Assembly: GCA_022749815.1 (NCBI GenBank)
Contig: JAKIWV010000004.1
Span: forward strand, 62,001-126,000
Length of the DNA stretch: 64,000 bases
Direction: 5' to 3'
DNA from: Thermoplasmata archaeon
GTDB lineage: Archaea; Thermoplasmatota; Thermoplasmata; Lutacidiplasmatales; UBA184
A model generated the notes under the pieces. That model ran no database searches. It was not told the origin of the DNA and was given only the letters and a program-made list of their open reading frames with translations. This document shows, piece after piece, positions 1 to 64,000 of this stretch. Every line of letters starts with the position of its first letter. Positions within the stretch are counted from its first letter, which is position 1. The position numbers were made by a program, and so were the translations under genes.

Positions 1-1101
1 GGAGGTTCCGTGAGCGAGCATTCCGCTCCGCACGTCCCGCCAGCGCTGTTCGTGGGGGAGCTCCTTGGAGTAGCCTCGGCCCCCATGGAACTGTATCGCA
101 TGGTCCAGGGCGGTCAGCGCCACGTGCGTCGCCAGCCACTTGCTCATCGCCGCGGCATCGTCGGCGCGCTCTCCTCGGTCCAATCGTTCGAGGACGCGCT
201 CGACAAATAGCCACGCGGCGGCCAGTCGAGTACCGTCTTCGACCAAGGGAAACGCGACCGCCTCCTGGCGGGATAGCGGCTCTTCGAAGACCACCCGCTC
301 CCCCACTTCCCGGACCGTCTCCTCCCACGACGCCCGTGCGACGCCCAGATAGATCGCACCGAGTAGAGCCCGCTCGTGCGTCAGCTCCCCCTTGAGGTAC
401 TCCAGCGCCCGGCCGGGCTCTCCGACGAGATGGGCGGGCGAGATTTCCACCGAGTCGTACGTGACGGTCCCCCGGCGCATCCAGCGCTCGCCCAGATCCT
501 CGACTACCTCCCGTCGAATGCCTGGGAGGTCCTGAGGTACGATGTATGCAGACACTCCGCCCCCGCCCACCGGGCTGTCGGCCGGACGGACGTAGACGAG
601 AGCCGCTTGCGCATCGGCCGCGAACGCCACCTGGCTCTTCGTGCCGGAGAGAACCAGCCGGTCGCCGCGATGTTGGACCTTCGCCGACAGCCGAGAGAGG
701 TCGGAGCCCGCCTGGGGCTCCGTGACCTGGTTGCCGATGAGGAGCTCCCCGCGCGCGAGCGGAATCGCGAACCGCGCCCGGAGCTCTGCCGACCCCTGGG
801 CCCCAATGACACTCGTGAACTCGGGCTGAAGGGACAGCTTGGCGAAGGCGGTGCCGGCCCAATAGGCGAACTCCTGGAGTACGGCGCCGGCCCTACGGAG
901 CGGGAGGCCTCGTCCGCCCTGGTCGGGGGACAGCGTCAGGCCCAGCCACCCTTCTCTTCCCATCGACCGATACTCTGCCCAAGGGAATTCGGGGTGGGCG
1001 TCCAGTGTGGCAGACCGTTCCGCCAAGCGGTGCGAGCGGGCGAACTGCTCGACCTCCGAGCGCAGAGGATCGTCCGGAAGAACCGAGGCGAGGTCGGTCA
1101 C
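1..1101 (-). CDS. acyl-CoA dehydrogenase family protein, 3' end beyond window edge
   Basis: Open frame from GTG 1101-1099 (overlaps stop of next gene) to window edge; reads VTDLASVLPDDPLRSEVEQFARSH...GNQVTEPQAGSDLSRLSAKVQHRGDRLVLSGTKSQVAFAADAQAALVYVRPADSPVGGGGVSAYIVPQ...AIQFHGGRGYSKELPHEQRWRDVRSGML. Absent from ORF track because it has no stop inside the window. Confidence 0.82.
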   Translation of the reverse strand, partial: MTDLASVLPDDPLRSEVEQFARSHRLAERSATLDAHPEFPWAEYRSMGREGWLGLTLSPDQGGRGLPLRRAGAVLQEFAYWAGTAFAKLSLQPEFTSVIGAQGSAELRARFAIPLARGELLIGNQVTEPQAGSDLSRLSAKVQHRGDRLVLSGTKSQVAFAADAQAALVYVRPADSPVGGGGVSAYIVPQDLPGIRREVVEDLGERWMRRGTVTYDSVEISPAHLVGEPGRALEYLKGELTHERALLGAIYLGVARASWEETVREVGERVVFEEPLSRQEAVAFPLVEDGTRLAAAWLFVERVLERLDRGERADDAAAMSKWLATHVALTALDHAIQFHGGRGYSKELPHEQRWRDVRSGMLAHGTS

Positions 1102-2414
1102 TGGCCCTCGCGCGAGTAGAACGGGGAGCGAGGGGCGGCCGCGGGAGAGACCCGATGCTCGCCGAGCACGCCGGCCCTCCGCAAGGAGTGGATCCGTTCC
1201 GAGGAGTAGCCTAGAAGTCGGCCGAGCACGGCCTCGTTGTCTTGCCCCAGCCACGGCGCGCCGCGCCAGACGCCTCCGGGCGTCGTTTGGAACCTCGGCG
1301 CAACGCCGGCGCCCTTCACCGGTCCCGCCACCGGGTCGGTCCACTCGAGGAACATCCCCCGCTCGTTGAAATGCGGGTCGCGCGCGAGCTCGTCGATCCG
1401 GTACACCCGGGAGATCGCCGTATCGTGGTCGCGGCCGATCCGTTCGAGCTCTTCGACGGTGCGCGATGCACAAAAGCGATCGATGACGGGGTCGACCAGA
1501 TCCCGGTGGGCGATGCGGAAGCCGGGATCGTCGAGCTGTCGATCGGTGAGACCTAGAAGATCGCGGAGCCGAGCCCAGCTCGGGGGGGTGGGAGCCGCGA
1601 CTACGACCCATCCATCCATCGCCCGTACCACGTTGTACGGGTGCAATCGGGGGTGAGCGTTCCCGTGCCGGCCCCGGACGACACCGCGCATGAAGTAGTC
1701 GAGAGCCAGGTTTTCTAGGAGAGTGAAGAAGACCTCGTACTGGGCCACGTCCACCACTTGGCCCATCCCGGTCCGCTGCGCGTGGACGTAGCCCATCAGG
1801 GCCGCCGTCGCGGCGGACAGGCCGGTGACCGTATCGTTGAGGGCCGTGCCCGACCGCATGGGAGGGTCGGGTTCCGGGTTCCCTTGGAGCGACAGGAAGC
1901 CGCTGTAGGCCTGGCCGATCAGGTCGAAGGAGGGAGCGCTGATCCGCTCAGGCCGGCCCGTTTGTCCGAAGCCCGAAACGTGCACGACGGTCAGGCGAGG
2001 GTTGGCCGACCGGACCGTCGCATCGGAAAGACCGAGCCCGTCGTAGGTTCCGGGTCGGGAGGATTCGATCCAGATGTCCGCCCGTCGCACGAGGTCCATG
2101 AAGACGGCCCGGCCCTCGGGACGCTTCAGGTCCAGGCCCAGAGAGAGCTTGTTGCGCGAGTACTGGACCCAGGACTCGGAAACCCCTTGGCCGGGGGCGG
2201 CACCTGCGGGGAGGAGAGGGGGCAACGTCCGAGCCGGGTCCGAGTACGGGGGCTCGAAGGGAGGCCCTTCGATGTGGATAATCTCCGCGCCGAACTCACC
2301 CAGGTAAGTGGACGCCCAAGGGCCGGCGACCACTCGGGCCGAATCGAGTACCCGAACGCCCTCGAGAGGTCCGAACGGCGGGACGATCCGGTCGGCCCCG
2401 GCGTCGGTCGACAC
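1098..2414 (-). CDS. CoA-transferase family III (CaiB/BaiF-like)
   Basis: GPLEGVRVLDSARVVAGPWASTYLGEFGAEIIHIEGP...NKLSLGLDLKRPEGRAVFMDLVRRADIWIES motifs; GTG start. Confidence 0.9.
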   Translation of the reverse strand: MSTDAGADRIVPPFGPLEGVRVLDSARVVAGPWASTYLGEFGAEIIHIEGPPFEPPYSDPARTLPPLLPAGAAPGQGVSESWVQYSRNKLSLGLDLKRPEGRAVFMDLVRRADIWIESSRPGTYDGLGLSDATVRSANPRLTVVHVSGFGQTGRPERISAPSFDLIGQAYSGFLSLQGNPEPDPPMRSGTALNDTVTGLSAATAALMGYVHAQRTGMGQVVDVAQYEVFFTLLENLALDYFMRGVVRGRHGNAHPRLHPYNVVRAMDGWVVVAAPTPPSWARLRDLLGLTDRQLDDPGFRIAHRDLVDPVIDRFCASRTVEELERIGRDHDTAISRVYRIDELARDPHFNERGMFLEWTDPVAGPVKGAGVAPRFQTTPGGVWRGAPWLGQDNEAVLGRLLGYSSERIHSLRRAGVLGEHRVSPAAAPRSPFYSREGQ

Positions 2415-2446
2415 AGCGGAGAAGGCGGAGCGAGGGGCTTAAGGAC

Positions 2447-2468
2447 CGAGGTTAACCGGCGAACCTCG
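2447..2468. promoter_or_regulatory. inverted repeat CGAGGTT-aaccggcg-AACCTCG between divergent promoters
   Basis: Perfect 7-bp arms; flanked by TATA-like CTTAAG (minus gene) and CATATAG (plus gene). Confidence 0.4.
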
Positions 2469-2512
2469 CTCCCCATATAGCGGCGGCCGCTCGCGCGGGA
2501 GGAAACCAGTCG

Positions 2513-3241
2513 ATGGCCGAGCCGCCGTGGGTCTTGCACGAGGGGGAGGGGTTCCGGCGCGAGCTCGAGAGGTTCAAGCTCGCGAATCATCCCTTCAAGC
2601 GGCATCCGTTCTTCCAAGAGATGGAACGCGGGACAGCCCCCCGCGCGGTGGTCCATCGTTGGGCCGCTCAATTCTACCCGTGGTTGGCCTGCGTGCCGCT
2701 GGCGATGGCCGAGCGATTCTCAAATTGCTCGTGGGAACCCAAGTACGACCGGTTTCGGCGCATGATCCTGGACCAGCTCGTCGAGGAAGCCGGGGACCCG
2801 AAAGGGAAGGCGCGAGGCCACCCCGAGCTTTGGCTTCACTTCTGCGAGGGATTGGGCCTCCCTCGGGAGAAGGTCCACGCAACCGCTCTGCTGCCGTCGA
2901 CCATGGTCGCGATCGATGATTTCCTCTACATCAATCGGCAGGAACCCTTCTACGTCTCGGCCGGAGGCTCTTCCGAGCCGCCGAATGTGGAGCTCTGCCA
3001 GCGGCTCCTTCCAGCCTTCCGGAGGCACTACGGCGTCGATGACGATCACCTGGCGTACTACTCCCTCCACGTCACCGCGGACGAGGAACACAGCCGGTTC
3101 GTGGGAGAGATGGTGGCGGCCTTCGCGGACGCACCCACCGTTCGGCATCGGATGTGGGACGCAATGCTCCGGGGGTTCGCGTTGCACCGATTGTTGATCG
3201 ATGGGGCCATCGGAGCGGTCGACGGCTCGCCTCAAGGTTAA
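2513..3241 (+). CDS. TenA/PqqC/CADD-like heme-oxygenase-fold dimetal oxidase
   Basis: EEAGDPKGKARGHPELW ... YYSLHVTADEEHSRF (H-x3-D-x2-H), helical TenA/PqqC-like layout. Confidence 0.72.
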   Translation: MAEPPWVLHEGEGFRRELERFKLANHPFKRHPFFQEMERGTAPRAVVHRWAAQFYPWLACVPLAMAERFSNCSWEPKYDRFRRMILDQLVEEAGDPKGKARGHPELWLHFCEGLGLPREKVHATALLPSTMVAIDDFLYINRQEPFYVSAGGSSEPPNVELCQRLLPAFRRHYGVDDDHLAYYSLHVTADEEHSRFVGEMVAAFADAPTVRHRMWDAMLRGFALHRLLIDGAIGAVDGSPQG

Positions 3242-3245
3242 ATAT
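3238..3245 (+). promoter_or_regulatory. TATA box (TTAAATAT) of the aro/trp supra-operon
   Basis: AT-rich octamer in high-GC context overlapping the preceding stop codon; centre 27-28 nt upstream of ATG 3269. Confidence 0.6.
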
Positions 3246-3268
3246 CGCTCGGGTGGTCTGAACGCTCG

Positions 3269-3340
3269 ATGACCGTCGCGGCTTTGGTCGACGACCTTCG
3301 GCCGTCCGGCCTGCGAGCGGTCACGCCCTGGTCCTGGTGA
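3269..3340 (+). CDS. putative leaderless leader peptide MTVAALVDDLRPSGLRAVTPWSW (Trp-Ser-Trp-stop)
   Basis: ATG ACC GTC GCG GCT TTG GTC GAC GAC CTT CGG CCG TCC GGC CTG CGA GCG GTC ACG CCC TGG TCC TGG TGA, upstream of aro/trp operon. Confidence 0.5.
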   Translation: MTVAALVDDLRPSGLRAVTPWSW

Positions 3341-3436
3341 AAGGGGAGCGCCCGGTCGGCGCCACCCTCCGACACTCGTTCTGAGCGGTGCGTCCGCCGG
3401 TCGCTTCCCCCGCGGTGAACACAAGCGAGGAGAAGC

Positions 3437-4186
3437 ATGTACGGAAAACAACTGAGGTTGAGAAGGATCTTCCCGGGAGACCGCCGGCTCTTCTCCGTCC
3501 CGCTCGACCATTCGGTATCGATGGGACCGATCGACGGGCTCGAAGAGATGCCGACGCTGGTCGCTGAGCTTCAGCGAGCGGGCGTCGACTTGGTCATCGT
3601 TACGAAGGGAGCCGTTCGCGGGCTCGTGCCGGTCCTCGCCCCCCGCACTCTACTCGGCATCCACGTGTCTGCGTCGACGAGTCTGAATCCGAACTCTGAC
3701 CGAAAGGTCCTCGTCGGCAGCGCGGAGGAGGCGGCCGCGCTCGGGGCTGACCTTCTCTCCGTTCAAGTGAACTTCGGCGTCCCGGACGAGGGAGACATGC
3801 TCCGGGACCTCGGGGTGGCCGCCGACCAATGTCGCGCGACCGGGCTTCCGCTGCTGTGCATGGCCTACGTCAAAAAACCGAACGGCGGCACCCCGGACGA
3901 AGTCCGCCACGCCTGCCGAGCCTCCGCAGACCTCGGCGCCGATATCGTCAAGACCTCCTATCCTGGATCACTCGAGGAATACCGCCGGCTCGTGCGAACG
4001 ACGCCAGCACCAGTGCTCGTCGGGGGCGGGAGTCGTCTCGAGGACGACGACGCCTTTCTAGCGTTGGTCCGCGAGACCGTGACCGCGGGGGCCGCAGGAA
4101 TCTGCATCGGTCGGAACTTATTCCAGCGTCGCCCGGTCGAGACCTTTGCGAAGCAAGTTGCAGCGATCCTACACGGGAGCACATAG
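3437..4186 (+). CDS. aroA': 2-amino-3,7-dideoxy-D-threo-hept-6-ulosonate synthase (DhnA/class I aldolase-like, AroA')
   Basis: LFSVPLDHSVSMGPIDGL...VSASTSLNP...KVLVGSAEEAAALGADLLSVQVNFG...DIVKTSYPGS...PVLVGGGSR; next to AroB'. Confidence 0.9.
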   Translation: MYGKQLRLRRIFPGDRRLFSVPLDHSVSMGPIDGLEEMPTLVAELQRAGVDLVIVTKGAVRGLVPVLAPRTLLGIHVSASTSLNPNSDRKVLVGSAEEAAALGADLLSVQVNFGVPDEGDMLRDLGVAADQCRATGLPLLCMAYVKKPNGGTPDEVRHACRASADLGADIVKTSYPGSLEEYRRLVRTTPAPVLVGGGSRLEDDDAFLALVRETVTAGAAGICIGRNLFQRRPVETFAKQVAAILHGST

Positions 4187-4195
4187 AGGACCGCT

Positions 4196-5236
4196 GTGTC
4201 GCTCGATCGGATCGTCGTCGCGCTCTCGTCCCCCGAACCCGAGGTCAATCATTCGATCCTGTCGCGGGCCCGACGACGGGGCTTTCGACGCTTCACCTCG
4301 GTCGATGCCCCGGGGCTTCCTCCCCAACCGGGAGAGGTCTGGTACCGCTCCACACCAGACGGTTTCCAAGAACTCATCGGTGACTCGCCTTCCCGTTCCC
4401 CTGTCGTCCGGCTCTACAGGGTCCGTGGTCCCGGGGAGCTTGCGCCGGTCGTCGAGGCCCTAACGCGCGGCGAGGCGTCGGCGGTTCGCTGGGGGGGCGA
4501 GCGCGTGATCCCGCTCGAGACGTTGGTCGCCGCGCGCAGCGCGCGCATGACGCTGTGGGTAGTCACTGCCGAGCCGTCTGAGATACCGGCGTTCCTGGGG
4601 GCTCTCGAGCACGGCGCCGATACGGTGGTCGTTGAGGTCTCAGCGACGGAGACCGTCGACCTTATCGAGCGACGCCTCGAGCAGCTTCCGGCGACCTTGC
4701 AGTGGGAGAGAATTCCGGTTCGGGCGGTCACCCCTGCTGGCACCGGGGACCGTGTGATCGTGGACACCACCTCCCTGCTCGAACCCGAGGAAGGGATCCT
4801 CGTCGGCAGCGCAGCGGCGTTCCTATACCATGTAGCAAGTGAAGCCGTCGGTTCGCGCTACACTCGCCCTCGGCCGTTTCGGGTGAACGCCGGAGCGGCG
4901 CACCTGTACACGCTCCTCGCGAACGGCGAGACCCGATATCTGAGCGAGCTAGTCCCGGGCGACTCGATATTGGTCGGTAGCCCACGAGGGGCGTCTCGCA
5001 GCGTCCGGGTAGGTAGGATCAAGATCGAGCGTCGCCCCCTGCTGCTGATCGAAGGGGAGTTCCAAAACCGGCGATACACCGTGTTCCTCCAGGAGGCGGA
5101 AACGGTCCGGCTCACCACAGACGTCGCGCCGGTGGCGACGACCGATCTTCAGCCGGGGGCGACCGTTTGGGGTGTGACTCTCCCCGCCGGTCGACACCTG
5201 GGCGTCGCGGTGGAGGAAAAGATCGACGAGCGATGA
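4196..5236 (+). CDS. aroB': 3-dehydroquinate synthase II (archaeal AroB')
   Basis: EEGILVGSAAAFLYHVASEAVGSRYTRPRPFRVNAGAAHLYTLLANGETRYLSEL signature; GTG start. Confidence 0.92.
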   Translation: MSLDRIVVALSSPEPEVNHSILSRARRRGFRRFTSVDAPGLPPQPGEVWYRSTPDGFQELIGDSPSRSPVVRLYRVRGPGELAPVVEALTRGEASAVRWGGERVIPLETLVAARSARMTLWVVTAEPSEIPAFLGALEHGADTVVVEVSATETVDLIERRLEQLPATLQWERIPVRAVTPAGTGDRVIVDTTSLLEPEEGILVGSAAAFLYHVASEAVGSRYTRPRPFRVNAGAAHLYTLLANGETRYLSELVPGDSILVGSPRGASRSVRVGRIKIERRPLLLIEGEFQNRRYTVFLQEAETVRLTTDVAPVATTDLQPGATVWGVTLPAGRHLGVAVEEKIDER

Positions 5237-6750
5237 CGACCCATCCTCCCTTGCTCATCGCATGCTGCCCCGGACGCACGGTGGCGGCGGTGAAGGCCCA
5301 ACTCGTCCGGGCCGCCGAAGCGGGAGCCGACCTCGGCGAGGTTCGACTTGATCGATTCTCCCCCGACGAGCGCCAGAGGTTGGAGAGCCTGTTCCCGGCC
5401 CCCATCCCCCTTGTGGCGACCCTTCGATCCCGAACAGAGGGGGGAGAGGGCCCCGACGCCTTCCACGAGCGTGCGCCCCTTCTAGAATACGCGGCTCGGT
5501 TACCGTTCCGGTTCCTCGACCTGGAGCGGGCTCGCGACGGCGCCCTACTTGAGGCGCCAGAACCGGGCCCCGGACTGACGGCGTCGTTGATCGTCTCCTC
5601 GCACGTGGCCGAGTCGGTCTCGATCGAGGAGGTGTGCCGTTTGCTCGAGTTGCCACGTCCCCTCGGCGCCATCGCAAAGGTCGTTCTTCCCTGCGACTTC
5701 GGAAGAATGTGGGCTGAGCTGCTCCCCCAACTCTCCCCCGTGGGCGCCTTCGAGCCATACGTGCTTCACACGACGGGCCCGACGGGGCCGCTGTCGCGTG
5801 CCTGGGCGCGCCGACTGGGGATGTTCGCGGTCTACGGCGCCCTACCCGCCTCTACCCCATCCGCTGACATTGACACGGTTGAGCCGGCTCAACTGCCGGT
5901 CGATCGGCTGAGACGGTACGAGGATCACGGGGGAATGGGTCACCTCTTCGCCGTGGTCGGCCATCCGATCCAACACTCGCGGTCGCCGGACATCCATTCG
6001 TTCTGGTTCGAGAAAGAGAAGCGAAACGGCCTCTATCTAGCGCTGGACATGGCCAATGCCGAATATCTCGTCGCCAGCGTCGGACCCCTGGCTTCGGGCG
6101 GATTCCGCGGGCTCAACGTCACCCATCCGTGGAAACAAATGGCGCTACGCCTCGCAAGCCGCGTCACTCCCGCCGCTGAGCTCGCCGGGTGCGCGAACAC
6201 GCTTACCTTCGACGAAGGGGGAGTCTCCGCGGAGAACACGGATGTCGCGGCGGTCCGTCGGAGACTCTCCGAACTCAAGGAATCCGGGGCGTGGGATGAG
6301 TCCCCTGTCGTCGTCCTCGGGAGCGGCGGGGCCGCCCGTTCGGCGCTGGCCGCCGCCACCACGCTCGGGAGCCGTGGGATAGTCGTCGCACGGAGAGCGG
6401 AGGCCGCCGCTGGGCTCGTCAAGCAATACGGAAGCACCGTTGGCGTTGGATCGGACCTCACGCCCGCTCGCCTCGTCATCCATGCGACCCCTGCGGGTAG
6501 GGAGGGGGCCCCCAATCTCGATCTCCCATGGGCGGGGGCGATCGGACCGTCGACCCACGTTCTCGATTTCGTCTACGCGCCCATTCACCCGTTCCTTCGA
6601 CGGAGGGCCGAGGAGCAGGGCGCCTCTTACGAGGATGGGTCGAGGCTGCTGGTGTACCAGGCCGCCGAGAGCTATGCGCTCTGGTGGGGCTCCGCCCCCT
6701 CGGCCTCCTTGCAAGAAGCGGCGTTGAGGGAGGTACTGTGCGCGGAGTAG
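5233..6750 (+). CDS. aroDE: bifunctional 3-dehydroquinate dehydratase (type I) / shikimate dehydrogenase
   Basis: AroD part MTTHPPLLIACCPGRT...SSHVAES...AIAKVVLP; AroE part FAVVGHPIQHSRSPDIHSFWF...GLNVTHPWK...CANTL; ATG overlaps aroB' stop (ATGA); ORF-track start is an overextension. Confidence 0.93.
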   Translation: MTTHPPLLIACCPGRTVAAVKAQLVRAAEAGADLGEVRLDRFSPDERQRLESLFPAPIPLVATLRSRTEGGEGPDAFHERAPLLEYAARLPFRFLDLERARDGALLEAPEPGPGLTASLIVSSHVAESVSIEEVCRLLELPRPLGAIAKVVLPCDFGRMWAELLPQLSPVGAFEPYVLHTTGPTGPLSRAWARRLGMFAVYGALPASTPSADIDTVEPAQLPVDRLRRYEDHGGMGHLFAVVGHPIQHSRSPDIHSFWFEKEKRNGLYLALDMANAEYLVASVGPLASGGFRGLNVTHPWKQMALRLASRVTPAAELAGCANTLTFDEGGVSAENTDVAAVRRRLSELKESGAWDESPVVVLGSGGAARSALAAATTLGSRGIVVARRAEAAAGLVKQYGSTVGVGSDLTPARLVIHATPAGREGAPNLDLPWAGAIGPSTHVLDFVYAPIHPFLRRRAEEQGASYEDGSRLLVYQAAESYALWWGSAPSASLQEAALREVLCAE

Positions 6751-7613
6751 GAACGAGCTCCGGAGCGGTCACGATCGTCAATGCCCTGCCGACCGGCGTC
6801 GGGTGTGCGGTTGCCGTTGCGCTTCCGGTCCACGCCGAAATCGAACTGCATGCGGACCCCGCGCTGAACTCACAGCGGATCCGGCTCGAGCGCGGGTCCG
6901 ATTCGACCTTAGTTCGAGAAACGCTCGCCGTCGGATTGTCCCGATACGGGTCGGGCGGCCAGTACTCGGGCGCGCTGCGAATCGAGTCCATCGTGCCGGT
7001 CGCGAAGGGGCTCAAGAGTTCCTCGGCGGTCAGCGGAGCCGTCCTTCGCGCGGTCGCAGGCGCATTCCATCAGTCGCCCGGCCCGGAAGAGATCGCCCGG
7101 CTTGCAGCGGAGGTCGCCCAGCAGATCGGGCTCAGCGCCACCGGTGCGTTCGATGACTGTCTGGCCGCGGTGCGGGGAGGCGTCGCGCTGACGGACAATT
7201 CCCGACGGACCTCGCTCCAGCCAGCTCCATTCGACTTCGACTTGCGAGTAGTGTTGTGGATCCCGAGGGGATCCCATGCCCCTTCGACCACCTGGTCCGA
7301 GCGCTTTCGGACTGAGATCAGCGCCGGGCAAGCCTCCGCCGAGGCGGCCCGGGCCGGTCACTGGGCCGAAGCCATGACCCTCAACACGGAACTCGTCGAG
7401 CGGGTCATGGACTACGATTACGGCGCTCTGCGATCGGAGTTGGCTCGAAACGGGGCCGTCATGTCCGGAGTCAGCGGGATGGGCCCCACTCTGGCCGCCT
7501 TCGTTCCCCCCCCGAACGCGGCTTCGGTGGCTCTGCATCTTCCGTCCGACCTCGGAGTCGTCAAGATCGTCGAGCTGCGCCGAGCCGAGGGCGTAGTAGC
7601 GGGGGTCCCATGA
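6738..7613 (+). CDS. aroK: shikimate kinase, archaeal GHMP type
   Basis: GTG start inside the longer ORF; SIVPVAKGLKSSSAVSGAVLRAV (GHMP motif), GVSGMGPTLAAF. Confidence 0.88.
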   Translation: MRGVGTSSGAVTIVNALPTGVGCAVAVALPVHAEIELHADPALNSQRIRLERGSDSTLVRETLAVGLSRYGSGGQYSGALRIESIVPVAKGLKSSSAVSGAVLRAVAGAFHQSPGPEEIARLAAEVAQQIGLSATGAFDDCLAAVRGGVALTDNSRRTSLQPAPFDFDLRVVLWIPRGSHAPSTTWSERFRTEISAGQASAEAARAGHWAEAMTLNTELVERVMDYDYGALRSELARNGAVMSGVSGMGPTLAAFVPPPNAASVALHLPSDLGVVKIVELRRAEGVVAGVP

Positions 7614-8893
7614 CGGTGAAACGGATTCGGCCGGCCCGCATCCACGGCCGCATCCGGGCTCCGCCTTCGAAGAGCTACACCCATCGCGCACTCCTCGCGG
7701 CATTCTTCGCCGAAGCGCCGTGCGAGGTGGTCGGACCGCTCGACTCCGACGACACGCGGGCCACACGGAACGGGCTCCGGGTTCTGGGGGCGCAGGTCCG
7801 CCGGTCTCGCGACGGTTGGGTAGTGTCGCCGGGGCCCGGAGGAGCGCAGGTTCCTCAGGGAGCCATTGACTGCGCCGACTCCGGAACGACGCTTCGGTTT
7901 CTCGCGGCGGCGGCCGCGCAAGGCGGGAATCCCGTCCGATTCGGCGGGTCCCGCCGACTGGCATCTCGGCCGATGGAAGAACTGTATGGAGCGCTCCGTA
8001 CGCTGGGAGCCCGGGTGCAGACCCCGTCCAAAACCCGATGCTTGCCCTGCGTGGTCCGTGGACCGATCTCGCCCGGGCGAGTGGCGATCCGGGGAGACGT
8101 GAGCTCTCAGTTCACCTCTGCCTTGCTGATGGTCCTGCCACGATTGGCAGGCCGTTCTGAACTTCGCCTTGGCGGGACGACCGTTTCTCGACCGTACATC
8201 GACGCGACGTGCGCCGTCCTCGACGAGCGAGGGATCCATGTCCGCCGTAGTCGAATCGGCTTCGTTACCCATGGTCCCCAGAGGTACCGCTCCGGCCGGA
8301 TTCGGGTACCGGGCGACGCGTCGTCGGCGGCCTATCTGTGGGCGGCTGCCGCCGCGACGGCCGGATCGGTCGATGTCGAAGGAGTGCCAGACGATCTTCC
8401 TCAGGCCGATCTGGCGATCTTGCCCATCCTAGCCGCCATGGGGGCTCGCGTCCGACGGGCCGCGCGCTTCGTACGAGTGGCCGGCCCATTGGTGGAGCCG
8501 ATCACCGTCGACCTCACCGATGCGCCCGATCTGTTTCCGCTCGTCTCAGTCCTCGCGGCCCTCGTACCGGGCCGTACGAGTCGGCTCACGGGTGCACCTC
8601 AGATCGCCTTCAAGGAATCCGATCGCCGGATTGAATCCGCCCGACTGGCCCGGGCTTTGGGCGCCCGGGTCATCGCGGCACCGTCACGCCTGGAGATTCG
8701 GGGGTCCCTCACCCCGCGCCGTCTGGACTGTCCGTCGCTGCGGGATCACCGACTGGTGATGAGCGCGGCGGTGGCCGGGCTCTCGACGAACGGTACGTCT
8801 AGGATCGGCCGAGCGGAAGCTGTCACGAAGTCCTTCCCTGGATTCTGGAACGCGCTCGGCGCGCTGACAGAGGGCGGAGGATTGGTACGATGA
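7610..8893 (+). CDS. aroA: 3-phosphoshikimate 1-carboxyvinyltransferase
   Basis: PPSKSYTHRALLAAFFAE, DCADSGTTLRFLAA, GDVSSQFTSALLMVLP, IAFKESDR. Confidence 0.95.
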   Translation: MTVKRIRPARIHGRIRAPPSKSYTHRALLAAFFAEAPCEVVGPLDSDDTRATRNGLRVLGAQVRRSRDGWVVSPGPGGAQVPQGAIDCADSGTTLRFLAAAAAQGGNPVRFGGSRRLASRPMEELYGALRTLGARVQTPSKTRCLPCVVRGPISPGRVAIRGDVSSQFTSALLMVLPRLAGRSELRLGGTTVSRPYIDATCAVLDERGIHVRRSRIGFVTHGPQRYRSGRIRVPGDASSAAYLWAAAAATAGSVDVEGVPDDLPQADLAILPILAAMGARVRRAARFVRVAGPLVEPITVDLTDAPDLFPLVSVLAALVPGRTSRLTGAPQIAFKESDRRIESARLARALGARVIAAPSRLEIRGSLTPRRLDCPSLRDHRLVMSAAVAGLSTNGTSRIGRAEAVTKSFPGFWNALGALTEGGGLVR

Positions 8894-9975
8894 TGAGTGC
8901 TGGCAGCGGGTACCGGCTTACCATCGTTGGGTCGAGTCACGGGCCAGAAGTGGGCGTTTCCATCAGCGGCGTGCCGGCAGGAACGGTGGTTGCGCTGGAT
9001 CTCATCCAGGCGCACCTCGACCGCCGACGGCCCGTGGGCCGTCGGTTGGCTACGAAGCGACAGGAGGAGGATCGGTTGGTCGTGGATTCAGGCATTGTCG
9101 CTGGTATCGCGGATGGTCGTGATATCCGCATGCACGTCGCCAACGAGGACATCCAACGCGGGCCGTATGACCGTCTGCGAGACACTCCGCGGCCTGGCCA
9201 TGCGGATTTTCCGGCCCGGGTGCGATACGGGCCCGATGTCGACCTGTCCGGGGGCGGGATATTCTCCGGCAGAATGACAGTCGGGCTCGTGATCGCCGGA
9301 GCGATCGCAAGCCAGATGCTCCAACGTCGAGGGGTGGACATCTCATCCTTCACACGGAGCGTCGGCGGGATTCTCGCGACGGTGGGCGCCGACCTGTCGA
9401 TAGGGGAGATTCGGCGACGACGCGACATGAACGAGGTCGGCTGCCCGGACCCGGAAGCAGCAGCCCGCATGGAGGAAGCGATCGCAATGGCCCGAAAGGA
9501 CGGGGACAGCGTTGGAGGGACCATCGAGACCCGGATCGTAGGATGCCCCATCGGTCTAGGCGAGCCGTTCTTCGATTCCATCGAGAGCACCGTAGCCCGT
9601 CTAGCCTTCTCTGTACCGGCCGTCAAAGGAATCGAATTCGGATCCGGGTTCCGTGCCGGGGAGATGCGCGGGAGCGCCCACAATGACCCGTTCGCGTGGG
9701 AAGGAGACCGCGTCGTGACTCGCACGAACAACGCGGGGGGAATCCTCGGCGGGTTGGCCACGGGCATGCCGATCGTCTTTCGGGTGGTGGTCAAGCCGAC
9801 GTCCTCCATCGCTCGACCTCAACAAACGGTCAACCTGGTCACCCACCGGACTCAGGAACTCGTCGTGACTGGGCGCCACGACCCGTGCATCGTTCCACGG
9901 GCCGTGGTCGTCCTGGAGTCGGTAGCGGCCTGCGCGGTCGCCGACCTGGCCATTTCCGGAGGATTCTTGCCATGA
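8890..9975 (+). CDS. aroC: chorismate synthase
   Basis: GSSHGPEVGVSISGVPAG, GHADFPARVRYGPDVDLSGGGIFSGRMT, GSAHNDPF, NNAGGILGGLATGMPI. Confidence 0.95.
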   Translation: MMSAGSGYRLTIVGSSHGPEVGVSISGVPAGTVVALDLIQAHLDRRRPVGRRLATKRQEEDRLVVDSGIVAGIADGRDIRMHVANEDIQRGPYDRLRDTPRPGHADFPARVRYGPDVDLSGGGIFSGRMTVGLVIAGAIASQMLQRRGVDISSFTRSVGGILATVGADLSIGEIRRRRDMNEVGCPDPEAAARMEEAIAMARKDGDSVGGTIETRIVGCPIGLGEPFFDSIESTVARLAFSVPAVKGIEFGSGFRAGEMRGSAHNDPFAWEGDRVVTRTNNAGGILGGLATGMPIVFRVVVKPTSSIARPQQTVNLVTHRTQELVVTGRHDPCIVPRAVVVLESVAACAVADLAISGGFLP

Positions 9976-11036
9976 GCGATTCCGACCAGATCCCGAGCGC
10001 GATTTTGGGTGCGAGCGGCTACATCGGCCAGCACTTCGCGCGTCTCTTGGCCCGACATCCTCGATTCGCCCCGCCCCGACTGGCAGGGGGCGAACGGTCA
10101 GAGGGGCAACGACTCGAGGAGGTCTGGCAGCTTACCGAGGAGCCTCCGAGCGAGCTCGCAAGGGAGCGGCTTCGACGACTCTCGCCGGCGCAATTGCAGC
10201 GCGAGGGTGTGCGGATCGTATTTGGAGCGATTCCTTCCGGACTCGCGGGTCCTGTCGAGACCGAGTGCCGGCGCCGCGGGATCCACGTATTCTCGAACGC
10301 CGCGGACCATCGGTTGGACCCGGATGTCCCGCTCCTGGTTCCGGAGGTCAATGCCGCCCACTTGCGCGCGCTCGCCCGCCGGGCGCGCGGTCGTCCGCTG
10401 CTCGTGACCAATCCGAACTGCACTGCGACGGGTCTCGTGCTGGCCCTGGCGCCGGTATGGGCGCTCCTGTCGCCCCGGGCGGTGCACGTGAGCACATATC
10501 AGGCGCTTTCGGGGGCGGGTTTCCCGGGCGTCGCCTCTCTTTCGATCGCGGACAACGTTGTCCCGTACATCCCTCAGGAAGAGGAAAAGGTCGCGGCAGA
10601 GTCGAACCGCATCCTCGGAGTGGTCCGAGGCGGACAAGTCATCTCCCGGCGGGTGCCGTTCGTGGCCAATTGCGTTCGGGTGGCGGTGCGCGAAGGCCAC
10701 CTCGAAGCGGTCACGCTTGAGGCCCAGCGCCGCCCTACGTTGACCGCGCTAACCCAGGCCTGGAGGCAGTTCGATCCCCTCCGGCTGCTCTCACTGCCTA
10801 CGGCTCCACATCCCCCGGTCGAGCTGCGACCCCAAGCCGACCGCCCCCAACCAAATCGAGATCGTTGGGCTGGTGAGCCCGAGCCCGCGCGTGGCATGGC
10901 GGCGGTTGTGGGCCGGGTCCGTTGGGACCCGCCGTTCCTCCGGTTCTTCGTCCTGTCCCACAATGCCGTCAGGGGAGGGGCCGGCGGCTCAGTGCTGAAC
11001 GCGGAGCTCGCCGACGCGCTGGGCCTAATCATCTGA
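9972..11036 (+). CDS. asd: aspartate-semialdehyde dehydrogenase
   Basis: AILGASGYIGQHFARLLARHPRF, LVTNPNCTATGLVLALAPV; ATG overlaps aroC stop. Confidence 0.92.
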   Translation: MSDSDQIPSAILGASGYIGQHFARLLARHPRFAPPRLAGGERSEGQRLEEVWQLTEEPPSELARERLRRLSPAQLQREGVRIVFGAIPSGLAGPVETECRRRGIHVFSNAADHRLDPDVPLLVPEVNAAHLRALARRARGRPLLVTNPNCTATGLVLALAPVWALLSPRAVHVSTYQALSGAGFPGVASLSIADNVVPYIPQEEEKVAAESNRILGVVRGGQVISRRVPFVANCVRVAVREGHLEAVTLEAQRRPTLTALTQAWRQFDPLRLLSLPTAPHPPVELRPQADRPQPNRDRWAGEPEPARGMAAVVGRVRWDPPFLRFFVLSHNAVRGGAGGSVLNAELADALGLII

Positions 11037-11052
11037 GGGGGTCCCGAGCAGC

Positions 11053-12369
11053 GTGACCCTAAGGCATCCCGTCGTCGTAAAGTTCGGCGGCGCGACGCTC
11101 TCGAGCCCGGCCCGGGTGATTGGATGGATCCGACGCCGTCACGACGAGGAGGGCCCGACCGTGATCGTACTGTCCGCCAGGGCGGGAGTAACCGATCTAC
11201 TGGGGTCCCTGCTCATCTCACCTAGGGCCCGCGCAGCCCACGCTCGAGTGCTCGCGCACATTACCGACCTCCACCCGGGACTCAGTCGGGTCGGTCGGAT
11301 CCATCTCGCGCGGCTTCATCGTCTGGTTCAGGAGATGGAGGGTCGGGGGAAGATCAGCCCGCCCGAGGGCGACCGGATTGTCAGCCAGGGAGAAAGGCTC
11401 TCCGTGTACTGGCTGCTTCCACAGTTACTCGCCGCCGGGATTCCGGCGGTCGGCGTTGAAGCCGACCGCCTCGGAATCGTCACCGACAACGAGTACGGCG
11501 CATCGACCATCCTGGTGGCCCGTTGCGCGGCGCCTGTGCGCCGGACCTTGAAGCGTTGGCTGCGGGACGGCCGGGTACCCGTCGTTACCGGCTTCATCGG
11601 TCGGAGCCTCCAGGGGCGAGTCACCACCTTGGGCCGGGGTGGCTCCGACTACACTGCGACGGCGTTGGGGGCGATGCTCGGAGCGTCCCGCGTCGAGCTC
11701 GTGAAGCGCGGGGTCCCCGTCTTGACGGCTGACCCTCGTTGGATACCCGCGGCCCGACCGATCCCTCGATTGTCCTACGTGGAGGCAGAGGAGCTCGCCC
11801 AGTTCGGCGCCAAGATTCTCCACCCACTTACCGTGGAGCCCGCCCGCGACTCGAACGTGGAGATCCGAGTAGTCCCGCTCAACGATCCCGGGGCCCTCAC
11901 CGTCATTGGGCCCACTTCGGGGCCTGGAGGGATGCGTGCCTTGACCCTGCTCTCGCCGGTCTGCCTCCTGCGGATCCGGGTGCCCGGAGGCCGACAGCGA
12001 CCGGGCGTCGTGGCGGAGGTTTCCCGACGCCTCACCTCCGCGGGCGTCAACATCATCACGCTGTTCACGTCCTCGACTCTCCTGAGCGTCGTGCTTGAGT
12101 CGACCCGCGCGTCGGACGGGCGGAAGGCGTTGCAACCGCTCGTCGACCGCGATCGTATGGTCCTGGAGGGCCCGTACAAGGTGGGTCTACTGACGGCGAT
12201 TGGCGAGGGGGCGCTCCGGGATGTGGCCCGGTTGCCTCTGGCCTCGCTCCGGCGGGGAGAGGGGCTCAGCGCCACCCCGCGCTCGGTCACTCTCGCCGTT
12301 CCGGTTCGAGAGGCCCGGCGGACGCTGGTATCGATGCATCGCGCACTGGTCGAACGGAGGCGCGCGTAA
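11053..12369 (+). CDS. lysC: aspartate kinase
   Basis: VVKFGGATLSSPARV, GRGGSDYTATALGAMLGA, LTADPRWIPAARPIPRLSYVEAEELAQFGAKILHP, C-terminal ACT-like part. Confidence 0.92.
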   Translation: MTLRHPVVVKFGGATLSSPARVIGWIRRRHDEEGPTVIVLSARAGVTDLLGSLLISPRARAAHARVLAHITDLHPGLSRVGRIHLARLHRLVQEMEGRGKISPPEGDRIVSQGERLSVYWLLPQLLAAGIPAVGVEADRLGIVTDNEYGASTILVARCAAPVRRTLKRWLRDGRVPVVTGFIGRSLQGRVTTLGRGGSDYTATALGAMLGASRVELVKRGVPVLTADPRWIPAARPIPRLSYVEAEELAQFGAKILHPLTVEPARDSNVEIRVVPLNDPGALTVIGPTSGPGGMRALTLLSPVCLLRIRVPGGRQRPGVVAEVSRRLTSAGVNIITLFTSSTLLSVVLESTRASDGRKALQPLVDRDRMVLEGPYKVGLLTAIGEGALRDVARLPLASLRRGEGLSATPRSVTLAVPVREARRTLVSMHRALVERRRA

Positions 12370-13562
12370 TGGATCCGTGGCCGGAATTCGTCGCAGCGTC
12401 GGAGCGGAGCGACTGTGCCGGGTACTTCGAGCGGGGTCTCGCTCCCGGCCTCGCGGGGCGGTGGGCGGCTTCCTTCACGGAACCGGACGATACGTGGACG
12501 CTTCACCCTCGGGACACTCCCGAGGATCTCGACGCGCGAACCCGGCGTCAGCTGCGGGGCGACGCGGGACGGACGCTCATCGGATACGTCGGATTCGACG
12601 CGACCTCAATGTTCGAGCCGCTGGTCGCGAGGGCACCCCGGGGTAGCCCCTTTCCCTTGGGCGAGTGGGCCCTCGTTCCTCGGCTGCGCTTTCGACGCGT
12701 GGAACGTCCCGGGTCGCCGAATCGGCACGTCTCGCATGGCGAGCTCCCAACGCCTCTCGTTGACACGTTACCGCGCGTACAGTTCGAACGCAGCGTCGGG
12801 AAGCTTCGCGAAGCCGTGGGTGCGGGCGAGGCGTTCCAGGTCGTGCTCAGCCACCGGCGGACGTGGCATCGGCCGGAGGATCTGCTCGACCGACTCACCC
12901 TCCTTAGGGCACGCGAGCGGTTCGCGTACTTCTACTACCTCAAGTTCGGGGACCGCGAGATTTTGGGGGCGAGTCCCGAGTCGGTCCTCGAAACCCAAAA
13001 TCACCGGGCGTACCTGAGCCCGATCGCGGCGACGCGACCTCGGCGCCGCTCGGGCGGGAGGGCGGCCCTCCATCGAGACCCCAAGGAGCTTGCGGAACAT
13101 CGGATGCTCGTGGACCTGGCCCGGAACGACCTGGGGCGGGTTTCAGTGCCGGGGCGCGTCCGATTGGTCTGGGAGGAACGTCTCGAACGGTTCGCCCGTC
13201 TCGAGCATCTGATCAGCCGAGTTGAAGGCACCCTTCCCCCGTCCGTGGGGCCGTGGAGCGCGCTCGCGGCGACTTTTCCCGCGGGCACCGTGAGTGGCGC
13301 CCCGAAGATTCGGGCGACGCACCTTCTGCGGCGAGAAGAACGGACGTGGCGCGGTCCGTACGCCGGTGCCGTCGGTCTGATACGAGGGAATGGCGACGCG
13401 GCCTGGGCCCTCGCGATCCGGGGTGCGTTCATCCATCGGGACCGGCTGCACACGGCCGCCGGCGCGGGGATCGTGTGGCATTCGCAACCGCCGCGGGAGT
13501 TCCATGAGACCCTCCTGAAGCTCGAGGAGCTCGAGACCACTCTGGTCGGGAGCCGACCGTGA
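12369..13562 (+). CDS. trpE: anthranilate synthase component I
   Basis: GEAFQVVLSHRR, LGASPESVLE, HRMLVDLARNDLGRVSVPG, TFPAGTVSGAPKIRA. Confidence 0.9.
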   Translation: MDPWPEFVAASERSDCAGYFERGLAPGLAGRWAASFTEPDDTWTLHPRDTPEDLDARTRRQLRGDAGRTLIGYVGFDATSMFEPLVARAPRGSPFPLGEWALVPRLRFRRVERPGSPNRHVSHGELPTPLVDTLPRVQFERSVGKLREAVGAGEAFQVVLSHRRTWHRPEDLLDRLTLLRARERFAYFYYLKFGDREILGASPESVLETQNHRAYLSPIAATRPRRRSGGRAALHRDPKELAEHRMLVDLARNDLGRVSVPGRVRLVWEERLERFARLEHLISRVEGTLPPSVGPWSALAATFPAGTVSGAPKIRATHLLRREERTWRGPYAGAVGLIRGNGDAAWALAIRGAFIHRDRLHTAAGAGIVWHSQPPREFHETLLKLEELETTLVGSRP

Positions 13563-14140
13563 AGGTCCTGCTGGTCGATCACGAGGACTCTTTCGTCTAC
13601 AACCTCTACCAAGCTCTGAGGCTCCTCGGAGCGAGGGTCGACTGCGTGCGGTACACCGAACCGGTGGCCAGATCGGTGAGAGCCGACCCGGACGCGATCG
13701 TCTTCTCTCCAGGCCCGGGTCACCCCCGGGACCGCCGGGTGACGGGCCACGCCCGGCGGTTGCTAGCGCGCTGGGAAGGCGAACGATCATTTCTGGGCGT
13801 TTGTCTCGGGCACCAGCTGATCGGCGAGTTTTACGGAGGGCGCATCGACCGGGCGGACGCTCCGGTTCACGGGGAGACCGTGGAGGTCGAGCACTCGGAG
13901 GTTCCGCTGTTCCGCCGCGTACCGCGGAGGTTCCGCGCGGCGAGGTACCATTCCCTCGTCGTACGACGGGACGGATTCCCCCGAGTGCTGTCCGTGACCG
14001 CGTCGACGCGCCGGCACACGATCATGGCGCTCGACCACCGGACCCACCCGACGCACGGAGTTCAATTCCACCCGGAGTCGTACCTCACGCCGGCAGGGCC
14101 ACAGATTCTCCGCAACTTCCTCAGAGAGGCGCGACGATGA
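13559..14140 (+). CDS. trpG: anthranilate synthase component II (glutamine amidotransferase)
   Basis: VDHEDSFVYNLYQ, FSPGPGHP, FLGVCLGHQLIGEFYGG, HGVQFHPESYLTPAG; GTG start. Confidence 0.93.
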   Translation: MKVLLVDHEDSFVYNLYQALRLLGARVDCVRYTEPVARSVRADPDAIVFSPGPGHPRDRRVTGHARRLLARWEGERSFLGVCLGHQLIGEFYGGRIDRADAPVHGETVEVEHSEVPLFRRVPRRFRAARYHSLVVRRDGFPRVLSVTASTRRHTIMALDHRTHPTHGVQFHPESYLTPAGPQILRNFLREARR

Positions 14141-15186
14141 CGGGCGAACTGCTGGATCGGTTGGTGGCCCGGAGGGAACTAGGCGAAAATCAGGTGCGCG
14201 CCCTGGTGGCACGACTGGTCGACACGACGACGAATGATCTAGAACGGGCGGCGTTGCTGGTGGCCTGGCGAACCAAGGGCGAGACCCCCGAGGAGGTGGA
14301 GGCGTTCGCACGAGAGCTGCGCCGGCGATCGGTCGCTTTTCCGGGACCGCGGGCCGATGGGGCCGTCGACCTGTGCGGTTCGGGAGGCGCGCGAACCCCT
14401 TCGTTCAACGTAGGCACCGTCAGCGCATTTGTCGTCCGGGCCGCCGGGGCTCCCGTCGCGAAGCACGGAAATCGGAGCGCGCGGGGCACCCTGAAGGGGT
14501 ACGCGGGGTCGAGCGACCTGCTGGAGGCCCTCGGGCTGCCGGTGACTACGTCGTTGGAATTTGCCCGCGCAAGCTACCGGCGGTTCGGCATCGCCTTCCT
14601 GCACGCCCCGCTCTACCACACCGCCACGAGCGCCGTGATGCCCGTGCGTCGCGGGTTAGGAATCCCCACGATATTCAATCAACTCGGACCGCTGACGAAT
14701 CCGGCCTCGGTCCCATTCCAGGTCGTCGGATGTCCGGAAGCGTCCGTCGCGGAGCGGGTCGCCCGAATACTTCCAGAGCTCGGGGTACGGGCGGGATTGG
14801 CCGTTGCGGGGAACGGCGGGACGGACGAGTTCTCCCCGTCGGGCGCGTCCCGTTGCGTGATCTGGCTGGACGGTCGCCGGAGTCGCCGAACGGTCCGCGC
14901 GGCCGACCTGCTCGAAGCGGAGGATCGACGGGGCCCGTGGGGACCTCTGCCGGCCTCTGCCGCCGCCGAAGAGGCACAGCGTTTGCTCGCCGGAGGGGGT
15001 GGGGCCAGGCGCGGCAGCATTCTGCTCACCAGCGGAGCCGCGCTGTGGGTTTCCGGGCGAGCGTCCGACCTTCGAGACGGGATCGTTCGGGCGCGACAAG
15101 CCCTCGACAATGGCGGGGCGCAAGCGCTGTTGCGAGCCGTCCAACGTCTCGCTCAGGACCATCATTGGGACGAGGCGGGGCGATGA
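14137..15186 (+). CDS. trpD: anthranilate phosphoribosyltransferase
   Basis: DLCGSGGARTPSFNVGTVSAFV, AKHGNRSARGTLKGYAGSSDLLEALG, GIPTIFNQLGPLTNPA. Confidence 0.93.
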   Translation: MTGELLDRLVARRELGENQVRALVARLVDTTTNDLERAALLVAWRTKGETPEEVEAFARELRRRSVAFPGPRADGAVDLCGSGGARTPSFNVGTVSAFVVRAAGAPVAKHGNRSARGTLKGYAGSSDLLEALGLPVTTSLEFARASYRRFGIAFLHAPLYHTATSAVMPVRRGLGIPTIFNQLGPLTNPASVPFQVVGCPEASVAERVARILPELGVRAGLAVAGNGGTDEFSPSGASRCVIWLDGRRSRRTVRAADLLEAEDRRGPWGPLPASAAAEEAQRLLAGGGGARRGSILLTSGAALWVSGRASDLRDGIVRARQALDNGGAQALLRAVQRLAQDHHWDEAGR

Positions 15187-15977
15187 CCGGCTTCTTGCGA
15201 ACCCTTTTGCCCCAGGTCACTGCGCAGATTCTAGACCCCAGATATCTGCGAGCGATTCCGACGTCCCCCTTCCACCGCGCTCCGAGCCTGCGCGCCGCCG
15301 TGAGGGGTGCGCCCGACGGATGGGCGGTGCTTGTCGAACGGAAGCACGAGTCTCCCGGTTCCGGAATGGCGCACCTCCCTACTCCGTCGCTCGACCTGTT
15401 TGTAGAGCAAACCCGGACGGGAGGGGCCGATGGGTTGTCCTGCCTTGCTACCGAACCTGCGTTCGGGGGTTCTCCCCGCGAGGTCGCGGAGCTCGCGCGC
15501 CGCTCGGGATTGCCGGTCCTGTTCAAGGATTTCGTCATCGATCCGATCCAGGTGGAGGCGGCCAGTCTCGCCGGCGCTGCCGCGATCCTCCTCATCGCGC
15601 GGTTGGAGACAGAGGGACTACTCCGTCGTCCGATCCAGGAGCTGGCAGCCGCCGCCAAAGCCCGTGGCCTGGAAGTGTTGCTCGAACTCCACCGTCCGGA
15701 AGAATGGCGATTGGCTGAGTCGGCAGCTCCCGACCTCATCGGGATCAATCTACGAGACCTCGACACGCTAGAGCTGCGGCCCGCGGTAGCGGAGTCGACG
15801 TTCCGGGCCGCCAACCAACAGTGTCCGGTGCTCGGGTTCAGTGGTGTATCGACTCCCACCGACGCCCTACGCTATCGCCGCTGGGGGGCCGACGGTCTTT
15901 TGGTCGGCACGGGATTCGCTCGGGCACGCAACCCGGCCGAGTTCCTCCGTTCGTTGAGGGTTCCTCATTCAGGTTAG
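15183..15977 (+). CDS. trpC: indole-3-glycerol-phosphate synthase
   Basis: LSCLATEPAFGGSPREVAELARRSGLPVLFKDFVIDPIQVEAASLAGAAAILLI, LIGINLRDLDTL, DGLLVGTGFARA. Confidence 0.92.
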   Translation: MTGFLRTLLPQVTAQILDPRYLRAIPTSPFHRAPSLRAAVRGAPDGWAVLVERKHESPGSGMAHLPTPSLDLFVEQTRTGGADGLSCLATEPAFGGSPREVAELARRSGLPVLFKDFVIDPIQVEAASLAGAAAILLIARLETEGLLRRPIQELAAAAKARGLEVLLELHRPEEWRLAESAAPDLIGINLRDLDTLELRPAVAESTFRAANQQCPVLGFSGVSTPTDALRYRRWGADGLLVGTGFARARNPAEFLRSLRVPHSG

Positions 15978-15981
15978 AACC

Positions 15982-16629
15982 ATGAAGACCTTCGTTAAGT
16001 TCTGTGGCCTGACCGAGCCGACTGCGATCGCCCTTGCCCCCGAAGGCGGTGCGGCGGGCTTCGTGATCGATGTTCCGGCATCTCCCCGAAGCCTAACGAT
16101 CGCGCAGGCTGTAGAGCTCGTCGGTCAGGTCCCACCCGGTGCCGAGGCGTGGGCAGTGGTCGTCGACCCCTCCACGGAGCTCATACGTCGCATCTTCGAT
16201 GACATCGGGGTCGACCGGATACAGGTCCACGGACGGATTCCGGAGGGGCTCGACTTCCTAGAGATCCACCACTTGGTCCCGTCGCTTCCGGTGCCCCTGA
16301 CGCCCGAAGCTGGTCCCCTCCCCGAACTACCACCCGCCGAATCGTATCCGCGGGTTCACCTCGACGGCGCCGGCGGACCGCTCCCCGGCGGCAGCGGTCA
16401 ACGACCGGATTGGGAGATGTGTCACACGCTTGTTCAAAAGGCGCCCGGCCGCAAACTCGTACTTGCGGGGGGCTTGACCCCGGAGAACGTCGGCGATGCC
16501 CTGACGACGGTCGGCCCGTGGGGAGTGGACGTATCCTCCGGCGTCGAGCACTCGCCGGGCGTCAAGGACCTCGCCCGGATGCGCGCCTTCCTCTCCGCCG
16601 TGGAGGCGTGGGAGAAGTCCCATGCCTAG
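15982..16629 (+). CDS. trpF: phosphoribosylanthranilate isomerase
   Basis: KFCGLTEPTAIALAPEGGAAGFVIDVPASPRSL, VQVHG-like IQVHG, LAGGLTPENVGDAL, GVDVSSGVEHSPGVKD. Confidence 0.9.
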   Translation: MKTFVKFCGLTEPTAIALAPEGGAAGFVIDVPASPRSLTIAQAVELVGQVPPGAEAWAVVVDPSTELIRRIFDDIGVDRIQVHGRIPEGLDFLEIHHLVPSLPVPLTPEAGPLPELPPAESYPRVHLDGAGGPLPGGSGQRPDWEMCHTLVQKAPGRKLVLAGGLTPENVGDALTTVGPWGVDVSSGVEHSPGVKDLARMRAFLSAVEAWEKSHA

Positions 16630-17791
16630 GCGGTTCGGAGCTTACGGCGGCGCCTACGTCCCGGAGACCCTTGTTCCCGCGCTCGGTGAGCTGGAGGCGG
16701 CGTGGCGCTCCTCCCGACGGGACCCGGTCTTCCGAGCGGAACTTATCCGCTGGTCTCGTACGTTGGGGGGCCGGCCCACGCCGCTCTACCACGCGGAGAA
16801 CCTCACGCGCCGGGCCGGGGGCGCCCAGATATGGTTCAAGCGGGAGGATCTGCTTCACGGAGGGGCGCACAAGTTCAACAACGCGCTCGGACAGGGACTA
16901 CTCGCCCGCCGCATGGGCAAGCGACGGTTGATCGCTGAGACTGGGGCGGGTCAGCACGGGGTCGCGACGGCGATGATCGGTGCGGCGCTCAACCTCCCGA
17001 CAGAGGTGTACATGGGGACACGCGATATGAAGCGTCAGGCCCCGAACGTGCAACGGATGCGCCTGCTCGGCGCCACCGTACACCCCGTGACGTCGGGGGC
17101 CCGGACGCTGAAGGATGCGATCAACGAGGCATTGAGGGACTGGATCACTAACGTTCGGTCCACCCATTACGTGCTCGGTTCCGCGGTCGGTCCGCATCCG
17201 TTCCCGTCGATGGTCTGTGACTTCCAGAGCGTCATCGGCATGGAGCTCCGCTCTCAATCCCGCGCGCTGTGGGGACGACTCCCGGACCTCGCCGTCGCCT
17301 GTGTGGGGGGAGGCAGTAACGCCATCGGCACGTTCCATCCGCTGCTCCGCACTCCCGTACAGCTGCTTGGCGTCGAGGCCGGTGGCGCCGGCCGCGGTCC
17401 GGGGGCGTCCTCCTTGGTCTGTGGGACCCCCGGTATTCTACACGGGGCATTCTCGTACATCCTGCAGGACGCGGAGGGGCAGGTCCGGGAGACCGAGAGC
17501 ATCTCCGCGGGACTGGACTATGCGGGGGTAGGTCCTGAGCACGCGATGTTGCGGGATTCCGGACGCGTACGATACGTTTCTGTGCGAGATGCGCAAGCGC
17601 TCCAGGCATTCCACTGGGTTGCCCGAGACGAAGGAATCCTGCCGGCCCTCGAACCGGCCCATGCCGTTTACGCCGCGGTTCGGGCCGCCGCCCGGCTCTC
17701 CCGAACGAAACGGGTCGTTGTGACGCTCTCGGGTCGGGGGGACAAGGACCTGGAGGTGGTTCTCCGACATGACGCCGCCCAATCTCGCTGA
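16622..17791 (+). CDS. trpB: tryptophan synthase beta chain
   Basis: FGAYGGAYVPETL, FKREDLLHGGAHKFNNALGQGLLA, ETGAGQHGVATA, CVGGGSNAIG. Confidence 0.95.
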   Translation: MPRRFGAYGGAYVPETLVPALGELEAAWRSSRRDPVFRAELIRWSRTLGGRPTPLYHAENLTRRAGGAQIWFKREDLLHGGAHKFNNALGQGLLARRMGKRRLIAETGAGQHGVATAMIGAALNLPTEVYMGTRDMKRQAPNVQRMRLLGATVHPVTSGARTLKDAINEALRDWITNVRSTHYVLGSAVGPHPFPSMVCDFQSVIGMELRSQSRALWGRLPDLAVACVGGGSNAIGTFHPLLRTPVQLLGVEAGGAGRGPGASSLVCGTPGILHGAFSYILQDAEGQVRETESISAGLDYAGVGPEHAMLRDSGRVRYVSVRDAQALQAFHWVARDEGILPALEPAHAVYAAVRAAARLSRTKRVVVTLSGRGDKDLEVVLRHDAAQSR

Positions 17792-18578
17792 GGTTCTGGG
17801 ACGGAATCGGCGCGAACATCGAGGCTCGCTGCTCGTCTACCTGATGGTGGATGCCGCCCGGCGACGTCGATTGCCTTCTCTAGTCCGGGGGTGTTGGGAG
17901 GCCGGGGTGACCGGCATAGAGCTGGGCTTCCCGTTCAGCGACCCGATAGCGGACGGCCCCGTGCTCCAGGCTGCCGCCTCCCGGGCACTGGGCAACGGTA
18001 CTCAATGGAGTGACCTGCTCGGAGCGATCGGGGCGACCGCCGACGAGCTCCCGGTGGCCGTCATGACTTACGCTAACCCGGTGCTCCACCGCGGGCTTCG
18101 TCACGCGTGTCGGGCCATCGCGGCGGCGGGGGGCTCGGGCCTGATCGTCCCGGACCTCGCGCTCGAGGAAAGCGCTCCATGGGTACGGGCCTCACGCCGG
18201 GCGGGCCTTTCGCTCGTCCAGATGGGTTCCCCCGCGACGCCCGCGTCCCGTGTCCGCACCCTCGCGAGGAGCAGCTCGGGATTCCTCTACTTGGTCTCAC
18301 GGTTCGGGACGACCGGCCGAGGAGTTCGGGCGCCGGGGTCCCCCCTGAGGGTCCTTATAGGAGCAGCCCACGGAGTTTGTCCCGAGCTCCCCGTACTCGT
18401 CGGGTTCGGGATCCGGACGTCCGCTGATGTGACGCCGATCCGTCGAATGGGTGCGGACGGAGTCGTCGTAGGGACCGCAGTGGAGGAGATTCTTTCGGGG
18501 TCCACCGAACCCGCCCGACTCCTTCGGTACCTGCGCCGTCTGAGCCGGGCGATCGGCGCGCGAGGACCGGGCGACTAG
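17769..18578 (+). CDS. trpA: tryptophan synthase alpha chain
   Basis: VTGIELGFPFSDPIADGPVLQAAASRAL, VMTYANPVLHRG, GLIVPDLALEES, LVGFGIRTSADV. Confidence 0.93.
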   Translation: MTPPNLAEVLGRNRREHRGSLLVYLMVDAARRRRLPSLVRGCWEAGVTGIELGFPFSDPIADGPVLQAAASRALGNGTQWSDLLGAIGATADELPVAVMTYANPVLHRGLRHACRAIAAAGGSGLIVPDLALEESAPWVRASRRAGLSLVQMGSPATPASRVRTLARSSSGFLYLVSRFGTTGRGVRAPGSPLRVLIGAAHGVCPELPVLVGFGIRTSADVTPIRRMGADGVVVGTAVEEILSGSTEPARLLRYLRRLSRAIGARGPGD

Positions 18579-18601
18579 GTGTCGACGCGCCTGGTCGCGC
18601 G

Positions 18602-19669
18602 TTACGGCCGGATACGCTCGAGGGAAAGGAACCGGACCGTTCGAGACCGGTCGTCGCTCACGCCGGCAAGCAGGAACTCCTTTCGGACCCCCTGGGCCAC
18701 TCGGACTCCCCGGGCAATCTCCGACCAGGGGGCCTGGAACATTTCTTCGACAGCGTGCACGAGGTATCGTGCGTGGGCGTGCTCGGGGTTGCGAGGATAG
18801 GCCCGGAAATGAGCACCGTACTTGAACCCGGTCTTGACCACCAACTGCCGATCCCGCAGGGCGCGGTAGACCGACAGCCGTTCCCCAAAGCCCGCCTCGA
18901 GCCTGCGCGCCCGGCGCTCGAGCCGTTCGAGTGACACCGGACGACGGGATCGCGCGTCGCGGAGTTCGAGTACGTCCGTCGATACCAGGTAGACGGCCTC
19001 GAGCAGGCTTAACTCGAGACGGCTTCCGATGCGACTCCCGTACGCCTGTTGGCGACCCAACGACTCCACGCCCGTCGGGTCGAACACCAGGACGCGGTCT
19101 TCTCCGAGCATGGCCGGGATCGGCCGGGCGCTGCCCAAGGGAGGCAATGCCCCGGTCGGGTTGGGTCGCCGGATCCGATAGTACGTGAGATCGGATTCCT
19201 CATCGACAACGCCGACGAGCAGCTGCTTCTTCGTCGACTGGGCCTTGTCGGCCAGGGCTTGGATCCGATGGAGGTCGAATGGTTCGCGCTCGGAGACGGT
19301 GTCCACCCAGAACCGGGCCGGGGTCTTCTGCAAGACCCCGCCGCGGGGGAGCACCGAGAACGCGACCGGCGCGGGGCCGGCCCGCACGACGTACCCTCGC
19401 TGCCGGAGGTCGCGGTACACGAGATATCGGATCCCGAAGCCCGGCTCGGCTCGGAGAGCCCGCCGGAAGAGGTCGGCCCAGTCGATGGAACGCCCCCGCT
19501 CGGCCCGAACCTCGAGACGGCCCATCTCGAGGAGGTACAGGGATTCCGTCCGGTCGAGCTGTAGGCCGTCCGACCCGACGGTTCCGAAGAACCCTCTCCC
19601 ATACACTGCGCCGGCTTCCGACGGGTCCTCGATGTGCACGGTGGCATCGTCCCGGACCGCGCCGGTCAC
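18602..19669 (-). CDS. endA: tRNA-splicing endonuclease (two-repeat, fused form)
   Basis: Two EndA-like repeats: GFGIRYLVYRDLRQRGYVVRAG and LSVYRALRDRQLVVKTGFKYGAHFRAYPRNPEHAHARYLVHAV...GVRKEFLLAGV. Confidence 0.9.
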   Translation of the reverse strand: MTGAVRDDATVHIEDPSEAGAVYGRGFFGTVGSDGLQLDRTESLYLLEMGRLEVRAERGRSIDWADLFRRALRAEPGFGIRYLVYRDLRQRGYVVRAGPAPVAFSVLPRGGVLQKTPARFWVDTVSEREPFDLHRIQALADKAQSTKKQLLVGVVDEESDLTYYRIRRPNPTGALPPLGSARPIPAMLGEDRVLVFDPTGVESLGRQQAYGSRIGSRLELSLLEAVYLVSTDVLELRDARSRRPVSLERLERRARRLEAGFGERLSVYRALRDRQLVVKTGFKYGAHFRAYPRNPEHAHARYLVHAVEEMFQAPWSEIARGVRVAQGVRKEFLLAGVSDDRSRTVRFLSLERIRP

Positions 19670-20214
19670 ACGCTGGCTCCCGGGATCTCGGCGAGCCTCA
19701 CGAGCGGCTCGAGGGCGACGCCTTCGCTTTGGAGACGTTCGATCGCCCCCATTCCGCGGTCGACGACCACCAGAGCCCGGGTCACCACGCCGCCCGCCGA
19801 ACGGATGATTCGGACCGATTCCATGGCGGAACCCCCCGTCGAGCTCGTGTCCTCGATCAGGAGGACGCGCGCGCCGGTCGGGATCTCTCCCTCGAACCGC
19901 TGCCGAGTCCCGTGGTCTCGGGCGCCTTTCCGGATCACGACGAACGGGCGTTGGGTCTTCAACGCCGTCGCCACGACGAGCGGCACGGCTCCGAGCTCCA
20001 TGCCGGCCAGTCGTTCCGCATCCCCTACTCGCCGTGCCAGAGCGTCGGCCATCGCCATCAACCGAGTCGGATCTGTCCAGGCTCGCTTGACGTCGATGTA
20101 CACGTTCGAAGTCTGCCCGGAAGTGAGCGTGAACTGTCCGAACCGAACCGAGCCGGACGAGAGGAGGAGGTCGATAATCTGTCGTCGCTCCTCCAGCGGG
20201 GTTTCCTTCGACAT
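19666..20214 (-). CDS. pyrE: orotate phosphoribosyltransferase
   Basis: LLLSSGSVRFGQFTLTSGQTSNVYIDVKRA, VLLIEDTSSTGGSAMESV; start at ATG 20214 inside longer ORF. Confidence 0.9.
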   Translation of the reverse strand: MSKETPLEERRQIIDLLLSSGSVRFGQFTLTSGQTSNVYIDVKRAWTDPTRLMAMADALARRVGDAERLAGMELGAVPLVVATALKTQRPFVVIRKGARDHGTRQRFEGEIPTGARVLLIEDTSSTGGSAMESVRIIRSAGGVVTRALVVVDRGMGAIERLQSEGVALEPLVRLAEIPGASV

Positions 20215-20218
20215 CGCC

Positions 20219-20794
20219 TCACCAGGGTACTTTCTTCGTTCCGATGCGGAAACCGATCCAGTTGAACCCGAAATGGAGGACGACCGTGAGCAGGAGGACC
20301 CATAAGAGTGCCTCCACGGAGAGGAATGTCGGCACGAAGATGGCGGGGTAGAGCACGAGTCCCAAGCCAATGGGCACGAGCACGAACGGAAACTGATCGA
20401 GGCCGAGAACCCGCTCCCCACTGGTGTACCCTAGCCGCCGCTTGAGGAAGGAGCCGATCGCGTCGCCCGCGAGGGCTCCCCCGGTGAGTAGAAAAGCCAC
20501 CGGAATCGCCGCGGCGACCGTGGAGCCGTAGTGGGGGACGAGCTGAAGGTTGGGCGGCGCGATGAGGATTAGCCAGGCCTGAAGCAGAGCGATCGGCAAG
20601 GCGGCGAAAGTACCGAAGAGGAAGCCCGACCAGGTTTTCGAGCCGCCGAGAATCCTGCGGCCATCGGACCAGTTACGGCCGAGGTCCATCGAAGGCCCCC
20701 GACCCTTGGGGAGTGTCGCGAGGGCGTTGGCGGCATAGACGGGGGTCAAGACCCACAGCACTTGGATGAGAACCCCGAGATGTGGGTCGACCAC
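20219..20794 (-). CDS. carS: CDP-archaeol synthase
   Basis: YAANALATLPKGRGPSMDLGRNWSDGRRILGGSKTWSGFLFGT, GDAIGSFLKRRLGYTSGERVLGLDQFPFV. Confidence 0.9.
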   Translation of the reverse strand: MVDPHLGVLIQVLWVLTPVYAANALATLPKGRGPSMDLGRNWSDGRRILGGSKTWSGFLFGTFAALPIALLQAWLILIAPPNLQLVPHYGSTVAAAIPVAFLLTGGALAGDAIGSFLKRRLGYTSGERVLGLDQFPFVLVPIGLGLVLYPAIFVPTFLSVEALLWVLLLTVVLHFGFNWIGFRIGTKKVPW

Positions 20795-20808
20795 GCGTCC
20801 CGGGCCTC

Positions 20809-22443
20809 CTAAGGTTCCGCGATGAACCGGCGAATTGTCTCGGTCACGCGGGCGACGCCGATCGGGTCCAGGTTCTCCTCCGCCTCGTGGATATGCGAGG
20901 TCCGGCCCATGAGGCCAAACACGAGGGCGGGAAGCGGTTCGCCTCGAGGCGTGCGGAGACCGAGAAGGCTGCTGGCGTCGGTGCCCCCGTACTCACCGAA
21001 TATTCCGGGAACTCCGAAGACGGACGCAAGGATCCGTTCCATCTTCAGCAGGGCAGGATGGTCGGATCGGAGGGCGTAGCCACCTCGGCCCCGGTCCGGG
21101 GGAGCGTCCACTCGTGCCTCCCGATCGTGGGTCGAACTCCAGCTGCGCGCGTAATCGAGGGCGGCCTGAACGCCCACGTCCATGGGCATTTCGGGGATGA
21201 GCCGCAGGTCGACCCCAAATGTTGCCGCGAGCGGAGAAACCGAATCGAGCAACCCCGACCGTAGTGCGCGATCGAGCAGCTGTAGTGTCGCCGGCACCGG
21301 ATTATGCCCTCGATGAGGATAACCGGCGTGAGCACTCGTTCCTACCACCGACAGCGCCAGCGAACCGGCCGGAACCGTCAGAGCCGTGGCTCTTGCCGTC
21401 TCGAGGCGAAAAGGTGGGGGGAGGAGGAGCGCAAGGTCCCCGGATAACCGGGAAAGCTGGGGGGCCGCCCCGTGGACGACGAGAGTCACGCTCTGTGCGA
21501 TCTGATTCGTTGCGTCGGTCTCGGCGTGGATCGCCCCGACGCGCGACCGGCCGGCCGGGCCGTCCAGTTCGCCCGTCGCGTCAAACTTCGTCACAGTGGC
21601 TCGGCCGGTGATCGTGGGTGCCGGCGCGCCATGGTCGGGCCAGTCGGGAGATGGGTAGATCGACGTCCACGCCTCCGCGAGCGACTGGAGCGCCACGAGG
21701 CTCTCGCCGAAGGCCACCACGCGGGGAAGCTCAACGGGGCGTGCGAAGGTGCCATCCAAGAACAACACCCCCGAGGAGCCGGCGGTGGCGTGGGGGTCTC
21801 CATCGGGGATGAGCGCCACTTCGCCAGCGAGGAGGCGTTCAGGGTCGGTCAAAGCCAGCCGCTCGTCGTGCGCCTTGAGCCCGTCGATCCCGCCCGACCC
21901 GCCCGTCTCTTCGTCACAGCAGATCAACAGGCGGATGTTCCGGCGAAGCGATCGGTCGCCCTGGAGCCGTTTCACGGCGATCAGGGAGGGAACGACTCCG
22001 CTCCCCAGGTCATCGGCAGACCCCCGGCCGTAGAAGAGCCCGTCCGACCGGAACGTCAGTTCGTGGGGCGGGGTCTTCCATCGGGCCCGTTGCTCGGCGG
22101 GGACCGGAACCACGTCGTAGTGGGACATGATCAGAATGCGCTCGGGGGCTCCGACATCCAGGTCAACAATGACGTTGGGACGAGGTATCCCGTGGAGTCC
22201 TTCAACGCCGGGGAGGTCGGTCAGGGGGTCGAAGATTCGTGCGCGGAGGCCCCACTTGGTCGCCACGCTCACGAGGTAGCGCGCCGCAGCGACGTAGTGG
22301 GGTTTCTCCCACCGTTCGTGCGCCGGGTCTTCGAGATTGGTCGTGGCGAGACCCACCAGGTCTCGAAGGAGCGGATACGCTTCCGCATCTCCGAGCGCTT
22401 CCTTCGCGGCGAGGGGAGGTTCCGGGGGATGGGCGTTCGGCAT
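20809..22443 (-). CDS. M20 family metallopeptidase
   Basis: ILIMSHYDVVPVP, FYGRGSADDLGSGVVPSLIAV, CCDEETGGSGG, AGYPHRGHNP. Confidence 0.85.
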   Translation of the reverse strand: MPNAHPPEPPLAAKEALGDAEAYPLLRDLVGLATTNLEDPAHERWEKPHYVAAARYLVSVATKWGLRARIFDPLTDLPGVEGLHGIPRPNVIVDLDVGAPERILIMSHYDVVPVPAEQRARWKTPPHELTFRSDGLFYGRGSADDLGSGVVPSLIAVKRLQGDRSLRRNIRLLICCDEETGGSGGIDGLKAHDERLALTDPERLLAGEVALIPDGDPHATAGSSGVLFLDGTFARPVELPRVVAFGESLVALQSLAEAWTSIYPSPDWPDHGAPAPTITGRATVTKFDATGELDGPAGRSRVGAIHAETDATNQIAQSVTLVVHGAAPQLSRLSGDLALLLPPPFRLETARATALTVPAGSLALSVVGTSAHAGYPHRGHNPVPATLQLLDRALRSGLLDSVSPLAATFGVDLRLIPEMPMDVGVQAALDYARSWSSTHDREARVDAPPDRGRGGYALRSDHPALLKMERILASVFGVPGIFGEYGGTDASSLLGLRTPRGEPLPALVFGLMGRTSHIHEAEENLDPIGVARVTETIRRFIAEP

Positions 22444-22457
22444 CGGGCGGGCTCACC

Positions 22458-24287
22458 CTACCGGAGCGCGGCCAGTACTACCGTGGAACTCGCAATGAGC
22501 AGGAGGAACGTCATGAGAAAGGCATTGGAGAACATCGAGAGCGTGTCACCGAGGGAGGTCAAAAGCCGAGCGGTCCAATCCGGACCCAGGACCGCCACAT
22601 CCGCCACCTCGCGGGTTCCTACCCTCACTTCGACGGTTTCGAGATTCCCCAACGCGTCACGCACCACCCCCACGACCGCGTCGCGGAGGAGCGCGAACGG
22701 AATGCGTTCACCGATCGGGTTCACGCCTCCATCGACCTCGTGGACCACGTGATTGTCGGTCGTCATGACCTCGGCGTCATCGACCACGCCACCGAGGGCC
22801 TGCATCAGTCGGTCGCGCAGACCCTGGAGCAGGTTGTTTCCATCGAGGAGAACGTAGGCAGTCGTCCGGCCGGCCGTCTCGACAACGAGGGCCCGAACAC
22901 CGCTGGGCCCAATGCCATCCCGCGCGACGGAAAAACCGCTGCGGAGGGCGACTCCCACTCGGACCGTACCGGGCGCGGCTTGGGCGCGGGCCGCGGTCAC
23001 TGCCTGACGGACATCCTCGGCGAACCGCAGCGCACGGGGAGAGCCATAAGTCAGATCTCCCTCGTCCTCCTTGTAGGAGTTATGCGCATCGATCAAAGCG
23101 AGTTCAGGCCCGTGGGATTTTCGGTTTTCGTCCACAAGTCGATCCGCGATAGCGTAGGCGATATCGTCCGTCGGTTCGGGCGCCTGAGTGGCCACGACCA
23201 GCACGGTGTCGCCCAGGACCTGAGCCCGCGCCCAACTGCCGGGGGTGGGGGAGACCAACGGGCTGGTCAAGTGGCTCGCGGCGGGCGGAAGGTCGCGCAA
23301 CATCGACGCCGCAGCGTCGCCGATTCGGCGGACCTCCGCGGCAGTGGGGACATCAAGATCGTGGTTGCACGGAGTGTGGGGGACGAGAACTAGGCCGGCA
23401 TTCGGGCCGAGCATTTCTTCAAACTTCTGGGGGAGATTGCTGGCTCCGAGGGCCGCAAACGGTCCCGGGTGGATCGCCGGCAGGGCGAGCGTCGCTTTGG
23501 TACCGCGGGCCGTCCGGAACTGGATTCCCGTCACGCGGACATTTGCCTCGACCGCGAACCCCGCGAAGAACTTCTCCAGGATCTCGGTGGCGGCCGGATC
23601 CCGGCTGCCGACGTGTTCAATGAGCGGCCGAATGAACGAGACCCCCGACGCGGCGAATTCTCGACGAAGTGGCCGGTCCGCGGCCCTCAGTAAGAGCGCA
23701 GCGCACAGGAACCCGAACAGGAGGAACAGTGTGCCGGCGAGCACCCAGACCGCCGGTGGCGGATAGAGTAGGAAAATGCCGAGCACGGCGAGGAGGGGCT
23801 GGAGGAGGGACGCGGGCAGAGAGGCTCCGTGCTTCGGGAGGGATACCCCGAAGAGCGTCATGTGACGGAACCACAGAATGGGGCCCAGCACGAACAGCAG
23901 AATCAAGGGAATGCTGACGGGCAGCGTTCCCACCGCGAGGCCGACCCCGCGCCATATTAGTAGTATCGGGACTGGAAGCGCCACCCCCATCAGGCCGAGC
24001 AACGCATTCCGGTGCCAGGGGAAGTGACCCCCTAGGGCCTTCGCAACCGGCGTGGTCAAAAGAACGCCGAGTAACCCAGGCAGAAGGAAGACCAACACCC
24101 AGCCGGAAGTGAACCGGAGCAGGGAGGCGCCCGGAAACCAAGTGAGTACTGCGTCGAGCAGAGAAACAACGGCGAGCGCCACCAACGTCCATCTCGTGCT
24201 GGGGGCACGGAAGAAAAACCGGGAGTAGAGCCGGTTCTGTCGGTCCTCCGCCGCCGAATGCGTCGGAGCGGTCGAATCATTCGCCAC
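22458..24287 (-). CDS. DUF2070-like archaeal membrane protein
   Basis: N-terminal multi-TM region followed by soluble part with AIHPGPFAALGASNLP, VLVPHTPCNHDLDVP, LIDAHNSY, TTDNHVVHEVDGGVNPIGE. Confidence 0.75.
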   Translation of the reverse strand: MANDSTAPTHSAAEDRQNRLYSRFFFRAPSTRWTLVALAVVSLLDAVLTWFPGASLLRFTSGWVLVFLLPGLLGVLLTTPVAKALGGHFPWHRNALLGLMGVALPVPILLIWRGVGLAVGTLPVSIPLILLFVLGPILWFRHMTLFGVSLPKHGASLPASLLQPLLAVLGIFLLYPPPAVWVLAGTLFLLFGFLCAALLLRAADRPLRREFAASGVSFIRPLIEHVGSRDPAATEILEKFFAGFAVEANVRVTGIQFRTARGTKATLALPAIHPGPFAALGASNLPQKFEEMLGPNAGLVLVPHTPCNHDLDVPTAAEVRRIGDAAASMLRDLPPAASHLTSPLVSPTPGSWARAQVLGDTVLVVATQAPEPTDDIAYAIADRLVDENRKSHGPELALIDAHNSYKEDEGDLTYGSPRALRFAEDVRQAVTAARAQAAPGTVRVGVALRSGFSVARDGIGPSGVRALVVETAGRTTAYVLLDGNNLLQGLRDRLMQALGGVVDDAEVMTTDNHVVHEVDGGVNPIGERIPFALLRDAVVGVVRDALGNLETVEVRVGTREVADVAVLGPDWTARLLTSLGDTLSMFSNAFLMTFLLLIASSTVVLAALR

Positions 24288-25026
24288 GCGCTCGTCGCAC
24301 CTCCTCGAGGATGCCTTCGAAGGCCGGACCGATTCCTTGCTCCTCGGTCACGGTTCCGGTCACCAGTATTTGAGCGCCGGAGTTGAGGAGGTTTCGCGCG
24401 TCCTCGGCCGAACGAATGCCGCCGCCGACGATCAATGGAACGTGAAGGACTGTTCGTACGGCGCGGACCATCTCCGGCGGAACGGGGGACGGCGCCCCGG
24501 AGCCGGCTTCAAGGTAGACGAGTTGCATTCCGAGGAACTCCGCAGCGAGCGCGTACGACTGTGCCTGACCGAGGTTGTTGCGGGGGACGGGGTCGGCTTC
24601 ACCCACTTCTCCTACCCGCATGCCGGGGGCAACGATGATGTAGCCGAGGGCGAGCGGTTCAAGTCCGATTCGCTGAATCTCGAGAGCCGAGCGCGCCTGC
24701 ATCCGAATGACGCGGTCGACGCTGCGCGAATTGAGCAGGCTCATGAAGTAGATCGCATCCGCGGCGGCGGTTACCGAGGCCGGGCTCTCCGGAAAGATGA
24801 TCGTTGGGACGTGGACCGCGGCCTTCACGGCTCGGGCCGTGTCGGCCATCCGCACGGAGGAGATTCCTGTCGAGCCCCCGAGCATGATGGCGTCCGACCC
24901 CGATGCGACGGCGGCCGTCGCGACCTTCGCAGCATCGGCCCCCCCGGACTTGTCGGGGTCGATGAGGGTCATGTGCAGGGGACCTTTCCGGATCTTGTCG
25001 GTGAGATACTGCAAGACCCGGCCCAT
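24277..25026 (-). CDS. (S)-3-O-geranylgeranylglyceryl phosphate synthase
   Basis: HMTLIDPDKS, GSDAIMLGGSTGIS, LVYLEAGSGAPSPVP, LIVGGGIRSAEDA. Confidence 0.92.
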   Translation of the reverse strand: MGRVLQYLTDKIRKGPLHMTLIDPDKSGGADAAKVATAAVASGSDAIMLGGSTGISSVRMADTARAVKAAVHVPTIIFPESPASVTAAADAIYFMSLLNSRSVDRVIRMQARSALEIQRIGLEPLALGYIIVAPGMRVGEVGEADPVPRNNLGQAQSYALAAEFLGMQLVYLEAGSGAPSPVPPEMVRAVRTVLHVPLIVGGGIRSAEDARNLLNSGAQILVTGTVTEEQGIGPAFEGILEEVRRARGE

Positions 25027-25034
25027 CGTACCCT

Positions 25035-25883
25035 CTAACGGAATGCCACGGCAAGGAACGCCACCAACGCCACCGCCATGGCCGCTTTGCTCAGGGTCTG
25101 TTCGAGGTGGAGTCGAGAAGGGAGCCAGACGACCGACACCACGAACAGCGCATCCGCCACGAGGACCAGACCCGTGTACATAACGCCCGCGACGGTACCG
25201 ATTCGAAGCAACACGAGGAGGGGGAGCACGCTGAGCCCCAGGGCCGTCGCGACCGATCCCCGCGCGACGGCACTCGCGGTCGCCATCCCCCGGACTCGAG
25301 GGAGCGTGCGGCGGTTTACATCGCCGATGAGGTCTTCCATATCCTTGATCACCTCTCGACTTAGGGTCGCGAAGAGCGCCATCAGCGCGAAGGGAGCGAC
25401 GGCGAGGGGCATCCCCGACGCGGCCCCTCCATAGAGAAAGACCAGGCCGGTCAAGGATGCGACGAGCAGGTTGCCCCCGAAACCTGCCGACTTTAATCGG
25501 AATTCATACGATAGTAAGGTGCCGAGCGCCGCGGCGAGGAGCACTCCGACGAGAGGGCGCACCAGGACGACGGGTACGGACACTGCCACCGCCCCGATTA
25601 GGAGGCCGGCGGCAGTCCAGCGGGCGACGGCCAGAGATATCGTTCCGGTCACGAGCGGGCGGTCTGGATGGTTGATTCGGTCCGATTCCCGGTCGAGGAG
25701 GTCGTTGATGACATTGCCCCCGGCCGTCACGAAGGCCGTCGACGTTGCGGCGAGGAGGAGCAAGACCCAGAGGGACCACGGGATTTGCACGCCCGCGCCA
25801 CGGGCCGCGAGACCGCCGACGATCGTCCCGGCAAAGGAGACGAGGGTGTTTCCCAGTCGAACGAGCTGCATGACGGCCCGCAC
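25035..25883 (-). CDS. UbiA-family digeranylgeranylglyceryl phosphate synthase
   Basis: NVINDLLDRESDRINHPDRPLVTGTIS, EVIKDMEDLIGDVNRRTLP; adjacent to GGGPS gene. Confidence 0.88.
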   Translation of the reverse strand: MRAVMQLVRLGNTLVSFAGTIVGGLAARGAGVQIPWSLWVLLLLAATSTAFVTAGGNVINDLLDRESDRINHPDRPLVTGTISLAVARWTAAGLLIGAVAVSVPVVLVRPLVGVLLAAALGTLLSYEFRLKSAGFGGNLLVASLTGLVFLYGGAASGMPLAVAPFALMALFATLSREVIKDMEDLIGDVNRRTLPRVRGMATASAVARGSVATALGLSVLPLLVLLRIGTVAGVMYTGLVLVADALFVVSVVWLPSRLHLEQTLSKAAMAVALVAFLAVAFR

Positions 25884-25923
25884 GGGAGTCGGTGGGGGCC
25901 TCCGGGCTTAACCATTTTCATGC

Positions 25924-25945
25924 ACTGACGGAGAACGGCGTCAGT
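25924..25945. promoter_or_regulatory. inverted repeat ACTGACG-gagaacgg-CGTCAGT just upstream of TATA (GTTATAAGG)
   Basis: Perfect 7-bp arms, 8-nt spacer; TATA at ~25951-25957, GTG start 25981 at leaderless spacing. Confidence 0.4.
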
Positions 25946-25980
25946 CGAGCGTTATAAGGGGGGTCTACTCCCCCGAGGCC

Positions 25981-27300
25981 GTGCCGGCGTCCGTCGGATT
26001 CCCTGGCTCGCTCCAACGCGTTCGGCTCCGAAACGGCCTCGACGTGATTCTGGCCGTGGACCGGCGGAGCCCGACCGTGAGTGTATGGGTCTGGTACCGG
26101 GTCGGCTCGGTCAACGAGCATCCGGGTATCACGGGGGTGAGCCATTGGGTCGAGCACATGATGTTCCAGGGGTCCCCGCACTTCCGGAAGGGGGAGATCG
26201 ACCGGGCGATCTTCTCAGTCGGTGGCACCTCGAACGCCTTCACTGACAACGACTTCACTGCTTATTTCGCGACGGTTCCGAAAGAGCACTTCGAGATACC
26301 CCTCCGCATCGAACTCGATCGGATGGTGGGGGCCCGCCTGGACGCCGGGGACTCCGACCGAGAGCGTGACGTGATCCTATCGGAGCGCGAGGGGAACGAG
26401 AACCGGCCGGAGTTCCGGGTCGAGGAGGAGCTCCACGCCCTCGCCTTCCGCCGCCATCCGTACGGTTGGGATCCGCTCGGAACTGTGGGCGATATGGCAC
26501 GGATGCCCACCTCGGCGGTGGCCGACTACTACCATCGGTACTACGGTCCCCGGAACGCGCTTCTCGTGGTCGCCGGCGGATTCGAGCCCCGATCTACCCT
26601 GGGGTGGATCCGTAATCGTTTCGGACGTGTTCGCCGCGTCGGGTCTCCCACTCTCGTGGATGCGAAGGAGCCCGCGATCCGTGGGCCGCGGAGGAGTCAG
26701 CTCGCGGGGCCGGGCTCCACCCCCATCGTGGTGATCGGTTGGCCGGCCCCAGCCTTTAGCGACCCGAAGGCGGCCACGGCCTTGCTCCTTGACCAGGTCC
26801 TCGGTGGGGAAACGAGCCTCTTCTCCCCTCAACCATTCTGGTCCCGCTCCTCCGAGCACCCCAACGCCCGGCTGTACCGCATCCTGGTCCGCACCGGGCT
26901 AGCCGTGCGTGCGTCGAGCGACTACCGTCCAAGGCGATACCCCGGCCTGTTCACTCTCCATGCCCAAGCCTCTCCCCGGATTCTGATCGAACGGGTCGAG
27001 GAGGCCCTCCAAGAGGAGATTCGTCGTCTTCGCCGGGAGGGGCCCTCCTCTTCGGAGTGGGCCGACGCGCGGGCGATCATCGCTCGCGGAGCCCGGCTTG
27101 CCTATGAGGGGAGCACACGGGCGGGCTTCCGGCTTGGATTCTTCGGCGCCAACGGAGCGCTCGCCCGGGAGCGAGTACTGCTCCAGCAAGTGTTGCGCGT
27201 CAGTCGAGCGGAAGCCCGAAAAGAGGCGAGGCGACTGTTTTCCGTCGAGTCGAGCGTCACCGTCCGCTACGAGCCCGAGGGGAGCCCCGTTCTTGGGTGA
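25981..27300 (+). CDS. M16 family peptidase (catalytic type)
   Basis: GVSHWVEHMMFQGSPHF (HxxEH), E further downstream (REGNENRPE); GTG start. Confidence 0.88.
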   Translation: MPASVGFPGSLQRVRLRNGLDVILAVDRRSPTVSVWVWYRVGSVNEHPGITGVSHWVEHMMFQGSPHFRKGEIDRAIFSVGGTSNAFTDNDFTAYFATVPKEHFEIPLRIELDRMVGARLDAGDSDRERDVILSEREGNENRPEFRVEEELHALAFRRHPYGWDPLGTVGDMARMPTSAVADYYHRYYGPRNALLVVAGGFEPRSTLGWIRNRFGRVRRVGSPTLVDAKEPAIRGPRRSQLAGPGSTPIVVIGWPAPAFSDPKAATALLLDQVLGGETSLFSPQPFWSRSSEHPNARLYRILVRTGLAVRASSDYRPRRYPGLFTLHAQASPRILIERVEEALQEEIRRLRREGPSSSEWADARAIIARGARLAYEGSTRAGFRLGFFGANGALARERVLLQQVLRVSRAEARKEARRLFSVESSVTVRYEPEGSPVLG

Positions 27301-27319
27301 ACGAAGCGACCCGCTCCGG

Positions 27320-28561
27320 ATGGAGCGAAGGACTCTCGAAAGCGGGCTCGAGCTCGTTCTGCAGCCACCCCCCGCCTCAGCTCGGAGCTTCTCGATCTCC
27401 TACGTGGCTCCGGCCGGTTGGGGTTACGAGCCTAGAGGCGCGGAGGGTCTCGCGACGGTCGCCGCGAGGATGCTCGTCGGCATGCCGGGTCGCAGGTCGA
27501 GGGAGGAGCTGGCCCGGATGCTGGACCGTCTTGGAGCGTCGCTGACGAGTGCGGTGGCCCCCGAATCGGCCGAGGTGACGGCGTGGGGACCCGAGGAGGC
27601 GTGGGGGTCGCTTGTCGAGGTCTTTGCCGACGCCGTGTTCCGTCCCCGCTTCGAAAGGGACGAGCTCACTCGGGTGCTGCGCAAGCTGCGGGAACGACAG
27701 CTTCGGCAGCAGGTACAGCCCGACCTTCGCGCGGAGCGCGAATTGCTTTCGACATTGTACCCGCCCGGACATCCGTATCGATCCACGGGCGTGGGGACCC
27801 CGCGTTCCGCCTCCCGGATCTCTCCTGAAGCCCTCCGCCGATTCCACCGGAGCCACTACCCGGCGCGTAGCAGCGTGCTGGTCGTAACAGCGCGGGGGCC
27901 GATGGAGCCGCTCGTGCATTCATTGGAACGCCGGTTCCCGTCCCACGAACTCTGCGGTGATCCCGAGGTCCCCTCCCTCCTCGGACGAGCCCGCACGCCC
28001 CGTCGCGTGAACATCCCCCTCCCAGGTCAGAGCCAGGTAGCCGTGCGCATCGGCGCGCCCTCTGTGCCTAGGGGCGACCCCCATTATCCGGAACTCTTCC
28101 TCGCGAACCAGGTCCTCGGGGGGCGCCCACTCTTGTCCCGCCTTTTCCAGAGGATCCGGGAACAACACGGGCTCGCCTACCATGCGTCCAGCGAGCTGGA
28201 GGCGATGCGGTGGGGAGGCTACTGGGAGGCCTCTGCCGGGACCGATCCGGCTACGCGGGACCGTGTCGTACGGCTCATGTTGGAGGAAATTGGCCGATTG
28301 GCCGGCGAAACGGTCCCCCCCGGCGAGCTCGGTCGCATCCGGGAGAGCTCCCTGGGCTCGTTGCCTCTCGAGCTCGAGACGACGGCATCGGCGCACGAAC
28401 TGGCAGTCGACGTCGCCTACCACCGGCTTCCCGTGGATTTCTACCGGACGTGGCCGGACCGTCTGCGGAGGATCCGACCACGGGAGCTGCGACGCGCCGC
28501 CGAAGAGGGTTTCTCGTCAGAACACGCCGGCATCGTCACAGCAGGTCCCCCCGAGTCCTGA
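27320..28561 (+). CDS. M16 family peptidase-like protein (non-catalytic partner)
   Basis: M16-like fold sequence (SYVAPAGWGYEPRGAEGLATVAARMLV) without HxxEH; adjacent to catalytic M16; ATG 27320 within longer ORF. Confidence 0.78.
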   Translation: MERRTLESGLELVLQPPPASARSFSISYVAPAGWGYEPRGAEGLATVAARMLVGMPGRRSREELARMLDRLGASLTSAVAPESAEVTAWGPEEAWGSLVEVFADAVFRPRFERDELTRVLRKLRERQLRQQVQPDLRAERELLSTLYPPGHPYRSTGVGTPRSASRISPEALRRFHRSHYPARSSVLVVTARGPMEPLVHSLERRFPSHELCGDPEVPSLLGRARTPRRVNIPLPGQSQVAVRIGAPSVPRGDPHYPELFLANQVLGGRPLLSRLFQRIREQHGLAYHASSELEAMRWGGYWEASAGTDPATRDRVVRLMLEEIGRLAGETVPPGELGRIRESSLGSLPLELETTASAHELAVDVAYHRLPVDFYRTWPDRLRRIRPRELRRAAEEGFSSEHAGIVTAGPPES

Positions 28562-28617
28562 AGGCACTTACCAGTCCTCGAATACGTATATATACTCAAC
28601 ATCCCGTGCCGCTCCAC

Positions 28618-28884
28618 ATGCCCGGAAAGCCCCGAACCCACGTGGACCTCGTCGGGATGCTCCGAAAGAACATCACCATCACGCACGAGGAGAACGCCTT
28701 CCTCGACCGGCACCCCGAGATCAATCAGAGCGCGCTCTTCCGTCAGGTCGTGGAGAGCCTGATGCTGGCAGAGAGGGCTCCGCGCTTCGCCTCGGCCCAG
28801 ACCCTTCGCATCGGGAAGGCCGTCTACCGCAGTGGGGCGGTCATGTACCAGCGTCCCGGCCGACGTCGGTCCGACAGCGAATAG
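28618..28884 (+). CDS. small ribbon-helix-helix-like DNA-binding protein
   Basis: RKNITITHEENAFLDRHPEINQSALFRQVVESLM; TATA TATATATA centred 27-28 nt upstream of ATG. Confidence 0.6.
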   Translation: MPGKPRTHVDLVGMLRKNITITHEENAFLDRHPEINQSALFRQVVESLMLAERAPRFASAQTLRIGKAVYRSGAVMYQRPGRRRSDSE

Positions 28885-28891
28885 CCCCGCC

Positions 28892-29713
28892 CTAGGGCGC
28901 CCCAGTAGGCCGCGGCGGCGCCTCGGAGTCGCGCAGTCGCGGCCCCCACTCCTTCCATTCGCGCCGATCGGCATCGGCAGCTCGCTGGAACAGCGCTCCC
29001 TCAGGTGGGGGGAGGCCCACCTTCAGTTGCCTCAGGATTTCGGGGGAGAGCAGCTCCAAGGCGTGTCTCGGCACGATGTGACCGAACGCCCAATGTCGGG
29101 TGATAGCGAGTTCCGTGAAGTGGGGCGCGTAGTGACCTCCCCCGACACCTACTGCCACACGGTCCGCTGGGTCCTCGGTAAGATCCGCGAGAGCGGTGGC
29201 GAGAGAGACTGCGACCTCACGCTGATCCGCGGCAGGGATCGAGTCCGCGATCTCGACGAAGAAAGCGGGCTGATGGAGGAGGGGACCGTGGTGGGTCGCC
29301 TCGTAGGTCGCGTGGACCCCGATGGCCGCTGCCGGTTCGGCCGCCTGCCGGAGCGCATCGGCCATGAGGCGGGCGCTCGTTGGAACGAGCCGACCCGGCT
29401 CTCCCCCTACTTCGGCCGACGGCCCGAAATTACCGATTGGGTGGACGGCCAGGCATCCGATTCCGCTCTCACTTCGGTGGCGTGACGGAAAGACCAGCGG
29501 CACGGACCGGAGCCGGGGCGGAAGGGCGCTTCCCAGGTGGGCATCGTAAATGTGGAGACCTGGCCGTCGGAGGAGTTCGACCTCGGGGGCGAGCTGACGG
29601 AGGGCCGACCCGTCGACGAACTCTCCCACGCTCGGTGGGGTTCCCCACGATTCCGCGATCAATTTCGCGAGCGGATCCTCCTCGCTGACGACTACTAGAT
29701 AGCGGGCCGCCGT
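28892..29713 (-). CDS. dtdA: D-aminoacyl-tRNA deacylase DTD2/DtdA, putative ACG start
   Basis: ATYEATHHGPLLHQPAFFVEIADS, VGVGGGHYAPHFTELAI, WAFGHIVPRHAL; homologous N-terminus RYLVVVSEEDPLAKLIAESWG lies upstream of first TTG (29662). Confidence 0.82.
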   Translation of the reverse strand, partial: TAARYLVVVSEEDPLAKLIAESWGTPPSVGEFVDGSALRQLAPEVELLRRPGLHIYDAHLGSALPPRLRSVPLVFPSRHRSESGIGCLAVHPIGNFGPSAEVGGEPGRLVPTSARLMADALRQAAEPAAAIGVHATYEATHHGPLLHQPAFFVEIADSIPAADQREVAVSLATALADLTEDPADRVAVGVGGGHYAPHFTELAITRHWAFGHIVPRHALELLSPEILRQLKVGLPPPEGALFQRAADADRREWKEWGPRLRDSEAPPRPTGAP

Positions 29714-29781
29714 CCTGGTCCCCTCGTGGGAGGCGCTCAGGACCGGACAGGATAAGAATCTCCCGAGCCGGAGCTGGGGAG

Positions 29782-29884
29782 TGCTCCCGGCGGGAGTTTC
29801 ACCGGCCGGAACGATCCGGCCCGGCTTTGAACCCGCGTCAGAGGCTCGAGAGGCCTCTATCCTTGACCACTAGACTACGGGAGC
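29782..29884 (-). tRNA. tRNA-Glu (anticodon CTC) with 30-nt intron (29796-29825) in the T-loop, position 59/60
   Basis: Acceptor GCTCCCG/CGGGAGC, anticodon stem GAGGC-CTCTCGA-GCCTC, T-stem GCGGG/CCCGC restored only after intron removal; canonical BHB. Confidence 0.9.
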
Positions 29885-30015
29885 GCACCCGGCGGCCGTT
29901 AGGAGGGAGTCTCTTTGAGTCTTTCGCCGGCGAGAGTACGGAGGGTGCGCGAGTCGCGCGCGGACGACGCGCGTCGCGGCGAGACGGCCATATACCGCGC
30001 CGGGCTTGTGGGAGG

Positions 30016-30457
30016 TGTGACACCACCGGTGAAGGCCCGGAGCGGGCACATCCTCCTCGAGGGTCGTCGCGGTTACAAGGACCTCCTGCGGGTCTACCCG
30101 GAGATCCACAAACGCGTTGTCGAGGCGAATCGGCCGTTCATGAAGGAAGCGGAACCTCTCCTGCCCGAGGTTCTTCTAGAGGAGAACCTGCGGGACCTGA
30201 AGCGGGACCGGAAACCCGGGGGGTACAACCGGCAGGAGGCGGCCGGCATCCGCTTGATCTTTCCCATCCCGGCCGATGGGCGGCCGGAATTTTACTTCTA
30301 CAAGGCCTTCCGTGCCCAGGAGGTCGTCCAAATTACCGAACAGGTGTCCGCGCTGCTCCGGCGGCGTTCCATCAAGCATGCGGTCGAGTACGACCGTCTC
30401 CCCCTGGGGGCCGTGCGCGGCCTGCCGCCCGGAACGGGACTCCTCCCGCCGGAGTGA
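30016..30457 (+). CDS. conserved-looking hypothetical protein
   Basis: ORF with TATA (CATATACC) ~24 nt upstream of GTG 30016; GRRGYKDLLRVYPEIHKRVVEANRPFMKEAEPLLPEVLLEENLRDL; no family recognised. Confidence 0.5.
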
Positions 30458-30471
30458 GTTCGAGTACGACC

Positions 30472-33400
30472 CTACGTGCCGCTTCCCGGCCCCCGACGGA
30501 AGGGCCAGAACGTGCTCGGGCTTTCCTTGGACTTTAGCGCCACTTTCAGCGTCTCGTGGGCCTGTCGCGCCTTCTCGAGCGCCAAACCGTAGTCGGTGCT
30601 TCGCGCCTGGATGGAGGCGGCCAGCAGTTCCTGCGCCTTCGTGGTGTCAACGCCGCGGGCGCGCGCCTGGGTCAGCGCGGCGTCGATCAAGTAGTGCAGA
30701 TTGGTGAGCTCTCGCTGCTGGGCCTTTCTCTGGTTGATCTGCTCTTCCGCGGACAGGAGCATGCGGGCCGCGTCCACGAGCTCCCCGCGCTCGACGAGCC
30801 GGGGAATGCCGTCCAAGATCTCCCCGACCGAGGCGAGATTTACGTTCAGTCCATCGCGTGCGAACACGAACTCGGCTCGGACATCCCGGAGTTTGTCGCC
30901 GACGCGGGGCTTCACGATACCGCCCAGCAGGGTGGTGGCCTTGTCGATCAAGCCGCTGACCGGGTCGCTCTTACCGGCTTGGAGCGCGAGCTTCGCTTCG
31001 CTGAACAGCTGCATGACGGGTGTCGTATCCAGGCCGAGCTTCTCCCCGACGAGGAGACTCTCCTCCAAGTCCTTGGTCCTCCGGCGCAGGTCGGCGACCC
31101 GTGAGGTGGAGAGTCGGCTCTCCTCCTCCTGGGCCGCTTCGAACGCCTGAGGATACTCCCGGCGGCTTCGCCGTTCCGCCAGGTCTCGGAGCACTTCCGC
31201 GCGGCGTTCCTTTTCCGCGGCGTCCCCACTCAGGATCCTATCGTAGAGCGCTCGAAGAGCCTCCTGCCGCGCGTCGAGGGTCGCCGCGAGGGCGAGGTCG
31301 GCGAGCTCCTGGGCTCGGCGCAGTCGTACCGTCACGTGGTTCCAATCACGGGCCTTGAGGGCCGTCTCGGCGTCGTCCACCGCTTTCGCGATGTCGGTCA
31401 CCCGCTCCGGCACCCACCGTTGGGCGAGTTCGAGCAGGCGGCGGGCCTCTTCGAGCCCGCCGGAGAAGAGTCGTTCCGTGGCCCACCGGGCCTTCTCCGA
31501 TGCCTCTCGGGCGCGCCGGATCGCGTCCACGTACTGGCCGGCGGCTGCGAGCTCCCGCGCGGAGGTGAGCGTCGTGCTGGCCTCTTCAAACTCGGCCGAC
31601 AGGCTCTCGGCCTCGTCGCGCTGCCGCTGGGCCACGTCGATCGCCTCGGTGGCGCGCCGGTGGTACTCCCGGGCGATCGCGAGCGAGTCCGAGGTGGCGA
31701 GCGTCATTTCGAGGACCTCGACGTAGTCGTGTCGCGCAAAGGCAGTGCGGGCACGGCCCAGCTCCTCCGAGGCGGCGGGAGCCACTACGCCTTCCTTCTC
31801 CGCCGCGCCGAGCTTCGTCTCCATGGTCTCGAGCGAGCCGCGTGCGATCGCGGCTTGGAGCTCCACCCGCTCGATCTCGCTCTCGGCTCGGGCCGCGAGT
31901 TGGAGCGCTTCGATCGGTTGGGAGTTCTCGAGCGCCGCCCGCGCCTGCTGGAGGAAGTTCTCTGCGAGGGTCGTGTCGGCCCCTTCATGTCGGGCGCGGG
32001 TCACGAGACCCTGGAACCCGGCCAGCGACCGAGAGACCTGCTGGAACGTCGCCTGGTTGAGCTCGCGCTCGAGGGAGGAGGCCTGCTCGATGGCATGGGG
32101 ATACTCGCGGTGGGCGATCATCTCCTGGACTTTCCGGAGACGCTCGCGGGGCTGGGCGACGTCGACGCGAACCAGCTCCGCCTGGTTGAGGGCATCCGTC
32201 GCGCGCCGCAGCACGCGGTCGGAGTGCTCCAGAAATCCCCGGCTCTCAAAGAACTGGGAGCGGGCACTTTCGATTAGCGGGGCCACCCCAGTCGGCACCG
32301 GCTGGCTGAGCCGGCGGCGTGCCTCGCTGAGCGTGGCTGCGACCGGGGCCACGTCGAGGCCCAAGCCGCGGGCGGTGTCGGCGTCGCCTTCCAGGGCCCG
32401 CAAATTCTCTTCGAGCACGGGCCGGACCAGCGACACGAGCTCCCCGTGAACCGCGCGTATCGCTTCCGCGGAATCCCTCAGACGCCCCTCGGAGAGTCCC
32501 TTTTCGACTTCCCTCAGTCGCTCGAGGGTTGCATCGATGGGGACCGAGAGCCGCCGGCCATCCTCGGCCACGAGCTTCAGCTCGGCCAGCAGCCGGGACG
32601 CCTCGGTCCTCACTCCCGCGCTCTGAAGCTCCTCCTGGAGCTGAGCGAGCACGGCCCGGGCCTGGGCGAAGTCGAGGGACTGGTATGCCTGCTTGGCTTC
32701 TTGGACCGAGGTCCGATAATTGCCGTGGGATTGACCCAGCTTCGTCAACGCCTGATGTTGTTCGCTTGTCACCGACAGGAGGTCGAGGACTTCTTGGGCC
32801 TCCACCTTCAATTTCCGACCGGCCTGAGCGGTCGCCTCGGCGAGCCGATAGGCTTCGGCGTGTCGTGCGTTTTTCGCCGACTCCTGCGCATGCTCCAGAT
32901 CGGTCCGGAGCGCCGCCACGTCGAGACCCATCGTCTCGAGCTCCACGAGGGCCAGCTTCGCATGGGAGACTGATTCCTCGCTCCGGATCAGCTGCTGCTG
33001 AAGCGTCCGGGTACGAATCTCTTGAGCGGCCTTCGACGCCTTGACGAAGTCGCCCATGTTGAAGATCTGCTCGACCTCGTCGATCTCCCGTTGGATCTCG
33101 TCGCCCGTGCCGCCCATCTCCTCGAGGACGCGGCGCTCCACTGCGAGCGCCTCGACCAACGACGAGGCCCGGGCCGCGAACACAGACGAGAACTCGCGTT
33201 CGGCTCGCCGGAGACTCTCCAGAGCGGCGAGCAAGTTCTCCTTGACGCGCAGATTTACGTCCGCGTCCGCCATCGAGGAACGGACCGGCGTGACGAGCTG
33301 CTCTTCCGGGATCTCGGCGAGCCCCTTCTCCATCTCCTCTAATCGACGAGCCATGTAGGGCGCCGCTGCGGTGCGGAGGTCGGCGTCGAGCCGACCGAGC

Positions 33401-34935
33401 TCGGCTCCGACATCGGTGAGTCGACCGGCTTCGAGCGCGGTCCGAACGTCTCCTTCCGCGGTCTCGAGGTTCGAGGGAAGGAACCCCCGCTCGCGCGCAA
33501 TCGCGAGGCACTGGGAGGCGCCGACCAACCGGTCTTGGAAGTGAGCTACGGCGTCTCGACCCACGCCGGAGACCGTGCCCGCGAGGATGCGGCGAGCGCC
33601 GGGCAGGTCGCCTTGCTCGAGTAACCGGAGCGACCGCGCGACTTCGGCTTCGAACGTCGTCGACGCGAACCCGCTCTTCGCGAGCCCAACGAGCATCTCC
33701 CGGACGGACTCGGCTTCGGATCGAACCCCTTCGATGTCCTCGAGAAGAAGGGTGACTCGTTCGAGGGCCTCCTGGCTGGCCGCAATCGCCTCGCCGTAGA
33801 TCCGAAGCCGAAGCGCTTCGCGCGCGCGGTTCATGGCTGCGAATACGTCGCTCGGGTCCCTCCCAAGTCGACGAGCCTCCACGAGCCTCGGCCGGACCTC
33901 GTCCAGCACTCCAGCGACGACGGCCACCACGGGGCCCTCCGCGGATTCTCTGGCCGTCGAGCTGAGACCGGGCAGGTCGTAGCTCTTCGCCGTGTTCAGC
34001 TGGGCGCGTATCTGCTCCAGCGAGGCCAGGGCCTCGTTCGGGTCCACCCCCTGGGCGCGCAAGGCTTCGAGGGTGTCGTGAAGGGCGCTGATCATCGAGG
34101 CAACTCGCTCCCGGAGAAGGGACTGCAGGCTGTCGTTGGCCTGCTCCACCGATGCGACGCTTTGGGGCCAGTCGAGTAGGAACGACCGTTTGTCCGCCTC
34201 GAGCGCGGTTTCCAAGCCCCCGGTTGGGGCCCCGAGTTCGCGGGCCGCCGGGATCGCGCGTTCGGCATCGCCCCTCACGCCCGAGCGCCGCTCGGCCGCG
34301 TTGGGGAAATCCCGCAAGAGAATCTCCGCGAGTAGTCGTTGGGCGGCCTCCGGATTCGCACCCTTGAGCTCAGCCAGCAGCGGTCGAATCTCAGCTTCGA
34401 GTGCTTCGGTGAGCGAATCGCCTCCCCCGGCCCATCGAACGAAGGCTTGCACGCGGTCGGACAGGCTGCTCTCGTACGCCTTCTCGAGTCCAACGAGTGC
34501 TTCATCGATCGCGGCCAGTCGCTCGAACGCTTCTCGCCACAGGCCTTCTTGGAGCTTCGACTCCGCCTCGTCGAGCAAGGGGCGCGCCTCGGCCGGGAGA
34601 GGATTTCCCAGGACGGCGAGCCGGTCGGCCCGCCGAGTCAGCTCCACCTGGCGCTCGGCGACGGGTCCGCGCGCCTCCTCTTCCAGTAGGTTCAGGACCG
34701 ACTTCGATTGACTTTCGAGCGCCTCCCAGTCGGCCTTTCGTTGCAACTCTCGAAGCGGGGGGATCCGGCTGGCGAGATCCGGAATCGTGATGTCGACAGT
34801 GTCGAGAAGCTGGATGCGGGCGTCGATCTCTGTGAGAAGCGCCTCCGCACGCTCGCGCTTCTTCTTGAGGAGCTCCGCCTTTTCTTGGAGCAGCTTGGTG
34901 AGCCGGGAAGAGGACAAAGAGCCGAGTCCCCCCAT
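30472..34935 (-). CDS. 1487-aa alpha-helical repeat/coiled-coil protein
   Basis: Single ORF; recurring units such as GLDVAALRTDLEHAQESAKN, GADTTLAENFLQQARAALEN, GLDTTPVMQLFSEAKLALQAGK, GVDTTKAQELLAAS. Confidence 0.85.
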   Translation of the reverse strand: MGGLGSLSSSRLTKLLQEKAELLKKKRERAEALLTEIDARIQLLDTVDITIPDLASRIPPLRELQRKADWEALESQSKSVLNLLEEEARGPVAERQVELTRRADRLAVLGNPLPAEARPLLDEAESKLQEGLWREAFERLAAIDEALVGLEKAYESSLSDRVQAFVRWAGGGDSLTEALEAEIRPLLAELKGANPEAAQRLLAEILLRDFPNAAERRSGVRGDAERAIPAARELGAPTGGLETALEADKRSFLLDWPQSVASVEQANDSLQSLLRERVASMISALHDTLEALRAQGVDPNEALASLEQIRAQLNTAKSYDLPGLSSTARESAEGPVVAVVAGVLDEVRPRLVEARRLGRDPSDVFAAMNRAREALRLRIYGEAIAASQEALERVTLLLEDIEGVRSEAESVREMLVGLAKSGFASTTFEAEVARSLRLLEQGDLPGARRILAGTVSGVGRDAVAHFQDRLVGASQCLAIARERGFLPSNLETAEGDVRTALEAGRLTDVGAELGRLDADLRTAAAPYMARRLEEMEKGLAEIPEEQLVTPVRSSMADADVNLRVKENLLAALESLRRAEREFSSVFAARASSLVEALAVERRVLEEMGGTGDEIQREIDEVEQIFNMGDFVKASKAAQEIRTRTLQQQLIRSEESVSHAKLALVELETMGLDVAALRTDLEHAQESAKNARHAEAYRLAEATAQAGRKLKVEAQEVLDLLSVTSEQHQALTKLGQSHGNYRTSVQEAKQAYQSLDFAQARAVLAQLQEELQSAGVRTEASRLLAELKLVAEDGRRLSVPIDATLERLREVEKGLSEGRLRDSAEAIRAVHGELVSLVRPVLEENLRALEGDADTARGLGLDVAPVAATLSEARRRLSQPVPTGVAPLIESARSQFFESRGFLEHSDRVLRRATDALNQAELVRVDVAQPRERLRKVQEMIAHREYPHAIEQASSLERELNQATFQQVSRSLAGFQGLVTRARHEGADTTLAENFLQQARAALENSQPIEALQLAARAESEIERVELQAAIARGSLETMETKLGAAEKEGVVAPAASEELGRARTAFARHDYVEVLEMTLATSDSLAIAREYHRRATEAIDVAQRQRDEAESLSAEFEEASTTLTSARELAAAGQYVDAIRRAREASEKARWATERLFSGGLEEARRLLELAQRWVPERVTDIAKAVDDAETALKARDWNHVTVRLRRAQELADLALAATLDARQEALRALYDRILSGDAAEKERRAEVLRDLAERRSRREYPQAFEAAQEEESRLSTSRVADLRRRTKDLEESLLVGEKLGLDTTPVMQLFSEAKLALQAGKSDPVSGLIDKATTLLGGIVKPRVGDKLRDVRAEFVFARDGLNVNLASVGEILDGIPRLVERGELVDAARMLLSAEEQINQRKAQQRELTNLHYLIDAALTQARARGVDTTKAQELLAASIQARSTDYGLALEKARQAHETLKVALKSKESPSTFWPFRRGPGSGT

Positions 34936-35063
34936 GTCGACTACCTCACCCCCACGCGTCGCGGACCCTCGCCGAAGGGCAATGAAGCCCGCATCGAAAA
35001 TGATGGCCGCTCCGCTTTATAAAGTGAGACCTCAGTCCAACGATAGAACCGCCCCTGAGGGGG

Positions 35064-35450
35064 TCACGAACGGGTGATTCGCCGTTTACCCATCGCGTCG
35101 AGGTACTGCACTTCGGCGCCCGGCGTCAGCTGTCCCTTGAGGTCGGCTTCCAGGGTTAGCGAGAAAGTCTCGTAGCTCTCGAGGTCCATGAGCTGGACCT
35201 CGGTCTCGCTGAGCGAGAGGATCTGGGCCTGGTGCTTCCCAATCATCGGGATCTGTACCTTGTGCTTCACCGGAAAGACCACGCTGCGCTTCGACCCGTC
35301 GAACAGACCCATCGCGTCGATACGGGCCTTCGCTTCCCCGTGTTTGCCCGGTTTGGAAGTCTGGATCGAGATGATCCGGCAGGGCTCGTCGTCGAGGAGC
35401 ACGTAGCGGCCCTCCTTGAGCTCGCGGACTTCGGCGGTGGTCCAGGCCAT
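35064..35450 (-). CDS. translation initiation factor aIF5A
   Basis: [27 protein letters not shown] (hypusine-site loop). Confidence 0.95.
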
Positions 35451-35604
35451 CGAGGGTTCCTCCGCGCCGCGGACGCGCGCCTCTTGATAAGAGTTGTTGT
35501 GGAAGAGGAGCCCCGGCGTGTCGCCCGATGCCCGGAACCATTAAGGTACGAGGCTACGCATCGTTCTCGCCGGGAGTCCATTCGGCGAGGTTGGGGAGCG
35601 TAGG

Positions 35605-38600
35605 ATGCGCGCATTGTCGGCCGCCCTCGACGCCCGAGCAGTCGAGGCCCAGACTCGGGAGTTTTGGTCCGGCCGGGGGCTGCCTCCCGGTCCCGCCGAT
35701 CGCCCGGACCGGGGCGGCCCGCCGATTCACCTCTCGATCGGCGGCCTCCCGCCGTTGGGGGGAATCCCTCTCGCGGCGCTCCATCGGGGGGTCCTCGCCG
35801 ACGTGGCCACGCGCGCCCAACTTCTCCTCGAGCGGACGGCCACAGGCCCAGTGCTCTTCGGCAGCCGCCCTGCCGAAGAAGTGCCCTCTTCGGCGCCGGA
35901 GTTGTGGGAAGGCCTCGGACTATGGTTCGGACGCGGAGCGATGGAACCCGTCGTCCGGTCTGACCTCCATTCGTCGGTCGACCGGATGCTCGGCCGCCTC
36001 GCGGAAACGAACGTCCTCGTGGCGAAGGAGGGCCCGCTGCGATGGTGTCCGCGGTGTCAACAGCCGAGGGATCCGGCCTCCATTCTCTACGTCGACGAGG
36101 AGGGACCGGCGTACTTGGTTCGGTTCGCCCTCCGCGACGTTCAACCCCGCGTCGACGCCCTCGTGTGGACCGACGCCGCTTGGAAGCTCCTCGGGACCAC
36201 GGCGGTGTTGCTCAATCCGAAGCTCGTCTATGTGCTGGCGAAATTCTCGCGCCGCGGTAGCGAAGAACGGGTGCTGACGAGCCGGTCCAGTCTAGAGCGG
36301 CTGCGGGCGTGGCTTCCGGACAGCGAGATCGAGATCCTCGAGGAACGCCCGGGTTCGGGGTGGGCGGGGACCCCGTACGTCCACCCGCTGGCCGAAGAGT
36401 ATCCCCCCCTCCACTCGTTGCTCCCTCCCGGCGGACAGTTCCACCCATCGGCCGAAGTCGGCGACAGCGGCACGGGGATCGTGACGCTGACTCCGGCGCA
36501 TGGCGCCTCCGACGCTCGGATCGCCGAAGCCCTCGAAATTCCGGGCTGGCCGGTGCTTTCGCCGAACGGACTGCTGGAAGGCCAGTCCGCGCACAAGTAC
36601 CAAGGACTTCCCATGGATACGGCGGAGGCATTCATCTTGCGCGACCTAACCGACAGCGCGCTGATCTTCGCGCAGCTTCGCGTGCGCCACGGAGTACCCC
36701 GCTGCGGCGAGTGCGCGAGTGGACTGTTCTGGCGACCAGGCCGGGCCTGGCGCCTCGAGCCGGACCGGATCGATCCCGAGACGCTCTCCCTGTTCGGCCG
36801 GTTGCTCCCACGAGAGCCCTTGCCCGTCGCGTCCGAGGTCGTGCCCTGGCCAGTGAGCGATACGCGACCGACCACGGATGCCGCGTTCCCCTCCCTCGAG
36901 GAATGCAGCGACTGTTCCCGTCTCGCGCCGACGGGAACGGGCCCGCAGTGCCCCTGCGGGGGGATCCGCACCGAGGTTCGACGTCCGCTCCTCCCGATCT
37001 TCGCCGAAGCGATCTATCGGTGGGCCCGCTTGAATCCTTTCCCGCAGGACAACGGTGTGAGCCTCTTCATGCCGGAGCAGCGGCGCGGGCCGGTGCTGCT
37101 GACCCACCTGGTGGGGCAGTTCGCCGCCATGGCGCGGCCGGCGGAGACACACCTGACCCTACTTCCGACGGGGTCCGTGGAGGCGGACGACGCCCGTCCC
37201 GACCCCGGGGCGCCGGTCGACGCGGTTCGATCCGCGCTCGTCCGGATGGCGGCTCGACCCCGGGCAACGTCCCCTCTCACCGCCGTCATCGCCGAGGAGA
37301 CCCGGCGATTGCGCCGGTTCTGGGCGGTAGCTTCCCGACTCTCCGAGGCCCTGGCGCGCGACAGCTTCGGGCTGGGCGACCAATCGATTGCTCAGATCCG
37401 CGACTCGTTGCCGCCGGAGGACCGTGCCTTCGTTTCCCGGTTCGAGCGGTTGCGGGCCGATGCGCTGGCGGGCCTCGCGGCGGGCCGTTTTCCGGACACG
37501 CTGGGCCGGATCTCTCGGTTCGCGGAACACGAGCTACGCGAGAGGTTCTTGCTCCTGGCCCGGAGCCGGCTGGAAGAATCGGGGCCGACTACCGGCAAAT
37601 CCATGGCGCATGGGGTCCTCCTGCACGTGATCATCGGCCTGGCAGAGCTCTGGGCTCCCTTCGCTCCTTTCGCCATGGAGGCGATCCACCGTACCTTCCG
37701 CGACGACGCGCGGAGCTTGTTCGAATCGCCGCTCGCTCCGGTTCGCCAGAGCTTGGTCGACCCCGCCTCGGAGAAACTGCTCGACCTCGTCTCGCCCGTC
37801 GCTCAGGCGATCGAGCGCGCGCGCCGACGCCTGGGGGTCCCTCGCTCGGCCCGATGGGCGAGCCTCGTGGTCAATGCGAGGGATGAGGCGGCCGCCAACG
37901 AGCTACGGGAGCTGCTCCCCGTTCTCACACGGGTGCTGCCCGTGGCGGGGATCGAGATTGCGTCGCCCGCTCATCCCTGGGAAGGGCGACAGATACGGGC
38001 CGAGCCCAACCTGGCCGAGCTCCAACGGGTGTACCGCGCGAGCGCCGGTCGCGTCGCGACGCTGCTCACCCAGATGCCTGGGAAGCGGGTGAAGGAAGGT
38101 CTCCGGAACCAAACGCTCAATGTCGTCCTCGGCGGTAGCGCGGTGCAGATACTTCCTTCCATGGTCGGGCTCACCGACACGCTGCCTCCGCGCGTCCTCG
38201 TACTCTCGTACCCGAAAGGGGACTTGTACCTTCAACTGCCCGAAGGTATCGATTCCGCAGTCTCGGACCGGATGCTCGGCCTCAGCCCCGAGGCCTATCG
38301 CTTGGTCCGAGCGGTTCGTCGGAGGCTCAGCCGGGCCCCGGCGGATGCGAACGTCACCGAGGCCTGGGTCGAGGTCCCCCCTGCGCTCGAAGAGGAGCTC
38401 CGCACCCATGCCGTCGCGATCGCTCAGTCCTTGCGAATCCCGCGGTTCGAGGCGCAGGCCACCGGTACGAGGTTCATCTCCGGCGAAACGACGTGGGGAC
38501 GCACCGCCCTCGGGACCCGCTGGCGGGTGTGGGTGCCGGGTCTGCCGCGGCCGGTCGGCCGTCGCAAGCTTCGAGCCTCGCGTCGCCTCGGACGCCGAGC

Positions 38601-46986: not shown

Positions 46987-48543
46987 GTGCTTCGACGGTC
47001 CGTCGCTGCGATGCTTGAACGTCCCGGAAGTGTCCAATCGATCGAGTCCACCCTCCGGCCCATGGAGCGCCGGCTGGCACAGTTCGACCGGACGATCAGT
47101 CGGACGGAGTTCGAGCTCTATTCAGGCCGGTCGAGCCACGCGCCGGAGCGTTGGATAACGACGCGAGCACGGTTCCTCGGACGTGAAGAGCTACGGGATT
47201 GGGTGGAGTCGGCCAAGAGTCGGGTCAATCCCGACACGGTCTTGGGGCGCCGCCTGGAGTTGCTGAATCGCCTTCACTTGGATGCCGCCTCGGAACAACA
47301 TCCCTCGATCGTTCGACTCCGGACCCGGCTTCAACGACGTATCATTGCCTTCCGCCCCCGGTTCCAAGGCCGTCGTGTGAGTCGGGCGCGGATCTACGAT
47401 GAGCTGCGGTCCAATCCGGACGCGGCGGCGCGTGAGGAGGCCTACCGGGCTGAGGACGAGCTGTCCCTCCGACTCGAGCCGGCTGTCCGTCAGCTGGTCG
47501 CCCTCAGGAATGATCGGGCCCGGGCCCTCGGGTTCCGGGACTATCCCGAACTTCGACTGCGTTTCGAGGGGCTTTCTGTCTCGAAGCTCATGAGCCTGTG
47601 CCGGGCCACGGCGGCGCCGCTTCGGACCGCTATCGGGGCGTGGCGCGGGGAGTTCCTTGCCGCGACCGGCCGGAACGAGTGGTTTCCGTGGGACCTGCGA
47701 TTCGCGCAAGAGAGACGGGCGGCCTTGCCGTTGCGGGCGTTCCCCGGACGGTCGATGATTCCCGCGGTGCGAGCCGCCCTCAGCCTCTGGGGCCTTCCGA
47801 TGCGGCGGCTCCGGATCCGAGTGAGCCGACGGGATATCCCGTTCGCCGGGCTTACGTTCGCGGTTCGGGTCCCCAGCGACATTCGGATCCTCATTCCCCC
47901 CAACGGGGGATGGGAATGGTATGTCGCCGGATTCCACGAATTCGGGCACGCCGTCCACTTTTCCCTCATCCGACAGACCGGACACCTCCTCCGGTCTACT
48001 GACGTCGGTTTCTCCGGTTTTGTCGAGGGAATCGCCGACCTCTTCGAGGAGCTCGCGCTGAACCCACGCTGGCTGGAGGGCCGTCGAGGGTTGAATTCGT
48101 CGACGGTACGAGCGTTCCGCGTTGGCCGTTCGCTTGAGCACGTGGTGAGGGCCGCGATCACGTCCAATTGGGTGGCCACCGAGCTCGATCTGTATCGAAA
48201 GCCGCAGGCGGACCCGGCTCTGAAGTCCTCCCACCGACTTCGGGAGCAGTTCGGCTTCGGAACGTTTGTCCCCCGTTCGTTTCTCCAGGTTACGTACGTC
48301 ACGCATCCGGTCTACGACCAGAGCTACCTCCTCTCCTTGCTCTTCCGAAAGCAGCTCGTGCACGCGCTCTCGGAGCAGGTGGGGGACCCGTTGTGGCCCA
48401 ACCCCCGAGCGGGCCCCTGGCTCGCCGAAAAGTGGTTCGCGCCAGGCGCCCGGTTCGATTGGATCCCTCGCGTACGCGAAGTCACGGGGCGGCCTTTTGG
48501 CGCCGGAGCTTTTCTGGAGTCGGTACGCGGCGGGGAGCCGTAA
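46987..48543 (+). CDS. M3-like zinc metallopeptidase
   Basis: FHEFGHAVHFSL (HExxH-type) ... EGIADLFEELALNP, YDQSYLLSLLFRKQ; start uncertain (GTG 46987 or ATG 47011). Confidence 0.8.
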   Translation: MLRRSVAAMLERPGSVQSIESTLRPMERRLAQFDRTISRTEFELYSGRSSHAPERWITTRARFLGREELRDWVESAKSRVNPDTVLGRRLELLNRLHLDAASEQHPSIVRLRTRLQRRIIAFRPRFQGRRVSRARIYDELRSNPDAAAREEAYRAEDELSLRLEPAVRQLVALRNDRARALGFRDYPELRLRFEGLSVSKLMSLCRATAAPLRTAIGAWRGEFLAATGRNEWFPWDLRFAQERRAALPLRAFPGRSMIPAVRAALSLWGLPMRRLRIRVSRRDIPFAGLTFAVRVPSDIRILIPPNGGWEWYVAGFHEFGHAVHFSLIRQTGHLLRSTDVGFSGFVEGIADLFEELALNPRWLEGRRGLNSSTVRAFRVGRSLEHVVRAAITSNWVATELDLYRKPQADPALKSSHRLREQFGFGTFVPRSFLQVTYVTHPVYDQSYLLSLLFRKQLVHALSEQVGDPLWPNPRAGPWLAEKWFAPGARFDWIPRVREVTGRPFGAGAFLESVRGGEP

Positions 48544-48603
48544 CAAAGGCACCGGTCGCGCCGTTTCTCGGCGGTGGCGGCCTAAGCTCTTATGTAGAGG
48601 AGC

Positions 48604-48633
48604 CTGCTCGGCGGCCACGCATCCGACGAGCAG
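48604..48633 (+). promoter_or_regulatory. inverted repeat CTGCTCG-16 nt-CGAGCAG immediately upstream of rpl1
   Basis: Perfect 7-bp arms ending 3 nt before ATG 48637. Confidence 0.35.
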
Positions 48634-48636
48634 AAC

Positions 48637-49275
48637 ATGGCGGAACGCACGGCGGTGGAGGTCGTTACCGAGGCCTTTTCGAAAGCGCCGGAACGGAAGT
48701 TTTCGGAAACCGTCGATCTGTCGATCAATCTCAAGGACCTCGACCTGACCATCCCCAAGAACCGCATCGAAGAGGAGCTCGCTCTCCCCAAGGGCCGCGG
48801 GCGAACCACCCGGGTCGCGGTGTTCGGAACCCCGGAGATGTGCCAGAAGATTCGGGGGGTCGCGGACCGGGCCATCTCTCCCGCCGAGATGGACGACCTC
48901 TTTTCGAACAAGAAGGCCGCCAAGAAGCTGGTCGAAGAGATCGACTTTTTCCTCGCCGAAGCGCCATTGATGCCGACGATCGGCAAGCGCCTCGGCGTGG
49001 TCCTCGGGCCCCGGGGCAAGATGCCGCGGCCGGTTCCACCGGGAAGCGACCCGTCGAATCAGATTCAGGCGCTCAAGCGCTCGGTTCGCGTGCGATCGAA
49101 GAGCAACCGCACCTTCCACGCCGCCGTCGGGACACGGTCGATGCCGGCCGCCGACGTGGCGCAGAACATCGACGCACTCTTGGCGCGGATCGTGGGCAAG
49201 CTCGAACGCGGGCGGAACAATATCGAGTCCGTGTACGTCAAGACCTCGATGGGCCCGGCCGTCCGGCTCTGGTAG
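48637..49275 (+). CDS. rpl1: ribosomal protein L1
   Basis: KFSETVDLSINLKDLDLTIPKNRIEEELALPKGRG, LGPRGKMPRPVP, VKTSMGPAVRL. Confidence 0.95.
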   Translation: MAERTAVEVVTEAFSKAPERKFSETVDLSINLKDLDLTIPKNRIEEELALPKGRGRTTRVAVFGTPEMCQKIRGVADRAISPAEMDDLFSNKKAAKKLVEEIDFFLAEAPLMPTIGKRLGVVLGPRGKMPRPVPPGSDPSNQIQALKRSVRVRSKSNRTFHAAVGTRSMPAADVAQNIDALLARIVGKLERGRNNIESVYVKTSMGPAVRLW

Positions 49276-49288
49276 GGAAGGACGAACA

Positions 49289-50158
49289 ATGCCGGGCCGG
49301 CCCTCCGTACCCCCCGAGAAGATCGCCCGCGTGGCGGCCCTTCAACAGATGCTTCTCGGCCACCCGCTGACCGCGCTCGTCGGCATCCGCGGGGTTCCGG
49401 CCGCCGCGCTCCAGAACATGCGGCAAAACCTGCTCCAGCGAGGACACCCTCTCGTGGTCGCTCCCAACAGCGCCATCCGGCATGCCCTCGAGCAAGCGGC
49501 GAAGCAACGTCCGGCCCTGCGCCCCCTTCTAGAATATGTCACGGACCAGACCGGCCTCATCGTCGCGGACGGGAATCCGTTCTCCCTCTACCAGGAACTC
49601 GTTCAGACCCGGTCGGCCACCCCGGCGCGTGGGGGCGCCATCGCCCCGAACGACATTGTCGTCCCCGGTGGCGAGACGGCGTTCAAGCCCGGTCCCATCG
49701 TGGCAGAGTTGCAGCACGCCGGCTTCCCTGCCGTGATCGAGAAGGGCAAAGTCGTGCTCAAGCGGGACGCCACCATCGCGAAGGCTGGGGACGTCATCTC
49801 GGCCGAAAAGGCGAATCTGCTCACCCGGCTCGGCATCTTCCCGCTCGAGGTGGGGCTCGACCTCCGCGCCGCGGTCGAACGCGAGACGTTCTACGCACCG
49901 AGCGTGCTGGCCGTCGATCTGACCCATCAACGCGCCGAGCTCGTACGAGCGTACCGGCGGGCCCTGGCCCTCGCCGTCGAGGTTGGATATCTCACTCGGG
50001 AGACCCTCCCGATCCTCTTGACCCGGGCCTACCGAGGCGCCATCGCCGTCGCAGTGGAGTCGGCTTACCCGACGGCGAAGAGCCTCCCCGAGATCTTGGC
50101 TCGCGCGTTCCGAGAGGCGAAGGCGCTCCAAGCCCTGACAGGAACCCCTGCATCATAG
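49289..50158 (+). CDS. rpl10: ribosomal protein L10 (P0)
   Basis: [66 protein letters not shown]. Confidence 0.94.
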
Positions 50159-50180
50159 AGGAACCACGGGAGGAAGAACG

Positions 50181-50492
50181 ATGGAGTACGTGTACAGTGC
50201 CCTGCTGCTCAATGCGGCCGGTAAGTCGATCGACGAGAAAGGGATCTCCGGTGTGCTGACCGCCGCCGGGATCGCGCCGGACGCCGCACGCGTCAAGGCG
50301 CTCCTTGCCTCGCTCGAGGGAGTGAACATCGCCGACGTGCTCGCCAAGGCCGAGACGGTCGCCGTGGCGGCGCCCGCGGCCGCTCCCGGCGAGAAGAAGG
50401 ACGGCAAGGGCGAGAAGAAGGAAGAGAAGAAGGAAGAGAAGGGAGTCTCCGAAGAGGAGGCCGCCGAGGGTCTCTCCGCGCTCTTCGGTTGA
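50181..50492 (+). CDS. rpl12: ribosomal protein L12/P1
   Basis: [31 protein letters not shown] ... acidic tail [13 protein letters not shown]. Confidence 0.95.
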
Positions 50493-50534
50493 GGAAGCCC
50501 GCTAGTTACCTCGGCCCGCCGTTTGCCTTAAGAC

Positions 50535-50561
50535 CCTCCGCCGGGTAAACCCCGGCGGAGG
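50535..50561. repeat. strong hairpin CCTCCGCCGGG-TAAAC-CCCGGCGGAGG between rpl12 and purF
   Basis: Perfect 11-bp stem with 5-nt loop; no following T-tract. Confidence 0.6.
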
Positions 50562-50578
50562 AACCCTGTTCCTCACCC

Positions 50579-51985
50579 ATGACGCTGCACGAGCACTGCG
50601 GAGTGGTGGGGGTCTCGCTCTCCGGAAAGGGAGCGGCCCCCTACCTCTACCGTGGGCTCCGCGCGTTGCAGCACCGGGGCCAAGAGTCCGCGGGCATTTC
50701 GACCGCGTCCCATGGGACACTCCATCACCGGAAAGGGATGGGGCTCGTTCACGACGTCTTCAGCCGAGAGCTCCTCGAGAGCCTCCGCGGGCCGGTCGGC
50801 ATCGGCCATGTCCGGTATTCCACGACCGGTACTTCGGATATTGAGAATGCCCAGCCCTTGATCCTGAAGCTGCGCGAGGAGGACGCGGCGCTCGCCCACA
50901 ACGGCGAAGTCGTCAACTACGAAATGCTTCGCCGCCGGCTGCTCGCCCAGGGGGTCGAATTCTTGGGCAGCGCGGATAGCGAAGCGATGGCCCAGCTCAT
51001 CGCGCTCGAGTACGGACGCACCCGCGACCTTGAATCCGCTATCCGAAAGGCGATGAGCGAACTCGTCGGTGGCTACGCGGTCGTGATGCTGGTCGGGAAC
51101 CGGCTCGTCGGATTCCGCGACCCGATGGGTATCCGGCCGCTGGTCCTGGGCACGCTGGACGGCGGCTACGCGGTGGCAAGCGAATCCGTCGCGCTCGAGT
51201 TGATGGGCGGCGCGCTGGTCCGGGACATCGCCCCCGGCGAGGTCGTCGTCATCGAGAAGGGAACCTCGCTCAGCAGCTCTCGGTACGCGGGCGCCAACGA
51301 GCGGGCCCACTGCATGTTCGAGTGGGTGTACTTCTCCCGACCCGATTCGGTCGTGGAAGGGCGTCTGGTGTACGAGGTACGACGGAAGGTAGGGGAAATC
51401 CTGGCTCGGGAACGACCGACCCAGGCGGACGTCGTGATTCCGGTCCCTGATTCGTCGCGGCCCCAGGCCCTCGGGTTCTCCGCCGTCGCGGGGATCCCCT
51501 ACGCCGAGGCGCTGATCAAGAACCGCTTCGTCGAGCGGACGTTCATCCTGCCCGACCAGAAACGGCGCGAGGAGGAGGTCCGAGTCAAGCTGCATCCGGT
51601 TCCGGGCCTGATCCAAGGGAAGCGAGTGGTGCTCCTCGATGACTCGATCGTACGGGGGACTACCTTGCGGGAGATCGTCGCGATGGTACGAAAAGCGGGT
51701 GCCTCGCGCGTCGACGTTCGGATCGGGTGTCCACCGATCACCGCCCCGTGCTACTTCGGCATCGACATGAAGGACCGTCGCGAGCTCGTCGCCTCAGGGC
51801 GCGACGAGGACGAGGTCGCGCAACAGATCGGGGCCGACAGCGTCCACTACCTCTCGATGCCCGGCCTGGTCGAGGCGATCGGCATGCCCGAGGAGCATCT
51901 CTGTCTCGGTTGCCTTACCGGCCGGTATCCCGTGGATGTTCCCGAGGAGCGCCGGCGTTTCCAGAAGGTGCTCGAGGAGTTCTAG
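50579..51985 (+). CDS. purF: amidophosphoribosyltransferase
   Basis: EHCGVVGVSLSG, GIGHVRYSTTGTSDIENAQP, VVLLDDSIVRGTTLREIV. Confidence 0.95.
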   Translation: MTLHEHCGVVGVSLSGKGAAPYLYRGLRALQHRGQESAGISTASHGTLHHRKGMGLVHDVFSRELLESLRGPVGIGHVRYSTTGTSDIENAQPLILKLREEDAALAHNGEVVNYEMLRRRLLAQGVEFLGSADSEAMAQLIALEYGRTRDLESAIRKAMSELVGGYAVVMLVGNRLVGFRDPMGIRPLVLGTLDGGYAVASESVALELMGGALVRDIAPGEVVVIEKGTSLSSSRYAGANERAHCMFEWVYFSRPDSVVEGRLVYEVRRKVGEILARERPTQADVVIPVPDSSRPQALGFSAVAGIPYAEALIKNRFVERTFILPDQKRREEEVRVKLHPVPGLIQGKRVVLLDDSIVRGTTLREIVAMVRKAGASRVDVRIGCPPITAPCYFGIDMKDRRELVASGRDEDEVAQQIGADSVHYLSMPGLVEAIGMPEEHLCLGCLTGRYPVDVPEERRRFQKVLEEF

Positions 51986-51988
51986 GGC

Positions 51989-52897
51989 GTGCCGGAGGCA
52001 CTGGTCCAGTCCGGCCGGTGGCTCCGGTGGGTCGCGGAAGACGGTCGGATCGTCGATGAACGGGCGGTAGAATCGAACCCCGGGCGGGCGGGCGAGCTCC
52101 TCGCCTCGGGGCTTGAAGGGGTTCCTCCGACGGTCGAGGCATGGGTCCGAGTTCACGTCCGGGCCGTCCCCCTCTTGGTGAGTGACCTTCCGCTGCATGA
52201 CTGGCTCACCCTCCGGGGGATCCCATCCGAACTGCTCGGAGCCGGCGAGCGTCGTCGCGTCCGCGAAGCATCCTTCCAACCGGACCGGGCCGAACGCGCG
52301 CTCCTGCTGTCCGTGGCCCGTCACCGGCTGCAACGGGCGATGCGGGCCCCGGAAGCGACGCTCGCTGCGCTCGCCCGGGAGGAGGAACGCGTCCAACGCG
52401 TCCTGCGCCGGGAGGTCAATGCCGCCGACAGCTGGGTCTCGGTGGGGGCCCCGGCACTTTCCGAATACGCCCGAGTTTCCTTGGGAACCCGTGAGCAGAT
52501 CGTGCGTCATCTTCGGGAACTGACGAACGCGTTGGAGGAACAGGCCCGGAAGGTCGCCCCGAACCTCTCCGTCGTGGTTGGCCCCGTCGTGGCGGCTCAC
52601 CTGATCGCAGCGGCCGGCGGGCTCGAGCCGCTGTCTCGGATGAATTCCTCCCGGATTCAGCTGCTCGGGGCACGGCGACGGTTCGGGCCGGGCCGGACCC
52701 CTCGGTTCGGGATACTCTACCACACCGAGGGCATGTCCCGCGTTCCGCCGGCCCGCTCGGGAGCATTCGCCCGCTCGGCGGCCGGGCTGGCCGCCATCGC
52801 CGCGCGAGCGGATGCTACCACGGGTCGGACGATCTCGACGGAGCTCGTGCGCAGGCGGGACCGCCGCATCGCCCAACTTCGAGGACGGGGCCCGTGA
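51989..52897 (+). CDS. nop5: Nop5 (Nop56/58-like C/D RNP protein), shortened N-terminal region
   Basis: LSVVVGPVVAAHLIAAAGGLEPLSRMNSSRIQLLGA NOP domain; directly upstream of fibrillarin. Confidence 0.85.
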   Translation: MPEALVQSGRWLRWVAEDGRIVDERAVESNPGRAGELLASGLEGVPPTVEAWVRVHVRAVPLLVSDLPLHDWLTLRGIPSELLGAGERRRVREASFQPDRAERALLLSVARHRLQRAMRAPEATLAALAREEERVQRVLRREVNAADSWVSVGAPALSEYARVSLGTREQIVRHLRELTNALEEQARKVAPNLSVVVGPVVAAHLIAAAGGLEPLSRMNSSRIQLLGARRRFGPGRTPRFGILYHTEGMSRVPPARSGAFARSAAGLAAIAARADATTGRTISTELVRRRDRRIAQLRGRGP

Positions 52898-53658
52898 AAT
52901 CGACCGGTGCAGGGGAGTGGGGCCGACTCTCGCCCCGCCTCCATGCCGTCCGCGAGGGGGACCGGTCGGTCCCCGCCACCGAGGCACTCGGCGATCCCGC
53001 CGCGGTGTATGGGGAGCGGCTGATTCCGCGACCCTCCGGGTGGTGGCGCCGATGGGACCCCTACCGGAGCAAGCTCTCGTCGGCGCTGGTCAAGGGGTTT
53101 CCGGGTCCGGTGCCGCAGCCGGGGGAGCGCTGGCTCTACCTGGGGGCCGCGACGGGTACGACGGCTTCGCACATCGCCGATCTGGTCGGACCCGACGGGG
53201 CGGTCTATGCCGTAGAAATGAGTCTTCGCCCCTTCGCGCGGCTTCTCCGTCTGGCCGAGAAATATCCCAACCTGTTCCCGGTACTCGGGGACGCTCGGCG
53301 ACCCGAAGCGTACTCGGCGTGGGTTCCGCCCGTGGACGGCCTGTACTCCGATATCGCGCAGTCCGATCAGGTCGGGATCGCCCGGCGAAATGGGGAGCTC
53401 TTTCTGCGGCCCGGCCGACCTATGCTGGTCATTTTGAAGCTCGCTAGCTTGGGACGGGGTCGCAATCCGGACGAGTCCGTCGAACGAGCCCTGAGCGAGC
53501 TGAGGCCGTTTCGCCCAACGTCTCCTCCGCTGGCGCTCGAACCGTTCCATCGCCAGCATCGGTTCCTCGCGATGGGCGGGCCGACTGGGGCGCTCTCATT
53601 CTCGGGAGGGAAAGTCCCTAGCCGGCTGCGGTCCGACCGCGTTGCACCACGACCGTAA
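52894..53658 (+). CDS. flpA: fibrillarin-like rRNA/tRNA 2'-O-methyltransferase
   Basis: WDPYRSKLSSALVKG, WLYLGAATGTTASHIADLVGPDGAVYAVEMSLRPFARLL, DGLYSDIAQ. Confidence 0.93.
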   Translation: MKSTGAGEWGRLSPRLHAVREGDRSVPATEALGDPAAVYGERLIPRPSGWWRRWDPYRSKLSSALVKGFPGPVPQPGERWLYLGAATGTTASHIADLVGPDGAVYAVEMSLRPFARLLRLAEKYPNLFPVLGDARRPEAYSAWVPPVDGLYSDIAQSDQVGIARRNGELFLRPGRPMLVILKLASLGRGRNPDESVERALSELRPFRPTSPPLALEPFHRQHRFLAMGGPTGALSFSGGKVPSRLRSDRVAPRP

Positions 53659-54736
53659 CGACATCCTCGTCGGCGAGCAAGTGATCGCGGCCGACGGTCT
53701 GGCCCGGAAATCGCGCGCTCCGGCCCCAGACGAGCGCCGCCCTGAAATTCCGTCCGAGCTCGAGGGGCAGTCGCGCCAGCAGGTCGCTCACTCGGCTCCC
53801 GCCCCGCAGGATGAGCGGCTCCACGCGGTCCGCTTCACCCCCCGGCGGCCGGAGATAGACCCGGATGAACGCGAGCGCCCGAACGATCGACAGCACGAGT
53901 TCGTCCAGGTTGTGGCCCGACTCGGCCGCGATGAAGATGGGAACGAAGGGCTTCGTCAAGTCGCGGAGCTTTTCGCGGTCGGCCGGAGTGAGCAGGTCCG
54001 ACTTGTTCACTACTAGGATCGAGGGCACGTACACCCGGCTTCCCGCCAAGACATCGATCAATTGCTCGGCCGTCGCATCCTCCCGGAACACGATCGCACC
54101 GTTGTGGAGTCCAAACTCGCGCGCGATGCCGGTCGCTGAGTCTTCGTCCAATCGGGTCAACTTCACCGTGCTCGTGACCGTGAGGCCGCCGCGGGTGCCC
54201 GGCGTGACCACCACCCGGGGGCGGCGTGCGTTGACCCGGATGCCCGCTTCCTCAAGCTCGGCCCGGAGTCCTCGGAAGTCGGGATGCTCCTTGTCGATCA
54301 GGAATAGTATCAGGTCGGCGGACCGAACCACGGAGAGGACCTCCCGGCCCCGCCCTTTCCCCCGCCACGCGCCGGGGACGAGACCGGGCATATCGAGCAC
54401 CTGGATCGACGCGCCGGCGGCTTCCAGCATGCCTGGGATGATCGACACCGTCGTAAAGTCGTACGCCGCTGACTGGCTGTTGGCGCCCGTGAGATGGGTC
54501 AGCAGCGTGGATTTCCCCGTGGAAGGGTAGCCGACGAGCGCCACGGTGGCGTGTCCGGATTTCCGGACGGCGTACCCGATGCCCCCGCCCTTTCCCCGGC
54601 TGCGCTTCTCTCGTTCGAGCCGCAGAAAGGCGATCCGCGCCCTCAGCCGTCCAATGTGGCCCGAAGTGGCCTTGTTGTTGGGAGTGCGTCGGATCTCGTC
54701 CTCGATGGCTACGATCTGCTCTTCGAGCGTCGCCAT
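53618..54736 (-). CDS. DRG-family GTP-binding protein with TGS domain
   Basis: EIRRTPNNKATSGHIGRLRARIA, ATVALVGYPSTGKSTLLTHLTGANSQSAAYDFTTVSIIPG, C-terminal TGS-like DHLLADEDVVTVVV. Confidence 0.93.
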   Translation of the reverse strand: MATLEEQIVAIEDEIRRTPNNKATSGHIGRLRARIAFLRLEREKRSRGKGGGIGYAVRKSGHATVALVGYPSTGKSTLLTHLTGANSQSAAYDFTTVSIIPGMLEAAGASIQVLDMPGLVPGAWRGKGRGREVLSVVRSADLILFLIDKEHPDFRGLRAELEEAGIRVNARRPRVVVTPGTRGGLTVTSTVKLTRLDEDSATGIAREFGLHNGAIVFREDATAEQLIDVLAGSRVYVPSILVVNKSDLLTPADREKLRDLTKPFVPIFIAAESGHNLDELVLSIVRALAFIRVYLRPPGGEADRVEPLILRGGSRVSDLLARLPLELGRNFRAALVWGRSARFPGQTVGRDHLLADEDVVTVVVQRGRTAAG

Positions 54737-54899
54737 TTGGGACCGACCTGCGGGCGAGGACCGGATGCGCTACTTGACGGTGACGCGCCCACGGTACGTC
54801 CTCGAACGCTGCGGGACCCTCGCAGTTCACCGTTCATCACCGCCCCTAAGTCAAACTTCCCGGGCCCACTGGCTGGTCTCCGGAGGTACGCTGGACCGT

Positions 54900-64000: not shown

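Follow-up and report, generated by a model that had tools for sequence, protein, structure and literature searches.

A conserved Trp-codon leader ORF before the aro/trp genes of one Thermoplasmata family: a candidate archaeal translational attenuator

Immediately upstream of the shikimate and tryptophan genes in the 64,000-nucleotide stretch of Thermoplasmata DNA that we analyzed (the window) lies a short ORF that ends in two Trp codons, and sequence comparison gives good support to a conserved Trp-codon leader-peptide switch ahead of tryptophan genes in one archaeal family. We think it likely that this leader controls the aro/trp operon as a translational attenuator that acts in cis through the ribosome and would sense charged tRNA-Trp. 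Control of the operon by a Trp-codon leader peptide had been suggested in a sequence-only reading of the window, and the suggestion gains support both from those tests that sequence can decide and from the linkage of the leader to trp genes.

The locus begins with a TATA-like promoter element read directly in the sequence, TTAAATAT (3238–3245, + strand), which, in agreement with the coordinates given in the sequence-only reading, overlaps the stop of an upstream pqqC/CADD-like gene (gene end 3241). The 23-codon ORF described there, MTVAALVDDLRPSGLRAVTPWSW followed by a stop, was found as stated at 3269–3340 (+ strand; ATG at 3269, again read directly) and is probably translated from a leaderless 5' end. 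It closes with the putative regulatory codons TGG-TCC-TGG (Trp21, Ser22 and Trp23; 3329–3337, + strand, with the Trp codons at 3329–3331 and 3335–3337) and TGA (3338–3340), and a GC-rich leader of 96 nt (3341–3436) separates this stop from the aroA' ATG at 3437. A scan of the same genome for TAAATA-N20-26-ATG-N36-66-TGA matched at three places, of which just one, the window uORF, is a short in-frame ORF whose end is rich in Trp; no second leaderless, TGA-terminated short uORF of such design was found by this pattern scan.

The first gene controlled in the proposed model would be aroA' (ADH synthase; 3437–4186, + strand), which matches NF005556 with 241.7 bits, at the cutoff of that model. It heads a supra-operon, aroA'-aroB'-aroDE-aroK-aroA-aroC-asd-lysC-trpE-G-D-C-F-B-A (3437–18578, + strand), for which the ORF list and NCBIfam matches give 15 genes in place of the 14 counted at first; these ORFs overlap or stand closely spaced on one strand, the last product being tryptophan synthase alpha, and we infer that the 15 genes are co-transcribed. 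The asd and lysC genes (9966–12369) are found within the operon, between aroC and trpE, in keeping with the archaeal route, where early shikimate synthesis draws on aspartate semialdehyde. The window ADH synthase has actinomycete relatives that are 38–45% identical (L060–L111), and it scores below cutoff against the BagB/FevI aldolase model of the bagremycin/ferroverdin pathways. The gene adjoining the aro operon on its upstream side (2513–3241) encodes a pqqC/CADD-like heme-oxygenase-fold protein, whose matches to the CADD (TIGR04305) and PqqC models are also below their cutoffs. Just upstream of the TATA box of this gene is a palindrome, AGGTTAACCGGCGAACCT (2449–2466), which is likely the operator of some regulator; palindromes of the AGGTT..C....GAACCT type take the corresponding position in those leader-less relatives that were examined.

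We collected AroA' homologues from related genomes and public genome contigs, the best relatives being Thermoplasmata MAGs, and read 320 nt upstream of aroA' at each locus, giving 79 distinct upstream regions; further loci added by a search with the motif itself brought the total to 56 distinct leaders. All of the genomes compared are MAGs, so that absence of the leader in one incomplete MAG is, taken singly, weak evidence. The uORF proved to be conserved upstream of aroA', a check that the sequence-only reading had named: besides that of the window there are 55 further distinct aroA' leaders in Lutacidiplasmatales-type Thermoplasmata MAGs, the 56 together spanning five genera, plus one leader before trpE. 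Among the regions reached by homology alone, 24 distinct loci have a TATA-like box at −195 to −215, and every one of them carries the uORF; conservation of the terminal Trp codons, also named there as a check, was likewise seen, with 23 of these 24 uORFs ending W-x-W. The exception (L049) ends GSW before the stop, its first regulatory codon having become GGG, which could be natural single-Trp variation or a mistake in the assembly. An in-frame ATG precedes the stop by 20–24 codons in all 55 leaders with the start in the sequence (by exactly 23 in 47 of them); it lies at −69 nt in 47 of the 55, no other nearby position exceeding 5, and the frame is preserved across uORFs of 20/21, 22, 23 and 24 codons, lengths that differ only in steps of three nucleotides. 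Nearly every leader has a TAAATA-type box ~29 nt upstream of its uORF ATG (−195 to −215 relative to aroA'). Among the 23-codon leaders, Trp is found at codon 21 in 45 of 47 and at codon 23 in 47 of 47, counts that are partly circular through the motif-selected loci.

We dropped the openness of the frame as evidence for the uORF, as the other two frames are open too in most leaders of this GC-rich DNA. That random frames stay open in such DNA would favor a non-regulatory explanation, a promoter followed by a chance ORF, but this explanation is already contradicted by the comparative data (fixed ATG position and terminal Trp codons, length changes in threes only, coevolving pairings, linkage to trp genes and relocation to trpE) and is in our view scarcely credible.

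The body of the peptide shows a different pattern from its ends. Residues 2–16 are essentially unconserved and without clear purifying selection, and the synonymous-substitution bias that had been predicted for the uORF did not appear in its body (dN/dS-like values of 0.76 for codons 2–14 and 1.83 for codons 15–20, from small counts); the elements retained are the start position, the frame and length, the terminal Trp codons and the stop. Kept codons in an otherwise free peptide fit codon sensing better than they fit a peptide with a function in its own right. The Trp residues at the extreme C terminus, adjoining the stop, and the nearly fixed length of 23 residues would favor a TnaC-like nascent-chain sensor, in which W-x-W at the exit responds to free tryptophan and not to Trp-tRNA charging; however, an arrest peptide needs specific tunnel contacts, so the free body, in which W-x-W alone is kept, counts against this possibility and makes it quite improbable.

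Beyond the uORF stop we distinguished four RNA elements on the + strand. Element A (3343–3355), the predicted 5' strand of an anti-sequestor, lies just past the stop and pairs with Element C, the switching strand (3397–3413), through 3343–3350/3402–3409 and 3352–3355/3397–3400, the A:C helix enclosing a variable inner hairpin (3357–3396) in the window fold. A GGGGA-GCG stem had been proposed here from sequence alone, and its 5' strand GGGGAGCG (3343–3350) does pair, but with CGCTTCCC at 3402–3409 and not with 3411–3419, ~9 nt off. Element B (3358–3362) is the local alternative partner of A, its GGCGC pairing with GCGCC at 3348–3352 (97% of cells paired in 33 leaders). Element D (3425–3436), GCGAGGAGAAGC, includes the aroA' Shine-Dalgarno AGGAG (3428–3432) and pairs with C in the fold model. 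There are consequently two partners each for A (B or C) and for C (A via 3397–3409, or D via 3403–3413).

Across the leaders, A comprises the first ~17 nt past the stop, typically cGGGAGGCGCCGGGAGG, with the complementary C, typically CCUUCUCGGCGUCUCCC, 75–90 nt downstream, and A:C is present in 52 of 55 minimum-energy folds. Coevolution of both A:C and C:D is supported by partner-swap tests on 33 non-redundant leaders, which accords with the covarying stems that had been looked for: the A:C energy was −29.7 kcal/mol, as against −27.7 ± 0.4 with partners swapped (P 5e-5) and −19.7 ± 0.6 with C shuffled, and the C:D energy was −12.6, as against −11.3 ± 0.4 with partners swapped (P 0.001). Pair counting gave a covariation score of 0.240 (0.200 ± 0.010 in shuffles, ≤0.185 with slid partners), with both-sided changes at 7 of 18 pairs. 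Compensatory changes in A:C were scarce, as A hardly varies in the largest genus, and the A:B pairs are nearly invariant across the 33 leaders; RNAalifold on the alignment preferred a local, extended A:B hairpin over A:C, perhaps because aligning the leaders blurs the long-range A:C pairing. A family-wide inner helix had compensatory changes at 3 of 5 pairs, the inner hairpin itself being poorly conserved. A long conserved helix around a variable hairpin would also be compatible with a leader RNA that binds a protein or a tRNA, as a riboswitch or T-box-like element, the uORF being incidental; given the poor conservation of the inner hairpin, the keeping of ATG, frame and Trp codons despite a free ORF body, and the lack of any match at 2700–4300 to Rfam families, including the bacterial Trp leader and T-box, to an E-value of 1, we regard this as very unlikely.

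The consequence of ribosome position was modeled by folding each leader minus the RNA covered by a ribosome, to ~+3 for a ribosome at Trp21 and ~+12 for one at the stop, these front-edge distances being bacterial values assumed for these archaea. In the predicted folds the mean openness of the Shine-Dalgarno was 0.47 with the ribosome at Trp21 vs 0.23 at the stop, falling from the first position to the second in 51 of 55 leaders (p 5e-10), and the drop of 0.275 in native leaders compares with 0.01–0.05 when A was shuffled (33 non-redundant leaders). In the window leader, the 6-nt Shine-Dalgarno segment had a mean openness of 0.94 at Trp21 vs 0.33 at the stop, and in its OFF fold 3403–3413 is paired with 3425–3436. 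The resulting polarity, with an open Shine-Dalgarno when Trp-tRNA is short, was not imposed on the calculation and agrees, as a product of predicted structure, with the need of a biosynthetic operon. A ribosome at Trp23 already masks part of A (openness 0.26), so that in the fold model Trp21 alone would give the ON state, and the strict conservation of Trp23 does not follow from the model; the second Trp codon may influence release or how long the ribosome stays beside the stop.

Based on these predictions we envisage a transcript that begins at the leader ATG or right beside it, giving leaderless initiation, and a ribosome that reads 20 variable codons before reaching Trp21-x-Trp23-stop. Were Trp-tRNA scarce, it would wait with Trp21 in the A site and its front edge at ~+3 from the first base of the stop, A (from +5) would be left free, and formation of A:C would keep the aroA' Shine-Dalgarno in D open (ON). 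Were Trp-tRNA plentiful, ribosomes would reach the stop, where a front edge at ~+12 would open or block the start of A; with A masked, C would be released to pair with D (OFF). After ribosome release A could close on B and C would thereby be kept on D, B perhaps acting either as a trap that holds A once the ribosome has left or as a folding intermediate. The ON/OFF polarity in the cell, and any polar effects on the downstream genes, would follow from this scheme.

The sequence-only reading had spoken of an attenuator, and here it calls for a correction: the Trp-codon leader stands, but with no terminator seen, translational control is more likely than classical transcription attenuation. A U-rich tract is absent, the longest T-run in the leader and gene start being 4 (53 leaders), and this lack of a U-tract or obvious intrinsic terminator argues for translational control. 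Transcription and translation are coupled in archaea, and the same leader-peptide sensor could have a transcriptional output, in which a ribosome on or released from the uORF would decide the exposure of the nascent RNA to FttA/aCPSF1, an archaeal termination factor, so that attenuation or polarity would be factor-dependent. Such an arrangement would leave a similar uORF and RNA anatomy, and the coupling would favor it; against it stand the leader without a U-rich tract and the C:D coevolution, which points at the Shine-Dalgarno, the buried segment being the aroA' ribosome site. We therefore consider a transcriptional output unlikely, and retain the translational attenuator as our working model.

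The distribution of the leader follows the tryptophan genes. Over 34 family genomes with resolved aroA' upstream regions, the leader is present at aroA' in 23 of the 26 that bear trpE/trpB and in none of the eight without trpE or close trpB (Fisher P 9e-6, relatedness ignored); six of these eight belong to one genus, and the other two (G024 and G029) to genus g5, in which the leader is otherwise common. In an additional set obtained via other loci, a close trpB was found in 0 of 8 leader-less genomes and 4 of 5 leader-bearing ones; the fifth of these is the MAG of L042, in which no trpB was seen. In genus g4, aroA' and the trp genes are separated. One g4 genome (G013) has an aroA' without the leader and a trpE preceded by a TAAATA box and a 23-codon ORF, MAAGPCHVSYDARPAMSSCAWGW, which ends AWGW before its stop and behind which strands A and C recur (A:C −32.8 kcal/mol; fold z-score −3.7). 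The other three g4 genomes with trp operons have no leader at aroA' or trpE. In three g4 genomes (L235, L236 and L237) the gene ahead of trpE carries repeated C-x2-C zinc-ribbon motifs, and, as no Trp leader stands before trpE there, some other control of their trp genes is likely. These comparisons suggest that the leader was lost or moved together with the trp genes.

In leader-less genomes aroA' mostly begins 6–46 nt after the pqqC-like gene. In trp-less genomes the pqqC/CADD-like gene is directly before aroA', and no leader was found before that gene. A close trpE and/or trpB is missing at L039, L041, L043, L044, L046, L050, L054 and L055, and also in G010, G015, G020, G024, G025, G028, G029 and G030. 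Relatives without close trpE/trpB are probably tryptophan auxotrophs, judging from gene content; they include the Lutacidiplasma silvani type genome (L046; PMC9287336), whose aroA' has no leader.

A search of 395 genomes of the phylum with model R1 at an E-value of 0.001 found no leaders outside the family, all 17 hits being in that of the window (f1), and 20 trpE loci from other Thermoplasmata families, inspected for Trp-rich uORFs upstream, offered nothing convincing. Matches to W-x-W-stop-GGGRG in other families (L112–L131, L134, L151, L157, L180, L181 and L186–L188) were discarded, those inspected lying inside coding DNA or having no TATA box and start.

Ribosome-mediated attenuation is a textbook bacterial strategy. 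In the broad sense of that term, a short ORF with codons of the pathway's amino acid is found in the operon leader (56 aroA' leaders and one of trpE), the presence of the leader follows trpE/trpB, including the relocation to trpE, and mutually exclusive helices chosen by ribosome position are indicated as far as prediction and comparative data go. Like the bacterial trp attenuators (E. coli trpL, and the trp leaders of Corynebacterium and Streptomyces; PMC1262725), the window leader combines a short ORF carrying paired Trp codons and mutually exclusive helices with trp genes behind them; unlike them, it has an archaeal host and an apparently leaderless uORF, and its output is predicted to fall on the Shine-Dalgarno. 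Two features set it apart from the classical class: the defining GC-rich terminator hairpin and U-tract before the first gene are absent (T-runs of ≤4 in 53 leaders), and the masking position is reversed in the fold model, in which the 5' strand A would be covered at the stop by the peptide-completing ribosome, whereas in E. coli it is the stalled ribosome that covers strand 1 and lets 2:3 form. The leader also resembles ermC-type translational attenuators, in that ribosome position on the leader ORF would pick the helices that hide or expose the next Shine-Dalgarno; the predicted C:D hairpin, formed when A is masked, and the C:D coevolution both agree with sequestration in the OFF state. The signal would, in contrast to ermC, be an amino acid read via codons and not a drug, and the stalled ribosome would leave the key strand free.

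The few known controls of archaeal trp genes are DNA-binding proteins, and many Crenarchaeota with such operons have neither known regulator (PMC6737238). TrpY of Methanothermobacter and Tar/TK0271 of Thermococcus are likewise systems in which aromatic amino acid supply controls trp/aro genes, but as DNA-binding transcription regulators, whereas the window leader would act in cis through RNA and the ribosome (PMC6737238). A tool paper mentions attenuation by uORFs in archaea too, in general terms (PMC10219788), and our search of the freely accessible literature on leader peptides, attenuators and uORFs found no precedent for an archaeal amino-acid leader-peptide attenuator. We lean toward regarding this leader as the first attenuator in Archaea to work through a leader peptide with amino-acid codons. 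In this reading a leaderless Trp-codon uORF would exert translational control over a whole aspartate/shikimate/tryptophan operon by a logic opposite to that of the E. coli trp attenuator, and would be confined, within the genomes searched, to one family and lost or moved with the trp genes.

If this is correct, codon-sensing attenuation would exist in archaea too, combined with leaderless initiation, and there would be a simple sequence signature by which more such leaders could be found. Archaeal ribosome stalling and transcription-translation coupling would become testable with reporters. For the hosts, uncultured acid-soil archaea known from MAGs, the leader would offer a clean example of a regulatory RNA element that is lost and moved along with its pathway.
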